Shown here: piece by piece, positions 1 to 64,000 of the stretch
How the letters are laid out: the number at the start of each line of letters is the position of its first letter
Position numbering within the stretch: position 1 is the first letter of the stretch
Assembly (NCBI RefSeq): GCF_900105135.1
Contig: NZ_LT629741.1
Coordinates: 806,001-870,000 of the forward strand
From: Gramella sp. MAR_2010_147
GTDB taxonomy: Bacteria; Bacteroidota; Bacteroidia; Flavobacteriales; Flavobacteriaceae
Length of the DNA stretch: 64,000 nucleotides
Reading direction: 5' to 3'
Program-made: the position numbers and the translations under genes
The notes under the pieces: model-generated
Databases searched by the model: none
What the model saw: the letters and a program-made list of their open reading frames with translations, nothing else
Told to the model about the DNA's origin: nothing

Positions 1-1
1 G

Positions 2-754
2 AATGACACCAGAAGTACCCTGCAGAAAACTCGTGTAGAGAAAGAGGAGATCGAAGAAAAGTATGCTCGTATTGAAGAAAGAGTTGCTGACTATAATGCC
101 AAGATTAATTCTCTTAGAACTGAGAATGATGGTATGATGGAAATGAATGACCTAACGGTAATGTCTAAGAATACCAAGGAAAAAATGAAGAGTACAATCG
201 CAAAAATAGATCCTGAGAAGGTGAAAGGCGCGAAGACTCTTGAAGACTCTATCAACCTTGCCGTGTCTTACAATCTAAAGCAGAATATTTCTGAAGGTGC
301 AGATGAAGAAGATATAGATATTAGTGTTGATGAAACTGTAGTAATGATTAATGTTTCTGATAAACTTTTATTTGGAAGTGGAAGCTATAGAGTTACTAAA
401 GAAGCTCAACCATTATTAAAAAAGCTAGCTGAAGTGATTAATAGTGAACCGGCTATGGAAGTGATGATTGAAGGTCATACAGATGACAGAACCATGGTGA
501 AAGAGTCTTATATAAAAGACAACTGGGATCTTAGTGTTAGAAGAGCCACATCAATTGTTAGATTGTTACAGGATAAATATGACGTAGAACCATCTAAATT
601 GATCGCAGCTGGTAGAAGTAGCTACCAACCACTGGTTGAGAATTCTTCAAAAGACAATATGGCTAAAAACCGTAGAACAAGAATTGTAATAATTCCAAAT
701 CTTGATAAATTCTTTGCAATGCTTGAAGGTGACGCTTCAGTAGCTAAAAACTAA
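2..754 (+). CDS. OmpA-family peptidoglycan-binding protein (5' end missing)
   Basis: The reading frame is already open at base 2, so the N-terminus lies outside the window; 250 codons are visible. The first 45 or so residues are charged and heptad-like, consistent with a coiled coil. Residues about 120-235 form an OmpA C-terminal domain, with EGHTDD, an NWDLSVRRA helix and NRRTRIVI. Such domains bind peptidoglycan non-covalently and tether the outer membrane. The coiled coil plus OmpA layout is common in Bacteroidota cell-envelope proteins. A hairpin terminator follows 24 bases after the stop. The domain call is firm; the exact role is unknown. Confidence 0.88.
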   Translation, partial: NDTRSTLQKTRVEKEEIEEKYARIEERVADYNAKINSLRTENDGMMEMNDLTVMSKNTKEKMKSTIAKIDPEKVKGAKTLEDSINLAVSYNLKQNISEGADEEDIDISVDETVVMINVSDKLLFGSGSYRVTKEAQPLLKKLAEVINSEPAMEVMIEGHTDDRTMVKESYIKDNWDLSVRRATSIVRLLQDKYDVEPSKLIAAGRSSYQPLVENSSKDNMAKNRRTRIVIIPNLDKFFAMLEGDASVAKN

Positions 755-777
755 GAATACGTTTAAACAGAAAAATT

Positions 778-806
778 AAAGGAAAGCTTTCGCTTTCCTT
801 TTTTTA
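778..806 (+). terminator. Rho-independent terminator after the OmpA gene
   Basis: A perfect 10-bp stem (AAAGGAAAGC / GCTTTCCTTT) with a 4-base loop is followed by a T run. It lies between the OmpA gene and the convergent DoxX gene. Confidence 0.85.
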
Positions 807-811
807 TGCTG

Positions 812-1234
812 TTATTTTTTGTTCTTATTAATATAAAAATCCAATGAATACTTCCCTCCTCCTGTAAAAGCCAGTAAAATAAATCCAAACATATACAGTA
901 TAGGTAATTCCTGCTTCATAAATCCATCTGGGACATGAACTATAAATGCCGCAACGGCCATAGTTATTATTAGAGGAATTGCCGCAAATCTTGTAAGAAA
1001 ACCTAATACAATAAATACAGAGCATACAAATTCTGCAAATACAACAAGCGTATATGATATTTCTTCCCCAAGGCCAATTGGGTCTGCAAATTTTAATTCA
1101 TCTGAACCAAAGAAATCAATAAGTTTAGGATAGCCATGTGTAAGCATTAATGTAGCGATGGCGATTCTAAAAATTAATATACCAAGGTCTACATTCCTTA
1201 AATTCAAGTTTGTTATATGTGTTTTGTTTAGCAT
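812..1234 (-). CDS. DoxX family membrane protein
   Basis: This 140-residue protein has about four hydrophobic segments. The typical DoxX start (LGILIFRIAIATLMLTHGYPKL), an internal FAEFVCSVFIVLGF helix and a C-terminal ILYMFGFILLAFTGGGKYSLD are all present. DoxX proteins are small inner-membrane proteins linked to redox and thiol metabolism; the substrate here is unknown. It is transcribed alone, convergent with the OmpA gene, and its length is normal for the family. Confidence 0.85.
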   Translation of the reverse strand: MLNKTHITNLNLRNVDLGILIFRIAIATLMLTHGYPKLIDFFGSDELKFADPIGLGEEISYTLVVFAEFVCSVFIVLGFLTRFAAIPLIITMAVAAFIVHVPDGFMKQELPILYMFGFILLAFTGGGKYSLDFYINKNKK

Positions 1235-1408
1235 TTTTTGAGATTTATTCTTAGACTATTGGAAATATATACATTTCATTTTTATTAATCTCTAATTCAT
1301 AAGCACCTATAAATGTAAAGAAATATTCTATTAATGGAGAAAAATTGCATTTCATCGATTTTATATGTTTTTTATCGATTTATATTAAATTTTGTTTTAC
1401 ATTTAGAT

Positions 1409-1915
1409 ATGTTAGAAATCCAGAAACATCTTTTTCTTTTTTTTAGTCTTCTGATGTTTTCCTTTTACGGAATTGCACAAAACAGTGCCTCTGCATCTTT
1501 TACTGCTTCAGTGAAAATAGTAGAGCCTATATCTGTACAAACTACTGAAAACATGAATTTTGCAAGTATTGATGCAAGAAACGGCGGATCTGTTATTCTT
1601 AATCCAGACCATACCAGAGAAGCAATAGGTGGTGTGCTACTTGATAATGCTTCAAATGTTTCAGCAGCTGTTTTTGAAGTAAAAGGTCAGAATGGATATT
1701 CTTACAATATTGATTTACCAGAAGGTTCTTTTAGAATGGTAAATGGTGCAAATGAAATTGTAGTAAAGGATTTTGAGATGAGCACTTCCAGCGCCACTTT
1801 AAATTCAGATTCTCAAGTAATTAGTCTAGGTGCTACACTATACATAGAGCCAGGACAGAAGCCCGGAATATATAGTACTCCCTCTCCTATAGAAATTATG
1901 GTAAGCTACAATTAA
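1409..1915 (+). CDS. Secreted DUF4402-type subunit 1
   Basis: I chose the ATG at 1409 because it gives a compact signal peptide ending GIAQ; the frame also opens at an ATG at 1334, which would put 25 extra residues before it. The mature part of about 145 residues is beta-rich and starts with alternating hydrophobic residues (ASFTASVKIVEPISVQ). It carries the HTREAIGG version of the GTRxxxG motif shared by all four paralogues here, and ends in VSYN. By context with the chaperone and usher-like genes downstream it is a probable fimbrial subunit. It is separated from the next paralogue by 212 bases, so it may be transcribed separately. The subunit role is inference. Confidence 0.72.
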   Translation: MLEIQKHLFLFFSLLMFSFYGIAQNSASASFTASVKIVEPISVQTTENMNFASIDARNGGSVILNPDHTREAIGGVLLDNASNVSAAVFEVKGQNGYSYNIDLPEGSFRMVNGANEIVVKDFEMSTSSATLNSDSQVISLGATLYIEPGQKPGIYSTPSPIEIMVSYN

Positions 1916-1954
1916 GCCATACAATTTTTCCAATGTAAGTTTTTTCTTCCTCTA

Positions 1955-1989
1955 ATTCATCAGTCGAGATCTTAAATCCTCTGATGAAT
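1955..1989 (+). promoter_or_regulatory. Inverted repeat between two DUF4402 genes
   Basis: A 9-bp perfect inverted repeat (ATTCATCAG / CTGATGAAT) with a 17-base spacer lies in the 212-base gap ahead of the probable major subunit. There is no T run, so it is not a standard terminator; it could be an operator or a leader hairpin. I found no convincing TAnnTTTG promoter in this gap. Confidence 0.35.
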
Positions 1990-2127
1990 CCATGATTTGC
2001 ACAATCCTTAAACGATCATTATACACACTTCAACGAGTTTAATCCACTGTTCAACGAAAATTTTTGGTATGTCCTACTTTATACTCCCATATTTACCCCG
2101 CTAACAATCTATTAAACCTACCTAATT

Positions 2128-2613
2128 ATGAAAAAAATTACCCTACTCGCTTTATTAGCTGTAACTGGAATTTCGTTTGCTCAAACAGATGGAACTGCAG
2201 ATGTGAATGCTGAAATTGTAAGTCCAATTGAAATAAATGATGGGACTGCATTAAACTTTGGATCTATTAATGGTACTGCTACCGGAGGAGATGTTACAGT
2301 AAAAACAGATGGAAACCGGGTTTTCGGAAATACCGATATGGAAATTACTTCTACTACTACCGTTACCGCTGCACAATTCTCTATAACCGCTGGTAATGGT
2401 GTAAGCTATGATATTTCTATACCTTCTACCGTTCTTACTGGTGCAGGTACTGATATGAACCTGGTTTTTGCTCATGATAGAACAGGGCCTGCCGAAAGAA
2501 TTGGTTCTGGAGCTGCTCAGGAACTTAATGTTGGAGGTACTTTAACTGTGAATGATGCCCAGGCTGCTGGTGCTTATGAAGGAACAGTGACCGTAACTGT
2601 AAATTACAATTAA
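2128..2613 (+). CDS. Secreted DUF4402-type subunit 2, probable major subunit
   Basis: This 161-residue protein has a textbook signal peptide (MKKITLLALLAVTGISFAQ). The mature protein is rich in Gly, Thr and Val, has no Cys, starts TADVNAEIVSPIEI, carries the DGNRVFG form of the family motif, and ends TVTVNYN. It is the smallest and most regular of the four paralogues. It has a long leader and is followed at once by a terminator-like hairpin, an arrangement often used to give a pilin more transcript than its assembly genes. I therefore infer that it is the main structural subunit. The family match rests on recognition, and polymer formation is not shown by sequence. Confidence 0.75.
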   Translation: MKKITLLALLAVTGISFAQTDGTADVNAEIVSPIEINDGTALNFGSINGTATGGDVTVKTDGNRVFGNTDMEITSTTTVTAAQFSITAGNGVSYDISIPSTVLTGAGTDMNLVFAHDRTGPAERIGSGAAQELNVGGTLTVNDAQAAGAYEGTVTVTVNYN

Positions 2614-2633
2614 GTTAGAATATTAAATTTATT

Positions 2634-2665
2634 AAATCGCTGTCTGGAAATGGCGGCGATTTTTT
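2634..2665 (+). terminator. Terminator or attenuator inside the fimbria-like locus
   Basis: AAATCGCTG pairs with CGGCGATTT (9 bp, one G-T wobble) and runs into a T tract. It stands 20 bases after the stop of subunit 2 and 34 bases before the start of subunit 3, inside an otherwise tightly packed gene series. Partial read-through would favour subunit 2. Confidence 0.7.
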
Positions 2666-2699
2666 CAATTAAATTATTTTTAATTTAAATTGTAACCAA

Positions 2700-3194
2700 A
2701 TGCGCAGTTTCTTATATATCTTTTTGTTCTTTTTGAACGCGTTCGCTTTTGGTCAACAATCATCTACTGCAGAAGTTAACAGTACGGCAGTAATCGTTGA
2801 ACCTATAGAGATTTCTAAGAGCTTAGATCTTCATTTTGGAAATGTTATAAGCGGATATAATCCTGGAAGGCTTGTTTTATCACCTGAAGGTACTCGAACA
2901 GCTTTTGGTCTTCAATTGTCAACAGGTAGTCCTGGTCAGGTAAGTGCTGCCGAAGCTATTGTAAAGCACGGAAACTACGATTATTCAATCACACTGCCGG
3001 AGACCTTCAAACTTTTTAACGAAGATAACCCTAATCAATTTCTTTTGATCGATGATTTCACAGTGCAACCTGAAGTCACCGGCGAAGAAATAGATATATT
3101 GAAGATTGGAGCAACTCTTAATCTGGAAGCTAATCAGGCTTCTGGGTTTTACACAAATGCTACCGGTTTCAACGTCACAGTAACCTATAATTAG
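2700..3194 (+). CDS. Secreted DUF4402-type subunit 3
   Basis: This 164-residue protein has a signal peptide ending FAFGQ. The mature part begins SSTAEVNSTAVIVEPIEI, which parallels the other paralogues, carries EGTRTAFG, and ends VTVTYN. It follows the attenuator hairpin and leads directly into the chaperone gene with a 16-base gap, so it is probably co-transcribed with the assembly genes at a lower level than subunit 2. A minor or adaptor subunit is the likely role by position. The family membership is fairly clear and the role is inferred. Confidence 0.72.
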   Translation: MRSFLYIFLFFLNAFAFGQQSSTAEVNSTAVIVEPIEISKSLDLHFGNVISGYNPGRLVLSPEGTRTAFGLQLSTGSPGQVSAAEAIVKHGNYDYSITLPETFKLFNEDNPNQFLLIDDFTVQPEVTGEEIDILKIGATLNLEANQASGFYTNATGFNVTVTYN

Positions 3195-3210
3195 ATTACA
3201 TTAAATTTCA

Positions 3211-4038
3211 ATGCTCCTAATGATCTCAAAATCTAACTTTCTACCTACTCTACTTCTTATTATTTGTTTTCAGGGAATTTCATTTGCACAGGGAGACCTT
3301 ATGATCATGCCTAAGCGGATAGTTTTTGATGGATCTCAAAGATCACAGGAAGTGAATCTGGTTAATACCGGCAGTGACTCTGCAACGTATGCTATTTCAT
3401 TTATCCAGTATAAAATGAAGGAAGATGGAGGTTTTGAGCAAATTAATGAGCCGGAAGAGGGACAAAGATTCGCCAATGATTTTCTTAGATATTACCCAAG
3501 ACGAGTTTCTCTGGGCCCCAATGAAGCTCAAACCTTAAAAGTTCAGGTTACAAGAACCGGAAATCTTGAAAATGGAGAATATAGATCTCATTTATATTTC
3601 AGGGCGGTTGAAAAGCAAACAGCTTTGGGCAGCGAAGAAACCAGTGAGGCAGAAAACAACATTTCCATCAATATAAAAACGGTTTTTGGTATTAGCATTC
3701 CTGTGATTATACGAAATGGAAAATCTTCTACCGTAATTGAATTGAATAATATCGATCTAGACACAGACAATGACGTTATATTGTCTATGGATATTCATAG
3801 AAAAGGAAACATGTCAGTTTACGGGAATTTATCCGTGAAACATATTGTAGACGGAAACGATCCCATTAACATAGGTATAGTTAAGGGAATCGCTATTTAT
3901 ACTCCGAATAAAAAACGTGAATTTTCATTTATACTACAGAATACTGAGAATGTAGACCTCACTAAAGGAGTATTGGAAATAACCTATGAATCTGAAAAGG
4001 GAGAAGTCTTTGCCAGAACTATTCACGAACTGGATTAA
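3211..4038 (+). CDS. PapD-like periplasmic fimbrial chaperone
   Basis: This 275-residue protein has a signal peptide ending GISFAQ (the start may be the ATG at 3211 or at 3220). The N-terminal Ig-like domain shows the chaperone pattern: DLMIMPKRIVFDGSQRSQEVNLVNTG, then YYPRRVSLGPNEAQTLKVQV and GEYRSHLYFRAV. The first resembles the G1/A1 edge of PapD-type proteins. The C-terminal half is also beta-rich and ends FARTIHEL. Such chaperones complete the fold of unassembled subunits and deliver them to an outer-membrane usher, which is encoded three genes downstream. The next gene starts 4 bases after this stop. The fold assignment is fairly sure; the partners are inferred from context. Confidence 0.78.
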   Translation: MLLMISKSNFLPTLLLIICFQGISFAQGDLMIMPKRIVFDGSQRSQEVNLVNTGSDSATYAISFIQYKMKEDGGFEQINEPEEGQRFANDFLRYYPRRVSLGPNEAQTLKVQVTRTGNLENGEYRSHLYFRAVEKQTALGSEETSEAENNISINIKTVFGISIPVIIRNGKSSTVIELNNIDLDTDNDVILSMDIHRKGNMSVYGNLSVKHIVDGNDPINIGIVKGIAIYTPNKKREFSFILQNTENVDLTKGVLEITYESEKGEVFARTIHELD

Positions 4039-4041
4039 ACT

Positions 4042-6723
4042 ATGCTAATCAAACATCATAGGAAAATATTACTTTTAATTTTAATTATCCTGTTTTCAGT
4101 ATCAATAACCAATGCCCAGGAAGATTTTACTTTAACTGGAAATTATACTATTTCAGAAAATGAATCTGAAGAGTACGAAAACCTTAACCTTACAACGAAC
4201 TCAAGTCACCTAATAGTAAATGGAACACTTATAGTTCATGGCAACCTTGACATGAGTGGTAATAAATCACAGTTTACCATGGGAAGTTCTGCTGTGGTCA
4301 TAGTTTATGGGAATTTTATAGGTTCAAATAAGGTGGACATTTCTATTTCTTCATATTTGATTGTCCAGGGAAACTTTACAAGAAGAACAGGTTCAAATCA
4401 ATCCAATATTGATATAGATAATGGGAATGTCTATATTTTTGGTGAAGTTGATGGATGGCAGGATGAGTTTACGAGTTGTGATGATTATAATGGCAATACG
4501 TCAGGAGTATCCAATGAGGAATGTGAATATGGAACAGAAAGTGATTATGAGGATAATATTGAAGATTTTCCATCAGAAATCGCAGACAAACTTAACTGTT
4601 TCAACTTAACTAATCCAGAAGATCAAACCTCTTGCGAGGGTAATAATGTTGTATTCAATATTCAAACATCTACAAGTCGCAACGTTTCCTATCAATGGCA
4701 AGTTAAGGCATCAGGGAGTGATGCTTATACCGATATTGTGGGCGCGAACACTATAAATTTATCTTTAAATAATATTACCAATGACATGGGCGGAAACCTC
4801 TATCGCGTAAAAATCAGAGCTGAGGAAACAGGATCAGGATGTAAGGTTTCTATATCCAAACCTGCAGCCTTAATTATAGATACAGTATTTGATTGGACGG
4901 GGGCTTTGGGATCAGATTGGAACAACCCAGGAAATTGGTTGTGTAATACTATTCCAAACATTAACTCTAACACCACAATTTCGTCTGGACTTACCAATTA
5001 TCCTATAATTAGTTCTGGAGGTTCTGCCACAGTGAATAATCTTACTATTGAATCTGGTGCAACTTTGGAGATTTCTGATAACAACCTTGAAATTTACGGC
5101 TCTATTTCAAATAACGGTGAAATTATTGCTAATGCAGGGACTTTGGTTATGAAAGGTTCTTCTTCAGCACAAAGTCTACCTTCAGGTCTCTTCAGAAATA
5201 ATAGAATTTTGAATCTTGAGATTGACAATCTTAATTCAGTGATATCAAATACAACTATAGAGCTTTCTGGTTGGTTAAAATTGACTAATGGTAACCTTTT
5301 TACTAATGATGATTTTACGCTAATTTCCAATGCTGCCAAAACTGCTTTGATTGATGGTTCTGGTAACGGCGAGATTATTGGCAATGTGAGCATGCAGCGA
5401 TATATTGACCCGGCATTTGGGTATAAATATTTTGGTTCTCCATTCAGCAACACCACTGTAGGTGATTTCTCTTCCTATGTAGATCTAAACTCAGAGTTTC
5501 CTTCAGTCTTCAAGTATATGGAAGACAGAGAAGATGCAGATGGAAATGATCTCTCTGGCTGGGAAGCCTATACAAATTCTGTTTCTGGGTTTAATATTCT
5601 GGAAGGATATGCATTGAATTTTGGTACTGCAGGAGGTGAATTAATTTTAGATATTAATGGAACGGTAAATAATGGTGATGTTACCCGGAATTTGAACACT
5701 TCTAATGGAGACTACACAAAAGGCTTTCATCTTGTATCCAATCCCTACCCCTCTCCTATTGACTGGAATATGATACCTAGTTTATCAACCAATATAGATA
5801 ATGCTGCTTACTTTTTTAGGGCAGATGCAACAGATGAATATGGTGGAGCCTATACTTCGTATGTTGCAGATATAAGCAGCTCTGGAACTGGAGGCAGTAT
5901 AGTCCCATCTATGCAAGGTTTTTTTATACACGCAAGCGATGGCACTTCGAGCTCAGTTCTTAGGATGAATAATGGTGTAAGAGTCAATGATTTTTCCCAG
6001 GAATTTTATAAAAATCAGGTTACAGTAAATGAACCTGGCTTGATTAGAATTTCAGCCGGCTTTGGGAATAAAAACTATTCAGATCCTTTGGTTATTTATT
6101 TTAATAACAATTTATCATTAGATTTTGATCGGGAGAATGACGCTTTAAAACTATATAACTCTAATAAAGATCTCCCAAATTTCTATTCGATTACTAATGA
6201 TGGGAAAGAGACATCTATTAATGGAATGCCTGCTATTGATTCACAGAATAAACTTAGAATACCGCTAGGGATCAAGACAGAAAAACAGGGAAGACTAAAC
6301 ATTAAATTAGAAGATCTGGAGAATATAGAGGAAGATATTCAGGTATTTCTGATAGATCAGGAAAGAAGGGTTTCAGTTAATTTAAAAGAAGAAAATTATA
6401 GTCTGAATCTCGAAAAGGGAACGTATAAGAATAGGTTCTTTCTTTCATTTTCACCAGATAGATTTCCCGATCCTTCCATACTGTTCAATGACCCATTCAG
6501 TCTTATGGATACTTCAGAAAAGATAGGAGTTCGCATGCATCTGAATGAACGGGAATCCGGTCATTTAAGAATTAGCAATATTAACGGTCAATTACTAAAA
6601 TTAATTCAGGTAACTGGCGGTGAAGATATCAACTTTAGTAATATACAAAGTACAGGAATTTACCTGGTGACTTTTATTTCGAACCTTCGCCAGTTTTCTA
6701 AAAAAGTAATCGTAAGAAAATGA
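4042..6723 (+). CDS. Large secreted protein with T9SS C-terminal sorting domain, candidate adhesin
   Basis: This 893-residue protein has a signal peptide ending ITNAQ. Residues about 25-170 are a repetitive beta-helix-like stretch (repeated VNGTLIVHGNLDM-type strands). An Ig-like segment around 190-280 contains CEGNNVVF and YQWQVK. Next comes a WTGALGSDWNNPGNW motif common in Bacteroidota surface proteins, and then further beta-rich sequence. The last 80 residues match a type A T9SS sorting domain (GHLRISNINGQLLKLI, then STGIYLVTF and KKVIVRK). It sits between the chaperone and the fourth DUF4402 gene, overlapping the latter by ATGA. A surface or tip adhesin is the obvious guess. The T9SS tag suggests export separate from the usher. 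Confidence 0.75.
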   Translation: MLIKHHRKILLLILIILFSVSITNAQEDFTLTGNYTISENESEEYENLNLTTNSSHLIVNGTLIVHGNLDMSGNKSQFTMGSSAVVIVYGNFIGSNKVDISISSYLIVQGNFTRRTGSNQSNIDIDNGNVYIFGEVDGWQDEFTSCDDYNGNTSGVSNEECEYGTESDYEDNIEDFPSEIADKLNCFNLTNPEDQTSCEGNNVVFNIQTSTSRNVSYQWQVKASGSDAYTDIVGANTINLSLNNITNDMGGNLYRVKIRAEETGSGCKVSISKPAALIIDTVFDWTGALGSDWNNPGNWLCNTIPNINSNTTISSGLTNYPIISSGGSATVNNLTIESGATLEISDNNLEIYGSISNNGEIIANAGTLVMKGSSSAQSLPSGLFRNNRILNLEIDNLNSVISNTTIELSGWLKLTNGNLFTNDDFTLISNAAKTALIDGSGNGEIIGNVSMQRYIDPAFGYKYFGSPFSNTTVGDFSSYVDLNSEFPSVFKYMEDREDADGNDLSGWEAYTNSVSGFNILEGYALNFGTAGGELILDINGTVNNGDVTRNLNTSNGDYTKGFHLVSNPYPSPIDWNMIPSLSTNIDNAAYFFRADATDEYGGAYTSYVADISSSGTGGSIVPSMQGFFIHASDGTSSSVLRMNNGVRVNDFSQEFYKNQVTVNEPGLIRISAGFGNKNYSDPLVIYFNNNLSLDFDRENDALKLYNSNKDLPNFYSITNDGKETSINGMPAIDSQNKLRIPLGIKTEKQGRLNIKLEDLENIEEDIQVFLIDQERRVSVNLKEENYSLNLEKGTYKNRFFLSFSPDRFPDPSILFNDPFSLMDTSEKIGVRMHLNERESGHLRISNINGQLLKLIQVTGGEDINFSNIQSTGIYLVTFISNLRQFSKKVIVRK

Positions 6724-7232
6724 TAAAAATGAAACATTCAGGAAAAATTTTTATTCTGGTTCTTACTCTGGCATTTATGACAGTAAATAAAGCGGAAGCT
6801 CAGGAGAACCCTCCAGTTCCTATAGAAGTAGAAGTTAGTACCGTACAGTTTCTAAATTTTGGTGCTTTTGCGGTAGGAAATTCTATTGGGACGGTAAGTG
6901 TAGATTCTAATGGGACCAGGACCTGGACTGGAGATGCTACCTTACTTAATACAGGCGCTACGGTTTCTCCTGCTTTATTCGATGTTTATGCGAATCCCGG
7001 AACTCTCATCAATATTAGCCATGCTCCAAGCTTCACATTATCTGGCACAAGTGGTCAAACCATCGAATTGAAAATTGACAGTTATAGTACTGGAAAAACT
7101 TTTATTACTAATACAAACTCCCAGACACCTACACCGGTTTATGTAGGTGGCACATTAAATCTAGGGGCGATTTCGGCCAATGGTCCCGGAGCATATAGCG
7201 GGTCCTTTACAATCACTTTTATTCAGGAATAA
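6720..7232 (+). CDS. Secreted DUF4402-like subunit 4, divergent
   Basis: This 170-residue protein starts inside the stop of the preceding gene (ATGA overlap), so the two are translationally coupled; an ATG at 6729 is an alternative. The signal peptide ends KAEAQ. The mature part has VSTVQFLNFGAFAVG, the NGTRTWTG form of the family motif and a late GGTLNLGAISANGPGAYSGSFTITF. Unlike its three paralogues it ends in IQE and not in YN, and its N-terminal segment is different. Those differences, and its place next to the usher gene, suggest a specialised subunit such as a tip, base or stop subunit, but this is inference. Confidence 0.68.
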   Translation: MIKMKHSGKIFILVLTLAFMTVNKAEAQENPPVPIEVEVSTVQFLNFGAFAVGNSIGTVSVDSNGTRTWTGDATLLNTGATVSPALFDVYANPGTLINISHAPSFTLSGTSGQTIELKIDSYSTGKTFITNTNSQTPTPVYVGGTLNLGAISANGPGAYSGSFTITFIQE

Positions 7233-7249
7233 AATAGATTTAAGTTTCA

Positions 7250-9835
7250 ATGAATTCTGTTACCCCAAACAAATTCTTACGATTATTTTTTCAATTTTTA
7301 ATTGTCTTCTTAATTCTACCTAGTAATTCAAGAATGTTTGCTCAGGAGTATCCGGAGTACGACGAACTGGTTGTTGAATTAACTTCTCCAAGAACCGGAA
7401 CCCTGGAGATTCCAATCGCTATAAAAAATGAAAAGGCCTATATTTCGTTTTCAGACCTCTTTGATTATTTTAAGCTTAAGAATGAATTGAATCCCAAAAC
7501 CGGGGCGATTTCTGGTTATATTATAAATCCTGAATCACCATACAGAATAGATCTGGAGAATCGCATTTTAAATTTTAGAGAACAATCTATTAGTCTTTCG
7601 GAAAATGATTTTATTAAAACACCAACGACCTTTTATTTAAGATCAGAACTCTTCGGAGAAATTTTCGGCCTAAATACCAATTTTAGTTTTAGAGCACTTT
7701 CAATACAATTCGATACCGAATTAGATCTGCCCTTATTTAAAGAACTGCGTCGGGAAAAAGCTCGTAGTAATCTGAATAAAGTAAGGGGAATAATAGAACC
7801 AGATACCACTATTAACCGAAAATATCCATTCTTTAAAGGAGGGATTCTGGATTGGGGAGTAACCACCACCCAACAAACTAATGGGCCTGAAGATAACAGG
7901 TTAAATTTAGGCGTGGGTACGATGATCGCTGGAGGAGAAACCAATATTTTACTGAATTATTCCAATCGTATTCCATTTACCAGTAGAAATCAATTCTATC
8001 AATGGAAATATGTAAATAACGAAAGTGCCCTTTTTAAGCAGGTAACGGCGGGTAAGATTTTTACGGGTGCTACCTCTTCGCTATTTGCACCCGTAGTAGG
8101 TGTCCAGCTTACCAACTCCCCCTTGATAAACAGGAGGTCTTATGGAACCTATGTTCTGAATGATTATACACAGCCCAGATGGACCGTGGAGTTGTATGTA
8201 AACAATGTTTTAATAGACTTTGTACAGGCAGATGCCTCCGGTTTTTATTCTTTTGATGTCCCGTTAATGTACGGTAATACAAATGTAGATCTTAGGTTTT
8301 TTGGTCCATATGGGGAGGAGCTTACTGAAACCCGAATAATTAACATCCCGTATAATTTTGTTCCCAAAAATGAGCTTGAATATACCTTGAGCGCCGGAGT
8401 GGTTGAAGATAGACAGAACAAAAGATTCTCCCGGTTCAATCTAAATTATGGTCTATCAAACAGTATAACCATAGGTGGTGGTGTAGAATATCTTTCTGAA
8501 ACTAGTAGCGGAGAAGTAATGCCATTTTTAAATACCTCCATAAGACTGGCATCAAACCTGCTATTTTCAGGGGAATATACTTATGGTGTGAAAGGAGAAG
8601 GATTACTAAGTTATAGAACTCCTTCAAATATGCAATTTGATCTTAATTATACAAAATATCACGAAGATCAGACAGCTATTAATTATAACTATTTAGAAGA
8701 ACGGGAATTTCGTTTTTCTGCTCCTATTAAAACAAAGGCATTTTCTGCATACACTCGTTTTAGTCTAAACCAGATCCTCCTGCCAAACACAGAGTTTACA
8801 ACGGCACAGTTTTTATTATCTGGCAGCCTTTTAGGAGTTAGTACAAATCTAACTACCTATGCGATCTACAACGACAGGCTAGACAGACCAACAATTTACA
8901 GCTCGCTATCCCAAACCTATAGATTGCCATATCAGTTTTTGTTTTCTCCTCAGATACAGTATGATCTATCAGAACAAGCACTGAGAAATATTAACCTGGA
9001 AGTGGAACGTGTGATCTTTAAAAAGGGATTTCTGAATCTTTCTTATGAAAATAATTTTCTTAGAAATGCCCACACCTTTGAGATAGGTTTAAGATATGCT
9101 TTCAATTTTGCACAAACATCTGCTACTTCAAGAATTGGAAATAAAAATTCATCATATATACAATCTGCCAGAGGAAGTTTGAGATGGGATGATAATACAG
9201 GTCATTTAGAAGTCTCTAACAGACCCGGGGTTGCCCGCGGTGGAATTACACTTATCCCCTTTCTGGATCTCAATAATAACGGTAAAATGGATGCTATGGA
9301 AAAAGGAGTTGCAGGTGTTAAACTTAAATCTAATCCAGGGATCGCCAGTTATAATGAAGATAAAACCGTGATTCGATTGAATGATCTCCAGCCCTATTTA
9401 AATATGTTACTGCAAATTGATACCAATAGCCTGGATAATATTGCATGGACGGTTGATAACCCGAATATTTCAGTGGAAACGGTTCCCAATCAATATAAAG
9501 CGATCTATATTCCGGTAAAGGTGATTGGAGAAGTTGCAGGGTTTGTGTCTTTAAAAGGTAAATCTGGACTTAAAGGTCAGGGCCGGATACTCGTAAATAT
9601 CTTTGATGAAAACTCTCAAAAAGTAGCTTCAGTACTAACAGAAGGTGATGGTTACTTCAATTATCTGGGACTTGGCCCTGGAAATTATATAGCGAAAGTT
9701 GATGCACAACAATTAGAAAAACTAAACTTCAGAAGTTCTAAACCCCAATCATTTCAAATTGAAGTAAGTGAATATGGTGATATTGTTGATACTCTTGAAT
9801 TTACGATTGAAGCTAAAGAAGAAGCTAATAATTAA
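7250..9835 (+). CDS. Usher-like outer-membrane assembly protein
   Basis: This 861-residue protein has a signal peptide ending RMFAQ. An N-terminal periplasmic region is followed by a long stretch of amphipathic strands consistent with a large barrel. A middle segment reads PRWTVELYVNNVLIDFVQ, then ADASGFYSFDVPLMYGNTNV and RFFGPYGEE. This resembles the WxVElYvNgxLv...DAxGxYxF...GPxGE pattern of fimbrial ushers, especially the alternate (CfaC/TcfC-like) type. A late FLDLNNNGKMDAMEKGVAGV loop followed by Ig-like domains also fits that type. Length is normal for ushers. With the chaperone and DUF4402 genes it completes a chaperone-usher-like set. It ends overlapping the convergent Gre gene by 4 bases. 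Confidence 0.72.
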   Translation: MNSVTPNKFLRLFFQFLIVFLILPSNSRMFAQEYPEYDELVVELTSPRTGTLEIPIAIKNEKAYISFSDLFDYFKLKNELNPKTGAISGYIINPESPYRIDLENRILNFREQSISLSENDFIKTPTTFYLRSELFGEIFGLNTNFSFRALSIQFDTELDLPLFKELRREKARSNLNKVRGIIEPDTTINRKYPFFKGGILDWGVTTTQQTNGPEDNRLNLGVGTMIAGGETNILLNYSNRIPFTSRNQFYQWKYVNNESALFKQVTAGKIFTGATSSLFAPVVGVQLTNSPLINRRSYGTYVLNDYTQPRWTVELYVNNVLIDFVQADASGFYSFDVPLMYGNTNVDLRFFGPYGEELTETRIINIPYNFVPKNELEYTLSAGVVEDRQNKRFSRFNLNYGLSNSITIGGGVEYLSETSSGEVMPFLNTSIRLASNLLFSGEYTYGVKGEGLLSYRTPSNMQFDLNYTKYHEDQTAINYNYLEEREFRFSAPIKTKAFSAYTRFSLNQILLPNTEFTTAQFLLSGSLLGVSTNLTTYAIYNDRLDRPTIYSSLSQTYRLPYQFLFSPQIQYDLSEQALRNINLEVERVIFKKGFLNLSYENNFLRNAHTFEIGLRYAFNFAQTSATSRIGNKNSSYIQSARGSLRWDDNTGHLEVSNRPGVARGGITLIPFLDLNNNGKMDAMEKGVAGVKLKSNPGIASYNEDKTVIRLNDLQPYLNMLLQIDTNSLDNIAWTVDNPNISVETVPNQYKAIYIPVKVIGEVAGFVSLKGKSGLKGQGRILVNIFDENSQKVASVLTEGDGYFNYLGLGPGNYIAKVDAQQLEKLNFRSSKPQSFQIEVSEYGDIVDTLEFTIEAKEEANN

Positions 9836-10332
9836 TAGGAAATAGCCAGTACTTTCAGCTTTCTCGTTTCAGCACCCAATGTAAAGTTGATCTCCTCGCC
9901 TACTTTCTTTCCTGTAACTGCTTTTGCGATAGGCGCCACGAAAGCGATCTTTTTCTTTTTAATATTGGCTTCGTCTACTCCAACAATCTGAAATTCCCGG
10001 ATCTGTCCTGAATTTTCATTTTGAAGTTTCACATTTGCACCAAACCTGATTTCATCTTCAGGCTGATCTTTAGGATCTAATAGTCTGGCTGTTTGCAATC
10101 TTTCAGCCAATAAATTTATTTTCCCATCGATCAAACTTTGAGATCTTCTTTTTTCAGTATCATTTTCAGCTTTCACCTCTGCTCTTTCATTTTCCAGATC
10201 TTTTAATTCCTGTTTTAATTCAGTAAGACCATTGGGGGTTACATAATTTATAACTCCCTCAGGAATGGCTGCTCTGGGAGGAATTAGAACCGGTTCTTCC
10301 TGATCTTCTTCTTTTACAAAACCTCTGCTCAT
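9832..10332 (-). CDS. GreA/GreB-family transcription elongation factor
   Basis: This 166-residue protein has the N-terminal tail SRGFVKEEDQEE typical of flavobacterial GreB-like proteins, then NYVTPNGLTELKQELKDLENERAEVKAE, a helical hairpin at about 30-85, and an FKBP-like C-terminal domain from about 95 (FGANVKLQNENSG, IVGVDEAN, APIAKAVTGKKVGEEI). Gre factors enter the RNA polymerase secondary channel and stimulate cleavage of backtracked RNA. The hairpin tip (ENDTEKRRSQ) differs from the GDLKEN of classical GreA, so cleavage activity is not certain. It is convergent with the usher gene. Confidence 0.85.
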   Translation of the reverse strand: MSRGFVKEEDQEEPVLIPPRAAIPEGVINYVTPNGLTELKQELKDLENERAEVKAENDTEKRRSQSLIDGKINLLAERLQTARLLDPKDQPEDEIRFGANVKLQNENSGQIREFQIVGVDEANIKKKKIAFVAPIAKAVTGKKVGEEINFTLGAETRKLKVLAISY

Positions 10333-10463
10333 AAGTTAGTTTTTATTCTATCTATAAATTAGATCAATTCAATTATCATAACCAAAACAGGAATCATAAA
10401 TATTTCAGAAAGTAAGAGAGATAAACAAACTAAAATCTATTTTTAATGATTTAAAAGCCAATC

Positions 10464-12275
10464 ATGTCTCTGGAGATTATCATTCTTTTCGGTATCATTA
10501 TTAGTGTAATATTTCTCTTTGCTCTGGAGGTTTTCCCAGTTGATAAGATTGCGTTTTTTATAATGGTAAGCCTTTTACTCACGAATTTAATTAGTCCGGA
10601 GGAGGCCATCTCAGGATTTTCAAGTCCGGCAACCATTACCGTACTAGCCTTAATGATCATTGCGATTGGACTCGAAGATAATGGGGTTATAGACTGGCTT
10701 GCTAATGGTTTGAAAAAATTACGTGGCCTGCCTTTATTCTTTATGGTTCCGGTCTTTATGTTTATTGCCGGTGGCATTTCAGCATTTATTAATACTACCG
10801 CGGTTGTTCTTGTTTTCGTAAAGATTATCAACGAATTAACAGAGAAATATGATATCCCTAATTCCAAGCTCTTACTTCCCATATCATTTGCTGGAATTAT
10901 CGGTGGTAGTTGTACACTTATGGGAACTTCTACCAACCTTATTGTAAATGCCGTCGCTGTTAAAAGAGGAGTTGAAAGGTTTAGTTTCTTTGAATTTACC
11001 TGGCTAGGTGGGATATTTCTTGTGATCACGATTATCATTGTGAGTCTGATGGCTCATTTTCTACCTAAAAAGCAAAAAAACAGTATTTCTAATGTATATG
11101 ATCTTGATGAATTTATCACCAAAGGGATTGTAGCAAAGGATTCCGGACTTATTGGAAAGAACATTCAGGATGTTTTTGGGAATGAGGCTGAAGGGATTGA
11201 GGTAATTAGAATGAAACGCGAAGCGGTGATTAATGAGCACCCTGGAAAATATACTACACTTAAAGAAGGCGATCAGTTATTATTAAGATGCAATATTGAA
11301 CAACTTATAAAACTCAAAGAATCTGGGGACCTAACCATCATTAAAAAGATAGATCAAAAAAGTACTGAATTAGAAGATTCAATAGATGATAGTATAGAAG
11401 AAAATATTCAAGTAGTAGAATTACTTATGCTTCCCAATTCACCTTTGATTGGTAAAAGTATTAAAACAGTTGGCTGGTACGATCTTCACGGAGCAGTTCC
11501 TTTGGCCATAAGAAAGCGAAGGAGTTTAAGAAATCCAGGACGAAGAATATTCGACAAAAAATCTGATGATATTGAACTACGTGTTGGTGACCGGTTGCTA
11601 GTAGAGGTAACAAAAAATGATCTGGAGAACCTTAGCAAAATGGATAACATTAGTATTCTGCAGGAGCACAGTGATATCAAGGTTAGCAGCATCTGGAAGA
11701 GAAATTTAACCTTTGGTATACTCCTCCTGGTCATTGGTCTTTCTGCATTTTCGATATTCCCCATTTTAAAAAGTGCTCTTATAGGTTGTTTTCTTATGAT
11801 CTTTTTAAAATGTATAAACCTTGGTAAGGTATATTCACAGGTTAACTGGCAAATTATATTCCTTCTGGCAGGTATGATCCCTCTTGGTGTCGCTATGAGC
11901 AATACAGGTGCCGACCAGTGGATTTCAGATAGTCTTTTGAGAATATTTGAAGGTCAGGCTAATTTTGTGATCATTGGTCTATTATTCCTGGTGACCATGT
12001 TCCTGAGTGGTTTTATTTCAAACAATGCCACTGCCATTATCATTGCGCCCATCGCAATTACCATTGCTGCAAATTTAAATTTAGATCCTAAACCGTTTAT
12101 TCTGGCAGTTCTTTTTGCCTCTAACTTTAGCTTCTTCACTCCCGTAGGTTATCAAACCAATACGATAATTTATGGAATGGGAATTTATAAATTCAAGCAC
12201 TTTTTATTGATTGGGGGTGTGCTTTCCATCGCACTTTGGATCACGGCGACCCTACTTCTTTCGGGGCAGTTATAA
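10464..12275 (+). CDS. SLC13-family permease with two RCK_C (TrkA-C) domains
   Basis: This 603-residue membrane protein has hydrophobic helices at about 1-200 and 410-603. Two soluble RCK_C-like domains sit between them, with KEGDQLLLRCN near 270 and RVGDRLLVEVTK near 375. Helix motifs include INTTAVVLVFVKI, GGSCTLMGTSTNLIVN and FISNNATAIIIAPIAI, which match the paired substrate- and Na+-binding loops of the divalent anion/Na+ symporter family. The substrate is likely sulfate or a dicarboxylate, but cannot be read from the sequence. It appears monocistronic or co-transcribed with the glycosyltransferase 24 bases downstream. Confidence 0.87.
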   Translation: MSLEIIILFGIIISVIFLFALEVFPVDKIAFFIMVSLLLTNLISPEEAISGFSSPATITVLALMIIAIGLEDNGVIDWLANGLKKLRGLPLFFMVPVFMFIAGGISAFINTTAVVLVFVKIINELTEKYDIPNSKLLLPISFAGIIGGSCTLMGTSTNLIVNAVAVKRGVERFSFFEFTWLGGIFLVITIIIVSLMAHFLPKKQKNSISNVYDLDEFITKGIVAKDSGLIGKNIQDVFGNEAEGIEVIRMKREAVINEHPGKYTTLKEGDQLLLRCNIEQLIKLKESGDLTIIKKIDQKSTELEDSIDDSIEENIQVVELLMLPNSPLIGKSIKTVGWYDLHGAVPLAIRKRRSLRNPGRRIFDKKSDDIELRVGDRLLVEVTKNDLENLSKMDNISILQEHSDIKVSSIWKRNLTFGILLLVIGLSAFSIFPILKSALIGCFLMIFLKCINLGKVYSQVNWQIIFLLAGMIPLGVAMSNTGADQWISDSLLRIFEGQANFVIIGLLFLVTMFLSGFISNNATAIIIAPIAITIAANLNLDPKPFILAVLFASNFSFFTPVGYQTNTIIYGMGIYKFKHFLLIGGVLSIALWITATLLLSGQL

Positions 12276-12299
12276 AATGTTATTTTTGATAAAAAATTA

Positions 12300-13538
12300 A
12301 TGCTGAAACTGCTTGTTATTGGATACGTCTGGCCCGAACCAAAATCTTCTGCTGCGGGAACGAGAATGATGCAATTATTAGATTTCTTTAAAAATGAGGA
12401 CTATCAAATCACTTTTGCAACTACGGCACGTAAGACCAGGAATAAAGCAGATCTTGAAAGTTTAGGTATAGACACCAGGAACATTAGATTAAACGATCCT
12501 GAATTTGATGCTTTTCTAGAGGATCTAATGCCAGATACCGTTCTTTTTGATCGTTTTATGATGGAAGAACAATTTGGCTGGAGAGTAGATACTATTTGTC
12601 CAGATACTTTAAAGATTTTGGATACTGAAGATTTACATTTTCTAAGAAATGCCCGACAGCAAGCCTATAAGCAGAAAGGCACTGCACAGGAAATATATTT
12701 AGATTCAGACCTCGCTAAAAGAGAAGTGGCAGCTATTTACAGGTGTGACCTTAGCCTTATAATTTCTGAAAAAGAATTTTCGCTGTTAACTTCTGATTTT
12801 CAAATTCCACAGGATATTCTTTTCTATTTGCCGTTTTTATTGAAGCCTATTTTTGAAAGTGATCAAAATAATCTTCCGGCTTATCCAGATCGCAAAGATT
12901 TTATAAGTATTGGTAATTTTCTTCATGAGCCCAACTGGAGCGCAGTATTATATTTAAAAGAAAAAATATGGCCTGAGATAAGGAAAAAACTTCCTGAAGC
13001 AAAAATGCAGGTTTATGGAGCCTACCCTTCTCAAAAGGTTTTGAATCTACATAATCCAGAAGAGAATTTTATTGTAAATGGCTGGGTAGAAGATTCACAG
13101 GAAGCAACGAAGAATGCACGGGTATGCCTGGCTCCTATTCATTATGGAGCGGGATTAAAAGGCAAACTTGTTGAGGCTATGCAACAGGGAACCGTTTCTG
13201 TTACTACCAAGATTGGTGCTGAAGGTATTAATGCTGAATTTGAATGGAATGGCTATATAACCCAATCTGATAAAGACTTTATTCAAAAATCAATTGATCT
13301 ATATACAGACAGGAATCATTGGGAAACAAAGCAAAAATCTGGATTTGATATTATTAATCATCGTTTTAATAAAGAAGTACACCATGTCAACTTCAGGCAA
13401 AAATTAAAAAGAATTCTCACTGATATGAAATTTCATAGAAGTAAAAATTTTACAGGAAAAATGCTGAAACACCATTTACATAGAAGCACTTATTTTATGT
13501 CCAGGTTTATTGAAGAAAAAAATAAAAACAAGAATTAA
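12300..13538 (+). CDS. GT4-like glycosyltransferase
   Basis: This 412-residue protein begins KLLVIGYVWPEPKSSAAGTRM, a GT-B N-terminal nucleotide-fold start. The C-terminal half has SIGNFLHEPNWSAVLYLKE, FIVNGWVED and APIHYGAGLKGKLVEAMQQG followed by GAEGI, the donor-binding pattern of GT4-type enzymes. It has no signal peptide, and the tail is basic (KFHRSKNFTGKMLKHH), which may help membrane contact. The acceptor and sugar are unknown, and no polysaccharide gene cluster surrounds it. It starts 24 bases after the permease. Confidence 0.82.
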   Translation: MLKLLVIGYVWPEPKSSAAGTRMMQLLDFFKNEDYQITFATTARKTRNKADLESLGIDTRNIRLNDPEFDAFLEDLMPDTVLFDRFMMEEQFGWRVDTICPDTLKILDTEDLHFLRNARQQAYKQKGTAQEIYLDSDLAKREVAAIYRCDLSLIISEKEFSLLTSDFQIPQDILFYLPFLLKPIFESDQNNLPAYPDRKDFISIGNFLHEPNWSAVLYLKEKIWPEIRKKLPEAKMQVYGAYPSQKVLNLHNPEENFIVNGWVEDSQEATKNARVCLAPIHYGAGLKGKLVEAMQQGTVSVTTKIGAEGINAEFEWNGYITQSDKDFIQKSIDLYTDRNHWETKQKSGFDIINHRFNKEVHHVNFRQKLKRILTDMKFHRSKNFTGKMLKHHLHRSTYFMSRFIEEKNKNKN

Positions 13539-13573
13539 AAAACCGCCATTTGCAAAAGCAATATGACGGTTTT
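13539..13573 (+). terminator. Terminator after the glycosyltransferase gene
   Basis: AAAACCGCCAT pairs with ATGACGGTTTT (11 bp with one mismatch) around a 13-base loop, directly after the stop. Confidence 0.6.
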
Positions 13574-13581
13574 CACTACAC

Positions 13582-13618
13582 AAAAAAACAGTTTAATCAA
13601 ACTCTAAACAAAACTGTT
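13582..13618 (-). terminator. Terminator of the aspartate kinase gene
   Basis: Read on the minus strand, AACAGTTT pairs with AAACTGTT around a 16-base loop and is followed by a run of seven T. It overlaps the stop codon of lysC. Confidence 0.6.
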
Positions 13619-14948
13619 AAACAGGTTTAAGGTGGTTTACAAATAGTTTTTCATTTAACTTTTGTAACACTTCTATTTTGTTTCTGGTATCCACCAGAAG
13701 TGAAATATTGTTATTGCTTCCTCCATAAGATATCATCCTTACAGGTACATCCTGCAAAATCTCAAAAAGCTTTGAAGTACCTCTATCTTCTATAAGCCCT
13801 TCACCAACCACACAGATTATACTGTGATTCGAATCAACACTTGTCTCTCCATATTGTTCGAGTTCGGAAAGAATTAGATCTAAATTAGATGTGTTATCTA
13901 TGGTTAAAGAAATGGCGATTTCTGAGGTGGTGATCATATCTATAGAAGTCTCATAAGTATCAAAAACTTCAAATATCCTTTTCAGGAACCCATGAGCCAT
14001 TAACATACGGTTGGACTTAATCTTAATTGCCGTAATTTCATCTTTGGCAGAGATAGCTTTAAGTCCTTTACGTTCTGCGATAGCACTAATACAGGTACCC
14101 GTTGCTTCTGGTGTAAAAGTGTTCTTTAGGTAAACGGGAATGTTTTTACCAATTACAGGGGATATGGTTTGTGGATGAAGGATCTTCGCGCCAAAATAAG
14201 CAAGTTCAGCTGCCTCTTCAAAACTTAGTTGAGAAACAGGATGGGTTTGCTCTACAAATCTTGGATCGTTATTATGCAGACCGCTTATATCTGTCCAAAT
14301 CTGGATTTCAGAAGCTCTAATAGCAGCTCCAAGGATAGTTGCCGTATAATCACTACCTCCTCTTTTTAAGGTACTGATTTTCTTCTCTGAATTAAGACGG
14401 ACAAACCCTTGAGTAATTAAGATCTCATTCCCTACAGCAGATTTGAGACTATCATTCAACAACTCTCCAACAAGACCGGTATCTGGATTTTCAAGATTAC
14501 TTATATGCATAAATTCCCTGGCATCCAGCAAAGTATTTCCAAGAGATTCAAATTCTAAATATTTACTGAATATAGAAGTTAAAAGCCTTTCACCGGTAGT
14601 GGTTATTTTTGAGTCGATCTCTAAATTCCAATCTAATTGACAATCATTCTCGAGTGCTTTTAGCTCTGAACTAATATGCTTTTTAATTAATTTATTAGAA
14701 ACTTCTTCAGTTATTAATTCATCTATCAATGAGAAATGCTTTGTTTGAAGCCTATTAATTCTTTCAGAAATTTCTTCTGAACTTCTATTTTTCACTAATT
14801 CAGATAGCTCAACCAGTTGGTTGGTCACACCAGACATAGCCGAAAGCACCAATAACTTATCCCCCTGTTGATTGGAAATAATATTTTTCACATTTCTAAT
14901 ACTGGCAGCAGATCCAACAGAAGTACCTCCAAATTTTAAAACTTTCAT
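13617..14948 (-). CDS. lysC: Aspartate kinase
   Basis: Aspartate kinase phosphorylates L-aspartate, the first step towards lysine, threonine, methionine and diaminopimelate. I chose the ATG at 14948 (MKVLKFGGTSVG), the standard family start; the frame is open upstream to 14996. KFGGTSVG is the ATP/substrate motif; LKRGGSDYTATILGA and IWTDISGLHNNDPR follow near 205-240. Two ACT domains lie at the C-terminus, with IDMITTSEIAISLTID and VRMISYGGSNNNISLL. It is monofunctional (443 residues), not fused to homoserine dehydrogenase. It is divergent from an ACT-like protein, with a palindrome between them. Confidence 0.93.
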   Translation of the reverse strand: MKVLKFGGTSVGSAASIRNVKNIISNQQGDKLLVLSAMSGVTNQLVELSELVKNRSSEEISERINRLQTKHFSLIDELITEEVSNKLIKKHISSELKALENDCQLDWNLEIDSKITTTGERLLTSIFSKYLEFESLGNTLLDAREFMHISNLENPDTGLVGELLNDSLKSAVGNEILITQGFVRLNSEKKISTLKRGGSDYTATILGAAIRASEIQIWTDISGLHNNDPRFVEQTHPVSQLSFEEAAELAYFGAKILHPQTISPVIGKNIPVYLKNTFTPEATGTCISAIAERKGLKAISAKDEITAIKIKSNRMLMAHGFLKRIFEVFDTYETSIDMITTSEIAISLTIDNTSNLDLILSELEQYGETSVDSNHSIICVVGEGLIEDRGTSKLFEILQDVPVRMISYGGSNNNISLLVDTRNKIEVLQKLNEKLFVNHLKPV

Positions 14949-15014
14949 AACCTTTAATTCAGGTTGCATAGGTATTATTAAAATAAAGTGACTCAAAAAT
15001 TGTATTTCATTTTA

Positions 15015-15037
15015 TATACATTTGTACAAAATGTATA
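15015..15037. promoter_or_regulatory. Palindrome over a promoter between lysC and the ACT-like gene
   Basis: TATACATTT and AAATGTATA form a perfect 9-bp inverted repeat with a 5-base spacer. It overlaps TACATTTG (15017-15024), a match to the Bacteroidota -7 element TAnnTTTG, about 25 bases before the start at 15048. This geometry suits a dimeric repressor or activator acting on one or both divergent genes. Confidence 0.5.
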
Positions 15038-15047
15038 ATATTTAACA

Positions 15048-15692
15048 ATGAAGACCATTACAACATGTGTTCACGATATTATTAGGCATCAACCATTTTT
15101 AGATGATGCTATTGCCAGGGATATTGTAAATTTTAGCGGATTAGCCGCTGATATTCAGGTACAGGTAGAAAAGGAAATGAGAAAGCCGGTTAAACAGGGA
15201 AGTATCATAATGGCCCTGAGGCGTTATGCACCGAGCAGGACAAAGGTAAACATGCAAAGTTTACGTGAACTGGGAGATATTATAGTACGTTCAGGAATAA
15301 CCGAATACACTTTTCTTAATTCAAAGACGATTATTGCCAGTAAAATTAAGTTGATGGAAGGCGTAAAAGATCAAACAGGAGTTTACTTAAATTATTCTAG
15401 CAATTACCAGGAAAGCAATATTCTGGTTTCCTCTTCTTTAACCGACCTTGTGGAAAAGTGCTTTAGAAGTGAAGTGAGAGTTTCTATTAAAGAAAAACTT
15501 TCTTCAATTACTATTGAATTGCCTAAAAATAGCTCTCAAAGTGTAGGACTTTACTTCTATATTTTTAAACTACTGGCGTATGAAGGAATTCCGGTATTTG
15601 AAATGATTTCTACTTCCAATTACTTTGCCTTATTCCTGGAGAAGGAGTATGTAAACAAGGCTTTTTTATTAATGAATGAGATAAAACAGTAA
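15048..15692 (+). CDS. ACT-domain-like protein divergent from aspartate kinase
   Basis: This 214-residue soluble protein has an N-terminal helical part (HDIIRHQPFLDDAIARDIVNFSGLA) that looks like a small helical, possibly winged-helix-like, domain, followed by GSIIMALRRY. The C-terminal half (about 90-214) contains two ACT-like repeats. The second, GLYFYIFKLLAYEGIPVFEM followed by ISTSNYFALFLE, resembles the ACT domain of the neighbouring aspartate kinase (IDMITTSEIAISLTID). An amino-acid-sensing regulator of the aspartate pathway is a reasonable inference from structure and position. I do not know an experimentally named member. Confidence 0.6.
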   Translation: MKTITTCVHDIIRHQPFLDDAIARDIVNFSGLAADIQVQVEKEMRKPVKQGSIIMALRRYAPSRTKVNMQSLRELGDIIVRSGITEYTFLNSKTIIASKIKLMEGVKDQTGVYLNYSSNYQESNILVSSSLTDLVEKCFRSEVRVSIKEKLSSITIELPKNSSQSVGLYFYIFKLLAYEGIPVFEMISTSNYFALFLEKEYVNKAFLLMNEIKQ

Positions 15693-15693
15693 T

Positions 15694-15846
15694 TTACCAG
15701 TATTCATAATAAACACCAGTCATAGCGATCACAGCAACAATCACTATCAAGGCAATAGCAATGTATATCGCTTTATTCACTCCTTTTCTTGCGACCCGTA
15801 AGAATTCTAAATCAGACTTTCTTTTTGAATTATTTTGAATAAACAT
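15694..15846 (-). CDS. Small single-pass membrane protein
   Basis: This 50-codon frame runs from an ATG at 15846. The first 25 residues are polar and basic (MFIQNNSKRKSDLEFLRVAR), followed by one strongly hydrophobic helix of about 20 residues (IYIAIALIVIVAVIAMTGVY) and a YYEYW tail. The basic side before the helix predicts a cytoplasmic N-terminus. The stop lies next to that of the convergent ACT-like gene. The coding pattern and topology support a real gene; function is unknown. Confidence 0.55.
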   Translation of the reverse strand: MFIQNNSKRKSDLEFLRVARKGVNKAIYIAIALIVIVAVIAMTGVYYEYW

Positions 15847-15978
15847 TGTTTGGTTGGTTATAAAAAGGCATACAATATACTAAAAATCAATTATTTAAAT
15901 AAGTCAGAATTAATTATTTCATAAAGCCTGTTATTTTCAGTGCGCTAGTATTTAAATTTATTTCAAAATTGATAAACT

Positions 15979-16113
15979 ATGAAAAATATCATTAGAGCGC
16001 TCATTGCTGGATGGGGAGCTAAGAAATTGGGAGGTGGTTGCGGTTGTGTTGGTATAATCGTAGTTTTTATTATTCTCTGGATCCTCCTGGGATATCTTGG
16101 ATTAGGTAGTTAA
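15979..16113 (+). CDS. Small membrane protein with GGGCGC motif
   Basis: This 44-codon frame has a short amphipathic N-terminus (MKNIIRALIAGWGAKK), a GGGCGC stretch with two cysteines, and one hydrophobic helix (VGIIVVFIILWILLGYLG). It ends overlapping the stop of the convergent channel gene by 4 bases. An intact frame with a plausible start and clear topology supports a gene. I do not recognise a family. The cysteine pair could bind metal or carry a lipid, but this is speculative. Confidence 0.55.
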   Translation: MKNIIRALIAGWGAKKLGGGCGCVGIIVVFIILWILLGYLGLGS

Positions 16114-17183
16114 TTATAGTCTTTAATTAATGTTGCCCATTCCATACTTTTCAACGTTCTAATAAGTACCGGGTTTACCTCCTCCAGTAGTTTAGAATTT
16201 TTTGGAAAGGCATAGCTATAATAGTCTTTTTTTAGGCTTTGTCCCAATATTTCCAGATCATCAGATAGCTGTCCTCTTTCAATTTCAAAATTTAAAATTG
16301 GTTCATCATAGACGAACAATGTGGCCTCGTCATTTAAAATTGTTTGTAATCCTTCTTCTCCATTACTCACCAAATTGGTTTCTATATTATACAGCTCAAG
16401 TAATTCCTGAGAACTGGAACTTCTAACAGTAGTTACTTCAAACCTTTCCAGATCCTGAATATTTGTTATTTCTTCATTAATACTTTTTACAGTAAGGGAG
16501 GAAGCTATCCCAGCAGTAAAACTGGAAATGATAATTACCGCCATAAACATCCATATGAGGCCAACAATCCTGCCTCCAGTTGTTCTTGGAGATTTATCAC
16601 CATACCCAACAGTGGTCATTGTAACTGCGCTCCACCAGAATCCCTGCATCATTCCTTTAAAACTGCCTCCAAATTCCTCAGGGTTTTTCTTTCGTTCAAA
16701 AAACCAGACCAATATTCCAAAAATGAATATCACCAGTAATAATAGTAATATAACAGAGAAAAAATCCCAGCTAAAAAAGTTTCCTATATGCTTTAAAAAT
16801 GTTGATTCTTTCTTTTTTGCAACACTTGTATGTGATATAAAATAAGGTTGTGAGAAGTCCATCCGTTTCATACGACTATCGGTAACGGTAATGGGATTTA
16901 CGCTTAGATCTACCTCACCATTCTCTACTCCATTTAATAAACTACCAAGATCGTCATACTCCTTAAACTCGTACTCTACCTGAAGTTGTTCGTTTACCAT
17001 CTTCCAGGAAGCGATACTCAAACCAGAATATCCTTGCGGACGTTTTTCTACAAAAGGAGGAGTTTCAGTAATACCAATTACAAGTTTTTTCTGAATTCTA
17101 AGCGAGTCCTGCTCTTGAGAAAATCCTTTAAAAAAGATTAATAATAGTGTTAGTAAAAGGAGGATATTTCGAAAAATGGGCAT
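16110..17183 (-). CDS. Glutamate-receptor-like ligand-gated K+ channel
   Basis: This 357-residue protein starts at the ATG at 17183, with a signal peptide ending KGFSQ. Lobe 1 of a family-3 periplasmic binding protein spans about 33-125 (LVIGITETPPFVEKRPQGYS, then PITVTDSRMKRMDFSQPY, where Arg104 should hold the ligand carboxylate). TM1 is about 139-162, a pore loop with TMTTVGYGD is at 188-196, and TM2 is about 205-228. Lobe 2 follows, with FVYDEPIL as the likely ligand amino-group contact. This is the layout of GluR0-type prokaryotic ionotropic glutamate receptors, with a K+ selectivity filter. It should open in response to an amino acid in the periplasm. The ligand is not readable. Confidence 0.88.
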   Translation of the reverse strand: MPIFRNILLLLTLLLIFFKGFSQEQDSLRIQKKLVIGITETPPFVEKRPQGYSGLSIASWKMVNEQLQVEYEFKEYDDLGSLLNGVENGEVDLSVNPITVTDSRMKRMDFSQPYFISHTSVAKKKESTFLKHIGNFFSWDFFSVILLLLLVIFIFGILVWFFERKKNPEEFGGSFKGMMQGFWWSAVTMTTVGYGDKSPRTTGGRIVGLIWMFMAVIIISSFTAGIASSLTVKSINEEITNIQDLERFEVTTVRSSSSQELLELYNIETNLVSNGEEGLQTILNDEATLFVYDEPILNFEIERGQLSDDLEILGQSLKKDYYSYAFPKNSKLLEEVNPVLIRTLKSMEWATLIKDYN

Positions 17184-17228
17184 CAATAAATTTTTAAAGG
17201 TCGAATATAATATAAAGATCTCAGACTT

Positions 17229-17690
17229 CTATTCTTTGACTGCTTCGTCCTTTTGAAAGACATATGAGATATTAATTTTTTTTCTTCCGAATTTTTTAGC
17301 CTTGTTCACATCTTTTCCCATGTAGATATCTATTCGGTTTCTCCAGCGATAATGCATTTTGTCTTTCACCAAAAATACGCCATCAAATCCTTCAATTTTA
17401 ATTTTCGAATTATGATCCAGACCTAATTTCAGGAGATCTCTGGAAACAGCAATAGCTTTCATTCCTGGTTTAAGAGTGTCTCCCCACGCTGTTATACTAG
17501 GATGGCCTTCGGTTTGATATTCAAGAGAATTATATGCTGTCGCCGTCACACATATAGTATTCCAGTCCAAAGCATCTTCTTCTGAGTCCAGTTTATTACA
17601 TGAGGATATTATAATTAATAGTATCCCCAAAATTCCCGGAACATGGAAAAGCTTGCAGAAACTTAAAAAATATTTTTTTAAACATTTCAT
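17229..17690 (-). CDS. 3D-domain lipoprotein
   Basis: This 153-residue protein has a lipoprotein signal (IIISSC, Cys about residue 31). A 3D domain (named for three conserved aspartates) follows, with TICVTATAYNSLEYQTEGHP, AVSRDLLKLGLDHNSKIKIEGFDG and DKMHYRWRNRIDIYMG. Such domains occur in MltA-type lytic transglycosylases and other cell-wall proteins; here the domain stands alone, so catalytic activity is uncertain. It lies 5 bases downstream of the oxidoreductase gene and 45 bases upstream of the channel gene, so the three may share a transcript. Confidence 0.8.
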   Translation of the reverse strand: MKCLKKYFLSFCKLFHVPGILGILLIIISSCNKLDSEEDALDWNTICVTATAYNSLEYQTEGHPSITAWGDTLKPGMKAIAVSRDLLKLGLDHNSKIKIEGFDGVFLVKDKMHYRWRNRIDIYMGKDVNKAKKFGRKKINISYVFQKDEAVKE

Positions 17691-17695
17691 ACTAC

Positions 17696-19162
17696 TTATA
17701 AAGTAAACCCTTCAGGATAGTCACGCTTTACAAATTGGTTCGCTTCATCAAAATTGGTTACTTTCATATTTTCTGCATCCCAGATCATTTTAATATCTCT
17801 TCCAGGGTAATAAATTTGATCATTCCCTTCTTCATCTTTACGTGTTTTTTGAATATCATAACCTCTTATGGCAAGATTAGCAACCAACAAAGATTCTGTA
17901 AGGGGACCGGCAATCTCGAATGGAGAACTTAATGTCTTATTCCCATACCCGGCTATAGCGGCATTTACCCATTGTGCATAATGCCCGGCCATACCATCCT
18001 CTACCCTTTCATACTTTACAGGTACATTTACTTCTGCTGTTTTTGAGGTTGGCAATAATTTTGGATTCAAGCCATAGGTTCCACACATCATTTTTCCTTT
18101 AGACCCAATAATTAAGGCTCCATTTCCGCCATCACCAAAAGTTTCATCAGGACCCAGTTCCTCTGGACGCATCGGTTTAATACCACCATCCATCCAGTGT
18201 AATTTAATATCTTTTGAAGTTGATTCTTTTCCATCAAAACTCATAATTACATGACTTGAAGGTGGACAACTCTCTGGGAAGTATCCTCTTTTGAATTCGT
18301 CTACATAAACGCTTCCAACACTACATTCAACATCTTTAGGATATTTTAAACCTAGTACACTAAACGGTGGTTCAATCAAGTGGCAGCCCATATCTCCTAG
18401 TGCGCCAGTTCCATAATCCCACCAGCCTCTCCAGTTAAAGGGAACCAGTCCGTCTACATACTCCTTATATGGCGCGGTTCCCAGCCAAAGCTTCCAGTCA
18501 AGTTCAGTTGGTATGGCTGAAGTTGTTTTAGGCCAGGATATTCCCTGGGGCCATACAGGGCGATTGGTCCAAACATAAACTTCTTCTACTTCTCCAATTA
18601 AACCGGCATCGTACCATTCTTTCATTAATCTTACACCGTCTCCAGATGCTCCCTGATTCCCCATTTGTGTCACTACCTTATATTTTTCAGCAGCTTCGGT
18701 TAATTTTCGGGCCTCATAAATATCGTGAGTTAAGGGTTTTTGAACATAGGCATGCTTCCCAAGCTCCATGGCCGCCATCGTTTGTACAGCGTGGTTATGA
18801 TCTGGGGTTGCAATACTTACCGCATCAAAATTTTTAGCTTCCTTATCATATAATTCCCTGTAATCTTTATAGTACTTTGCTTTTGGAAAACGCTCTCTTG
18901 AAATTGCTGCTCTGCGATCGTCGACATCACATAAAAACGCAATTTCAGCATTTCCACTTTCATAGAAACTAAGCAGGTCTGACTGTCCTTTACCTCCCAC
19001 CCCAATTCCAGCAATTAAAAGTTTATCGCTTGGAGCGGTGAATCCCGGTCCTCCAAGTACATGCCGTGGTACGATCATTATTCCGCTGGCCGCAATAGCC
19101 GACTTTTTCATAAAATCCCTGCGAGAGTTTTTATTTGTTTCTTCCTTAGGTTTATTCATCAT
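17696..19162 (-). CDS. Gfo/Idh/MocA-family oxidoreductase with Tat signal
   Basis: This 488-residue protein has a twin-arginine signal (NSRRDFMKKS followed by AIAASGIMIV), so it is exported folded with its cofactor. The Rossmann start is LLIAGIGVGGKGQSDLL near 48, with FLCDVDD, SIATPDHNHA and a YVQKPLTHD motif near 150, where Lys is the usual catalytic residue of the family. The C-terminal alpha/beta domain contains GTGALGDMGCHLIEPPF. Members oxidise or reduce sugars and related substrates with NAD(P); this Tat-bearing subgroup is abundant in Bacteroidota, with mostly unknown substrates. It is the first gene of a possible three-gene unit. Confidence 0.9.
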   Translation of the reverse strand: MMNKPKEETNKNSRRDFMKKSAIAASGIMIVPRHVLGGPGFTAPSDKLLIAGIGVGGKGQSDLLSFYESGNAEIAFLCDVDDRRAAISRERFPKAKYYKDYRELYDKEAKNFDAVSIATPDHNHAVQTMAAMELGKHAYVQKPLTHDIYEARKLTEAAEKYKVVTQMGNQGASGDGVRLMKEWYDAGLIGEVEEVYVWTNRPVWPQGISWPKTTSAIPTELDWKLWLGTAPYKEYVDGLVPFNWRGWWDYGTGALGDMGCHLIEPPFSVLGLKYPKDVECSVGSVYVDEFKRGYFPESCPPSSHVIMSFDGKESTSKDIKLHWMDGGIKPMRPEELGPDETFGDGGNGALIIGSKGKMMCGTYGLNPKLLPTSKTAEVNVPVKYERVEDGMAGHYAQWVNAAIAGYGNKTLSSPFEIAGPLTESLLVANLAIRGYDIQKTRKDEEGNDQIYYPGRDIKMIWDAENMKVTNFDEANQFVKRDYPEGFTL

Positions 19163-19356
19163 ATAATCAATTAGTTTGACAGAATTGAGGTCATAAAATT
19201 TAAATTGAGTCTCTAATTTAATTAAAATATGACAAAATGTATCATTATCGGTTATTCTGTCGGTTAATTAGACGTTCGGCAGGGTACTTGCAATTTCTGG
19301 CATTAAATGGTTAAGATTAATTTTTAGCCAAAATTAAAATTGAAAAAATACTTTTT

Positions 19357-19788
19357 ATGAGTCAAGTAAAGCAAAATGACGCCGTTAAGGTACATTACAC
19401 AGGAAAGTTAGAAGACGGTCAGGTTTTCGATAGTTCAGTAGAACGTGGAGAGCCAATAGAATTTACTCTAGGACAGGGTCAACTTATCCCGGGTTTTGAG
19501 GAAGGTCTTATCGGTATGGAAGTGAAAGAAAAGAAGACTATCAATATACCAAAAGAAGAAGCTTATGGTGAGCCTAAAGCTGAGTTAATTCAGGAAGTTG
19601 AAAAAAATCAGCTACCGGAAGAGCTTAAACCAGAAGTTGGAATGCCACTTGTTTCTAAAGGACCTGATGGTCGTGAGATCAACCTTGTAGTAACAGAAAT
19701 TAAAGATGAGAGCATCGTAGTAGATGCAAATCACCCACTTGCGGGGAAAGATCTTGTTTTTGATCTTGAAGTTGTTGAGATCAAGTAA
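19357..19788 (+). CDS. FKBP-type peptidyl-prolyl isomerase, SlyD-like
   Basis: This 143-residue cytoplasmic protein opens KQNDAVKVHYTGKLEDGQVF and continues FDSSVERGEPIEFTLGQGQL and IPGFEEGLIGM, the FKBP core. An insert at about 70-125 (PKEEAYGEPKAELIQEV) is the IF domain of SlyD/FkpA-like chaperone-isomerases. The His-rich metal-binding tail of E. coli SlyD is absent. It should catalyse cis-trans isomerisation at proline bonds and assist folding. A strong terminator follows, so it is monocistronic. Confidence 0.92.
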   Translation: MSQVKQNDAVKVHYTGKLEDGQVFDSSVERGEPIEFTLGQGQLIPGFEEGLIGMEVKEKKTINIPKEEAYGEPKAELIQEVEKNQLPEELKPEVGMPLVSKGPDGREINLVVTEIKDESIVVDANHPLAGKDLVFDLEVVEIK

Positions 19789-19807
19789 TCTCAATATCAT
19801 TTATATT

Positions 19808-19843
19808 AAAAAGCCTGAAAGTTTCTCTTTCAGGCTTTTTTTA
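19808..19843 (+). terminator. Terminator after the FKBP gene
   Basis: A perfect 14-bp stem (AAAAAGCCTGAAAG / CTTTCAGGCTTTTT) with a 5-base loop runs into T residues. Confidence 0.9.
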
Positions 19844-19935
19844 TTAACGCAGTTCTATTTTGGTTAAGATTTTTATAATTCCTTTCTAATTCGTGCAATG
19901 CGCCTTAATTTAGAGAGAAATCAAAAAAAACAATT

Positions 19936-20346
19936 ATGAAAAGAAAAGGATCGGCCATTTGGAAAGGCTCTTTAAAAGAAGGAAATGGAACTGTAAGTCT
20001 TGAAAGCGGTGTTCTAAAAGATGCTCAATATTCTTTTAAGACCCGTTTTGAAAATGGAAAGGGTACCAACCCTGAAGAACTTGTTGGAGCAGCTCATGCA
20101 GGATGCTTTAGCATGCAACTTTCAGCTTTCTTAACCGAAGATGGATTTACACCTGATAAACTGGAAACAACTTCAGAAGTTACTTTTGAAGATGGGGAGA
20201 TCACAAAATCCCATCTAATATTAAATGCAGTTGTACCAGGTATTGACAAAGATAAATTTGATAAGATCGCTAATAAGGCAAAAGAAAGTTGTCCACTGTC
20301 CAAGTTGTTAAAAGCTGAAATTACTTTGGAGTACGATCTTAAATAG
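19936..20346 (+). CDS. OsmC-family peroxiredoxin
   Basis: This 136-residue protein has the family start KGSAIWKGSLKEGNG, the GTNPEELVGAAHAGCFSMQL helix containing the first catalytic Cys, and ANKAKESCPLSKLLKAEI with the second. The two cysteines (about residues 55 and 119) form the thiol pair that reduces organic hydroperoxides. It lies between two hairpin terminators and so is probably transcribed alone. Length is typical. The OsmC-versus-Ohr subtype is likely OsmC (YhfA-type N-terminus not seen). Confidence 0.9.
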   Translation: MKRKGSAIWKGSLKEGNGTVSLESGVLKDAQYSFKTRFENGKGTNPEELVGAAHAGCFSMQLSAFLTEDGFTPDKLETTSEVTFEDGEITKSHLILNAVVPGIDKDKFDKIANKAKESCPLSKLLKAEITLEYDLK

Positions 20347-20363
20347 AGAATCAAAGTTTAATG

Positions 20364-20413
20364 CCATCAATACATTAATAATTTATAACCATGAATGTAT
20401 TGATGGTTTCTTT
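20364..20413 (+). terminator. Terminator after the OsmC gene
   Basis: A perfect 13-bp inverted repeat (CCATCAATACATT / AATGTATTGATGG) with a 17-base loop is followed by TTTCTTTAAT. It also lies downstream of the convergent amidoligase operon. Confidence 0.6.
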
Positions 20414-20463
20414 AATAATATGTATAAAGTCTATAAACGAATCATAGTAGGCTAAGACCTCTT

Positions 20464-21153
20464 TTAATCACTAGGATTCATGCGTTTCAAAGCTTTAAGG
20501 ATCACGTTTTTATTATTAGTATCCATTTTATTGCCACGCACCCACTTTTGGTTTACTTCTATTTCTATTCCCATATAATTCTCGGGAAAATTTTTTCTTA
20601 AGGTGGTTGTAAAACCATCTGCTTTCCCAAGGTAAGGATAGTTATATCTTACTTTTAGGTCGGGATTCTCAATTAAAATTGCCGTTTTCCAATCTTTGCA
20701 GAATTCTTTTTCAGAATACCGGCCGGGATCATATAACAACCCAATGTCACAATTTCGCTCCACTTCATGAAGCACAGGAGTGAATGTATGTACAGATAAG
20801 TGCAGAACTGTATTCCCAGAATGGATAAATTCTTCTATTTTATTCTCTATCTCTGTGCGGTAATGTGTGTAATAGCTTTCTAAAATTTTAGTGTGATCTA
20901 ATTTTGATAACTTCTTTGAATACCTTGAAAAAATATTCTTGTGAAAAGTAGACCTGTTGGTTTCAACCAGCAATCTTCCAATGCTTTGATATTTACTGAA
21001 TTCTGCAAGTTGCTCTAATTCCTGAAAAAGATGAAATGCACCTGGATCATAGGCTTCATGAGTTTTTAAAACCTCAGGTTCGTGATCAAAAAGATACCGG
21101 TACTTCCCGGGAATATCTGGAAAAGCATGTTCACAGCTTAGCACTAATTTCAT
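20464..21153 (-). CDS. N-formylglutamate amidohydrolase-like protein
   Basis: This 229-residue protein begins KLVLSCEHAFPDIPGKY, the metal-binding start of the N-formylglutamate amidohydrolase (HutG/FGase) family. Supporting motifs are HLSVHTFTPV near 110 and LLYDPGRYSEKEFCKDW near 135. Family members are zinc hydrolases that cleave N-acyl-glutamate amide bonds. Here it overlaps the upstream GCS2-ligase gene by 4 bases (ATGA) and belongs to a three-gene unit with a RimK-like ligase. In that setting it more likely trims or deprotects the ligase product than takes part in histidine degradation. Confidence 0.82.
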   Translation of the reverse strand: MKLVLSCEHAFPDIPGKYRYLFDHEPEVLKTHEAYDPGAFHLFQELEQLAEFSKYQSIGRLLVETNRSTFHKNIFSRYSKKLSKLDHTKILESYYTHYRTEIENKIEEFIHSGNTVLHLSVHTFTPVLHEVERNCDIGLLYDPGRYSEKEFCKDWKTAILIENPDLKVRYNYPYLGKADGFTTTLRKNFPENYMGIEIEVNQKWVRGNKMDTNNKNVILKALKRMNPSD

Positions 21154-22370
21154 GGCCTGAACATTCTATTCTCCGCAAGACAATCTGTAAGCCTGAAGTA
21201 AACTTTCTTTATATTTTCTTTGGAAAAATCATTGCGTATTGCTTTAAGTATTCTGGTAGCCAGGCTCCCATGCTGAAGGATGAACTCAATATGCCTTTGA
21301 TGATTCTCACTTAGTTTATCACCTACCCGTTTATAAAGATTCTTCCATATTTTCTTAACATCGCCGTCTTTTTGAAGATCAAAAATCGCAAGATATTTCT
21401 TATCTGTGATAAGGGTATTTTCAGCATTTCTAATTACTTCATCAAAAATTAAGAACAGATCGTTCTCATGCCACGACTTCTGGTCTTCCAGAGAGACTAG
21501 CTCTTCACTTACCAACAATTTTAAGACCTCAATAATAAAAGCAGCTATAGCAATATCTGCAGACGGGTTTTCCTGAATATCTATTACCCTGATCTCGATT
21601 GCATTCCTGTCAAATCTGGAAATAGCTCCACGTGAATTCAAAAAGTGATGATCTAAAATATTTTCGGCATCAAAAGGTTTGATAGCATCTTTAATTGGTT
21701 CAAAGATCTTCTTATAATAATCGGTTTTATTGAATACCTGTTCAGGAATAACTTTCCCAGTCATATGCGGGATTTCCTTCTGATTGGTTTTATAATATTC
21801 CATCCGGGTATCCTTAAAACCGGTGAATTTCCCATCCAGCACCGGTGAGCTTGCCGCAAGACCAGGAATTATTGGTAGTATAAGTCTAATAGCCGCATGA
21901 AGCCTTTCAAATTCTAAATCATCAAAAAATGGAAGGTTAATATGCATGCTTTGCACATTACTCCAGCCATGGCCTTTACAATCAAATATCTTATTATAGA
22001 GGCTGTAAATTTCGTTATGATCGTGCTCCCACAATTTCGTTTGGGTATGTGGATCCATCAAAGGATGAGAGGCTGATGGTAAAAGGCAGGTGTCAAATTT
22101 CTTCAGATGAGCGTTCATCTCTTTAATATTATTAGAAAACAATATGTCAAGACCTGAGAGATCACTGGTTGGCCCATTGGTTTTCATCTCCACCACATGT
22201 GCTACAAGTTCGTTGCTCCACTCTATTTTATCATTTTCTATATCTGAAGTTATAGATCCATTCTTTTCAATAAAAAGTTTATCTACAATAGGATTTATTT
22301 CAAGATTAGATTGCCTTACCAGCATATATTCTAATTCAATCCCATAAACTTCAAAAAGGTGATATGCCAT
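21150..22370 (-). CDS. GCS2-type carboxylate-amine ligase (glutamate-cysteine ligase-like)
   Basis: This 406-residue protein starts MAYHLFEVYGIELEYMLV, where GIELEY is the metal/glutamate motif of the GCS2 (glutamine-synthetase-fold) ligases. Further motifs are VVEMKTNGPTSDLSG, WSNVQSMHINLPF near 137, GLAASSPVLDGKFTGFKDTRM near 170 and AIEIRVIDIQENPSADIA near 270. Such enzymes join an amino acid to glutamate or a similar carboxylate using ATP. It overlaps the RimK-like gene by 1 base and the amidohydrolase-like gene by 4. The substrate is unknown; glutathione synthesis is possible but not supported by a gshB gene. Confidence 0.85.
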   Translation of the reverse strand: MAYHLFEVYGIELEYMLVRQSNLEINPIVDKLFIEKNGSITSDIENDKIEWSNELVAHVVEMKTNGPTSDLSGLDILFSNNIKEMNAHLKKFDTCLLPSASHPLMDPHTQTKLWEHDHNEIYSLYNKIFDCKGHGWSNVQSMHINLPFFDDLEFERLHAAIRLILPIIPGLAASSPVLDGKFTGFKDTRMEYYKTNQKEIPHMTGKVIPEQVFNKTDYYKKIFEPIKDAIKPFDAENILDHHFLNSRGAISRFDRNAIEIRVIDIQENPSADIAIAAFIIEVLKLLVSEELVSLEDQKSWHENDLFLIFDEVIRNAENTLITDKKYLAIFDLQKDGDVKKIWKNLYKRVGDKLSENHQRHIEFILQHGSLATRILKAIRNDFSKENIKKVYFRLTDCLAENRMFRP

Positions 22371-23824
22371 TATAATTTATTTTCTAATCGGTTTTTAAGA
22401 GCAGTAAGGATTTCTATATAGACCTGGTCTCCATAATATTCATCCTCCACCCCTGCATCTATATTGGGGTTATCATTAATTTCTATTACAAGTGCTTTCC
22501 CATTCACTTCTTTTATATCAATGCCATACAAACCTTTCCCCATTAATTTGGCAGCCTTTATCGCATTTTTAAGGATATTATCTGGCACCTTTTCAACAGG
22601 CATACAATCTGCATTTCCATCCTGATCGTCTTTCCTTTTTGCATCCCAGTTATAAATTTGCCAATGCCCTTTAGCCATATAATACCTACAGGCATAAAAA
22701 GCTTTTCCGTCCAGGACTCCAATTCTCCAGTCGTAATCTGAAGGTGAGAATTCCTGGGCAATAACAAGTTCAGATTTTTTTAGCATTTCAGAGACCAGAT
22801 CAAAATATTCTTTTTCTGTAGTTGCTTTTTTAACCCCGAAAGAGAAGGTAGAATCTGGAGACTTTAATACTACTGGTAGTTTTGTAATTGAGAGAACAGA
22901 CTTGATATTATCCTTATGAACAATAACGGTCTTGGGTGTTGGTATCTTTGCATTTTCTAAAGCCTCTGCCATAAAAACCTTATTACAACATTTCAAGATG
23001 GCGTCTGGATAGTCCAGGATCGCGATATCCTCCTGCTGTGCCTTTCTCGCAAATGCATAGGCCTCGTTATTTACTTCAGTACTTTGTCTTATAAGCAATG
23101 CATCAAATGCCGAAAGTCTTGATAGATCTTTTGGCTCCAGTATTTCAGTAGAAAAACCCATTTTCTCCCCTAATTCAACAAACTTTTTTAAAGCTTTGGA
23201 ATTGCTTGGTGGGGCAATATCATTTGGTTGTACTAAAATAGCAAGATCATATTCTGAAGCATTAGATTTTGGAGTATCGTAACGCTTTTTAGCAAAATAC
23301 TGTTCCGCAAAAAACAACATGCTTTCTTTATGATCCAAAGGAATTTCAGATTCTGAAATAGCTTTGATGCTTCTTATATTCCATCGGGTTGTAAAATTGA
23401 ATTTTACTCTTAAAAAAGGAATTTGAAAATGCCTGAAAAACATAGCACTAAGTTCCCTGTATTTGGCAGCGACATTCTGACCAAAATAGATGCTCAATGT
23501 GAATTCCTGTGATTTGATATTTTTGAGAGACTGCTGAATAAGATCATCAAAATCTTCAGAAACAATTTTCACAAGCTTTGGTTCTCCCAGATCTACAAGG
23601 TTCTTCACGGTTGGAATTGCCAAATGTCCACGGGCTTCGGCTAAAAGTGATACATAATATCCTTTAGACTGATAGGAATAATCCTTACAGAGGTTAAAAA
23701 CCCTGGCTTTCCTGAGCCTCGAATATTCTGGATTTGTGAGATAATCTTTAGACGAAATGATACTAAAATGCTCCGAAGACATTGTCCAGGTTTCCGGCTG
23801 ATTTACAATAATATATTTGTTCAT
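22370..23824 (-). CDS. RimK-family ATP-grasp ligase with RimK-like N-terminal domain
   Basis: This 484-residue protein has an N-terminal domain of about 190 residues of the kind found before some RimK-like ligases (KARVFNLCKDYSYQSKGYYV then SLLAEARGH). Residues about 285-480 are an ATP-grasp domain: IPTPKTVIV, LPVVLKSPDSTFSFGV (nucleotide-binding lysine), EFSPSDYDWRIGVL, KGLYGIDIKEV and VIEINDNPNIDAG (Mg-binding Glu and Asn). ATP-grasp ligases form amide bonds through an acylphosphate. It is the first gene of a unit with GCS2 and the amidohydrolase-like gene, an association known from comparative genomics of amidoligases. The product is unknown. Confidence 0.87.
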   Translation of the reverse strand: MNKYIIVNQPETWTMSSEHFSIISSKDYLTNPEYSRLRKARVFNLCKDYSYQSKGYYVSLLAEARGHLAIPTVKNLVDLGEPKLVKIVSEDFDDLIQQSLKNIKSQEFTLSIYFGQNVAAKYRELSAMFFRHFQIPFLRVKFNFTTRWNIRSIKAISESEIPLDHKESMLFFAEQYFAKKRYDTPKSNASEYDLAILVQPNDIAPPSNSKALKKFVELGEKMGFSTEILEPKDLSRLSAFDALLIRQSTEVNNEAYAFARKAQQEDIAILDYPDAILKCCNKVFMAEALENAKIPTPKTVIVHKDNIKSVLSITKLPVVLKSPDSTFSFGVKKATTEKEYFDLVSEMLKKSELVIAQEFSPSDYDWRIGVLDGKAFYACRYYMAKGHWQIYNWDAKRKDDQDGNADCMPVEKVPDNILKNAIKAAKLMGKGLYGIDIKEVNGKALVIEINDNPNIDAGVEDEYYGDQVYIEILTALKNRLENKL

Positions 23825-23938
23825 TAAAAATGAAATGTTTGATCAAATTTAGATTAAAAACTAATCCGATTTCAGATTTTAAGTATAGCTTAATATTAAT
23901 TCTTAAATTCAGCTTTATAATTTGATAAGAACTTATAT

Positions 23939-25225
23939 ATGCAACTAAAAATAGCAGGATTAATACTTTTTTCAAGCCTTCTTTCTCTCAATGCACAAAC
24001 TACAGACAGTGAGATTATTAACAGAGCGAAGAAAATTCATCAGGACGCCATTACCATAGACACCCATAATGATATTAATATAGATGATTTTACAAGCAAT
24101 AAAAATTATACGATGAACCTGGATACCCAGGTGAACCTTCCCAAAATGGAGGAAGGCGGAATGGACGTGACATGGCTGATCGTTTATACAGGTCAGAAGG
24201 AACTGGATGAAAATGGATACAAGGTCGCCTATGCTAATGCTATAAGTAAATTTGAAGCTATCCAAAGGCTTACCGAAGAAATCGCACCCGATAAAATTGG
24301 TTTGGCTACGAGCTCTAATGAAGTAAGAAAGCTTGTAAAGCAAGGTAAAAAAGTTGCGATGATAGGGGTGGAAAATGCGTATCCTATCGGGACAGACTTA
24401 AGTAGAATTAAGGAGTTCTATGATCGCGGCGCCAGATATATGTCATTATCTCATAACGGTCATAGCCAGTTTTGTGATTCTAACACAGGTGAAGAGAATG
24501 ATGAATGGTTATATGGAGGCTTGAGTGAACTTGGTAAAGAGGCCATAATTGAAATGAATAAATATGGGATCATGATAGATGTTTCCCATCCTAGCAAAGA
24601 AGCTATCAGGCAAATGTTTGAATATTCCAAAGCGCCACTTATCGCTTCACATTCTTCGGCCAGGGCTTTATGTGACCATAGTAGGAACCTGGATGATGAA
24701 CTTCTTGCACTATTTAAAAAGCATGGCGGTGTAGTTCAAACGGTGGCTTTCAGTTCTTATTTAAATACCGAAAAGCATGAAGCATTTGAAAATGCAAGTA
24801 ATAAAGTTTATGAAAATATAGCTACTCAAATGAATTTCAGTATCCTTCCCAGGGATACGGTTAGAACTTTTTCCGATGAAAAACGTGAGAATTACTATAC
24901 AGGACTAAAGAAAGTAAAGCTGGCTGCAGCATCTGATATTGCTCAATTAAAGAAAGAAGTGATCCCGGTAAATGTTTCAGATTTTGTAGACCATATAGAT
25001 TACCTAGTGAAGAAAATAGGAATTGATCATGTAGGTATTAGTTCAGATTTTGATGGCGGTGGTGGAATTGAAGGTTGGAGCGATGCTTCTGAAACCCTTA
25101 ATATCACCATAGAATTGGTAAAGCGAGGTTATACCAATGAAGAGATCAAAAAATTATGGGGAGAAAATTTATTGAGGGTACTGGATGAAGTGCAGGCCGT
25201 GGCTGCCAGTTTTCAAAAATCCTGA
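23939..25225 (+). CDS. Secreted membrane dipeptidase (peptidase M19)
   Basis: This 428-residue protein has a signal peptide ending SLNAQ. M19 motifs are DAITIDTHNDIN (metal-binding His and Asp) near 38, VAMIGVENAYPIG near 139, RYMSLSHNGHSQFCDS near 164, MIDVSHPSKEAI and APLIASHSSARALCDHSRN near 230, and HVGISSDFDGGGGIEGW near 365. These match renal-dipeptidase-type zinc enzymes that cut dipeptides, including some with D-residues. It diverges from the amidoligase operon, so it may handle the same peptides; that link is inference. It ends at the very base before the convergent neighbour. Confidence 0.92.
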   Translation: MQLKIAGLILFSSLLSLNAQTTDSEIINRAKKIHQDAITIDTHNDINIDDFTSNKNYTMNLDTQVNLPKMEEGGMDVTWLIVYTGQKELDENGYKVAYANAISKFEAIQRLTEEIAPDKIGLATSSNEVRKLVKQGKKVAMIGVENAYPIGTDLSRIKEFYDRGARYMSLSHNGHSQFCDSNTGEENDEWLYGGLSELGKEAIIEMNKYGIMIDVSHPSKEAIRQMFEYSKAPLIASHSSARALCDHSRNLDDELLALFKKHGGVVQTVAFSSYLNTEKHEAFENASNKVYENIATQMNFSILPRDTVRTFSDEKRENYYTGLKKVKLAAASDIAQLKKEVIPVNVSDFVDHIDYLVKKIGIDHVGISSDFDGGGGIEGWSDASETLNITIELVKRGYTNEEIKKLWGENLLRVLDEVQAVAASFQKS

Positions 25226-26077
25226 TTAGTTAATTTTTATTTCGATAATATTTGCGGGACCACCTAAAGATTCATTAGAAATAAATATTCGCCCTGACGG
25301 ACTAAAACATATACCTTCCGGCTGTGTAAATTCTGCAGGGTCTAATAAATGTAAATCTTTAATACTTCCGTTACGATTTAATATCAGTACTTTTTGGAAC
25401 TCAGCATCCAGAACATATAGATCATTGGTCACCGGCGAAAATGAAAGATCTGATGGTCTAATTAGTTTTCTTGGATTGTCTGTCTTAAGAACATCGAATT
25501 TTGGATCATTATACATGATCTTAAGAACAGGTTCTTTTGCCAGTCTCTTTGTCTTGGGATTAAAAGAATAAATTCCCTTATAACCACTACTATTATCAAG
25601 GTTTCTGTCTTTTACAGATAACCATAGGTTTCCATCCCTACTCGCAGCAAGACCTTCAATATTATTTCGATACTCAAATTCTAACTCTACAATCTCTGCT
25701 TGATCTTCCACTCCATCCAGGCTTTTTACGTTAAAAAGTTTTCCATTACTTTCTGCTATCCAAAATTCACCATCCTGAAAACCTAATGCTTCATAATCGC
25801 CAGCATCTGCAAACTTATATTCTTTAATAATTTTTGAGCTTGAAAGGTCATATATAAATATTATCCCGTCCTCATCCTGTACACAGGCCATTTTATTATC
25901 GCCCATCCAGTAAATCCCTGAAACTTCATCCAATTCCTGTGGTAATTCCCATTTGTTTAAAATTTCATAGGATTTTGTCGCATCATCAAAATCATAATCA
26001 TTCTTCTCATAAATAGCATATACTATTCCGGCCAGAATTAATGTAAATGCGATAATACCGATTGCCCATTTATTCAT
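25226..26077 (-). CDS. SdiA-regulated-type beta-propeller protein
   Basis: This 283-residue protein is anchored by an N-terminal helix (WAIGIIAFTLILAGIVYAIY) and continues as an extracytoplasmic repeat domain. Repeats include WELPQELDEVSGIYWMGDNK, GDYEALGFQDGEFWIAESNG, EGLAASRDGNLWLSVKDR, RPSDLSFSPVTNDLYVLDAE and QPEGICFSPSGRIFISNE. This is the YjiK/SdiA-regulated propeller pattern. No catalytic residues are evident, and function is unknown. It faces the dipeptidase gene tail to tail. Confidence 0.8.
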   Translation of the reverse strand: MNKWAIGIIAFTLILAGIVYAIYEKNDYDFDDATKSYEILNKWELPQELDEVSGIYWMGDNKMACVQDEDGIIFIYDLSSSKIIKEYKFADAGDYEALGFQDGEFWIAESNGKLFNVKSLDGVEDQAEIVELEFEYRNNIEGLAASRDGNLWLSVKDRNLDNSSGYKGIYSFNPKTKRLAKEPVLKIMYNDPKFDVLKTDNPRKLIRPSDLSFSPVTNDLYVLDAEFQKVLILNRNGSIKDLHLLDPAEFTQPEGICFSPSGRIFISNESLGGPANIIEIKIN

Positions 26078-26269
26078 GAAGTTATTTTTAGGATTTTAAA
26101 ATTACATTAATGAGTATCGGTCTCAAAAAGATTAACAATACTTTGAAGACTCTGCCTATTTTATTTAAATCACTGAAAATCAGTATAAGTTAAAAATATG
26201 TTAAAATAGTACCTTTTATAACATAGTACTGTAACGCTTTGTTTTTCTGATCGTCTATTAAATAGAAAC

Positions 26270-26496
26270 AATCATTAAAATCATCAATTATGACAACTTT
26301 AGTAAGCAACACAAAAAGCAGAAAATCATTTATGAATACCGAAGCAAATTCTGAAAGAACAGGTTTCATTAATCGAAGAAGATTCGCCTAAGCGAAAAAA
26401 GTAAAATTCATCAATCATCAAAATCATCAATTATGACAACTTTAGTAAGTAACACAAAAAGCAGAAAATCATTTATGAGTACTGAAGCAAGTACTG
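26270..26496 (+). repeat. Tandem duplication containing micro-ORFs 1 and 2
   Basis: Bases 26270-26353 and 26413-26496 are near-identical direct copies with an offset of 143 bases. Each includes an ATCAT-rich leader, the start codon and about 20 codons. The two differ by scattered substitutions and no indels, so the reading frame is kept. Confidence 0.85.
26290..26391 (+). CDS. Micro-ORF 1, basic 33-residue peptide
   Basis: Starts MTTLVSNTKSRKSFM and ends INRRRFA. The first 15 residues are identical to those of micro-ORF 2, and both end in an RRRF-x motif although the middle differs, which points to selection on the peptide. The leader before the ATG (AAAATCATCAATT) is repeated before micro-ORF 2 and resembles the leaders of the other two. 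It has no signal peptide, double-glycine motif or cysteine. It is the first gene of a four-member array ended by a terminator. I do not recognise the family; a toxin, a modified-peptide precursor or a nucleic-acid-binding micropeptide are all open. Confidence 0.6.
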   Translation: MTTLVSNTKSRKSFMNTEANSERTGFINRRRFA

Positions 26497-26534
26497 AAAC
26501 ATCAAGACTTTTCCGAAGAAGAAGATTTTCATAA
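26433..26534 (+). CDS. Micro-ORF 2, basic 33-residue peptide
   Basis: A paralogue of micro-ORF 1 with the same length and the same first 15 residues, then STEASTETSRLFRRRRFS. Substitutions between the copies are partly silent (AGC/AGT for Ser6) and the C-terminal arginine cluster is kept, as expected of a translated gene. The copies arose by a tandem duplication of about 143 bases. Function is unknown. Confidence 0.6.
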   Translation: MTTLVSNTKSRKSFMSTEASTETSRLFRRRRFS

Positions 26535-26563
26535 ATAGTTTAAATTATCAAAAATCATCAACC

Positions 26564-26689
26564 ATGAAATCATTAGACAGTATCCTACAGGATTTTGGAA
26601 ACAGTAAAGAAGGTATTACTCATCGCCGACCTTTTTTGAACTTAAAGGAAACCAATGCTTATATTAATTCTTATAACCATAGGGCCTAA
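26564..26689 (+). CDS. Micro-ORF 3, 41-residue peptide
   Basis: Starts MKSLDSILQDFGNSKEG, then ITHRRPFLNLKETNAY and a YNHRA end. It is related to micro-ORF 4: both have xSLxxxIQxF-like starts and a THR(R/K)PFLN(L/V)K core, while the DNA between them has diverged. An amphipathic N-terminal helix followed by a basic core suggests a leader-core layout, but no maturation enzyme is adjacent. It is preceded by the ATCATCAACC form of the shared leader. Confidence 0.6.
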   Translation: MKSLDSILQDFGNSKEGITHRRPFLNLKETNAYINSYNHRA

Positions 26690-26723
26690 CATAGATTATT
26701 CATCAATCAAAATCTCATCAATC

Positions 26724-26858
26724 ATGACATCTTTATCAAATTTTATTCAGGAATTCAGTATTGGGAATGAACCAAATTTAACTCATAGAAAACCTTTCCT
26801 GAATGTAAAAAGTTCTAGCGGACATGCGTGTTGGTACCACCGCAGGCGACATATCTAG
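26724..26858 (+). CDS. Micro-ORF 4, 44-residue peptide with Cys-Trp-Tyr and His/Arg tail
   Basis: Starts MTSLSNFIQEFSIGNEP, keeps LTHRKPFLNVK in common with micro-ORF 3, and ends SSSGHACWYHRRRHI. The tail has the only cysteine of the array and a His/Arg cluster. The frame is also open upstream to 26655, but the ATG at 26724 follows the shared ATCATCAATC leader and aligns with micro-ORF 3. A hairpin terminator lies 39 bases after the stop. Function is unknown. Confidence 0.6.
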   Translation: MTSLSNFIQEFSIGNEPNLTHRKPFLNVKSSSGHACWYHRRRHI

Positions 26859-26896
26859 AATTTCAAAATTTCATCTTATGGAACTCTTTTTAATCT

Positions 26897-26932
26897 AGCC
26901 GGTAAATTCATAATTACCGGCTTTAAATTTTG
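26897..26932 (+). terminator. Terminator closing the micro-ORF array
   Basis: AGCCGGTAA pairs with TTACCGGCT (9 bp, 8-base loop) and is followed by TTAAATTTT. It separates the micro-ORFs from the PBP1A gene. Confidence 0.7.
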
Positions 26933-27010
26933 GTGAAAACATTAAAATTAGCTTAAAATTTTACCTCCCGGCTTAAACATTTGTTTATTTGCAGAATTTA
27001 CATTCAACAA

Positions 27011-29317
27011 ATGTTAGCAACGATAAAAAGGAACCCCAGGCTTAAATGGGCTCTGGTCATTTTAATTAGTTTAATAGCTCTATTCTTTTTATTTTTTGGG
27101 AGCATCTATTTTGGTATGTGGGGAAAGATCCCCAGCACTAAAGAACTCACCGAACTTGAACAAAATAAAGCAACACAGGTACTTGCCTCTAATGGCGATC
27201 TCATTGGGAAATTTTATATTTTTGACAGACAACCCATAGAATTCGACCAACTCCCCACCCATTTAATCCAGGCCCTTATTGCAACTGAAGATGCAAGGTT
27301 CTATGAACATGACGGGATAGATAATCGTAGTCTCCTTAGAGTTTTCTTTAAATCTATTCTGCTTCAGGATGATTCTGCCGGTGGAGGAAGTACTATTACA
27401 TTGCAACTTGCTAAGAATATTTACGGTCGCCGTGACTTTGGAATGTTTGGAATAGTGATTAACAAAATGCAAGAGGCCGTGATAGCCAAAAGGCTTGAAA
27501 ACATCTATTCCAAAGACGAAATTATTCAACTATATTTTAACACGGTTCCTTTTAGCGATAATACTTATGGAATTGAAAGTGCTTCACTGAAATTCTTTAA
27601 TAAGCATACTTCTGAATTGAATATGGAAGAGGCTGCTGTTTTGGTTGGAATGCTAAAGGCAAGTCATTATTATAATCCAAGAATTTTCCCTGAACGCAGT
27701 CGTTTGCGAAGAGATGTTGTTCTCATGCAAATGGCTAAATATAACTATCTAAGTGAAACGGAAGCTGAAGAAGCTAAGATGAGACCGCTTATCCTGGATT
27801 ATAAAAGTTATAGCAATAACAAAGGAGTTGCGCCATATTTTAGAGAACAGGTTAGAAAAGATGTGAGTAAAATACTAGATACTCTTAAGAATACAGATGG
27901 CCAGAAATATAATATCTATCGGGATGGTCTTATAGTTCATACCACGCTTAACTACGAAATGCAATTACTGGCTGAAGAAGCTATGATAGAGCATATGTCT
28001 GAATTGCAAGTGGAACATGAAAATTCTTATGGAAATTATGCTCCCTGGATACGCAACAAAGATATTTTAAATGCTGCCATTAAGAGATCTGAAAGATATC
28101 AGGATCTTCAAAAAGAAGGGTTTGATGAAAGCGAAATTTTAAAAAAAATGGAGCAAAAGCATCCTACAGAACTTTTTGAATATACAGGGATGGAAACCAG
28201 AAATGTAAGTTCTATAGATAGTATTTCCCATTATCTAAAATTCCTTAATTCCGGTTTATTAGCCGTAAGCCCTGAAAATGGTGCAGTACAGGCCTGGGTT
28301 GGTGGTGTGGATTTTAGATTTTTTAAATACGATCATGTGGCACAAAGTAAAAGACAGGTTGGTTCTACGTTTAAACCTTTTGTATATACTGCTGCCCTTG
28401 AAAATGGAATGGATCCCTGCTCCTATTTCTCTGTTAGGGAAGTAACCTACGAAGATGGATGGACACCTTCAAACTCATCTTCAGAAGGTGATGATCCTAA
28501 TATGAATTATAACCTTAAAACTGCTTTAAGCAGATCTATGAACACCATTGCGGTAAAAGTACTTATGGAAACTGGAATTGGGAATGTTATCAGTCAGGCC
28601 CGTAGCATGGGGATCGAATCTGATCTCCCTCAAGTACCCTCTATTGCCTTAGGTACGGCTTCACTCAATCTAGGGGAACTTACATCAGCCTATACCAGTT
28701 TTGTTAATAACGGTCATTATTCAAAACCATATTATATCACTAAAATTGAAGATGGGAAAGGTAATTTGCTCGCCGAATTCAAACCTGAAGTTTCCAAAAC
28801 CAGAGCGTTTTCTGAAGATACCAGAAAAATTATGCTAAATATGATGCAGGCTACGGTAAATGAAGGAACAGCAACAAGACTACGATATAAATATGGTCTT
28901 CAAAATGATATTGCAGGTAAAACCGGAACAACACAGGACAATAAAGATGGTTGGTTTGTAGGTATTACACCCCAACTTGTTTGTGTGACCTGGGTGGGTG
29001 CAGACGATCATAGAATTGGATTCAGAAATACAGCTATTGGCCAGGGTGCGAACTCAGCTTTACCTGTATTTGCAAAACTGATGCAGAAAATGAACGCAGA
29101 TTCAGAGTTCAACAATATCACTAACGCAAAATTTCAAACATTGCCTTCAGACCTGGCTGAATTGATGGAATGCCCTCCCGAAGAACGGGATAACTTTTTT
29201 GAGAGACTCTTTTCCGGAAAAAAGGATAAGCGATCTAATAACAATCAAGGCAACAAAAAAGAAGAGAAAAAGAAAGGCTTCTTTAAACGTCTATTTGGTG
29301 GAAAAGACGATAATTAG
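27011..29317 (+). CDS. Penicillin-binding protein 1A (class A PBP)
   Basis: A bifunctional peptidoglycan synthase. I start it at the ATG at 27011 (MLATIKRNPRLKW), 10 codons inside the longest frame, because it follows an AT-rich leader and gives the usual short cytoplasmic tail before the membrane helix at about 12-36. The glycosyltransferase domain has ATEDARFYEHDGID and GGSTITLQLAKN near 85-130. The transpeptidase domain has STFKP (active Ser), SRSMNT and GKTGTTQD. The C-terminal tail is highly basic (KKEEKKKGFFKRLFGGKDD). At 768 residues it is normal for the family. It ends overlapping the convergent helicase gene. Confidence 0.93.
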   Translation: MLATIKRNPRLKWALVILISLIALFFLFFGSIYFGMWGKIPSTKELTELEQNKATQVLASNGDLIGKFYIFDRQPIEFDQLPTHLIQALIATEDARFYEHDGIDNRSLLRVFFKSILLQDDSAGGGSTITLQLAKNIYGRRDFGMFGIVINKMQEAVIAKRLENIYSKDEIIQLYFNTVPFSDNTYGIESASLKFFNKHTSELNMEEAAVLVGMLKASHYYNPRIFPERSRLRRDVVLMQMAKYNYLSETEAEEAKMRPLILDYKSYSNNKGVAPYFREQVRKDVSKILDTLKNTDGQKYNIYRDGLIVHTTLNYEMQLLAEEAMIEHMSELQVEHENSYGNYAPWIRNKDILNAAIKRSERYQDLQKEGFDESEILKKMEQKHPTELFEYTGMETRNVSSIDSISHYLKFLNSGLLAVSPENGAVQAWVGGVDFRFFKYDHVAQSKRQVGSTFKPFVYTAALENGMDPCSYFSVREVTYEDGWTPSNSSSEGDDPNMNYNLKTALSRSMNTIAVKVLMETGIGNVISQARSMGIESDLPQVPSIALGTASLNLGELTSAYTSFVNNGHYSKPYYITKIEDGKGNLLAEFKPEVSKTRAFSEDTRKIMLNMMQATVNEGTATRLRYKYGLQNDIAGKTGTTQDNKDGWFVGITPQLVCVTWVGADDHRIGFRNTAIGQGANSALPVFAKLMQKMNADSEFNNITNAKFQTLPSDLAELMECPPEERDNFFERLFSGKKDKRSNNNQGNKKEEKKKGFFKRLFGGKDDN

Positions 29318-30828
29318 AATTCCTTATTAATTTGCATTCTTAATTTACGAGAATAATCTTCTTCGAGCCAGTCCCGGTAATTCTTAGTGCTTTTACTTAT
29401 ACAATAAGAATATTGTTTGATACGGGAAGATATATCGTCTTTTAACTCTTTCGCAAGAATCCTTGCGTCAAATACATCTTCGCTGTTTTCTACACACATC
29501 TTTACGTGTTGCTCCATAGACCACTCAAGTACAGCTTTAGATTTAAGTCCTTTTTGAATCACTTTATCATAAGCTTCTTCAATATCAAAAGTTACATCTT
29601 CGGTCTTTGCGAATTGTTCACGAATTTCTGGAGGCATCTGGTATTGGAAATCCCTTTCAATATCTTCGTCACTTAGCAGATTTTCAAAATAAAAATCTGG
29701 AGATCTAAATATCTGTTTCCAGTCAACAGGAGCGCTCCAATGACCAAATCTGGCCATATTATTTCCAAGATCTATTACATTAAACTCATCTTTGTCTTTC
29801 AATACTCGCGAACCACGACCTATCATCTGGAAATAAAGCGTAAGCGATTTGGTGGCACGATTCAGGATAATAGTTTCTACAGTAGGCTCATCAAATCCTG
29901 TAGTAAGGATACTTACAGAAGTAACAATAGCGTCTGGCGTATGCTTGAACCACTTTAAAATATCTTTACGGTCCTGCTTGCTCGTAGTATTGTCCAGGTG
30001 CCTAATAGGCAAACCTGCATTTTTAAAAGTATAATAAACCTCTACAGAAGTATTGATTCCATTATTAAAGATTAGGGTTTTCTTCCCTTTAGAACGCTCA
30101 TAATAGGCGGTAAGAAGCTTTTCCTGCATGCTATAATTGGAATACAACTCTTCAGAAGATTTTACGGTATAATCACCGTTCATCCCCACTTTAAGATTCG
30201 TTAAACCAACATTGTAGCTGAAAATATTCACTTGTGCCAAAAAACCTTTTTCTATCAAAGACGAAATAGAATCTCCTACAATAAGTTCTCTATAATTATC
30301 CTTCATAGGAAGTTTTATATTGGAACTTAAAGGAGTGGCAGTAACCCCTAGAATAAAACACTTTTCAAAGAACTTGAATAATTTTCTGAATGAATTGTAA
30401 TGAGCTTCATCAATTATCACCAATCCTATATCCTGAATTTCCAGTTTTTCATCATTCAGTCTGTTATTAAGTGTTTCCACCATAGCAACAAAACACATAT
30501 AATCATCCTGATCTGGTAATTCCTTTACCTTACTATTGATTATTTTATTCCGAACGCCAAAACCTGACAGCATTTTAGAGGTTTGCTTACATAGCTCTAT
30601 TCTATGGGTAAGTATAAGAACCTTTTTATTTGTTCGTTGAATATATTCTCTCGTCATTTGAGAGAAAATCACTGTTTTCCCACCACCCGTAGGCAGCTGA
30701 TAAAGAAGGTTGTAGTTTTCAGGGTGTTGTTCTATCACCCCAAATATTTTATCTATATCTTTTTGCTGATAGTCGTATAACTTCTTGTCTACTTTCTTCT
30801 TTTCAATACCAAATGTTTCTGACGCCAT
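29314..30828 (-). CDS. DEAD/DEAH-box superfamily II helicase
   Basis: Start set at the ATG at 30828 (MASETFGIEKKKVDKKLYDY); a longer frame from 30867 adds 13 atypical residues. Helicase motifs are YQQKDIDKIF (Q-like), LPTGGGKTVIFSQM (Walker A), TPLSS, IDEAHYNSF (DEAH) and, in the second RecA domain, TLIFNNGINTS, TTGFDEPTV and MIGRGSRVL (motif VI). The pattern is that of the UvrB/type-III-restriction-subunit-like helicases. The helicase core is followed by a tail of about 130 residues with no recognised domain. No restriction-modification partner is adjacent. It probably acts as a stand-alone DNA or RNA translocase. Confidence 0.87.
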   Translation of the reverse strand: MASETFGIEKKKVDKKLYDYQQKDIDKIFGVIEQHPENYNLLYQLPTGGGKTVIFSQMTREYIQRTNKKVLILTHRIELCKQTSKMLSGFGVRNKIINSKVKELPDQDDYMCFVAMVETLNNRLNDEKLEIQDIGLVIIDEAHYNSFRKLFKFFEKCFILGVTATPLSSNIKLPMKDNYRELIVGDSISSLIEKGFLAQVNIFSYNVGLTNLKVGMNGDYTVKSSEELYSNYSMQEKLLTAYYERSKGKKTLIFNNGINTSVEVYYTFKNAGLPIRHLDNTTSKQDRKDILKWFKHTPDAIVTSVSILTTGFDEPTVETIILNRATKSLTLYFQMIGRGSRVLKDKDEFNVIDLGNNMARFGHWSAPVDWKQIFRSPDFYFENLLSDEDIERDFQYQMPPEIREQFAKTEDVTFDIEEAYDKVIQKGLKSKAVLEWSMEQHVKMCVENSEDVFDARILAKELKDDISSRIKQYSYCISKSTKNYRDWLEEDYSRKLRMQINKEF

Positions 30829-31038
30829 AGATTTTTTTAAGTAAGCAATTTTGCAAAAATAAGCCATTTTAAGTATTACTCAAAAATTTATTGATGTTTA
30901 TGAGCTCCCAAAAAATTAATCTTTCATTCAAAAATATTGTAAATTAGCAAGGTTTATTTTTGATCTTAATTTTTTCAATCCCTGAAAAAATTACTCTGTA
31001 AAATCCCCCGTTATTTTATTAACTAAAAATCCGGTGAT

Positions 31039-31755
31039 TTGACTTCAGCAGAGCGTATATTTTCTAAATATGAAAGAACACTTTTAGTTTGCGAGCTTTT
31101 TTCAAATATGAATAAGGCTGACTGGCTTGGTTTATTGAATTATTTTCATGAAGAAAAATGGAAAAAAAACACCTGTATTATAAATCATCAAAAGTTTCTT
31201 TTTCACTTCTACATTATTACTTCCGGAAGACTAAAAATGTACAATGTTGATGGAATTAGCCGGAAAGAACATACTTTATTTCTGCTTAAGAAAGGCGATG
31301 TCTTTGATCTTTTTTGCCTGCTAGATGGTTCTAAACATAAAGTTTACTACGAGTGCCTTGATACTATTAATGTATTAGCGATCCCCATGGATCAATTAAG
31401 GGATTGGCTAAATAAAAACCCTTTATATTATAAGAATTTCTTATCCTATTCCGGGAAAATAATGAGAACCCTGGAAGAAAGCGTCTCTCAATTGATTTTT
31501 GCTGATATTTCAACCCGGCTATTAAAGCTCTTAGTTGATAATATAGATGAAAAATCAAAGCAATTAAAGCTTATTAATAACCTGCCGAATAAAGAACTGG
31601 CTCATTTAATAGGGTCTACCAGGGCCGTGGTGAACAGGCATCTTCAAAAGTTAAAAAAAAATGGATCTATATCACTTCAAAGGAATCAGGTTGAAATCAA
31701 AGATATTTCACTCCTTCTGAAAGAGTTAGAAAACAATTTGAAAGATAGAAAATAA
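31039..31755 (+). CDS. Crp/Fnr-family transcriptional regulator
   Basis: This 238-residue protein has an N-terminal cyclic-nucleotide-binding-like beta-roll at about 30-140 (IITSGRLKMYNVDGISRKEH, LLKKGDVFDLFCLLDG) and a C-terminal winged helix at 165-225 (NKELAHLIGSTRAVVNRHLQ). The start is TTG at 31039, which keeps the helix that normally precedes the beta-roll; an ATG at 31108 would lose it. The cAMP-phosphate-binding RxS pocket is not evident, so the ligand is unknown. It lies 95 bases ahead of a secreted-protein gene, which it may regulate. Confidence 0.87.
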   Translation: MTSAERIFSKYERTLLVCELFSNMNKADWLGLLNYFHEEKWKKNTCIINHQKFLFHFYIITSGRLKMYNVDGISRKEHTLFLLKKGDVFDLFCLLDGSKHKVYYECLDTINVLAIPMDQLRDWLNKNPLYYKNFLSYSGKIMRTLEESVSQLIFADISTRLLKLLVDNIDEKSKQLKLINNLPNKELAHLIGSTRAVVNRHLQKLKKNGSISLQRNQVEIKDISLLLKELENNLKDRK

Positions 31756-31780
31756 CTTTCTTGTGCTACTTAAGTAATTC

Positions 31781-31808
31781 TTGCATAGACCATTAACCTT
31801 TATCTTGC
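31781..31808 (+). promoter_or_regulatory. Candidate promoter for the secreted-protein gene at 31851
   Basis: TTG at 31781-31783 and TATCTTGC at 31801-31808 are 17 bases apart, approximating the Bacteroidota -33 TTG / -7 TAnnTTTG promoter with one mismatch, about 43 bases before the start codon. Confidence 0.4.
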
Positions 31809-31850
31809 ACATTCGAAATTACATTTATTCATCAATTAAAATCTTTTATA

Positions 31851-32405
31851 ATGAAAAAACTTATCACATTAATTTTAGTCGCTGGATGGGTGCTTACCGC
31901 CTATTCTCAAAAAGTTATTCAGCTGGAGGAAGCCAGAGTGAATTTTGATCCAACTGCAGAAGTTGTATTTGAAGATTACGAAAATGGAATTGTTAAAGTC
32001 AAAGAAAAATTTTCTACTCAATTTCAATCCGATGCTATCGCATTTATGAAAGAAAATTTTGATATTTTCAGCTTCCTTGAGGCTCAAGGTGATTTATCGG
32101 GAAACAACATTATTGTAATCGCAAAGAGTGCTAAAGGATATCTTATGGCTACTTACAATGAAGATGGTCAAATGATCAAAAACTCGCAAAAATTTAAAGA
32201 TATCGCTTTACCATACAACGTAAGGAATGAGGTTTATGCTCAGTATAAAGGATGGACCATGACCTCTAATAAATATATTGCTTTTGGTAACGGCGATCAA
32301 ATAAATAAGCAGAAGTATATTTTTACCTTAGAGAGAGGAAATGAAAAGGCAAAAATGAAGCTTACTCCAGGTAGCTCTTATAGTGGAGTAGCATCATTAG
32401 ATTAG
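31851..32405 (+). CDS. Secreted protein, PepSY-like fold suspected
   Basis: This 184-residue protein has a signal peptide (MKKLITLILVAGWVLTAYSQ). The mature part has two similar halves. The second reads GYLMATYNEDGQMIKNSQKF, ALPYNVRNEVYAQYKGW and KYIFTLERGNEK, like the strand-helix-strand pattern with an xYxxDGxxL turn in PepSY-like (BLIP-fold) periplasmic proteins. I do not recognise a named family. It follows a Crp-like regulator and has its own candidate promoter. Confidence 0.6.
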   Translation: MKKLITLILVAGWVLTAYSQKVIQLEEARVNFDPTAEVVFEDYENGIVKVKEKFSTQFQSDAIAFMKENFDIFSFLEAQGDLSGNNIIVIAKSAKGYLMATYNEDGQMIKNSQKFKDIALPYNVRNEVYAQYKGWTMTSNKYIAFGNGDQINKQKYIFTLERGNEKAKMKLTPGSSYSGVASLD

Positions 32406-32421
32406 CAAAAGTAATGAAAGG

Positions 32422-32550
32422 GCTGTATAAATTTTAGCAGCTGTCTAATCTTAATAGACAGGAATTAATAATGTTAAAATGTAATAGTAGTTAATAAACA
32501 TAGATCTCTCAGATCGATATACACAGAGTTGACGCTAAAATTTATACAGC
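32422..32550. other. Multi-stem inverted-repeat element A
   Basis: A perfect 17-bp inverted repeat (arms at 32422-32438 and 32534-32550) encloses 95 bases with at least two internal hairpins: 32441-32461 (7-bp perfect stem, CTGTCTA / TAGACAG) and 32503-32515 (GATCT / AGATC). It fills the gap between two convergent genes, ending 5 bases from the cysM stop. It has no obvious target duplication and no frame. It may be a structured RNA, a joint 3' end signal or a miniature mobile element. Confidence 0.65.
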
Positions 32551-32554
32551 TTAT

Positions 32555-33442
32555 TTATTGTTCAAATAGATCTGAAGACAGATACCGGTCTCCCCTATCA
32601 CATACTATACTTACCACAAGTCCCCTATCAAGTTCATTGCAAAGCCTTACGGCAGCAGCTGCTGCACCACCACTACTCATCCCGGCAAAAATCCCTTCTT
32701 CTTCAGCCAATCTGCGGCTCATTTCAACGGCGTCCTGTTCGCTAACCTCTAAAACCCTATCAACTTTATTCGGGTTAAAGATCTTTGGCAGATATGCTTC
32801 AGGCCATTTTCTAATTCCTGGAATCCTGGAATCGTCTGTGGGTTGAACACCCACGATCTGGATATCCTTATTCTTTTCCTTTAAAAACGTACTTGTTCCC
32901 ATAATCGTTCCGGTTGTACCCATAGATGAAACAAAATGCGTGATCTCATGATTTGTATCATTCCATATTTCGGGTCCTGTGGTGCTATAGTGAGCTTTCC
33001 AGTTATCATCATTACCAAATTGATTCAGCATGAAATAGTCTCCAGATTTCATCTTTTCCTCGGCAAAATCCCTGGAACCTTCAATCCCGTCATCAGCACT
33101 GGTTAAAATAACTTTTGCTCCATAAGCCCTCATTGTTTGTACCCGCTCTACGGTAGAATTTTCTGGCATTACTAACTCTATGTTCAAACCAAAGATCCCG
33201 GCAATCATAGCCAGTGCTATTCCCGTATTACCACTGGTGGCCTCAATAAGTTTGGTGTTCTTATCTATATCTCCACGATCTAAAGCACTTTTAATCATAT
33301 TGAAAGCGGCACGATCTTTTACACTTCCCCCGGGATTCTGACCTTCAAGCTTAAAGTATAGATCAACACCTGGTTTATCAATTAATCTATTTGCTTTTAC
33401 AAGGGGCGTATTTCCAACAAGATCTATGATTGAATTGTTCAT
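32555..33442 (-). CDS. cysM: Cysteine synthase (O-acetylserine sulfhydrylase B type)
   Basis: This PLP enzyme converts O-acetylserine and sulfide (or thiosulfate) to cysteine. It has 295 residues. [12 protein letters not shown] is followed by [13 protein letters not shown], whose Lys carries PLP, then [29 protein letters not shown] (phosphate-binding loop) and [13 protein letters not shown]. Length and the short C-terminus suggest the CysM type over CysK, though the two are close. The start codon overlaps the end of the serine acetyltransferase gene by 4 bases, so both steps are co-expressed. Confidence 0.9.
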
Positions 33443-34230
33443 TTATCTGAATTATTTTTGATATTAATTTGAGGAGTATGAGAAACCATTGAATTTTCAG
33501 GAACCGATTTGGTAAGCCAGACGTTTCCACCAATTACACTATTTTCACCTATGATGGTTTCCCCTCCCAGAATAGTTGCATTCGCATAAATAGTAACATT
33601 CTTTTTAATAGTAGGATGACGTTTTATGTTTTTTAAAGTTTTGCTAACCGTTAATGCTCCCAGGGTTACCCCTTGATATATCTTAACATTATCTTCAATT
33701 ACAGCGGTCTCCCCTATCACAACTCCTGTGGCATGGTCTATAAAAAAAGAACTACCAATCTTCGCACCTGGATTTATATCTGTACCGGTGATACTATGAG
33801 CACATTCCGTCATTAGTCGTGGAACAAGAGGCAGCCCGAATTTGTAAAATTCATGGCTTAACCTATAAATGGCGATTGCAAAAAATCCTGGGTAAGAAAG
33901 GTAAACTTCTTCTACCGAATTAGCTGCAGGATCATTTTTAGCAATTGCCTGGGCATCTAGATTCAATTTTTCAAGAATCTCGGGAAGTTTATTCAAATAA
34001 TCACTCCAAATATCCTGACATGGTGAACCGGGCTCCCAACACACCAATTTTGCAAGCACCTCAAAATCCATCCCTAATTCCATAAGATTATCCTTAACAG
34101 GAGTTTGCCTATCAAATAGCGTATAAAAAAGCTTTCTTGTGAAAGCCTCTGTTTTTTCCTTAATGCTAAAATTGAGATTTGGGAGATGTTTTTGATCTTC
34201 AATCTCTTTTATAATATTTTCTAATTTCAT
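33439..34230 (-). CDS. cysE: Serine O-acetyltransferase
   Basis: This enzyme makes O-acetylserine from serine and acetyl-CoA. I start at the ATG at 34230 ([20 protein letters not shown]); the frame is open further upstream to 34293 but that extension is atypical. The N-terminal helical domain (to about 140) is followed by a left-handed parallel beta-helix with hexapeptide repeats: [44 protein letters not shown] and [12 protein letters not shown]. His in FIDHATG and the later RHP are the expected catalytic and substrate positions. The next gene, cysM, overlaps the stop. Confidence 0.92.
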
Positions 34231-34400
34231 AGCAATGCAGTAATCTAATTCAAATTTACTGAAATACGGGGAACTCAGAAAGCTATAAGTCAAAGGCTTT
34301 GGGATAAAATAATATTATTAAAACTTATGGTTAAATATTTATTAATGAGAAAACAACCTGACAATTTCTAAAGTACTTTTAGAAGTATAATAATTATATA

Positions 34401-34490
34401 ATGGCACAAGAAAAAAAACCGAAAAATGATCAGAAGAGTCAGCCAAAGCAGGCTCCAAAATCGAACGAACAAAGAAAACCTAAAAAGTAA
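34401..34490 (+). CDS. Lysine-rich 29-residue micropeptide
   Basis: An ATG at 34401 opens a 29-codon frame made almost wholly of Lys, Gln, Pro, Asn, Ser and Glu (MAQEKKPKNDQKSQPKQAPK followed by SNEQRKPKK). It would be disordered and strongly basic, somewhat like small DNA- or ribosome-associated peptides. An AT-rich upstream stretch and a weak hairpin downstream (34516-34540) fit a small gene. Low complexity makes chance possible. Confidence 0.45.
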   Translation: MAQEKKPKNDQKSQPKQAPKSNEQRKPKK

Positions 34491-34601
34491 TTTTTAGTGA
34501 ATTTAATTGTTTTTGAAGGCCATCTCTAAAGGATGGCTTATTGTTTTAAATTTTTCAAAGCAAAATATAATTACGCATATCATCGCTTTACCAGTTAGTA
34601 A

Positions 34602-35114
34602 TCATAAAAATTGATCTCTTAGCCTGTCAAACTGATAAGCGTTTTTCCATTTTTGAGAACCTGCTTCTTCGGCAATATTATTAATTCTGCTTCCAAATTC
34701 TGAGGATATCCCATTACTTATAACATATTCTGTAGCCTGCTCATAAGATTTCAGCATGCTTTTTTCAAAAGACTCGGTTATATTTTCTTTATCCTTAGAA
34801 AAAGTCTGGGCGATCTCGATATTATAAAACATTACATCTGCCAGGGAATGAGCTTCCATCTCTAACTTTAGAAAATGCTTGATTAATTTATGGGCTATAG
34901 ATCTCCGTTTTTTTGGTTTTCTATTATTTGGCGGAAAATATTCTTTTGAAATCTTAAACTTCGCTTCTTTAACCAGCTTCTCTTCATTTGGATTAAAAAC
35001 GAAATTGTAAAAAATCTTCACGTCATCAAAGCGATTGTAAAGGTCCAGAATTTGTTCCTCCAGATCTTCTTTCTCCAGTGATCGTATATATTTTTTAAAA
35101 TCTCTTTTACTCAT
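34602..35114 (-). CDS. DUF6155-type protein
   Basis: This 170-residue soluble, helical, highly charged protein begins SKRDFKKYIRSLEKEDLEEQ and has FNPNEEKLVKEAKFKISKEY followed by FPPNNRKPKKRRSIAHKLIK. I recall this pattern as DUF6155, a Bacteroidota family of unknown function. It has no signal peptide or catalytic motif. It overlaps the end of the FUSC-family transporter gene by 8 bases and is its downstream partner. Confidence 0.7.
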   Translation of the reverse strand: MSKRDFKKYIRSLEKEDLEEQILDLYNRFDDVKIFYNFVFNPNEEKLVKEAKFKISKEYFPPNNRKPKKRRSIAHKLIKHFLKLEMEAHSLADVMFYNIEIAQTFSKDKENITESFEKSMLKSYEQATEYVISNGISSEFGSRINNIAEEAGSQKWKNAYQFDRLRDQFL

Positions 35115-37359
35115 TCTCTTTTCTGTTTAAACTCCCAACGTTATCCTGAAGTTTTTCTGAAATATCCAGCAGCCATTCCAATTGCCCGGTCACCAAATGA
35201 GCTTCCTGAAGTTTTAACCGCATCTGCTCATCTATTTTTTCTTTTCCAGCCTTTATTTCAACATTCCTTTCATTGGCAAGTTCATCAAACTTCCTGTGGA
35301 GCGATTCTCCGGCTTTTGAAGTTTCATTTGTCACGTTTTTTAATAACTCTCTTTTCTCCAGAATATTTACACTATTATTAAGATTTACAGAGATCGCACT
35401 GGTATAAATATCGAAATCTGCAGAAGCTCTTGTTGTAGGATGCGTTCTAATATAAGTACCTAAAGATGCTGAAGCTGTTAAAAATGTATGGTTCAACCCA
35501 ACGATCTCATAAACTGTAGGCAGGTATTTTTGTCTTGATTTTGGCTCCTGGGTCATTCTTTGAAAAGCTCCACTCAAATTTCCCATTTCAATAAAAGCCT
35601 TTTTTCTTGCCAATTTATAGGACAATGGTAAATTTTCCTTTTTATGATAATACTCATCAATTTGATCCAGGTAGTCAAGGTTTGCTTTAATAGATGTGGC
35701 GATCACATTATTGATATTTTGAGCTTCCCATTTTGGCCACAAAATAAGGTTCCCAAAAGCAGCGAGACCGGCACCAATCAATGTATCTATTATTCTGAAT
35801 TGAATTACGTTAAGTACTTCTGGCTGAAGTAAAGCATAAATAAAAATAATACTCAGGGTAATAAATATTGCTGCGGTGGTATAATTACGCTGAATTAAGG
35901 AAAAAGCAAGGGTTAAAGAAAGAATTCCCAGGATTGCATAAACAATAGTGTTCTGAGTAAAAAAAACAATACCAATAGCAATTGCGCCACCAATTAAGGT
36001 GCCTACGATTCTCTTTCGGGTTCTAACCTTGGTTAAACCATAATTAGGTCTCATGATCACGACAATGGTCAATAAAATCCAATATGAATTCTGAACAGAA
36101 AAATAATTACCAATTAAATATCCTATTAAAACCACCAAAGCCAGCCTTAAAGAATGCCTGAAAATGGCCGAACTAAAGTTTAAATTTGTAAAAATTGTTT
36201 TTAAGCTATAATCCTGCTGTGTCAGGAATTTTTGAACTTCTTTCTCCTTAAATAGAAACTTCTTTTTGTTGTCAAGGTTTCTTAAGATCCTATCTATATT
36301 ATTGATCTTTTGAGCTTGTTTAGATTGATAGTCAAAAAGATTTCTAAGCAAAAGCATTGCTTCCCTTCGTTCTTCAATTTGTATACTATTCCGAAAATCA
36401 TTCAAGGTTTTTTTTACCAATTTAAGTTCATCAGGAACTTTATTTTCTGGTAACTCAATATGTTTATGTACTGCAAGTCCAATCTTCTCAAGCTGATCTG
36501 CCAATTTTAAAGTGAAATCACCGAATATCTTTAAAGTTTCTCCATCATTTTCAAAAGATTTTCGCATTCTTTCATAATCTATTGGATGAGCCATAGCTAG
36601 TTCCAGCATATCCACAAGGTCTATAAAAATCAATAATCTTTTTCGTGCATACCCGGAACTTCCGGAAGTTTTTCTGGAGCGGATTAATATTTCCCGAAGA
36701 CTTTCGTGATGCTCGTTTAGATCGGTTTGAAGCTGAAATAATTCCTTTTGAAGTTCCTGGTTGTTGTGGTCTGATCTTAATAACTTAATTCTTAATCTCA
36801 AGTAATCGGCGGTGATCTCCATTGTTTCCCCTAGAAGTTGTTCTGTAGCTCTTTCAGGTTTAATGAAATACCATGCTATGCTAATGATTAAATACCATAT
36901 ACCCCCGGATAGAATTAAAAGCGATTTTTGCCAGATTTCTATACCAGATGAAAGATTGGCAAAACTCAATACTACAGCCAGCAATCCTGCGAAAGTAACC
37001 AGGGAAGCTCTAAACCCATATACAGATAAATAAGATATGGAGAAAATCATAAGAAGTAACATGGGGATTACCGCCCATAGAAACGTAGCTGCGTAACCTG
37101 CAATTAGAAATGAAGTAGCTCCAAGCAATGCTGCCGCTAACACCCCATTAACCTTATGCTTGAAACTTCCGGGCACATCACTTGGGGAAGATAAAAGGCA
37201 GCCCATGGCAATACTAATACCTATTTCAAGATTCCCAACCTCTGAAAAGATCCCGATAGGAGTCACAATTGCAATGGTGAGTACAATGGCTTTTGAGAAG
37301 TCTGTACTCCTCAAAAATTTAATAAAATCGTTTTGGTATTTTTTAAACGGAATGGTCAA
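35107..37359 (-). CDS. FUSC-family (YccS/YhfK-like) inner-membrane transporter
   Basis: This 750-residue protein has two membrane modules (about 20-175 and 395-535) of several helices each, separated by a helical cytoplasmic region, and a helical C-terminal domain. Family signatures are IVTPIGIFSEVGNLEIGISI then GCLLSSPSDVPGSF, and in the second module YWILLTIVVIMRPNYGLTKV then RKRIVGTLIGG. FUSC proteins resemble aromatic-acid exporters and plant aluminium-activated channels; the substrate is unknown. It is followed by the DUF6155 gene with an 8-base overlap. Confidence 0.88.
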   Translation of the reverse strand: MTIPFKKYQNDFIKFLRSTDFSKAIVLTIAIVTPIGIFSEVGNLEIGISIAMGCLLSSPSDVPGSFKHKVNGVLAAALLGATSFLIAGYAATFLWAVIPMLLLMIFSISYLSVYGFRASLVTFAGLLAVVLSFANLSSGIEIWQKSLLILSGGIWYLIISIAWYFIKPERATEQLLGETMEITADYLRLRIKLLRSDHNNQELQKELFQLQTDLNEHHESLREILIRSRKTSGSSGYARKRLLIFIDLVDMLELAMAHPIDYERMRKSFENDGETLKIFGDFTLKLADQLEKIGLAVHKHIELPENKVPDELKLVKKTLNDFRNSIQIEERREAMLLLRNLFDYQSKQAQKINNIDRILRNLDNKKKFLFKEKEVQKFLTQQDYSLKTIFTNLNFSSAIFRHSLRLALVVLIGYLIGNYFSVQNSYWILLTIVVIMRPNYGLTKVRTRKRIVGTLIGGAIAIGIVFFTQNTIVYAILGILSLTLAFSLIQRNYTTAAIFITLSIIFIYALLQPEVLNVIQFRIIDTLIGAGLAAFGNLILWPKWEAQNINNVIATSIKANLDYLDQIDEYYHKKENLPLSYKLARKKAFIEMGNLSGAFQRMTQEPKSRQKYLPTVYEIVGLNHTFLTASASLGTYIRTHPTTRASADFDIYTSAISVNLNNSVNILEKRELLKNVTNETSKAGESLHRKFDELANERNVEIKAGKEKIDEQMRLKLQEAHLVTGQLEWLLDISEKLQDNVGSLNRKENE

Positions 37360-37507
37360 GTCAACTTAATTTTAAGCTTTGAAATTAAAGCTTTAACCTC
37401 AATTAATAAGGGCAATTGTACAATTTTCAATATTTAAGGAGAATTTGGCATCTGTTATTTGTCATATTTCATGATTCAGTTTAATTTGAGGTTAAAACAT
37501 ATGGAAA

Positions 37508-38497
37508 ATGAATAAGCAAATATTACTGAATTCAAGACCTGAAGGCAGGCCTGCCCTTAAGAATTTTCAAATTGAGGAAATAGAGGAAGTCAAAAATGGC
37601 GAGATTGTTCTGGAATCTAAGTTTATTTCAGTAGATCCCTATTTACGCGGTAGAATGAGAGATGAGAAATCTTATATAGAACCTTTTAAGGTTGGTGAAC
37701 CTTTAGAATCGATGGTAATTGCAGAAGTTAAGAATTCCAGCCATAGCGATTTTAAAAAAGGTGATCATATAATGGGAATGCTGGACTGGAAAAAACAACA
37801 ATCGCATAGCGGTAAAGATCTTCGGAAAATAGATCCTTCTATCGCTCCACTTTCGGCATATTTAGGTGTACTTGGATTAACCGGACTCACGGCCTATCTC
37901 GCACTCCATAAAATTGGAATTTTAAAAAAAGGAGAGACACTTCTGGTTTCTGGAGCTGCAGGTGCTGTTGGTAGCGTAGTAGGTCAAATTGGGAAGATCA
38001 AAGGTTGCCGGGTAGTTGGAATCGCGGGTAGTGATGAAAAGATAGATCATATTCAGGAGAAATTCAGCTTTGATGCTGGTATCAATTACAAAACTACCGA
38101 AGATATGACTCAAGCGATAAAAGAAGCCTGTCCAGATGGTGTAGATGTTTATTTTGACAATGTAGGTGGTGAGATTTTAGATGCCGCTCTACAAAATATT
38201 AATAAAGCTGCCAGAATCATCAATTGCGGGGCAATTTCAATTTATAATGAAACTGAAATTCCTAAAGGCCCAAGACCTGAAGGAATTTTGATCAAAAAAT
38301 CAGCTTTAATGCAGGGGTTCCTGGTAAGGGATCATGTTGCAGATTATCAAAAAGCGATTTCTGATCTTGCCGGTTGGTTAAATTCGGGAAAACTGAAATA
38401 CGATGAAACAATTGTAGAAGGTTTTGAGCAAACTCCACAAGCTTTTATCGATATTTTTGATGGTAAGAATTTCGGAAAAATGGTAGTGAAAGTATAA
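37508..38497 (+). CDS. Zinc-free MDR-family NADP-dependent oxidoreductase
   Basis: This 329-residue protein of the leukotriene B4 12-hydroxydehydrogenase/CurA type has RPEGRPALKNFQIEE and SVDPYLRGRMRD in the N-terminal GroES-like domain. The Rossmann motif is LLVSGAAGAVGSVVGQIGKI near 150, followed by CRVVGIAGSDEKIDHI, FDNVGGEILDAAL and a C-terminal FGKMVVKV. The zinc-binding cysteines of alcohol dehydrogenases are absent. It should reduce the double bond of alpha,beta-unsaturated carbonyls with NADPH. It is transcribed alone. Confidence 0.9.
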   Translation: MNKQILLNSRPEGRPALKNFQIEEIEEVKNGEIVLESKFISVDPYLRGRMRDEKSYIEPFKVGEPLESMVIAEVKNSSHSDFKKGDHIMGMLDWKKQQSHSGKDLRKIDPSIAPLSAYLGVLGLTGLTAYLALHKIGILKKGETLLVSGAAGAVGSVVGQIGKIKGCRVVGIAGSDEKIDHIQEKFSFDAGINYKTTEDMTQAIKEACPDGVDVYFDNVGGEILDAALQNINKAARIINCGAISIYNETEIPKGPRPEGILIKKSALMQGFLVRDHVADYQKAISDLAGWLNSGKLKYDETIVEGFEQTPQAFIDIFDGKNFGKMVVKV

Positions 38498-38501
38498 ATA
38501 A

Positions 38502-38613
38502 AAAGAGGTTTAAAAAGTCCGGAAAACGCATCATGGAGTTACTTTAATATCTCCACAGTTTAAAAGCTGAAACGAGTTCAGTTTTACTCAAACAAGACTT
38601 TTTAGACCTCTTT
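38502..38613. other. Multi-stem inverted-repeat element B
   Basis: Arms at 38502-38519 and 38596-38613 form an 18-bp stem with one G-T wobble. They enclose two hairpins: 38534-38555 (TGGAG / CTCCA, 12-base loop) and 38563-38585 (9-bp stem with a wobble, 5-base loop), the second probably extended by GTTT / AAAC outside it. The result is a three-way junction. It lies between two convergent genes, just as element A does, with no shared primary sequence. Confidence 0.65.
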
Positions 38614-38634
38614 CTTAGATCATATATTTCTTAA

Positions 38635-39384
38635 TTATTGTTCCTGCTCTGTAGGCATAATATATACATCATTGATATTAGCACGCTTCGGTTGAGATAA
38701 AGCATAAAAAATAGACTCTGCTATATCTTCTGCCTGTAAAGGCGTCATTTCCTTAAAATTAGAAAGAAGGTCTTCTTTTATTTCATCATCGGTGATCGTA
38801 TCGGTTAATTCAGTTTCTACAAAACCAGGCTCAATAGAGGTTACGTTGATATTAAATTTTGGTGCTAATTCCTGTCTTAAACCTTCAGAAAACATTCTTA
38901 CAGCAGATTTCGTGGCACAGTATACCGCACCGCCAGGATATATTTTTCGGCCTGCGCTTGACGAAATATTAATAATATTACCGCTTTTCTGTTCCATCAT
39001 CGTTGGAAGTACCGCGGCAACTCCATTCAAAACTCCCTTAATATTTACATCAACCATTTTATCCCATTCATCTGTATGAAGATTTTTTACATAAGATAAA
39101 GGCATTAGACCTGCATTATTGATCAAGCCATCTATACTATTAAATTCTTCTTTGGTCTTTTTTGCAAGATTTTTAAAGTCTTCCTTTTTAGTTACGTCTC
39201 CTGGAACAACTAAAGCTTTTCCTGCGTTCTCCTTGGCTATTTTAGATCTTAATTCCTTAAGCCTGTCCTCTCTTCTGGCTGTTAAAACCACATTCGCTCC
39301 TTCCTTTGCTAATTTTAAAGCTGTTGCTTCCCCTATACCGCTTGATGCTCCGGTAATCACATAAGTTTTTCCTTTAATACTCAT
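38635..39384 (-). CDS. Short-chain dehydrogenase/reductase
   Basis: This 249-residue classical SDR has TGASSGIGEATALKLA (NAD(P)-binding), LINNAGLMPLS, NISSSAGRK with the catalytic Ser, and YCATKSAVRM with the YxxxK pair. ARREDRLKEL after the second strand includes Arg, suggesting NADP. The substrate is unknown. A second, only distantly similar SDR gene follows upstream on the same strand with its own terminator, so the two are probably separate units. Confidence 0.9.
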   Translation of the reverse strand: MSIKGKTYVITGASSGIGEATALKLAKEGANVVLTARREDRLKELRSKIAKENAGKALVVPGDVTKKEDFKNLAKKTKEEFNSIDGLINNAGLMPLSYVKNLHTDEWDKMVDVNIKGVLNGVAAVLPTMMEQKSGNIINISSSAGRKIYPGGAVYCATKSAVRMFSEGLRQELAPKFNINVTSIEPGFVETELTDTITDDEIKEDLLSNFKEMTPLQAEDIAESIFYALSQPKRANINDVYIMPTEQEQ

Positions 39385-39494
39385 TTCAATTTATTTTTTT
39401 GATTCCTTCTAAATTAATTGAAATCAGTCTAAACCCTAAGAAAATTCAAGGTTTTGTAAATATTTTAACCAGAATTCCCAAGCCATGTTAAAAC

Positions 39495-39524
39495 AAAAAA
39501 GCCTTATCAAAATGATAAGGCTTT
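39495..39524 (-). terminator. Terminator of the second SDR gene
   Basis: On the minus strand, AAAGCCTTATCA pairs with TGATAAGGCTTT (perfect 12 bp, 3-base loop) followed by a run of T. It stands 23 bases downstream of the SDR stop. Confidence 0.85.
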
Positions 39525-39547
39525 GTAAAAGTTTAAATGATAAATAA

Positions 39548-40258
39548 TCACTTTTTAGGAGGTCTGGAAGGTCTAACCTCGATCTTGCTTGGCAACGTTC
39601 TTGGATTCATCTTTAAGAGATCTCCCACTAATTCTCCAATATCTTCACTCTGTATTTTCCAGGCATCGGCTTCAGAAGGCTCATTATCATTAAAATGAGT
39701 CGCTACAGAACCCGGCATAATAGTACTCACTTTTACCCCTTTATCACGAAGATCCAACATAACAGCCTGTGTAAAGCCAGTAACACCAAATTTACTGGCA
39801 TTATAAGCAGCGCCTCCAGCAAAGAAATTTGTTCCTGCCAGGCTGGAAATGGTAATAATATATCCTTCAGATTTTTTTAACGCTTCAACACAAGCTTTAA
39901 TACTAAAAAATGTTCCGGTTAAATTTGTATCAATAGTATCATTCCACTCAGCTACCGTTAAATCTTCCACAGATCCAAAATTACCGATCCCTGCATTAGC
40001 AATAAGAACATCAAGCTGCCCCCATTTAGCAATTAATTGATCTACTGCCTTTTTCTGGCTATCATAATCTCTAACATCAGCTTCCAGTCCTATTACTTCT
40101 CCATGACCTGCTAATTTTTCAGCTGCTTTATCAGCTGCAGATTGCGACCTACTAGTTACAGCAACTTTATATCCCATTTTCAATAAAGTTTCTGCAACTC
40201 CGTAACCTATACCCTTACTTCCGCCGGTTACTAAAGCAGTTTTATTCTTCGTACTCAT
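39548..40258 (-). CDS. Short-chain dehydrogenase/reductase
   Basis: This 236-residue SDR has TGGSKGIGYGVAETLL, LIANAGIGNFGSV, TISSLAGTNFF with the catalytic Ser, and YNASKFGVTGFTQ with the YxxxK pair. SRSQSAADKAAEKL after the second strand favours NADP. The C-terminus ends RPSRPPKK. Function within primary or lipid metabolism cannot be told. It lies 163 bases ahead of the other SDR gene with a terminator between. Confidence 0.9.
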   Translation of the reverse strand: MSTKNKTALVTGGSKGIGYGVAETLLKMGYKVAVTSRSQSAADKAAEKLAGHGEVIGLEADVRDYDSQKKAVDQLIAKWGQLDVLIANAGIGNFGSVEDLTVAEWNDTIDTNLTGTFFSIKACVEALKKSEGYIITISSLAGTNFFAGGAAYNASKFGVTGFTQAVMLDLRDKGVKVSTIMPGSVATHFNDNEPSEADAWKIQSEDIGELVGDLLKMNPRTLPSKIEVRPSRPPKK

Positions 40259-40395
40259 AATTGTTTTTTTTTGAAATTTAAAGCTAGTAAAGACACTTAT
40301 GCTCCTGAAATTTAAAGCTCTAAGATTGTGTTAATTTTAAAGGTTAAATACTTTATAAAACCTCACAAAAGACTTTTATAGAATCGTAAAAAAAC

Positions 40396-40403
40396 TAACT
40401 TTG
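40396..40403 (+). promoter_or_regulatory. Candidate -7 element before the gene at 40477
   Basis: TAACTTTG is an exact match to the Bacteroidota -7 motif TAnnTTTG, 74 bases before the start codon at 40477. A -33 TTG is not clear. Confidence 0.45.
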
Positions 40404-40476
40404 TCCCTGAGAAAAATTCAGCTGTTTACAATTGAATTTTCGTAAACTCAGTACTTAGTAATTTAATATAGATACC

Positions 40477-40872
40477 TTGGAAAATATAAAAGCACAGAAG
40501 TTACTCAATAAAATTCAGCGCGATCTTATGCGTAATGGAATTATCACAAATACAATTGTTGAAGATCTAAAAGAGCTTCGAAAACTTGTGGTTGAAGAGA
40601 ACATCCCTTTGCTTGCCAAGGTCACTAGATTAACTTATGAACACATCAATGAAAATGATGACTTTTTAATAGCGATCCCAGATGATGAACCTCTGGAATT
40701 GGATGAAGAAGGTGAAGAGGAAACTGAGGTTATAGAAACAGAGGATGTTACAGGCCAGGAAAGTTTAGAGTATATGCTTTCCCTGATGGCCGAACATTCT
40801 AATAAACTGAATGAAATGGAACTTCGTGAGTATGTAAAGGCATTAAAAGAAGATGCCGGAGAAGATTATTAG
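40477..40872 (+). CDS. Conserved acidic protein of unknown function
   Basis: This 131-residue protein starts with TTG (ENIKAQKLLNKIQRDLMRNG), which I accept because the next in-frame ATG falls inside the first helix. The N-terminal half is helical (KLLNKIQRDLMRNGIITNTI, VEDLKELRKLVVEENIPLLA). The middle is very acidic (PLELDEEGEEETEVIETEDV) and the C-terminus is helical again. No motif is recognised. It is 55 bases upstream of the DedA-like gene and may be co-transcribed. Confidence 0.7.
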   Translation: MENIKAQKLLNKIQRDLMRNGIITNTIVEDLKELRKLVVEENIPLLAKVTRLTYEHINENDDFLIAIPDDEPLELDEEGEEETEVIETEDVTGQESLEYMLSLMAEHSNKLNEMELREYVKALKEDAGEDY

Positions 40873-40927
40873 TCTTCAATTATATCTTCAGAAGTATTTC
40901 TGAAATTGCTATTAAAGAAATTAATTG

Positions 40928-41545
40928 ATGAAAGAAAAAGCGAAATCTAAAAAGAAGTCGCGAATCCGCTTATTACATCAATACTACAATTACACTGGTT
41001 TTTATTCCTTTGTTTGGAAAAGTATTAAAAAGGCTATTCTACCTATTGTATTATTTGTAGGAGCTTTATGGGCCATAGATCGTTATCTTCTGGATATAGA
41101 AGAAATGCTGGTAACCATTACACAGACCTATGCTCCATTGGAGGTGTTAAGCATTTTCTTTCTATCTGAATCACTTCTTGGATTAGTACCACCTGAACTT
41201 TTTATTGCCTGGGCAGGAAAATCTGTGAGTCCTATTCTATTTTTAACTCTGCTCGCCACGGCGTCTTACCTTGGAGGGATAGTATCTTACTGGATTGGCG
41301 TTGGTATCACCAAAATACCGGCGGTTCATGAAGCGATGGAGCTTAAAATGGCCAAACATATCAAGAATACAAGAAAATGGGGAGGCTTTTTAATCATTGT
41401 AGGAGCCCTTTTACCTATTCCGTTTGCAATGACAAGTATCGCGGCAGGAATAATCAGATTTCCTTTTTCCAGCTATTTAATCTTTGGCTTATTAAGGTTT
41501 GCAAGGTTTTATCTGTATGCTTTAGTCATTTTTGAAATGGTTTAA
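40928..41545 (+). CDS. DedA/VTT-domain membrane protein (YqaA-like)
   Basis: This 205-residue protein has a basic N-terminal tail (MKEKAKSKKKSRIRLLHQYY), then four or five hydrophobic segments. VTT (SNARE-associated/DedA) features are LLGLVPPELFIAWAGKSVSP, ATASYLGGIVSYWIGVGITK (re-entrant loop and helix) and GALLPIPFAMTSIAAGIIRF. DedA proteins act as lipid scramblases or flippases in membrane homeostasis. I take the ATG at 40928 as start. Confidence 0.85.
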   Translation: MKEKAKSKKKSRIRLLHQYYNYTGFYSFVWKSIKKAILPIVLFVGALWAIDRYLLDIEEMLVTITQTYAPLEVLSIFFLSESLLGLVPPELFIAWAGKSVSPILFLTLLATASYLGGIVSYWIGVGITKIPAVHEAMELKMAKHIKNTRKWGGFLIIVGALLPIPFAMTSIAAGIIRFPFSSYLIFGLLRFARFYLYALVIFEMV

Positions 41546-41654
41546 CTCTTTCCTAAACAAAGTTCTAAACTTATCATAAGGTTTAAGGTTTAGCCTTTTA
41601 ATCGTATTATCTTCGATTGTATTAAATCTAACGATTAACCAAAAAACCAAAATT

Positions 41655-41813
41655 ATGTCATTACTTACAATTATACTGAACATTCTATTACCACCATTAG
41701 CGGTATTTATGAAGCATGGATTAGGAGTCACTTTTTTAATTAGTTTACTACTAACTGCTTTAGGATGGATTCCGGGAGTTATCCATGCATTTCTAGTTAA
41801 TGGAACGAGATAG
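41655..41813 (+). CDS. Pmp3/YqaE-family small membrane protein
   Basis: This 52-codon frame has two hydrophobic helices: SLLTIILNILLPPLAVFMKH and LISLLLTALGWIPGVIHAFL. LLPPLAVFMKxGLG and GWIPGVIHA are the Pmp3 (UPF0057) signatures. The family is small hydrophobic proteins linked to membrane potential and stress. It is monocistronic and ends just before an unusually long bidirectional terminator. Confidence 0.9.
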   Translation: MSLLTIILNILLPPLAVFMKHGLGVTFLISLLLTALGWIPGVIHAFLVNGTR

Positions 41814-41819
41814 TACAGT

Positions 41820-41872
41820 TTTCTATAAAATAAAAATACCGGCTTTTGGCCGGTATTTTTATTTTATAGAAA
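41820..41872. terminator. Long bidirectional terminator between Pmp3 and galE
   Basis: A perfect 24-bp inverted repeat with a 5-base loop, arms 41820-41843 and 41849-41872. The inner part is G+C-rich (ACCGGC / GCCGGT) and the outer part A+T-only, so each strand gives a stem with a T-rich tail. Confidence 0.9.
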
Positions 41873-41884
41873 GATTTTCATTCA

Positions 41885-42928
41885 TTAATGATCTTCCTCT
41901 TCCCTGTTTTTAACTACGAGTTGCCATTTCCAAGCACTTTTCAAAGCATCATCTAAAGATCTGTTAGCTTTCCAGTTCAACTCTGTATTTGCCTTTATAG
42001 TATCTGCATAGGCCGCCGTGATGTCACCTTCCCTTCTACCTACAATTTGATAAGCCAGCTTCTCTCCAGAAACTTTTTCAAATGAATTGATCACTTCTAA
42101 AACAGAATTTCCTTTTCCTGTTCCCAAATTAAAAACTTCATAATTGTTTTTCTCCTTCCCGTTTATTAATCTTTCCAGAGCATGGACATGGGCTTCTGCC
42201 AGATCCATAACGTGTATATAGTCTCTAACAGCAGTTCCATCAGCAGTAGGGTAATCATCTCCAAAGACAGATAATTTATTTCTTTTACCAATGGCTGTTT
42301 GGGTAATGAACGGAATAAGATTTTGAGGAGTTCCTATTGGTAATTCCCCAATCTCCGCTGTAGGATGAGCTCCAACAGGATTGAAATATCTTAAAGAAAT
42401 AGCTTTGAAAGAATTTTTGGTTTTACAGGTATCCTTAATAATTTCTTCTCCTATTTGCTTTGTATTTCCGTAAGGCGATTCTGCCTCTTTTACCGGAGCG
42501 TCTTCTGTAATGGGAAGATTATCTGCCTGCCCATACACTGTACATGAGGAACTAAATATAAATCTTGAACTTTCCTTTTTATTGAGTTCTTGAAGTAAAT
42601 ATACAAGCGTTGAAATATTATTCTCATAATATAATAACGGATTTGAAACACTTTCGCCCACCGCTTTTGATGCTGCAAAATGAATTACATCTTCTATGTC
42701 TGGATATTTTTCGAAAAAGCTTTTTACCGCCGATTTATCCCTAAGATCAATATTTTCAAATTCAGGTGTTTTTCCTGTAATTTGAGTAATACCTCCCAGC
42801 ACATCAATAGAAGAATTAGAAAGATTGTCTATAATTACAACTTCAAAACCTTCATTCTGAAGGGCGACCACTGTATGTGACCCTATAAACCCTAATCCCC
42901 CAGTAACCAATACTCTTTTAGAACTCAT
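41885..42928 (-). CDS. galE: UDP-glucose 4-epimerase
   Basis: This enzyme interconverts UDP-glucose and UDP-galactose for sugar-nucleotide and polysaccharide synthesis. It has 347 residues. VLVTGGLGFIGSHTVVAL is the NAD-binding start, with DNLSNSS, ESVSNPLLYYENN, FIFSSSCTVYG (catalytic Ser region), SPYGNTKQIGEE (YxxxK) and LRYFNPVGAHPTAEIGE, all as in GalE. WKWQLVV is close to the usual end. It is transcribed alone, with the long terminator downstream. Confidence 0.93.
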   Translation of the reverse strand: MSSKRVLVTGGLGFIGSHTVVALQNEGFEVVIIDNLSNSSIDVLGGITQITGKTPEFENIDLRDKSAVKSFFEKYPDIEDVIHFAASKAVGESVSNPLLYYENNISTLVYLLQELNKKESSRFIFSSSCTVYGQADNLPITEDAPVKEAESPYGNTKQIGEEIIKDTCKTKNSFKAISLRYFNPVGAHPTAEIGELPIGTPQNLIPFITQTAIGKRNKLSVFGDDYPTADGTAVRDYIHVMDLAEAHVHALERLINGKEKNNYEVFNLGTGKGNSVLEVINSFEKVSGEKLAYQIVGRREGDITAAYADTIKANTELNWKANRSLDDALKSAWKWQLVVKNREEEDH

Positions 42929-43041
42929 AAAATTAATTTACCGCTGCAAATTAATAAAAATAGCAAATAGCCAACCTTCAATTATATTAAAAACATCTTA
43001 AAGCTATTATCACTCCTTAATGTCATGTCTATTTTATAAAT

Positions 43042-43049
43042 TATCTTTG
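43042..43049 (+). promoter_or_regulatory. Candidate -7 element before the DUF3817 gene
   Basis: TATCTTTG matches the Bacteroidota -7 motif TAnnTTTG exactly, 21 bases before the ATG at 43070, in the divergent galE/DUF3817 gap. It would drive the channel operon. Confidence 0.5.
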
Positions 43050-43069
43050 TCCAGATTTAAATATAGTTT

Positions 43070-43354
43070 ATGTCTCTTAAAAGTCAGGTCAGGTTTTTTA
43101 AATGGATTAGTATTCTTGAAGGAATCTCATTCTTACTGCTATTATTCATTGCGATGCCATTGAAGTACATTTTTGATATGCCAGAAATGGTAAAACAGGT
43201 TGGGATGGCTCATGGCATTCTTTTTATAGCCTATGTTCTTGGGGGTGTTTTATTATATAGACCCATGAATTGGAGTCTCAAACAAATGGGGATCATTCTT
43301 GGATGCTCTGTACTACCCTTTGGACCATTTTATGTTGAAAAGAAATACCTGTAA
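43070..43354 (+). CDS. DUF3817 membrane protein
   Basis: This 94-residue protein has three predicted helices. FFKWISILEGISFLLLLFIA, MPLKYIFDMPEMVKQVGMAH and GVLLYRPMNW are characteristic of DUF3817. The family is of unknown function, often annotated as a membrane protein near transporters. It is the first gene of a tightly spaced run (4 bases before the MscS-like gene). Confidence 0.85.
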   Translation: MSLKSQVRFFKWISILEGISFLLLLFIAMPLKYIFDMPEMVKQVGMAHGILFIAYVLGGVLLYRPMNWSLKQMGIILGCSVLPFGPFYVEKKYL

Positions 43355-43357
43355 TAC

Positions 43358-44644
43358 ATGGATATAGAAGAAGGATTAATAGACCTTATCTGTTTTCTTG
43401 AAGAATTGTTTGTTGACCATGGGATGAATCCGGTTGCCGCTCAATACCTCAATTTGCTTATTAATCTGGTGGCGCTTACCTTAATTGTCCTGGGGATAAA
43501 CTACCTCATAAAACGTTTTATTATTGAAGGCTTTAAGCTTTTTACCAATAAAACAAAGACCACTATTGATGATTTTCTTATAAAGAGCAATTTTCCAAAA
43601 TATGTTGGCCGGTTTATACCTTTATTGGTGGTCTATAAAACCTTTCCACTAATTTTTGTTGATTTCCCGGAAGTTCTTGAAGTCTTTTATTTTGTATTAA
43701 AGATCTATGTTATAATTCTGGTGATATGGATTTGCAGAAGTATTCTAAGATCCACCAGAAATTATCTTAAAACGAGGGAAGAGTTTAATGACAAGCCAAT
43801 AGAGAGCTTTAGCCAGATCATTATGATCTTCATTTGGATCGTGGGTCTTATGTTTATCTTTTCAGAAATTACTGGTAAATCTGTAGTTGGATTTGCCATT
43901 TCTCTGGGTGCGGCTTCTGCCGTGATCTTGTTGATTTTTAAAGATACTATCCTTGGTTTAGTGGCTTCTATCCAGGTCTCAGTAAATGACATTGTTAGAA
44001 TTGGAGACTGGATTTCTTTTGAAAAATTCGGAGCTGATGGTACTGTAACCGAAATTAATCTCGCGACCGTAAGGGTTCAGAACTGGGATAACACCTATAC
44101 CACTATCCCTACTTACAGTTTAATTTCAGACTCTTTCCAGAACTGGAGAGGAATGCAGGAATCTCCGGGGAGGCGAATTAAAAGGTCAGTTTTTATCAAG
44201 CAGAATTCTGTGAAATTTCTTACTTCTGAAAAAATCACCGAACTTAAAAAAATTAAACTAATCGCCCCCTATCTTGAAACTCGCCAAACTGAAATTGATA
44301 AATACAATGAATCTAATAATATAGATAAGAGTTTACTTATCAACGGGCGTAACCAAACCAATTTAGGGATTTTTAGAAAATACGCCGATTCTTACCTGCA
44401 TGAGCATTCTGCCATACATAAGGAGATGTATATTATAGTTAGACACCTGGCTCCAACAGCCAATGGAATTCCTTTGGAGATATTATGTTTTAGTAAAGAC
44501 AAGCGCTGGGAAAATTTTGAGTATATTTCTGCTGATATTTTCGATCACCTTATCGCAGCTATCCCCTATTTTGATCTTAAGCTTTTTGAAGCTCCCTCGG
44601 GAGATGATATTCGAAATTTTCTAGGAGAAAAATCTGAGTCTTAA
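43358..44644 (+). CDS. Mechanosensitive channel, YbdG-like MscS family
   Basis: This 428-residue protein has several N-terminal helices (to about 165), then the MscS pore helix at about 170-200 (VVGFAISLGAASAVILLIFK, Gly/Ala-rich), and the beta domain DIVRIGDWISFEKFGADGTV and TEINLATVRVQNWDNTYTTI. The long N-terminal part and the C-terminal extension (SLLINGRNQTNLGIFRKY) place it with YbdG-type miniconductance channels. It opens on membrane tension to release solutes in hypo-osmotic shock. A second MscS-type gene lies two genes downstream. Confidence 0.9.
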   Translation: MDIEEGLIDLICFLEELFVDHGMNPVAAQYLNLLINLVALTLIVLGINYLIKRFIIEGFKLFTNKTKTTIDDFLIKSNFPKYVGRFIPLLVVYKTFPLIFVDFPEVLEVFYFVLKIYVIILVIWICRSILRSTRNYLKTREEFNDKPIESFSQIIMIFIWIVGLMFIFSEITGKSVVGFAISLGAASAVILLIFKDTILGLVASIQVSVNDIVRIGDWISFEKFGADGTVTEINLATVRVQNWDNTYTTIPTYSLISDSFQNWRGMQESPGRRIKRSVFIKQNSVKFLTSEKITELKKIKLIAPYLETRQTEIDKYNESNNIDKSLLINGRNQTNLGIFRKYADSYLHEHSAIHKEMYIIVRHLAPTANGIPLEILCFSKDKRWENFEYISADIFDHLIAAIPYFDLKLFEAPSGDDIRNFLGEKSES

Positions 44645-44658
44645 CTAACTAATCAAAC

Positions 44659-45762
44659 ATGAAATTAAAACCTTTTCTTCAGGGCTTCGGTATCCTGGCA
44701 GTTGTAATCACTTTAATTCCCCTTATTGCTGCCGACTTTTGGTGGATTCGAATGTTTGATTATCCGCATATTCAGCTCACCTTACTAACATTAACTGCAA
44801 TTGCCGCCTATTTTTTCAGGTTCGAAATTAAGTCCTGGCGGGATTATACATTTATGGCAGTTCTCGTTGCCTGTTTTATTTTTCAGTTTGCAAAAATATA
44901 TCCTTACACTCCTTTTGCGCCGTATGATATTGGGAAACCTACTGAAGCAGTGAATAAGGAGACTGGGTTTATGCTGCTCACTTCTAATGTATTGCAGAAG
45001 AATAAAGAACCTGATTTATTAATAGCTGAAATGAAAAAACTAAACCCGGATGTAGCTGTTTTTACAGAAACAGATGCCAGTTGGAATGATGCTATTAAAT
45101 CTGGACTGGGAAGTGATTATCCATATAAAGTTGAAGTGCCTTTGGACAACACATACGGAATGATCCTTTATTCCAAGTTAAAATTGATCAAACCCCAGGT
45201 TAAATATGTGGTAGATGATAGTATTCCATCTATACATGCTGAAATAGAGTTACGCTCTGGGGATCGCATCCAATTGCATGCGATTCACCCAACCCCGCCA
45301 ATGCCACAACACAATCCATCTTCTTCAGACAGGGATGCGGAAATGATGAAAACAGCCTTTGAAGCTATAGATTCAGATTTACCGGTGGTGGTTATTGGTG
45401 ATTTTAACGACGTTGCATGGTCTAATACTACCAGCCTCTTCCAAAGTGTTGGAGAGCTTCTGGACGTAAGAAAAGGGAGAAGTTTTTATAATACCTTCAA
45501 TGCTAAAAGTCTTATTATGAGGTGGTCTCTAGACCACATATTTGTTTCTGAAGAATTTAGAGTTGAGAAAATTGGAATTGGAAGTGATATTAAATCTGAT
45601 CATTTCCCTTTTTATGCAGAACTATACCTTCAGAAGGAACTTGCCGAGGAGCAAAAACCTGAACCTGCCAGTGAGTCGGAAGTTAAAAATGCAAAACAAC
45701 AAATCGCCGATGAGCAAACAGAAAATGCTGAAAAAGGGCAGAATGGTTCAAGTAATCAGTAA
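44659..45762 (+). CDS. Membrane-anchored endonuclease/exonuclease/phosphatase-family protein
   Basis: This 367-residue protein has three N-terminal membrane segments (to about 80), then an EEP fold. MLLTSNVLQKNKEPDLLIAE carries the Asn metal ligand, followed by PDVAVFTETDASW, LHAIHPTPPM (His), VVVIGDFNDVAW (D-x-N) and IKSDHFPFYAELYL (catalytic Asp-His). The active site faces the periplasm. A low-complexity Glu/Gln/Asn-rich tail follows residue 330. Substrate may be nucleic acid, lipid or phosphoester. It lies between the two mechanosensitive channel genes. Confidence 0.85.
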   Translation: MKLKPFLQGFGILAVVITLIPLIAADFWWIRMFDYPHIQLTLLTLTAIAAYFFRFEIKSWRDYTFMAVLVACFIFQFAKIYPYTPFAPYDIGKPTEAVNKETGFMLLTSNVLQKNKEPDLLIAEMKKLNPDVAVFTETDASWNDAIKSGLGSDYPYKVEVPLDNTYGMILYSKLKLIKPQVKYVVDDSIPSIHAEIELRSGDRIQLHAIHPTPPMPQHNPSSSDRDAEMMKTAFEAIDSDLPVVVIGDFNDVAWSNTTSLFQSVGELLDVRKGRSFYNTFNAKSLIMRWSLDHIFVSEEFRVEKIGIGSDIKSDHFPFYAELYLQKELAEEQKPEPASESEVKNAKQQIADEQTENAEKGQNGSSNQ

Positions 45763-45825
45763 AAACTAACAGTTTATTAGGATATTCTATCTTATCTAAT
45801 AATTAAATTTAGGGAAAACCTTAAA

Positions 45826-46746
45826 ATGAAAAATTCTGAAGTTGAAGAAACAGAGACTGTTTCAAACTCCTTTAATCAATTCTATAATAACTTCATAGAT
45901 CAACTCCCGGGAATTGGAATGGGGCTTTTAATTATTATTCTTGGAGTGCTTATTGGAATTTGGCTGGGAAAATTTTTCCAAAGAAGGATCTCTGCCAGAA
46001 CATCAGATCCATTAATGAGTAGGTTCCTGGGGAAAGCGATCAGGTTTATTATTATAATCACTGCCATTATGCTTGGGCTGCAGGCTGCCGGTCTTGGAGG
46101 AATTGCTACAGGAATCTTAACAGCTGCTGGGGCAAGTGCCGTAGTGCTGGGTTTTGCATTTAAGGATATAGGCGAAAATTTTATTGCCGGAATTATTTTA
46201 GCATTTAACAGACCATTTGATGTAAATGATACTGTTGAGATTGGAGAAAATTTTGGTAAGGTTAAAACTTTGGAATTCAGATATACCAAGCTTAAAACTT
46301 TTGACGGCAAAGATGTGTATATCCCTAACAGCGATGTACTAACTGAGCCTGTTACAAATTATACTGAAGATGGTTTTTTTCGATGGACGTTTACCATAGG
46401 TATTGCTTATGAAGATAATATAGATGGTGCTAAGAAAACGGTGATGGAAGCTCTAAGAAAAGAGCCAATGGTAATTGAGAATGAAGAACATCAAAATTTT
46501 GTTATTGAAGATGAACTTGCAACCAGCACTGTTAATCTAAAGGTTTTCTTTTGGGTAGACACTACAGATTTCAGGATGCAAGCACTTATTACAAAGGGAA
46601 ATGTAGTTAGAGTTGTTAAGGAGGCTTTAGAAGAAAATGGTTACTATATGCCAGCCGATATCCAGGAAATTAAACTTTACGGTGGAGAAAAGGAATTTCC
46701 GGTTAGATTGGCTTCTAATGTGGAATCTACTTCAAAAAAGGACTAA
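45826..46746 (+). CDS. Small-conductance mechanosensitive channel (MscS)
   Basis: This 306-residue protein is of classical MscS length. One N-terminal helix (GMGLLIIILGVLIGIWLGKF) and a second segment (FIIIITAIMLGLQAAGLGGI) precede the pore helix AAGASAVVLGFAFKDIGENF (about 102-122). The beta domain has IILAFNRPFDVNDTVEIGEN and KTFDGKDVYIPNSDVLTEPV. Motifs are close to E. coli MscS. It lies downstream of the EEP gene and overlaps no neighbour. Confidence 0.92.
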   Translation: MKNSEVEETETVSNSFNQFYNNFIDQLPGIGMGLLIIILGVLIGIWLGKFFQRRISARTSDPLMSRFLGKAIRFIIIITAIMLGLQAAGLGGIATGILTAAGASAVVLGFAFKDIGENFIAGIILAFNRPFDVNDTVEIGENFGKVKTLEFRYTKLKTFDGKDVYIPNSDVLTEPVTNYTEDGFFRWTFTIGIAYEDNIDGAKKTVMEALRKEPMVIENEEHQNFVIEDELATSTVNLKVFFWVDTTDFRMQALITKGNVVRVVKEALEENGYYMPADIQEIKLYGGEKEFPVRLASNVESTSKKD

Positions 46747-46749
46747 TCC

Positions 46750-47136
46750 CTATTTCAGTCTATCCTTTACAAATTCAACCTCAGTTTTTCCATGCGGTTT
46801 CGGTTTGCCATCTTTATCCAGCGCGACCATTACAATTTTGTCTACGGTGATGATCGTTTCCCGGGTCATCTTATTACGAACTTCACACTTCAGGCTTAGG
46901 GAAGCCGATCCAAATTTTGTGACCTCAATCCCTATTTCTATAATATCGCCTTGGTGAGCAGAACTTCTAAAATCTATCTCACTCATATATTTAGTCACTG
47001 TTTTGGGATTTTCTAATTGTACAATACTATACAATGCACATTCTTCATCAATCCACTCCAATAAGCGACCTCCAAATAAAGTTCCGTTAGGATTAAGATC
47101 TTCAGGTTTGATCCATTTACGGGTATGAAATCTCAT
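46750..47136 (-). CDS. Acyl-CoA thioesterase, YciA-like hotdog protein
   Basis: This 128-residue protein has the hotdog motif KPEDLNPNGTLFGGRLLEWI then DEECALYSIVQLE, with the catalytic Asn/Asp pair of YciA/BACH-type enzymes (N-x-x-G-x-x-x-G-G). SEIDFRSSAHQGDIIEIGIE follows, and MVALDKDGKPKPHGK closes the core. It hydrolyses acyl-CoA esters. Length is standard for a single hotdog domain. It is convergent with mscS and probably transcribed alone. Confidence 0.9.
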   Translation of the reverse strand: MRFHTRKWIKPEDLNPNGTLFGGRLLEWIDEECALYSIVQLENPKTVTKYMSEIDFRSSAHQGDIIEIGIEVTKFGSASLSLKCEVRNKMTRETIITVDKIVMVALDKDGKPKPHGKTEVEFVKDRLK

Positions 47137-47253
47137 GTTTTTGTTTCGAAAATAAAGAGAAAAAGTGAGTAATTACAAGTCTGCTATTAAAATTACGTAA
47201 TTCTCAAAATGATATTCTAAAATTAAAAATTGTTCTTTTTAATGTTTGTTTGA

Positions 47254-47670
47254 TTATAAAAATTGTTGTGCAACATTTATGATCTCATCATGGTCGAATG
47301 CCAATTTCATCTCATGAAGCTTTTCAATTTCAAACCACTTCGCATCCTTTGCATCATCTGAAGCTTTTAAATCTTCCTCACAAAATATTCTGCTTAAAAA
47401 TGCAATAGAAATCGTATGTCCCCTGGGATCTCTCCCCGGTTCGCCAAAAGCCTGAACTTGTTGCATAGACTCGACCTTCACGCCTGTTTCCTCTAATAAT
47501 TCTCGTTTTGCTGCCGTTTCCAGATCTTCCCCTTCATTTACGAATCCTCCGGGTAAAGCCCATTCATCTTTAAAAGGCTCTTTCATTCTTTGAATTAGCA
47601 ATACTTTAAACTGGTTGTTTACTTTACAAAAAACAACACTGTCTACGGTTACAGATATCTTTTGTGCCAT
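47254..47670 (-). CDS. Nudix hydrolase
   Basis: This 138-residue protein contains a complete Nudix box: GGFVNEGEDLETAAKRELLE followed by ETGV. The N-terminus reads KISVTVDSVVFCKVNNQFKV, and a QAFGEPGRDPRGHTISIAFL segment follows the box, as in ADP-ribose pyrophosphatase-like or NrtR-like Nudix proteins; there is no C-terminal winged helix. It lies 1 base downstream of the DUF72 gene and ends a three-gene unit. Confidence 0.9.
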   Translation of the reverse strand: MAQKISVTVDSVVFCKVNNQFKVLLIQRMKEPFKDEWALPGGFVNEGEDLETAAKRELLEETGVKVESMQQVQAFGEPGRDPRGHTISIAFLSRIFCEEDLKASDDAKDAKWFEIEKLHEMKLAFDHDEIINVAQQFL

Positions 47671-47671
47671 T

Positions 47672-48544
47672 TTATTTTAATGTTTCTGGAATCTTAATTC
47701 CTGTATTAAACTTTTTATTGAACTTTTCAATAAAATATGCCGATAATAATGGTGAGGCTTCTTCTACATTTTGATGGACAAAAAAGTAGAGGTTCTTTAA
47801 ACCCATTTCATGCCATTCAACAATGCGTTCTAACCAGTCATCTAATCTTGTATAGTCGCTTTTATGATTTGCTCCATTATATCTGATAAAAGCCGAATCT
47901 GTAGTTAACCTCATATGTAGTAAGTCTCTTCTTCCTGCAGAATCTGTAATGACGTGAGAAATATTGTATTTCATCATGAGCAGGTTCAGTTCATCTGCCA
48001 CATCATCATCTTTGTACCAATCAGCATGACGAAATTCTGCAGATAAGGGAACCTCTTTTGGCCAGTGTTGAAAGAATTTTTCAACCCTTTCCATGTTTTT
48101 TGGTCCAAAATCTTCTCTTAACTGAAGAAATACCATTCCCATCTTCTCTTGAAGAGGTAGAATATTCTTTATAAAATCGTCCGTTATCTCTTCAGTTTCA
48201 TTAAGTCTTTTAATATGACTTATAATTCTTGGAACTTTTGGGAAGAATTTGAAATCATCTTTTGCTTTTCCTTCCCACTTTGCAAACTGTTCTTCAGGAA
48301 ACATACGGTAAAAAGAAGCATTGAGCTCTATAGAATTAAACTGAGAGGAGTAATATTCAAGCTCATCTTTAGTTCCCCTTGGATAAAAATTTTTAAGATC
48401 TGCCCTGTTCCATTTTGCACAACCTATTCTTACATCCTTAAATTGAGAAGCACTTTGAGCACTAAGAACTTCTTTAGTTTGTTTATGGGTTGGCGGGAGG
48501 CTAAAATCAATACTTCCCGGATCGTCTACTTTTCCAAATTTCAT
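47672..48544 (-). CDS. DUF72 (YecE-like) protein
   Basis: This 290-residue protein has a TIM-barrel-like pattern. DUF72 motifs are VRIGCAKWNRADLKNFYPRG, YSSQFNSIELNASFYRMF, FFPKVPRIISHIKRL, MGMVFLQLREDF, LSAEFRHADWY and MRLTTDSAFIRYNG. The family is widespread and of unknown enzymatic function, suspected to act on phosphate or nucleotide substrates. It lies between the aldehyde dehydrogenase and Nudix genes, spaced 6 and 1 bases. Confidence 0.9.
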   Translation of the reverse strand: MKFGKVDDPGSIDFSLPPTHKQTKEVLSAQSASQFKDVRIGCAKWNRADLKNFYPRGTKDELEYYSSQFNSIELNASFYRMFPEEQFAKWEGKAKDDFKFFPKVPRIISHIKRLNETEEITDDFIKNILPLQEKMGMVFLQLREDFGPKNMERVEKFFQHWPKEVPLSAEFRHADWYKDDDVADELNLLMMKYNISHVITDSAGRRDLLHMRLTTDSAFIRYNGANHKSDYTRLDDWLERIVEWHEMGLKNLYFFVHQNVEEASPLLSAYFIEKFNKKFNTGIKIPETLK

Positions 48545-48550
48545 CTATAA

Positions 48551-49903
48551 TTATTTAAAGTATACTGTCTTTTTATTTACAAATTCTTTTATTCCGTCTT
48601 CAGAAAGTTCTCTACCATATCCTGATATTTTAGTTCCTCCAAAAGGAAGCCTTGGATCACTCTTTACAAGCTCATTTACAAAAACAGCCCCGTCTTCAAA
48701 TTCAGGAATTATTTTTTCAGCAAACTGCATGTCTTCGGTAAAGATGGAGACTCCTAATCCAAAATCTGAAATATTCACCAAATCTATAGCTTCCTGATCT
48801 TTGTTAAATGTAGTTATTCCAATCGCAGGTCCAAAAGTTTCATCTTTAAACATACTCATCTCTGGAGTAACATCGGTTAATATTGTGGGCTCCATATAGG
48901 CTTTATTTCTATTTCCCCCTAAGACTATCTTTGCGCCTGCTTTTACCGAATCCTGAATTTGGTTTTCGAGATCTTCAGCTAAATCAACACGCGCCAGGGT
49001 TCCAATAAATGTATCTTCATTTAATGGATCTCCACTTTTTAATTCCCTTACCTGTTTTACAAATTCTTCAGTAAATTCTTCAGCGATACTATCGTGAATA
49101 ATGAGCCTTTTTCCCGCAATACAACTTTGACCGGTATTTTGGAATCTCGCCTGCACACAGGTTTTTACACTTTCAGAGATGTTGGCATCCTTAAAAATTA
49201 CCAGTGCATTACTGCCTCCCAGTTCTAAAACCGATTTTTTAATCTCTTGACCAGCCGTAGATGCTACGGCAGCGCCGGCAGGTTTACTCCCTGTTAGAGT
49301 TACTGCTTTAATTCTGGGATCTCTTATAATATCTTCAATTTTGCTACTTCCTAAAACCATATTTTGAAAACAAGCCTCCGGAAATCCTGCTCGTTCAAAT
49401 ACTTTTTGAATATTATTGGCTGAACGCATTACGTTACTGGCATGTTTTAAAACTCCAATATTACCTGCCATTAAAGCTGGAGCTGCAAACCTAAATACCT
49501 GCCAGAATGGGTAGTTCCACGGCATAACGGCTAGTACCACTCCTATAGGCTCATAATTAACATAGCTTCTAGCAGCATCGGTTTTTATATTTTTAGAAGA
49601 TAAGTGTTTTTCAGTATTTTCAGCATAATATTCGCAAACCCAGGCACATTTTTCAACTTCAGTGATTGCCTGTGTGATGGGCTTTCCCATTTCCAGACTA
49701 ATGTCTTTAGCGTATTCTTCTTTATTCTTTTTAAGCTCAGCTGCTGCTTTATTCATTAAACCGGCTCTTTCCTTAAAGCTGGTCTTTTTCCACTCTTTAA
49801 ATCTGGAATTTGCCTTTTCCAGAGCATTATCTATTTCCGGCTTGGTTAATTCTTTAAATTTCTCAAGAATTTCGCCTGTATATGGGTTTTTAGATTCTAT
49901 CAT
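48551..49903 (-). CDS. NAD(P)-dependent succinate-semialdehyde/aldehyde dehydrogenase
   Basis: This 450-residue protein has MPWNYPFWQVFRFAAPALMA near 130, VTLTGSKPAGAAVA (cofactor), LELGGSNALVIFKDANI with the general-base Glu, and FQNTGQSCIAGKRLI with catalytic Cys. KDETFGPAIGITTFN and LPFGGTKISGYGRE close the domain. The sequence type matches the GabD/Sad group, oxidising succinate semialdehyde. Nothing else of the GABA shunt is adjacent. It is the first gene of the unit with DUF72 and Nudix. Confidence 0.9.
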   Translation of the reverse strand: MIESKNPYTGEILEKFKELTKPEIDNALEKANSRFKEWKKTSFKERAGLMNKAAAELKKNKEEYAKDISLEMGKPITQAITEVEKCAWVCEYYAENTEKHLSSKNIKTDAARSYVNYEPIGVVLAVMPWNYPFWQVFRFAAPALMAGNIGVLKHASNVMRSANNIQKVFERAGFPEACFQNMVLGSSKIEDIIRDPRIKAVTLTGSKPAGAAVASTAGQEIKKSVLELGGSNALVIFKDANISESVKTCVQARFQNTGQSCIAGKRLIIHDSIAEEFTEEFVKQVRELKSGDPLNEDTFIGTLARVDLAEDLENQIQDSVKAGAKIVLGGNRNKAYMEPTILTDVTPEMSMFKDETFGPAIGITTFNKDQEAIDLVNISDFGLGVSIFTEDMQFAEKIIPEFEDGAVFVNELVKSDPRLPFGGTKISGYGRELSEDGIKEFVNKKTVYFK

Positions 49904-50069
49904 TCTTTTGTATTCGTTAGCTTTTCTTTTAAATATAATAAGATGAACAAAAGAAAGATGGGCGATTAAGACATATTTAACTCCTATTGTTTATAAACGG
50001 TTTACAAGTCTCATCACGGCATAGTAAATGCAGCTATTTTATTAATTATATTTAAGAAACATTACTGCC

Positions 50070-50477
50070 ATGAATCCGAGAGATATTAACCTAAAGGATC
50101 TAAGGCCTGAGATCCCTTCAGCAAGAATTACCAATAATATGAGTTCTGATGAAAAGTTTCAAAATGAAACCCTTCGTCCTGTTGCTAAATTACAGAATGA
50201 ACTTTTACTGGCTATTTTCAGGAATTATATTACCAAACACAAGAACAGGTTCTATGAACTGAAACTCGAAAAAAGGTTTGAGTATATTGAAAATGCTATT
50301 CAAAGAGATATCAAGTTTAGAAATAGTCTTAAGGGGGTTATTATTGGACAGTTCACTTTAGAGGAATATGATATTTATATTAAAAATTCCTCTGCTTTGA
50401 ATAAAAGGATGATGAATATTGTAAAGGAAAGAATTCAAAGCAATATTCAGCTTCTAGAAAGCGATATGGCGTATTAG
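50070..50477 (+). CDS. Uncharacterised flavobacterial protein
   Basis: This 135-residue soluble protein begins MNPRDINLKDLRPEIPSARI then TNNMSSDEKFQNETLRPVAK and is predicted helical to the end. Such proteins are sometimes labelled glyoxalase, but I see no vicinal-oxygen-chelate motif or metal ligands, so I would not use that name. Its 3' end overlaps that of the convergent DUF3307 gene by 24 bases. Confidence 0.65.
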   Translation: MNPRDINLKDLRPEIPSARITNNMSSDEKFQNETLRPVAKLQNELLLAIFRNYITKHKNRFYELKLEKRFEYIENAIQRDIKFRNSLKGVIIGQFTLEEYDIYIKNSSALNKRMMNIVKERIQSNIQLLESDMAY

Positions 50478-51173
50478 AAAGCCTATTAAGATCGTTATTG
50501 TAAAACTCATAAGGGTTCCTATGAGCACATATTCGGTTTGCTTTCTTGCTCCGGTTTCAGATTTATCGCTGAAACGAAGTATAGATTTTGCTGCGATTAG
50601 AAAACCAATTGCTGAAAAATTAGTGGTAAGTATAAACGTAAGCACTAAAACCCTTTCAAAGATCCCGATAAATCTACCTGCCGCATCCAGACTATTTTTC
50701 CGAAGATCGTCTTCCACCTCATTTTGCCATCTTTTAGTTGCTTTTCCTATTAAAAATCCTGTAGGGAAAATGATAATTAAATAACCTGTTAAAATTGCCA
50801 GGACTGCTTCAGAACTAAATAATCTGCTGAAAAAGGGAAGTATTTCTCCAAATCCTGAAACAAGATATAAACAGGCCAAAATGATAATAAAAAGGTGCAA
50901 TACCTGGTCTGCCACAAACATTTTAAGATTGTCCTTTTTAAACTGCAATTTCCATAGATCAATAAAATAATGGGTTATCCCTATAAATACTGCGATGTAC
51001 CACCATTCTAGTTTTGCAAGAAACAGGAAGGTTAAGATTCCCGCGATAAAAGAATGTATATATAGAAATTTTGACTTTCCTTTATAGTGTCTTTTATGGT
51101 TCACCCATTTAGTTGGTTGTATAACAAAATCGGTAATAATATGTGCCAATAATAATTGTAAAAATATAAGCAT
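50454..51173 (-). CDS. DUF3307 membrane protein
   Basis: This 239-residue protein has six or so hydrophobic segments. DUF3307 features are LLLAHIITDFVIQPTKWVNH, FLYIHSFIAGILTFLFL, HYFIDLWKL and FVADQVLHLFIII, with conserved His and Asp residues at helix ends. It is unknown biochemically. It lies 1 base downstream of satD, a recurrent pairing, and its own end overlaps the convergent gene. Confidence 0.85.
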   Translation of the reverse strand: MLIFLQLLLAHIITDFVIQPTKWVNHKRHYKGKSKFLYIHSFIAGILTFLFLAKLEWWYIAVFIGITHYFIDLWKLQFKKDNLKMFVADQVLHLFIIILACLYLVSGFGEILPFFSRLFSSEAVLAILTGYLIIIFPTGFLIGKATKRWQNEVEDDLRKNSLDAAGRFIGIFERVLVLTFILTTNFSAIGFLIAAKSILRFSDKSETGARKQTEYVLIGTLMSFTITILIGFLIRHIAF

Positions 51174-51174
51174 A

Positions 51175-51846
51175 CTATTCTGCTTGAGGAAAATGTTCTT
51201 TTATTACGGTTTCATAACGAATAAGCAATGCTTCAATTGCATCCCAGCCTGCGGCTTTTTTTCGTTGGTTTACTGCAGACTGGCTAATTCCAAGTTCAGA
51301 AGCAATATCAGTCTCTTTAAATCCCTTTAAAAGGTAATATATTACTTCTGCAGAAGCTGTACTCCATTTATCTGAAATGGTATCAAAAAGATATAAAGAT
51401 GTGTTGAATTCGTTATTAATGTTCTCATCAGGAGATTTCAGCTGAAGTTTGCGATTCTCTTTTTTCATGTCATCCAGGGTTCTTCCAGAAAATTGAAAAG
51501 CCTGCCCGTTTGACTCCAATATAGAATCTCTTTTAAAATCGTAGGTTCCAATACCTATTGCCAGCCTTAGATCAACTTCCTTTTTGTATGCCTTATTAGA
51601 GAGGTCACTTTTTAAATGAAGTCTATTGATAGAGGTTTTTAGCGTTAATGCAGTATGTAAAGACTGTGAAGGCTCATAAACTACCCCCTGGAAACTGTCT
51701 CCTCTGAAAATCTTAAAACCAGTATTTTTTTTTGTCTGTTTATCTATATATTGAAACTCTTGATTTAGCACAGTAATAACCTTTCCCAGTAAAGCTTCTG
51801 GATAACTGGATGAGGATAATAAATCGGCTGAGATTACTGAAATCAT
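51175..51846 (-). CDS. SatD-family protein with C-terminal helix-turn-helix
   Basis: This 223-residue protein starts at the ATG at 51846 (MISVISADLLSSSSYPEALL); a TTG at 51852 is an alternative. The N-terminal part (to about 160) is the SatD domain, with VISADLLSSSSYPEALLGKV, FKIFRGDSFQG, KEVDLRLAIGIG and SNGQAFQFSGRTL. The C-terminal 55 residues form a sigma-like HTH (FKETDIASELGISQSAVNQR). It is probably a DNA-binding regulator of its own operon, since three phased repeats lie directly upstream. It is co-transcribed with the DUF3307 gene. Confidence 0.85.
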   Translation of the reverse strand: MISVISADLLSSSSYPEALLGKVITVLNQEFQYIDKQTKKNTGFKIFRGDSFQGVVYEPSQSLHTALTLKTSINRLHLKSDLSNKAYKKEVDLRLAIGIGTYDFKRDSILESNGQAFQFSGRTLDDMKKENRKLQLKSPDENINNEFNTSLYLFDTISDKWSTASAEVIYYLLKGFKETDIASELGISQSAVNQRKKAAGWDAIEALLIRYETVIKEHFPQAE

Positions 51847-51864
51847 ATCCAAATATACAAAAAA

Positions 51865-51940
51865 ATAAGTTTATAAGCTTATTTTACTAATAAATAAGTT
51901 TAAAGGCTTATAAAGCACAAATATAAGCTTATAGGCTAAT
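51865..51940. promoter_or_regulatory. Three phased 18-bp repeats upstream of satD, probable operators
   Basis: Near-identical units start at 51865, 51894 and 51923, exactly 29 bases apart. The consensus is ATAAGTTTATAGGCTTAT with few changes per copy, and each is an imperfect palindrome (AAGxTTATAxxCTTA). They cover the region 19-94 bases upstream of the satD start codon. The HTH of SatD makes autoregulation the natural reading. Confidence 0.6.
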
Positions 51941-52029
51941 TAAAAACCTGGTATTAAATATTTCCTAAATCTTCGGTAAGCAAAATTTCCTTGAGTAATT
52001 TTAAGTTCAATTTTGAAAATAAAATAAAA

Positions 52030-52482
52030 ATGGTAGCTAATAAAGAGGAATTATATCACAAATGCCTGGAAACGGTAAATAAGCAGATCAATAAATATCA
52101 GAATGAAATGGATCAGATAAAAGAATCCATGGAAAATAATGATGCGCATACAGATTATGATGAAGACGATAGCAAAGGGCAGTTATTGGGAGATTTTGAG
52201 AAATATGCTGGATATCTCGATAATTCAAGAAAAATGAAAGAAAAGATTAGTAAGATAGATAGAAAACATTATACAGAAGAGATCGACTTTGGAAGTGTAA
52301 TAGAAACTTCTGAAAATTATTATTTTATCTCGGCTGCGCTAGGACAAATTACATTAGAGGAAGGCAGCACAGTGTATGCAATTTCTACAGATGCGCCTAT
52401 CTATCAAGAAATGAAAGGAAAAAAAGCCGGAGAAAGCTTTAAATTTAACGATAAGGAGCATAAAATCTTAAATGTTCACTAG
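52030..52482 (+). CDS. GreA-like protein
   Basis: This 150-residue protein starts at the ATG at 52030 (MVANKEELYHKCLETVNKQI); the frame is also open from a TTG at 51991, which I reject. An N-terminal helical pair (residues 5-85) leads to an FKBP-like C-terminal domain (GSVIETSENYYFISAALGQI, TLEEGSTVYAISTDAPIYQE and GKKAGESFKFN). That is the Gre factor layout, but the tip between the helices (NDAHTDYDEDDSKGQ) is highly acidic. It may be a divergent Gre-like polymerase-channel binder. This is the second Gre-like gene in the window. Confidence 0.72.
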   Translation: MVANKEELYHKCLETVNKQINKYQNEMDQIKESMENNDAHTDYDEDDSKGQLLGDFEKYAGYLDNSRKMKEKISKIDRKHYTEEIDFGSVIETSENYYFISAALGQITLEEGSTVYAISTDAPIYQEMKGKKAGESFKFNDKEHKILNVH

Positions 52483-52484
52483 AA

Positions 52485-54530
52485 CTATTCAGGATATTCA
52501 ATACGCAGATGGTAGATATTCTTAAGTTTACGCTTAAGGATTTTCTTTACCATCTGTATTTCTTTAAACGTAATATTAGAATTTAAGAATTGTCCCTCTT
52601 CCATTTGCTTATTGATGATCTTCTCTACAAAATTATCTATAAGCACCGACGTTGGCTCCTTAAGACTTTTACTGGCAGCCTCCACACTATCGCACATCAT
52701 TAGTATTGCCGTTTCTTTACTGAACGGTATGGGTCCAGGATATCTAAAATCTTCGGAAGACGTATTTTCATTCGCTTCCTTTTCTTTCATATAAAAATAG
52801 TAAACCGTACTGGTACCGTGATGCGTTCTAATAAAATCTATTACCCTATCTGGCAGATTGTTCTTTTTGGCGATTTCAATACCCTTAATTACATGCTCTA
52901 TAATGATCTGAGCGCTTTCCCTGGGCGATAATTCGTCATGAGAATTAACAGAGGTAGTTTGATTCTCTGTAAAATACGTTGGATTATACATCTTCCCTAT
53001 ATCATGATACAATGCTCCTACCCTGGCCAGCATGGCATTTGCATTAATTTCATTAGCAGCAGCTTCAGCCAGATTTGCCACGTTTAAACTATGATGAAAA
53101 GTTCCCGGAGCTTTCTCTGCAAGTTCTTTTAATAATTTTGAATTCGTATCTGAAAGTTCCAGTAAAGACATATCGCTTACCATTCCAAAGATCTTTTCAT
53201 AAACATAAATCAGTGGCTGAACGAACAATGTCGCTAAACCACCGAGCAAAAAGGTTAGAAATACCTCAGGTTTCATATCATCAATATTTCCTTCCTGAAT
53301 AACTGTAAAAGCAAAATATGCGATAATATAAACCAGCGTGATCTGTCCAACCGAAATAAATAAATTAGCTCTTTTATATAACTCACTAACGGTAAGAATG
53401 GTCACAATCCCTGCAATAATCTGCAAAAACATATACTCATAACTATTGGGGACAATAAACCCTAAAAGAAGAACGGTGATCACGTGGGTGAAAAGTCCTA
53501 ATCTGGCATCAAAAAATGCCTTTAATGTTAATGGCAGTATACATAACGGAACTACATATACATAATCTATATTAAAATTTACAGCCAGGGTAGTAAGCAT
53601 CACCATAAAGATGATGTTGAAAAAAATGAACGTTACTTTTACATTATTTTCGAATATCGCGGTTCGATATTTTCTCATGAACAGTAGCAACATTAATAAA
53701 GCTAAAGCAACAAGCGTACTATAACCAACGATGATCCAATTATAGTTAGATTTGCTCCAAACCTGTGACTCATATTCTGCTTTTAAAGATCTAAGAACAT
53801 TATATTTATTACCTTCAACAACCTCACCTTTTGCTATTATTCTACTGCCTTGTTCTATTATTCCCCGGGTATAGGAAATATTATTCAATTTGCTTTCAAG
53901 TTCTTTTTGAGTAAGCTGATTATTAAAAGTTACGTTAGGCTCTACCGAATTAAAAAACACCTCAAGCAGTTCAATTTTAAAGGATGAGAAGCCGGCATTT
54001 GCAATCTCTTCATTTAAAAAACTTCTAATCTGGCTTTGTTTTAATATCCTTCTATAGGCAACTTCAGAGGCTTCATTTCCCTTTAACAGATAAACTGACT
54101 GATCTGGATCTAAGCGTTCACTTTCCTGTAACAAACCAAACTCATAGATATCATTGACGGTTTTAGTAACAAAATCATCAATAATCGTTTCATAGACATT
54201 TAAGGTCGTATCAGCAAAAACATTCTTCACCTCATTTAATGCGTCCTCATTAACTTTTTCAGGTTTTTTTGTATCAAAGTTATAATAAGGTATATGCGAT
54301 TTTGTTATATCCTGTCTTTCTGCCGATACTTCTTCGTCTGTCTTTAAAATGGCAAAATCGAAAGGGGCATAAAGGTTTTCGTACTGCCAGGGCTTACCCT
54401 TTGGGATATCGTATTTAAATTTACCGCCCTTAGGAAGAAGGTAAACGATTAAAACAGAGGTAAGCACAAACAGGAAAACTTTATAGAAAAGCGCCTGATT
54501 TTTGTAAAGCTTATTAACGAAATCGCTCAT
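52485..54530 (-). CDS. PgpH-like 7TM HD phosphohydrolase
   Basis: This 681-residue membrane protein has an N-terminal helix (ALFYKVFLFVLTSVLIVYLL) and a periplasmic domain at about 50-265. Several membrane helices span about 270-450. A cytoplasmic HDIG domain follows, with FHHSLNVANLAEAAANEINA, RVGALYHDIGKM and IDFIRTHHGTS. This is the YqfF/PgpH layout (7TMR-HDED, 7TM-HD, HD). PgpH proteins hydrolyse cyclic di-AMP, which controls potassium and osmotic balance, a fit with the mechanosensitive channels nearby. It is divergent from the thiolase gene. Confidence 0.9.
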   Translation of the reverse strand: MSDFVNKLYKNQALFYKVFLFVLTSVLIVYLLPKGGKFKYDIPKGKPWQYENLYAPFDFAILKTDEEVSAERQDITKSHIPYYNFDTKKPEKVNEDALNEVKNVFADTTLNVYETIIDDFVTKTVNDIYEFGLLQESERLDPDQSVYLLKGNEASEVAYRRILKQSQIRSFLNEEIANAGFSSFKIELLEVFFNSVEPNVTFNNQLTQKELESKLNNISYTRGIIEQGSRIIAKGEVVEGNKYNVLRSLKAEYESQVWSKSNYNWIIVGYSTLVALALLMLLLFMRKYRTAIFENNVKVTFIFFNIIFMVMLTTLAVNFNIDYVYVVPLCILPLTLKAFFDARLGLFTHVITVLLLGFIVPNSYEYMFLQIIAGIVTILTVSELYKRANLFISVGQITLVYIIAYFAFTVIQEGNIDDMKPEVFLTFLLGGLATLFVQPLIYVYEKIFGMVSDMSLLELSDTNSKLLKELAEKAPGTFHHSLNVANLAEAAANEINANAMLARVGALYHDIGKMYNPTYFTENQTTSVNSHDELSPRESAQIIIEHVIKGIEIAKKNNLPDRVIDFIRTHHGTSTVYYFYMKEKEANENTSSEDFRYPGPIPFSKETAILMMCDSVEAASKSLKEPTSVLIDNFVEKIINKQMEEGQFLNSNITFKEIQMVKKILKRKLKNIYHLRIEYPE

Positions 54531-54643
54531 AGATATTCAGGTAATGCTCAAATGTAGTAAAAATAGGTCTGAATAAGCTTAGGTTATTTAATTCCTTATA
54601 AAATCACTAACTTCGCAACTCTTGAATTAATTAAATTTAAAAC

Positions 54644-55825
54644 ATGAATAAAGAAGTAGTAATAGTAAGCGCTGCGAGGACTCCAATTGGTAGTTTTCTA
54701 GGTAGCTTATCAAGCATTCCAGCCACAAAATTAGGATCCATAGCCATTAAAGGAGCATTAGAAAAGATCAACCTTAAACCTGAAATGGTAGAAGAGGTTT
54801 TAATGGGAAATGTTGTTCAGGCTGGTGTAGGTCAGGCTCCGGCAAGACAGGCTTCTCTAGGTGCAGGAATACCAGATTCGGTTCCATGTACCACAATAAA
54901 TAAAGTATGTGCCAGCGGTATGAAAGCTGTGATGCAAGGAGCACAATCAATTATGTTAGGAGATACCTCAATTGTTGTTGCCGGAGGAATGGAAAACATG
55001 AGTCTTATCCCCCATTACGTGCATATGAGAAACGGGAAGAAGTTTGGTCCTGCTACCCTTGAAGATGGGATGCAAAAGGATGGACTTGTAGATGCGTACG
55101 ATCATAATGCGATGGGAGTTTGTGCAGACCTTTGTGCCACTGAACATAATTTCTCCAGGGAAGACCAGGATAAATTTGCTGTTCAGTCTTATGAAAGATC
55201 AGCAAAAGCATGGAAAGAAGGTAAATTTGATAACGAAGTGGTTCCTGTTGAAGTTCCGCAGAGAAAAGGTGATCCTGTTGTTGTAAAAGAAGATGAGGAG
55301 TTTAAGAATGTTAGAATGGATAAGATCACTTCTCTTAGACCGGCATTCTCTAAAGATGGAACCGTAACAGCTGCAAATGCTTCTACTATTAATGACGGTG
55401 CAGGTTCGGTTATTCTAATGAGCAGGGAAAAAGCAGAAGAGTTAGGTTTAAAGCCATTGGCTACAATTAAAAGTTTTGCAGATGCCGCCACAGAACCTAA
55501 GTGGTTCACTACTGCTCCATCTAAAGCATTACCAAAAGCAATTGACAAAGCCGGAATAAAAATGGATGAAGTAGATTTCTTTGAATTTAATGAAGCTTTC
55601 TCTGTAGTTGGCCTTGCCAATATGAAAATTTTAGGACTAAATGATAAAAATACTAATGTGAATGGTGGAGCCGTTTCATTAGGTCATCCTCTTGGATGCA
55701 GTGGGGTAAGAATCCTTATCACTTTATTAAATGTTCTGGAACAAAATAACGGAAAACTGGGAGCTGCTGCTATTTGTAATGGTGGTGGTGGTGCTTCTGC
55801 AATGATAATTGAACGCAATTCCTAA
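54644..55825 (+). CDS. Acetyl-CoA C-acetyltransferase (thiolase)
   Basis: This 393-residue enzyme starts EVVIVSAARTPIGSFLGSLS. The nucleophilic Cys is in TINKVCASGMKAVMQGAQSI, near 90. GGMENMS, the catalytic His in GGAVSLGHPLGCSG near 350, and the second Cys in CNGGGGASAMII near 380 are all in place. It condenses two acetyl-CoA to acetoacetyl-CoA or cleaves 3-ketoacyl-CoA in fatty acid degradation. The NlpC/P60 gene follows 20 bases later without obvious functional relation. Confidence 0.93.
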   Translation: MNKEVVIVSAARTPIGSFLGSLSSIPATKLGSIAIKGALEKINLKPEMVEEVLMGNVVQAGVGQAPARQASLGAGIPDSVPCTTINKVCASGMKAVMQGAQSIMLGDTSIVVAGGMENMSLIPHYVHMRNGKKFGPATLEDGMQKDGLVDAYDHNAMGVCADLCATEHNFSREDQDKFAVQSYERSAKAWKEGKFDNEVVPVEVPQRKGDPVVVKEDEEFKNVRMDKITSLRPAFSKDGTVTAANASTINDGAGSVILMSREKAEELGLKPLATIKSFADAATEPKWFTTAPSKALPKAIDKAGIKMDEVDFFEFNEAFSVVGLANMKILGLNDKNTNVNGGAVSLGHPLGCSGVRILITLLNVLEQNNGKLGAAAICNGGGGASAMIIERNS

Positions 55826-55845
55826 AAGTTAATTAACTAGATTTA

Positions 55846-56598
55846 ATGCAATACGGGATTTGCCATTTAAGTATTGTACCGCTTAGGGCTTCTGCAACCC
55901 ATCATAGTGAAATGACTTCTCAGTTGTTATATGGGGAACATTTTAAAGTTTTGGAAGAAAGGGCCCAATGGAGCAGGATTCGAAATTCTTATGACGGTTT
56001 TGAAGCCTGGATAGATAAAAAGCAGTATAAAGAAATTGAAGAAACTGAATATTATTCTCTGGAAGAGGATGATATTCAGGTGTCTTCTGATCTTATTGAA
56101 TATATTACCGATGAAAATGGCTTGCTCATGCCTGTTCCTTTAGGTGCGGTTTTAAATTTTACGGCAAAATTAGGTCACAAATTTGAAGGCGCAGGAACTA
56201 AACCTATGGCTTTAAATAAAGATAATATAATCAATACAGCAGCTTTATATTTGAATTCCCCTCATATTTCTGGAGGAAAAAGTCCGTTTGGTATAGATTC
56301 CAGCGGATTTACCCAAACTGTGTATAAATTGAATGGTTATGTAATTCATAGAAATGCAGCCGATCAATCTAAACAAGGGGAAGCCTTAAGCTTTATTGAA
56401 GAAAGTGAACCTGGGGATCTTGCATTTTTTGATGATAACGACGGAATAATTAACCATGTAGGTCTTATCATGAAAGATAATTATATAATCCATGTGGATG
56501 GAAAGGTAAGAATAGACCGTATAGATCATTCCGGAATCTTTAACGCTGAATTAAAACGACACACCCACAAGCTTCGGGTTATTAAAAAGATCATTTAG
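55846..56598 (+). CDS. NlpC/P60-family protein with Ser in place of the catalytic Cys
   Basis: This 250-residue protein has an N-terminal SH3-like domain (HLSIVPLRASATHHSEMTSQ, GEHFKVLEERAQWSRIRNSY) and a C-terminal NlpC/P60 domain from about 125. In active relatives the motif is DCSGF; here codons 56296 onward read DSSGF, so residue 152 is Ser. The following His204 (INHVGLIM) and GEALSFIEESEPGDLAFFDD are retained. The family cleaves peptide bonds in peptidoglycan stems, so this copy may be inactive or altered. There is no signal peptide, unusual for a wall enzyme. It lies 20 bases after the thiolase gene. Confidence 0.87.
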   Translation: MQYGICHLSIVPLRASATHHSEMTSQLLYGEHFKVLEERAQWSRIRNSYDGFEAWIDKKQYKEIEETEYYSLEEDDIQVSSDLIEYITDENGLLMPVPLGAVLNFTAKLGHKFEGAGTKPMALNKDNIINTAALYLNSPHISGGKSPFGIDSSGFTQTVYKLNGYVIHRNAADQSKQGEALSFIEESEPGDLAFFDDNDGIINHVGLIMKDNYIIHVDGKVRIDRIDHSGIFNAELKRHTHKLRVIKKII

Positions 56599-56616
56599 AA
56601 ACTCAAATTTTAGCAC

Positions 56617-56647
56617 AAAAAAACCACCGGAATCCGGTGGTTTTTTT
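56617..56647. terminator. Bidirectional terminator between NlpC/P60 and the TPR gene
   Basis: A perfect 14-bp stem (seven A plus CCACCGG, pairing with its complement) around a 3-base loop, with T runs on both strands. It serves two convergent genes. Confidence 0.9.
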
Positions 56648-56671
56648 ATATCTGATGCTTGTCTATTAAGC

Positions 56672-57904
56672 TTATAATTTAGCCTTTAGCTCATCAACTT
56701 TTTCCTGATTACCTAGATTGGTGTACATATTCATTGCAGTTCTTACAATTTCTTTGTTGTCAGGATCAATTCTCATTGCTTCTTCCAGGTCTGGAAGAAC
56801 CTCCTTATAAAGCTCTTTTCTTTTGGCATCTAATTCATCATAACGAGCATTATCTTCTTTGCTCATTCCCAAGTCATTCATTTCGTCAATAATTGCTCTT
56901 TCCTTACTTAGCTTAGCCGCAATTAAATTTACTCTGGCCTGGTTGAATTCATTATCGATCTCTAAAGCTTTATTGAAATACTCTACAGCTTTCTGAGTAT
57001 CCTCAATTTCAGTATACATTAATCCGATATTGTTAAAAGTCTCAGGATTAGTTGGATCTTTGGAAGCTACTTCTTCAAGAATTTCTCTTGCCTTATCTTT
57101 TTCTCCCATTTGATAATACATGTTAGCTTCAGACTGAAGTAAACCTAGATCTTCAGGGTTAGTAGCTTTTGCCTTGTCTATTGCAATAATAGCCTTGTCA
57201 TAATCTTCCTGACTCATATATATCCTTGCAATTAACTGGGCTATTTCTCCTTTTTTCGAAGGAATATCTTCAACCTGTGGTTCTTTATATTGATTAGTCT
57301 TGATCATTAAGTCCATTTGTTCTTTAGAACCTAAATTTTCTCTTTCGCCACTCTCAATATTTACAGCAGTATATGCTTTTCCAGAACCGTCGTAATCCAA
57401 TTCATTTAATAGCTCCAGATATTCCACTGCTTTATCATAGTCTTTTGCCTGCACCAGGTTATTAGCAGCATAATACAAATAGATCGTATCCTGTTTGCTC
57501 AATTCATAACTCGTATACAGCTTATCTGCTGCAGCTGCATAATCTTCTTTGTTCTGATCTGAAATTGCATCTTGAATAAGATTATTTCTAAGAGCATTCA
57601 GCTCCTCGGCTGCATCATCACTTCCCATATCTACTGCTTTTTGATAGGCCATAGCAGCTGTTTTCATATCTTCAGCAGTAGGGCTACCCGCAGAATAGGC
57701 TTTTCCTTTATATAGATAGAAGTTTTCCTTCCACTTATCATTTAATTCGCCAAGATTTGGTTCAGCAATTTTCAACTGAGCTTTTGCTTCAGTATAATTA
57801 CCATCTTCAATTGCGTCTTCAGCGTTTTTTACTTCGTCCTTTTGTGCAACTGCAGTCATGGTTAGAAATGAGACTGCCGCCGCTGTCAAGATATTAGTTT
57901 TCAT
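56672..57904 (-). CDS. Periplasmic TPR-repeat protein
   Basis: This 410-residue protein has a signal peptide (MKTNILTAAAVSFLTMTAVAQ) and then repeating 34-residue helical pairs: DAIEDGNYTEAKAQLKIAEP, AADKLYTSYELSKQDTIYLY, KAVEYLELLNELDYDGSGKA, KAREILEEVASKDPTNPETF and KAVEYFNKALEIDNEFNQAR, all TPR-like. Such scaffolds hold other proteins; the partner is unknown. It follows gyrA by 18 bases and probably shares its transcript. Confidence 0.87.
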   Translation of the reverse strand: MKTNILTAAAVSFLTMTAVAQKDEVKNAEDAIEDGNYTEAKAQLKIAEPNLGELNDKWKENFYLYKGKAYSAGSPTAEDMKTAAMAYQKAVDMGSDDAAEELNALRNNLIQDAISDQNKEDYAAAADKLYTSYELSKQDTIYLYYAANNLVQAKDYDKAVEYLELLNELDYDGSGKAYTAVNIESGERENLGSKEQMDLMIKTNQYKEPQVEDIPSKKGEIAQLIARIYMSQEDYDKAIIAIDKAKATNPEDLGLLQSEANMYYQMGEKDKAREILEEVASKDPTNPETFNNIGLMYTEIEDTQKAVEYFNKALEIDNEFNQARVNLIAAKLSKERAIIDEMNDLGMSKEDNARYDELDAKRKELYKEVLPDLEEAMRIDPDNKEIVRTAMNMYTNLGNQEKVDELKAKL

Positions 57905-57922
57905 TTTTATTTTGGTTTTTAT

Positions 57923-60454
57923 TTATTCCTCACTATCATCTGCAATAGTTGTGCCATTCGCCAAATCTTCACCGCCTACAGGCTTTTCCGCATCTTCCAT
58001 ATTCTCAACGTCGTCTTCATCATGTAAAACTTTTGCCACCGCAGCAATTGCGTCATTACCTTTTAAATTGATAAGTCTAACTCCCTGGGTAGCACGTCCC
58101 ATAACGCGTAAATCCTCTACAGCCATACGAATTACTATCCCGGATTTATTAATGATCATAAGGTCATCAACATCTGAAACATTCTTAATTGCGACAAGTT
58201 GTCCTGTTTTTTCGGTTACAGAGATCGTCTTCACTCCTTTCCCTCCACGGTTCGTGATGCGGTAATCTTCAAGACTGGATCTCTTTCCATATCCATTTTC
58301 AGAAACCACCAGGATATCAGACTCAAAATCATTAACAGCAATCATTCCTACAACTTCATCACTATCGTCTGCCAGTGTGATCCCTCTTACACCTGAGGCA
58401 TTTCTTCCCATAGGTCTGGTTTTGGATTCTTCGAACCTAATGGCTTTCCCACTTCTAAGACCAAGCATTACCTGGCTATTACCAGTAGTTAACTTTGCTT
58501 CAAGCAATTCATCACCTTCTTTAATAGTAATAGCATTAATTCCATTGGTTCTAGGACGAGAATACTTTTCAAGTCGGGTTTTCTTGACCTGACCTTTTTT
58601 AGTGGCCATGATCACAAAATGATCATTTACATATTCTTCATCTTTAAGATCCTGCGTACATATAAATGCGTTCACTTTATCCTCTGGTTCGATATTTATA
58701 AGATTTTGAATGGCTCTTCCTTTGGAAGCCTTACTTCCTTCTGGAATCTCATAAACACGCATCCAGTAACATTTACCATTCTGAGTAAAGAAAAGCATAT
58801 ACTGATGATTAGTTCCTACGAAAAGATATTCAAGGAAATCCTCATTTCTGGTATTAGATCCTTTTTGCCCAACTCCTCCTCTATTCTGAGTTTTATACTC
58901 ATTAAGTGATGTTCTTTTAATATAACCTGCATGAGAAATAGTAATTACCACTTTTTCATCTGGGATCATATCTTCAATACTAAGATCTCCTCCCGCATAC
59001 TCTATTTGAGAACGACGCTCATCACCATACTTCTCTTTTACTTCAATAAGTTCATCCTTGATTACCTGCATTCTACGCTCTTTACGGGCAAGAATATCCT
59101 CCAGGTCTTCTATAGTTTTTAATATTTCATCATATTCAGCTCTCAACTTATCCTGCTCCAGGCCGGTAAGTTGTCTTAACCTCATTTCTACGATAGCCTT
59201 CGCCTGAACTTCTGAAAGCTCAAAACGGTCTATCAATTTATTTCTAGCCTCTTCTGTATTGGAAGAAGCTCTAATAAGCTTAATTACCTCGTCTATATTA
59301 TCTGAAGCTATGATTAAACCTTCCAGAATATGAGCACGCTCTTTCGCTTTTCTTAATTCAAATTCTGTTCTACGAACAACAACATCATGTCTATGCTCGA
59401 CAAAATGGTAAATAAGATCTTTTAGGTTCAACATCTCTGGTCTCCCCTTTACAAGTGCAATATTATTTACACTAAATGATGACTGAAGTGCTGTATGTTT
59501 AAATAATGTATTTAAAACAATATTAGGAATGGCGTCTCTCTTAATTTGGTAGACGATACGCATCCCGTTCCTGTCTGACTCATCTCTAATAAGGCTGATT
59601 CCTTCAATTTTCTTCTCATTTACAAGATCAGCGGTTTTCTTGATCATATCAGCTTTATTGACTTGATATGGAATTTCTGTAACTACCAGAAATTCTTTAC
59701 CGTTGATCTCTTCCATATGAGATTTGGCTCTCATAACGATTCGTCCTCTTCCAGTTTTAAAAGCTTCCTTTACGCCATCATAACCATAAATAATACCGCC
59801 GGTAGGAAAATCTGGAGCTTTGATATGCTGAATAAGCTCATCTATCTCAATATCATGATTATCAATATAAGCGATCGTTCCATCAATAACTTCAGAAAGA
59901 TTATGAGGCGGCATATTGGTTGCCATCCCAACTGCAATACCACTAGCACCATTCACTAAAAGGTTTGGAACTCTTGTTGGCATTACGATAGGCTCACTTA
60001 AAGAATCATCAAAGTTTAATTGCGTATCAACCGTCTCTTTATCAATATCGGCAAGCATGTCTTCACTAATCTTGCGCATACGAGCCTCTGTATAACGCAT
60101 CGCTGCAGGACTATCTCCATCTACAGAACCAAAGTTACCCTGACCATCAACCAGCATATATCGCATGCTCCAGTGCTGAGCCATTCTTACCATGGTATCG
60201 TAAACAGATGAATCCCCATGTGGGTGATACTTACCTAATACTTCTCCTACAATTCTTGCAGATTTTTTATAGGCTCTATTTGAAAGAACTCCAAGCTCGT
60301 ACATACCGTACAATACTCTTCTATGTACTGGTTTTAGTCCATCGCGCACATCTGGTAACGCACGTGACACAATGACCGACATCGAATAATCGATGTAAGC
60401 CGACTTCATTTCATCTTCAATGTTGATAGGAATTAACTTTTCTCCTTCAGCCAT
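57923..60454 (-). CDS. gyrA: DNA gyrase subunit A
   Basis: This subunit cuts and rejoins DNA in the type II topoisomerase that introduces negative supercoils. It has 843 residues. [20 protein letters not shown] and [20 protein letters not shown] lead to the quinolone-determining region, with [17 protein letters not shown] carrying the Ser and Asp usually found in sensitive strains. Catalytic Tyr is in [10 protein letters not shown]. The C-terminal part holds the six-bladed pinwheel, with blade motifs such as [12 protein letters not shown] and the GyrA box-like [12 protein letters not shown], which wraps DNA. It is divergent from clpC. Confidence 0.96.
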
Positions 60455-60701
60455 ATTTAAAAATTTAATTTATCTCAATAAATGTAAGGGGCAATTTACA
60501 TATTTTATCAATTTTAATGGGCATTCAAGACTTGGATAGCCTCCTTTTTATTAACAAATTTTTATTGTGATTTAGTTAATAAGTTCAGTATTTTACACTT
60601 TGAAAATTGAAAGTTATTTTGTCAATTAGCTATTAACTCCCTATTAGGTACAGTTTTTGAACTTCACGGGGTGAAATAAATTTTGAGAAAGGAAGATAAA
60701 A

Positions 60702-63254
60702 ATGGATGATAATTTTTCACCAAGAGTTAAAGATGTTATTGCTTACAGTAAAGAGGAAGCACTAAGACTTGGCCATGATTTTATTGGCACAGAACATCTT
60801 ATGCTTGGTTTACTGAGAGATGGTGATGGTAAAGCTATAGAAATACTAACAGCACTTGAGATAGATCTTAGTCACTTAAGACGTAAAGTAGAAATTCTAA
60901 GCCCCGCAAACCCAAATACAGTTACTATTAGTAACGAGAAAAAAAACTTACACCTAACAAGACAGGCTGAACGAGCATTGAAAACAACATTCCTGGAAGC
61001 TAAACTTTTCCAGAGTTCTTCGATTAACACCGCTCACCTGTTGTTGTGTATTTTAAGAAACGAAAACGACCCTACCACTAAACTCCTGAATAAATTGAAG
61101 ATAGATTACGATGGTGTAAAAGACCAATTTAAGTATATGATCGCCAGCGATGAAGGCGATTTCACTGACAGCCAGTCTGCAGAATCTTTCTCAGACGATG
61201 ATGGAGACGAGACTGCAAGAGAAAATCCTTTTAGTGGTGGTGGCTCTACAGGAAAACCTTCTAAAAAATCCAAAACCCCAGTTTTAGATAATTTTGGTAG
61301 AGATCTCACCGCTTTAGCCGAGCAGGACAAACTGGATCCTGTAGTTGGAAGAGAAAAAGAAATTGAGAGAGTCTCCCAGATACTAAGCAGAAGAAAAAAG
61401 AACAATCCGCTTTTAATTGGAGAGCCGGGTGTTGGTAAATCTGCTATTGCAGAGGGATTAGCCTTACGTATTGTAAAGCGTAAAGTATCGAGGATTCTTT
61501 TTGATAAAAGAGTAGTTACCCTGGATTTAGCCAGTCTTGTTGCAGGTACTAAATACAGAGGGCAGTTTGAAGAACGCATGAAAGCGGTAATGAACGAGCT
61601 TGAAAAGAACGATGATATCATTCTTTTTATAGATGAGATCCATACTATTGTAGGTGCTGGTGGCGCTACAGGTAGCCTTGATGCCAGTAATATGTTCAAA
61701 CCAGCATTAGCCAGAGGTGAAATTCAATGTATTGGAGCTACCACTCTTGATGAGTATAGACAGTATATCGAAAAGGACGGAGCACTTGAAAGAAGGTTTC
61801 AAAAGGTGATAGTTGAACCAACAACAGTTGAGGAGACCATTGAAATTCTCGATAATATTAAGAATAAGTACGAAGAACATCATAACGTGGTTTATACCGA
61901 TGATGCCATTCAGGCTTGCGTTAAACTTACTAATAGATATATGACCGATAGATTCCTTCCAGATAAGGCCATCGATGCCTTAGATGAAGCAGGATCCAGA
62001 GTTCATATTATCAATATTGACGTTCCTAAACAAATTCTGGAATTAGAGAGAAAACTGGAAGAAGTCAGGGAAAGTAAAAATTCTGTCGTAAAAAAACAGA
62101 AATATGAAGAAGCCGCTAAATTAAGAGATGATGAAAAAAATCTTGAAAAGGAACTAAGTGTTGCTCAGGAAAAATGGGAAGAAGAAACTAAGAAACATAA
62201 AGAAACTGTTTCTGAAGATAGTGTTGCAGATGTGGTTTCTATGATGACAGGTATTCCTGTGAATAGAATAGCCCAAACAGAAAGTAATAAACTGGTTGAA
62301 CTTCCTAAAAAAATTAAGGGTAAGGTAATTGGCCAGGACGAGGCAGTTGGTAAAGTTGTAAAAGCAATTCAGAGAAACAGGGCAGGTCTTAAAGATCCAA
62401 ATAAACCAATTGGCTCATTTATTTTCCTTGGGCAAACTGGTGTGGGTAAAACTCAGTTAGCTAAAGTACTGGCACGTGAATTATTTGACAATGAAGACAC
62501 TCTTATTCGTATAGATATGAGTGAATACATGGAGAAATTCGCAGTTTCAAGATTAATTGGGGCTCCTCCTGGGTATGTTGGTTATGAAGAGGGTGGTCAA
62601 CTTACTGAAAAAGTTAGAAGAAAGCCGTACGCTGTAGTACTTTTAGATGAAGTAGAAAAAGCACATCCCGATGTTTTCAATATGTTGCTTCAGGTACTTG
62701 ATGATGGATATTTAACTGATAGTCTTGGAAGAAAAATAGATTTTAGAAATACGATCATTATTATGACTTCCAATATTGGAGCTAGAAAACTAAAAGATTT
62801 TGGTCAGGGAGTTGGTTTTGGAACTACCGCCCAGAAATCACAGGTTGATGATAATGCCAGAAGTGTAATTGAAAATGCATTGAAAAAAGCATTCGCTCCT
62901 GAATTTTTAAATAGAATAGATGATGTGGTTATCTTCAATAGTCTGGAAAGAGAAGATATTCATAAGATCATTGATATCGAGCTAGGAAAACTTTTTAATA
63001 GAATTCATGGTCTTGGATATGAGCTAAATTTAACTGATAAAGCCAAAGACTTTATTGCAGATAAAGGGTTTGACAAGCAATATGGAGCACGACCTCTAAA
63101 TCGGGCCATTCAGAAATATATTGAAGATGCATTAGCTGAAGAAATTATCACCTCTAACCTAAAAGAGGGAGATAAGATTCAGATGGATCTCGATGAAGAA
63201 AAGAATGAGTTAATTATTGATATTCAAAAATCTATAAAAGAAACAGAATCATAG
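60702..63254 (+). CDS. clpC: ATP-dependent Clp protease ATP-binding subunit ClpC
   Basis: This Hsp100 unfoldase feeds substrates to ClpP. It has 850 residues. Two N-domain repeats span 1-150 (FSPRVKDVIAYSKEEALRLG, HDFIGTEHLMLGLLRDG). AAA1 has GEPGVGKSA near 240, and AAA2 has GQTGVGKTQ near 577. The middle region contains YEEAAKLRDDEKNLEKEL, a UVR-like motif near 465, typical of ClpC rather than ClpB. A loop of about 40 low-complexity residues near 150-190 links the N-domain to AAA1. A terminator follows at 63322, 67 bases past the stop. Confidence 0.95.
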   Translation: MDDNFSPRVKDVIAYSKEEALRLGHDFIGTEHLMLGLLRDGDGKAIEILTALEIDLSHLRRKVEILSPANPNTVTISNEKKNLHLTRQAERALKTTFLEAKLFQSSSINTAHLLLCILRNENDPTTKLLNKLKIDYDGVKDQFKYMIASDEGDFTDSQSAESFSDDDGDETARENPFSGGGSTGKPSKKSKTPVLDNFGRDLTALAEQDKLDPVVGREKEIERVSQILSRRKKNNPLLIGEPGVGKSAIAEGLALRIVKRKVSRILFDKRVVTLDLASLVAGTKYRGQFEERMKAVMNELEKNDDIILFIDEIHTIVGAGGATGSLDASNMFKPALARGEIQCIGATTLDEYRQYIEKDGALERRFQKVIVEPTTVEETIEILDNIKNKYEEHHNVVYTDDAIQACVKLTNRYMTDRFLPDKAIDALDEAGSRVHIINIDVPKQILELERKLEEVRESKNSVVKKQKYEEAAKLRDDEKNLEKELSVAQEKWEEETKKHKETVSEDSVADVVSMMTGIPVNRIAQTESNKLVELPKKIKGKVIGQDEAVGKVVKAIQRNRAGLKDPNKPIGSFIFLGQTGVGKTQLAKVLARELFDNEDTLIRIDMSEYMEKFAVSRLIGAPPGYVGYEEGGQLTEKVRRKPYAVVLLDEVEKAHPDVFNMLLQVLDDGYLTDSLGRKIDFRNTIIIMTSNIGARKLKDFGQGVGFGTTAQKSQVDDNARSVIENALKKAFAPEFLNRIDDVVIFNSLEREDIHKIIDIELGKLFNRIHGLGYELNLTDKAKDFIADKGFDKQYGARPLNRAIQKYIEDALAEEIITSNLKEGDKIQMDLDEEKNELIIDIQKSIKETES

Positions 63255-63321
63255 CCTACATAAATGATCATATTGCAATGACTAAGACAATTTGATTTTC
63301 AATAAATTATATAATAACCTG

Positions 63322-63353
63322 AAAAAGTCGCTTTTAAAGAAGCGGCTTTTTTA
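63322..63353 (+). terminator. Terminator after clpC
   Basis: AAAAAGTCGCTT pairs with AAGCGGCTTTTT (12 bp with one wobble) around a 6-base loop and runs into T residues. Confidence 0.85.
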
Positions 63354-63415
63354 TTGAAATCCTTTCAACAGTAATCCAAATATTATAAATTAGCGCGAAA
63401 CAGCCCCTACGCCCA

Positions 63416-63790
63416 ATGTTATTAAAAGAAATTGAATTAGACTTCGGAAAAGTATTTATCCATGAGAATATTTTGGTAGCTAAACTCGATGAAGGTATAC
63501 TTTTCGACTTAGAATCTAACAAAAAACTTCTTGAAATTGGCTCTGAAGTTTTCAAGGATGCAGATTATGGATATATTTCACACCGCGTAAATTCATATGC
63601 AGTAGATCCTATGGTTTACATGGAATCTGCAAATGTGAACAACCTAAAGGCCATCGCTGTAGTTAGCGAAAGTGAGATGACCCGCAGAAATGCTGATGCG
63701 GTTGAAAAGAAATTTTACAAAGACAACAATTGTTTTGGTGTATTTCAAAGCCTGGAAGAAGCTACAGAATGGATTAAAACAAGAATTTAA
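63416..63790 (+). CDS. STAS/SpoIIAA-like protein of unknown function
   Basis: This 124-residue soluble protein alternates strands and helices: KEIELDFGKVFIHENILVAK, LDEGILFDLESNKKLLEIGS, NNLKAIAVVSESEMTR and GVFQSLEEATEWIKTR. The ending resembles the closing strand and helix of SpoIIAA-like (STAS) domains. No phosphorylation serine of the anti-anti-sigma type is evident, and no kinase is next to it. It overlaps the convergent hutH end by 4 bases. Confidence 0.6.
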   Translation: MLLKEIELDFGKVFIHENILVAKLDEGILFDLESNKKLLEIGSEVFKDADYGYISHRVNSYAVDPMVYMESANVNNLKAIAVVSESEMTRRNADAVEKKFYKDNNCFGVFQSLEEATEWIKTRI

Positions 63791-64000
63791 TCCAGAAAAT
63801 CTTTTGCTTCAAATAGATCAACAAATCTTTTCGCCTTGGCTATATAAGGTGCCATTGTTCTGTCCTCTGTAAGCACCGGAACTTCCTCTCTAAAATCCTG
63901 TATTACTTCGTTTAATTTTTCAGAAGTTTTAACCGGTTCTCTAAAGTGAATCGCCTGGGAGGCGTTGAACAATTCAATCGCCAATACAGAATTAAGATTT
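63787..64000 (-). CDS. hutH: Histidine ammonia-lyase, C-terminal part (5' end outside window)
   Basis: The minus-strand frame is open to the end of the window, and only the last 70 or so residues are visible. They read NLNSVLAIELFNASQAIHFR then EPVKTSEKLNEVIQDFREEV, PVLTEDRTMAPYIAKAKRFV, which matches the C-terminal helices of histidine ammonia-lyase (deaminates histidine to urocanate). The catalytic MIO motif lies outside. The assignment rests on a short piece. Confidence 0.75.
   Translation of the reverse strand, partial: NLNSVLAIELFNASQAIHFREPVKTSEKLNEVIQDFREEVPVLTEDRTMAPYIAKAKRFVDLFEAKDFLD

What the first reader, a model, noticed from the sequence alone, without database searches (positions are those of the whole stretch)
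26290..26858. Array of four unrecognised micro-ORFs in two related pairs
Four ORFs of 33, 33, 41 and 44 codons lie in tandem, each after an ATCATCAA-type leader, closed by a terminator. Pair 1-2 shares its first 15 residues and an RRRF end; pair 3-4 shares an N-terminal SLxxxIQxF-like helix and a THRxPFLNxK core. Protein similarity is kept where the DNA has diverged, a mark of selected coding sequence. All are basic at the C-terminus. No processing enzyme, transporter or immunity gene is adjacent. They could be a peptide toxin family, modified-peptide precursors, or stress micropeptides.
Basis: partly seen in the sequence, partly recalled or inferred. Interest (0 to 1): 0.8.

Follow-up and report, generated by a model that had tools for sequence, protein, structure and literature searches.

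The report
Stress-promoter-driven tandem micropeptide operon
A stretch that gene finders leave mostly blank holds four tiny genes for short, positively charged peptides behind a stress-type promoter that is kept, with similar peptides behind it, in dozens of genera of the bacterial family Flavobacteriaceae; what the peptides do is not known.

Summary
Four micro-ORFs (33, 33, 41, 44 aa) at 26290-26858 form a unit with its own terminator-like hairpin. Related micro-ORFs sit in the same gap in 24 of 24 genomes of the genus examined (Christiangramia), in variable number, with a coding-type substitution pattern. The motif also precedes an ECF sigma gene in 16 of 16 genus loci and 24 of 29 loci of other genera, and DUF4870, CarboxypepD_reg, ABC-ATPase and small exported-protein genes. 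The array element occurs in 99 of 397 family genomes (70 of 237 genera), usually followed by one to four micro-ORFs, most often a 28-aa peptide ending W-N-x-K-R-R-Y/F. No Pfam, NCBIfam or Rfam family matches above its cut-off. Best reading: an ECF-controlled multi-copy operon of cytoplasmic cationic micropeptides acting by binding an acidic partner (RNA, ribosome or protein), like DUF1127 proteins in logic, not in sequence. Family and promoter are well supported; target, translation and control by this sigma factor are inferred. RiPP, sRNA and toxin readings are weaker, not excluded.

The parts
26189..26204 (+). two GTTAA boxes (26189-26193 and 26200-26204) upstream of the promoter
   Evidence: conserved in most rows of the 24-locus alignment and seen in other genera
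26207..26229 (+). direct-repeat block TAGTACC-N8-CATAGTAC, candidate activator site
   Evidence: all 9 rows of array promoters have the repeat and none of 65 other rows (some sites twice) has GTAC in the last 30 nt; rows were split by the block itself and their products are listed
26230..26257 (+). ECF-sigma-type promoter TGTAAC-N16-CGTCTA (-35 at 26230-26235, -10 at 26252-26257)
   Evidence: 1 found in the window, 0.03 expected; spacer 16 at 107 of 107 distinct sites where 13-16 was allowed
26290..26391 (+). micro-ORF 1, type A, 33 aa
26433..26534 (+). micro-ORF 2, type A, 33 aa
26564..26689 (+). micro-ORF 3, type B1, 41 aa (44 in most relatives)
26724..26858 (+). micro-ORF 4, type B2, 44 aa
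26897..26922 (+). intrinsic-terminator-like hairpin, 9 pairs, then T-rich tail
   Evidence: 2 sites found in the region scanned, 0.5 expected in shuffles

Best explanation
The array is a self-contained operon of an ECF sigma factor regulon. Under a still unidentified envelope or nutrient signal, the ECF factor, helped by a factor bound at the array-specific TAGTAC repeat, starts transcription some 25-30 nt before ORF 1. Each micro-ORF is translated from its own A-rich leader, so that copy number sets peptide dose. The products are soluble, largely unstructured, cationic peptides that stay in the cytoplasm and act stoichiometrically through the conserved basic-aromatic tail, most likely by binding an acidic surface (RNA, ribosome or a signalling protein) to adjust the stress response. 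Shown: coding-type constraint, promoter conservation, sharing of the promoter motif with an ECF sigma gene, layout, breadth. Inferred: that this ECF factor drives the array, that the ORFs are translated, cytoplasmic location, and the binding mechanism.
For: Micro-ORFs in the same gap in 24 of 24 genus genomes and in 3 loci of two other genera with both flanks (L118, L119, L124). Changes by codon position 25/33/54 (33 aa), 64/57/126 (44 aa) and 112/119/215 (28 aa, 31 pairs). ECF-type motif conserved upstream; before the ECF sigma gene in 16 of 16 genus loci, 0 control hits in 109,558 bases, and in 24 of 29 loci of other genera, 1 control hit in 193,204 bases. Element in 99 of 397 family genomes, 70 of 237 genera, reversed control 0. 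After the element a strict tail pattern is found at 84 of 95 distinct sites against 0 of 95 on the opposite strand (lenient pattern 90 against 13). A at -3 in 102 of 102 28-aa units, A-rich -10 to -14. Net charge of 28-aa units +4 or more, mean +5.7. No strongly hydrophobic stretch. AlphaFold model of ORF 4 mostly low confidence, mean pLDDT 60.8.
Against: No expression or translation data. The ECF orthologue was not found at E <= 1e-60 in 8 of 24 genus genomes (two of them under 75% complete) although arrays are present there. In 149 family genomes co-occurrence of ECF (E <= 1e-45) and element is weak: 23 both, 16 element only, 42 ECF only, 68 neither, Fisher p = 0.038; both cut-offs are arbitrary. 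ECF genes mostly carry a 17-nt spacer, arrays 16. A second array site in 5 genus genomes lacks this promoter. The tail Trp is absent from most Christiangramia type A units. At 5 of 111 loci an exported-type protein follows the element instead. No target is known.
Confidence: 0.5

Rival explanations
1. The transcript acts as RNA: a tandem array of small regulatory RNAs, cut between units, the peptides being minor or incidental, as with CcsR1-4 behind ccaF1 in Rhodobacter.
For: Tandem near-identical units from an alternative-sigma-type promoter with a terminator; an RNA, Rfp11, lies behind an ECF-type SM6 promoter in Flavobacterium psychrophilum (PMC9723704; its sequence was not examined here).
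Against: No unusual fold: z -0.66 for the whole, -0.27 to -1.09 per unit. Rfam: one sub-threshold hit, outside the array. Changes concentrate in third codon positions.
Confidence: 0.15
2. Precursors of modified or antimicrobial peptides: part of the peptide is a core matured by an enzyme encoded elsewhere.
For: In the Christiangramia long peptides residues 1-29 are conserved and the C-terminal third varies, a leader/core-like pattern; type A has a variable stretch at 21-28; multiple copies; in the 28-aa form Lys17 (87 of 102) and Trp21 have the Lys-x3-Trp spacing that I recall from streptide; an ABC ATPase shares the promoter motif in 3 genomes.
Against: In the 28-aa form the end is conserved, not diversified; no recurrent modifying enzyme recognised beside the array among 542 neighbours of 80 loci (only 12 loci hold 3 kb on both sides); same place throughout the genus; most type A units lack Trp.
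Confidence: 0.15
3. Leader peptides or attenuator controlling the downstream PBP1A gene.
For: Directly upstream of PBP1A in Christiangramia and Salegentibacter.
Against: Own terminator-like hairpin; a PBP1A-like neighbour at 7 of 80 element loci, 64 of the 80 holding at least 1.5 kb downstream; other downstream genes elsewhere.
Confidence: 0.03
4. Intracellular or contact toxin family (type I-like).
For: Small, cationic, multi-copy.
Against: No strongly hydrophobic stretch, no antitoxin gene recognised beside it, conserved in one place throughout the genus.
Confidence: 0.08

Closest known systems
DUF1127 small proteins (CcaF1 of Rhodobacter sphaeroides; those of Agrobacterium; E. coli YjiS)
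   Same: Very small proteins; ccaF1 has an alternative-sigma (RpoHI/RpoHII) promoter, four tandem sRNA units behind it and a terminator; they act by binding RNA (CcaF1) or the kinase PhoR (PMC10253847 passages; PMC12501420 abstract).
   Different: No Pfam match above cut-off here; other phylum; here the tandem units themselves are coding.
SM6 (ECF) promoters of Flavobacterium psychrophilum
   Same: [quoted passage not shown] the published selection includes an ECF/anti-sigma pair, an ABC ATPase and an RNA; induced at low nutrients (PMC9723704, passages and section 15 part 1).
   Different: The motif logo was not visible to me and orthology of the sigma factors was not tested; that selection includes T9SS genes, which I did not recognise among the sites I read.
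SigP of Porphyromonas gingivalis
   Same: ECF factor with an envelope-related regulon (PMC4800418 abstract and start of introduction).
   Different: Orthology not tested.

Membership tests
ECF-sigma-dependent operon | promoter with TGTAAC/CGTC-type boxes at 16-17 nt | tested here: met
   that such boxes are ECF-like is recalled, and one search gives the CGT box
ECF-sigma-dependent operon | same motif before the ECF gene (autoregulation) | tested here: met
   16 of 16 and 24 of 29
ECF-sigma-dependent operon | sigma gene co-occurs with the promoter | tested here: inconclusive
   16 of 24 genus genomes at E <= 1e-60; Fisher p = 0.038 in 149 genomes
ECF-sigma-dependent operon | transcription lost without the sigma factor | not testable with these tools
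   needs a mutant
DUF1127 | match to the Pfam domain | tested here: not met
   no hit for ORFs 1-3, one sub-threshold unrelated hit for ORF 4; none for 28-, 29-, 31-, 37- and 44-aa forms
RiPP precursor | linked modifying enzyme or transporter | tested here: not met
   window neighbours; clustering of 542 neighbours at 80 loci
RiPP precursor | conserved leader and variable core | tested here: inconclusive
   seen in Christiangramia type B, not in the 28-aa form
RiPP precursor | modified product | not testable with these tools
   needs mass spectrometry
tandem sRNA array | unusually stable structured units | tested here: not met
   (own species only)
type I toxin | hydrophobic membrane-spanning peptide | tested here: not met

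The most novel reading that the evidence does not exclude
A family-wide peptide effector layer of the Flavobacteriaceae: micropeptides mostly too short for routine annotation, in tunable copy number, are a principal output of an ECF sigma response and reprogramme translation or signalling in trans through a W-N-x-K-R-R-Y/F binding motif, with an activator at the TAGTAC repeat integrating a second signal.
Probability: 0.2. Interest if true: 0.9.

Novelty: new variant of a known kind. Interest (0 to 1): 0.74.

Why it matters
An ECF-type promoter element found exactly in 70 of 237 sampled genera points to a gene family that annotation partly or wholly misses (the commonest form has 28 codons; the 44-aa forms are listed as hypothetical proteins). 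It gives a ready tag (promoter plus tail motif) for finding such genes, makes the question of what stress micropeptides do in Bacteroidota testable in culturable marine species, and defines a candidate ECF regulon.

Tried and rejected
Single-protein search with ORF 4 found nothing; an alignment found 33 relatives, the named ones being Christiangramia/Gramella apart from one Salegentibacter, and another found 47 of the Algibacter-type 44-aa form. The type B profile alone reached 12 of 397 family genomes, own and one genus mate included; 3 of these (G085, G217, G291) have stops inside and look like chance, so the breadth claim rests on the promoter element and on profile comparisons: B with A 94.9, B with Salegentibacter-type 97.2, A with Salegentibacter-type 95.2, A with 28-aa 91.3, Salegentibacter-type with 28-aa 83.3, tail only. 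Type B with the Algibacter 44-aa form gave 8.7: kinship of that form is not shown; nor was the 37-aa form compared. These comparisons used my selections (8 Salegentibacter-type units; 12 of 98 distinct 28-aa sequences). ATCATCAA as a genome-wide mark was rejected. A functional tie to PBP1A and RNA structure were rejected. The stricter element was found in 8 of 395 order genomes, all 8 among 76 of the own family, 0 among 319 others (the family split is my count of its rows). One search was wrong because minus-strand loci were not turned; one search replaces it. One search had a faulty filter; one search replaces it. One search's pN/pS (0.25) is biased, pairs having been chosen on protein identity; one search chose on DNA identity. 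Counts include 11 duplicate sites; removes them. Literature: searches returned no paper; of the rows shown by 76 (10 of 88) and 77 (10 of 118) none concerned such peptides; so nothing in print was found in this open-access library by these searches only.

Full report
1. What is in the window. Pfam and NCBIfam give nothing for ORFs 1-3 and, for ORF 4, one sub-threshold unrelated Pfam hit. Rfam gives one sub-threshold hit outside the array. The array is single-copy in its genome at the DNA level.

2. Conservation. Of 59 genomes searched, the ORF 4 query matched 23 and the ORF 1 query 19, all in the genus. Reading the syntenic gap in all 24 genus genomes (own included; in one the contig ends inside the gap) showed units in 24 of 24: 0-4 short (type A) and 0-2 long (type B) per array by the script's filter, which misses some divergent units (compare for L065 and L070). 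Record titles identify the genus as Christiangramia (Gramella). Type A (NTKxRKSFMNTEA...RRRFA) and type B (THRRPFLNLK...) share R-[RK]-x-F-[LM]-N and a basic-aromatic end (profile comparison 94.9). In type B the first 29 residues are conserved and the last third varies. Differences between nearest pairs chosen on DNA identity fall on codon positions 25/33/54 (6 pairs, A) and 64/57/126 (7 pairs, B1). Within genomes the variable stretch of type A is more alike (0.67, 23 pairs) than between genomes (0.25, 442 pairs), as expected for gene conversion or recent duplication.

3. The promoter. Aligning the region upstream of the array in 24 loci revealed a conserved block: two GTTAA boxes, TAGTACC, CATAGTAC, then TGTAAC-N16-CGTCTA, 32 nt before the first start in the window. 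One locus (L067) misaligns there, though its genome carries the site; another (L070) has a one-base variant before GTAAC. The motif is expected 0.03 times in the window by chance and occurs once. In the own genome TGTAAC-N15-17-CGTCTW occurs 6 times (reversed control 3); 4 of the 6 stand directly before start codons: the array, an ECF sigma factor gene (Sigma70_r2 and r4) with a small putative membrane protein behind it, a DUF4870 protein, and a 74-aa exported-type protein; the other 2 lie inside genes.

4. The ECF link. An orthologue of that sigma factor was found at E <= 1e-60 in 16 of 24 genus genomes; all 16 carry GTAAC-N15-18-CGTC 36-42 nt before the aligned start, and none of 109,558 control bases does. 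Of 64 other-genus genomes with a match at E <= 1e-45 among 149 searched, the 29 for which loci were issued (the best-scoring) were read: 24 carry the motif, with 1 control hit in 193,204 bases; in the five misses AGTC stands where CGTC is expected, by eye. Across 24 genus genomes TGTAAC-N16-17-CGTCTW occurs 102 times against 36 for the reversed control (summed). I read part of these sites (loci; some sites twice): besides arrays and the sigma gene, DUF4870 recurs in 15 genomes, one CarboxypepD_reg protein in 13, the 70-74-aa protein in 11 and an ABC ATPase in 3 (my counts by sequence likeness; one member of each scanned). All 9 array rows have the TAGTAC repeat and none of 65 other rows has GTAC in the 30 nt upstream (rows were split by that block, and one search shows the products), so the array seems to have an extra control site. 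Against a simple one-factor story: 8 of 24 genus genomes lack the orthologue at that cut-off, and co-occurrence in 149 family genomes is weak.

5. Breadth. In a spread sample of the family, 99 of 397 genomes and 70 of 237 genera carry the slightly looser element, reversed control 0. At 95 sites with 700 nt downstream, a lenient tail pattern follows at 90 (13 on the opposite strand) and a strict one at 84 (0); by the strict pattern 21 sites have one unit, 64 have two to four, 10 none. The commonest product is 28 aa, MRTLNSNQLT...TKSYxWNSKRRYR: 102 units at 63 sites. These units were picked by the pattern W[NDT]-x(1,2)-[KR]-R-[YF], so the tail figures are partly by selection; the start is not: T3 97%, L4 92%, N7 92%, R2 87% (duplicates included). 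A stands at -3 in 102 of 102, and codon-position differences are 112/119/215 over 31 pairs. Eudoraea- and Maribacter-type loci have a 37-aa form, and Algibacter-type loci add a 44-aa last unit. Profile comparisons tie type A, type B, the Salegentibacter type and the 28-aa form together but not the Algibacter 44-aa form. At 5 of 111 loci an exported-type protein follows the element instead, and L237 passes the lenient filter without a convincing unit by eye.

6. Context elsewhere. Both flanks (propeller and PBP1A) are kept in L118, L119 and L124, of two other genera; outside Christiangramia, Salegentibacter and one further genus I did not see that setting, though many loci hold limited flank. 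The commonest neighbours in 80 loci are a divergent 242-aa protein (29 loci), the helicase also found near the window's array (21) and an ExbD-like protein (20; name by eye). Five genus genomes have a second type B site between an AraC-family regulator and an M3-type peptidase (name recalled), without the ECF motif near it and with another conserved dyad, GGGGAWTWWTCCCC; in 4 of those 5 a further 32-34-aa peptide follows.

7. Mechanism. The 28-aa peptides are cationic (+4 or more, mean +5.7); 268 leniently picked units average +5.6, lowest -2. They are not strongly hydrophobic, and ORF 4 is modelled mostly with low confidence, with two short helices. RNA folding is ordinary in the own species. 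Several copies from one regulated promoter suit a stoichiometric binder. DUF1127 proteins show that such small stress proteins can bind RNA (PMC10253847) or a sensor kinase (PMC12501420): an analogy of logic, not membership. SM6 promoters of F. psychrophilum, induced at low nutrients (PMC9723704), suggest but do not show the inducing condition.

8. Verdict. A real, newly described, widely conserved micropeptide family with an ECF-type promoter; function inferred only in outline.

Noticed in passing
L073, L078, L079, L086, L088 (genomes G012, G015, G016, G021, G022): Second array site between an AraC-family regulator and an M3-type peptidase, with a conserved GGGGAWTWWTCCCC dyad and, in 4 of 5, a companion 32-34-aa peptide containing RLAETV[VI]IR.
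   Followed up: partly
L239, L271, L296, L365; L280: The same element stands before an exported-type protein (151-188 aa, MKTTEPKTN-like; 109 aa in L280) instead of micro-ORFs.
   Followed up: partly
window 26124-26146: Conserved block CAAAAAGATTAACAATACTTTGA next to the propeller gene start, possibly its own divergent promoter.
   Followed up: no
G077 contigs C17 and C19 (L120, L121): Both contigs end inside an array, as if the repeat had broken the assembly.
   Followed up: no
L130, L166, L177, L181 and others: A 70-74-aa exported-type protein, mostly with a Cys-rich end, shares the ECF motif in 11 genus genomes; no Pfam match for the own-genome copy.
   Followed up: partly
P0058, P0071, P0080: A public source calls these 44-aa array peptides Transposase; no domain is listed for them, so this is probably a naming error.
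   Followed up: no
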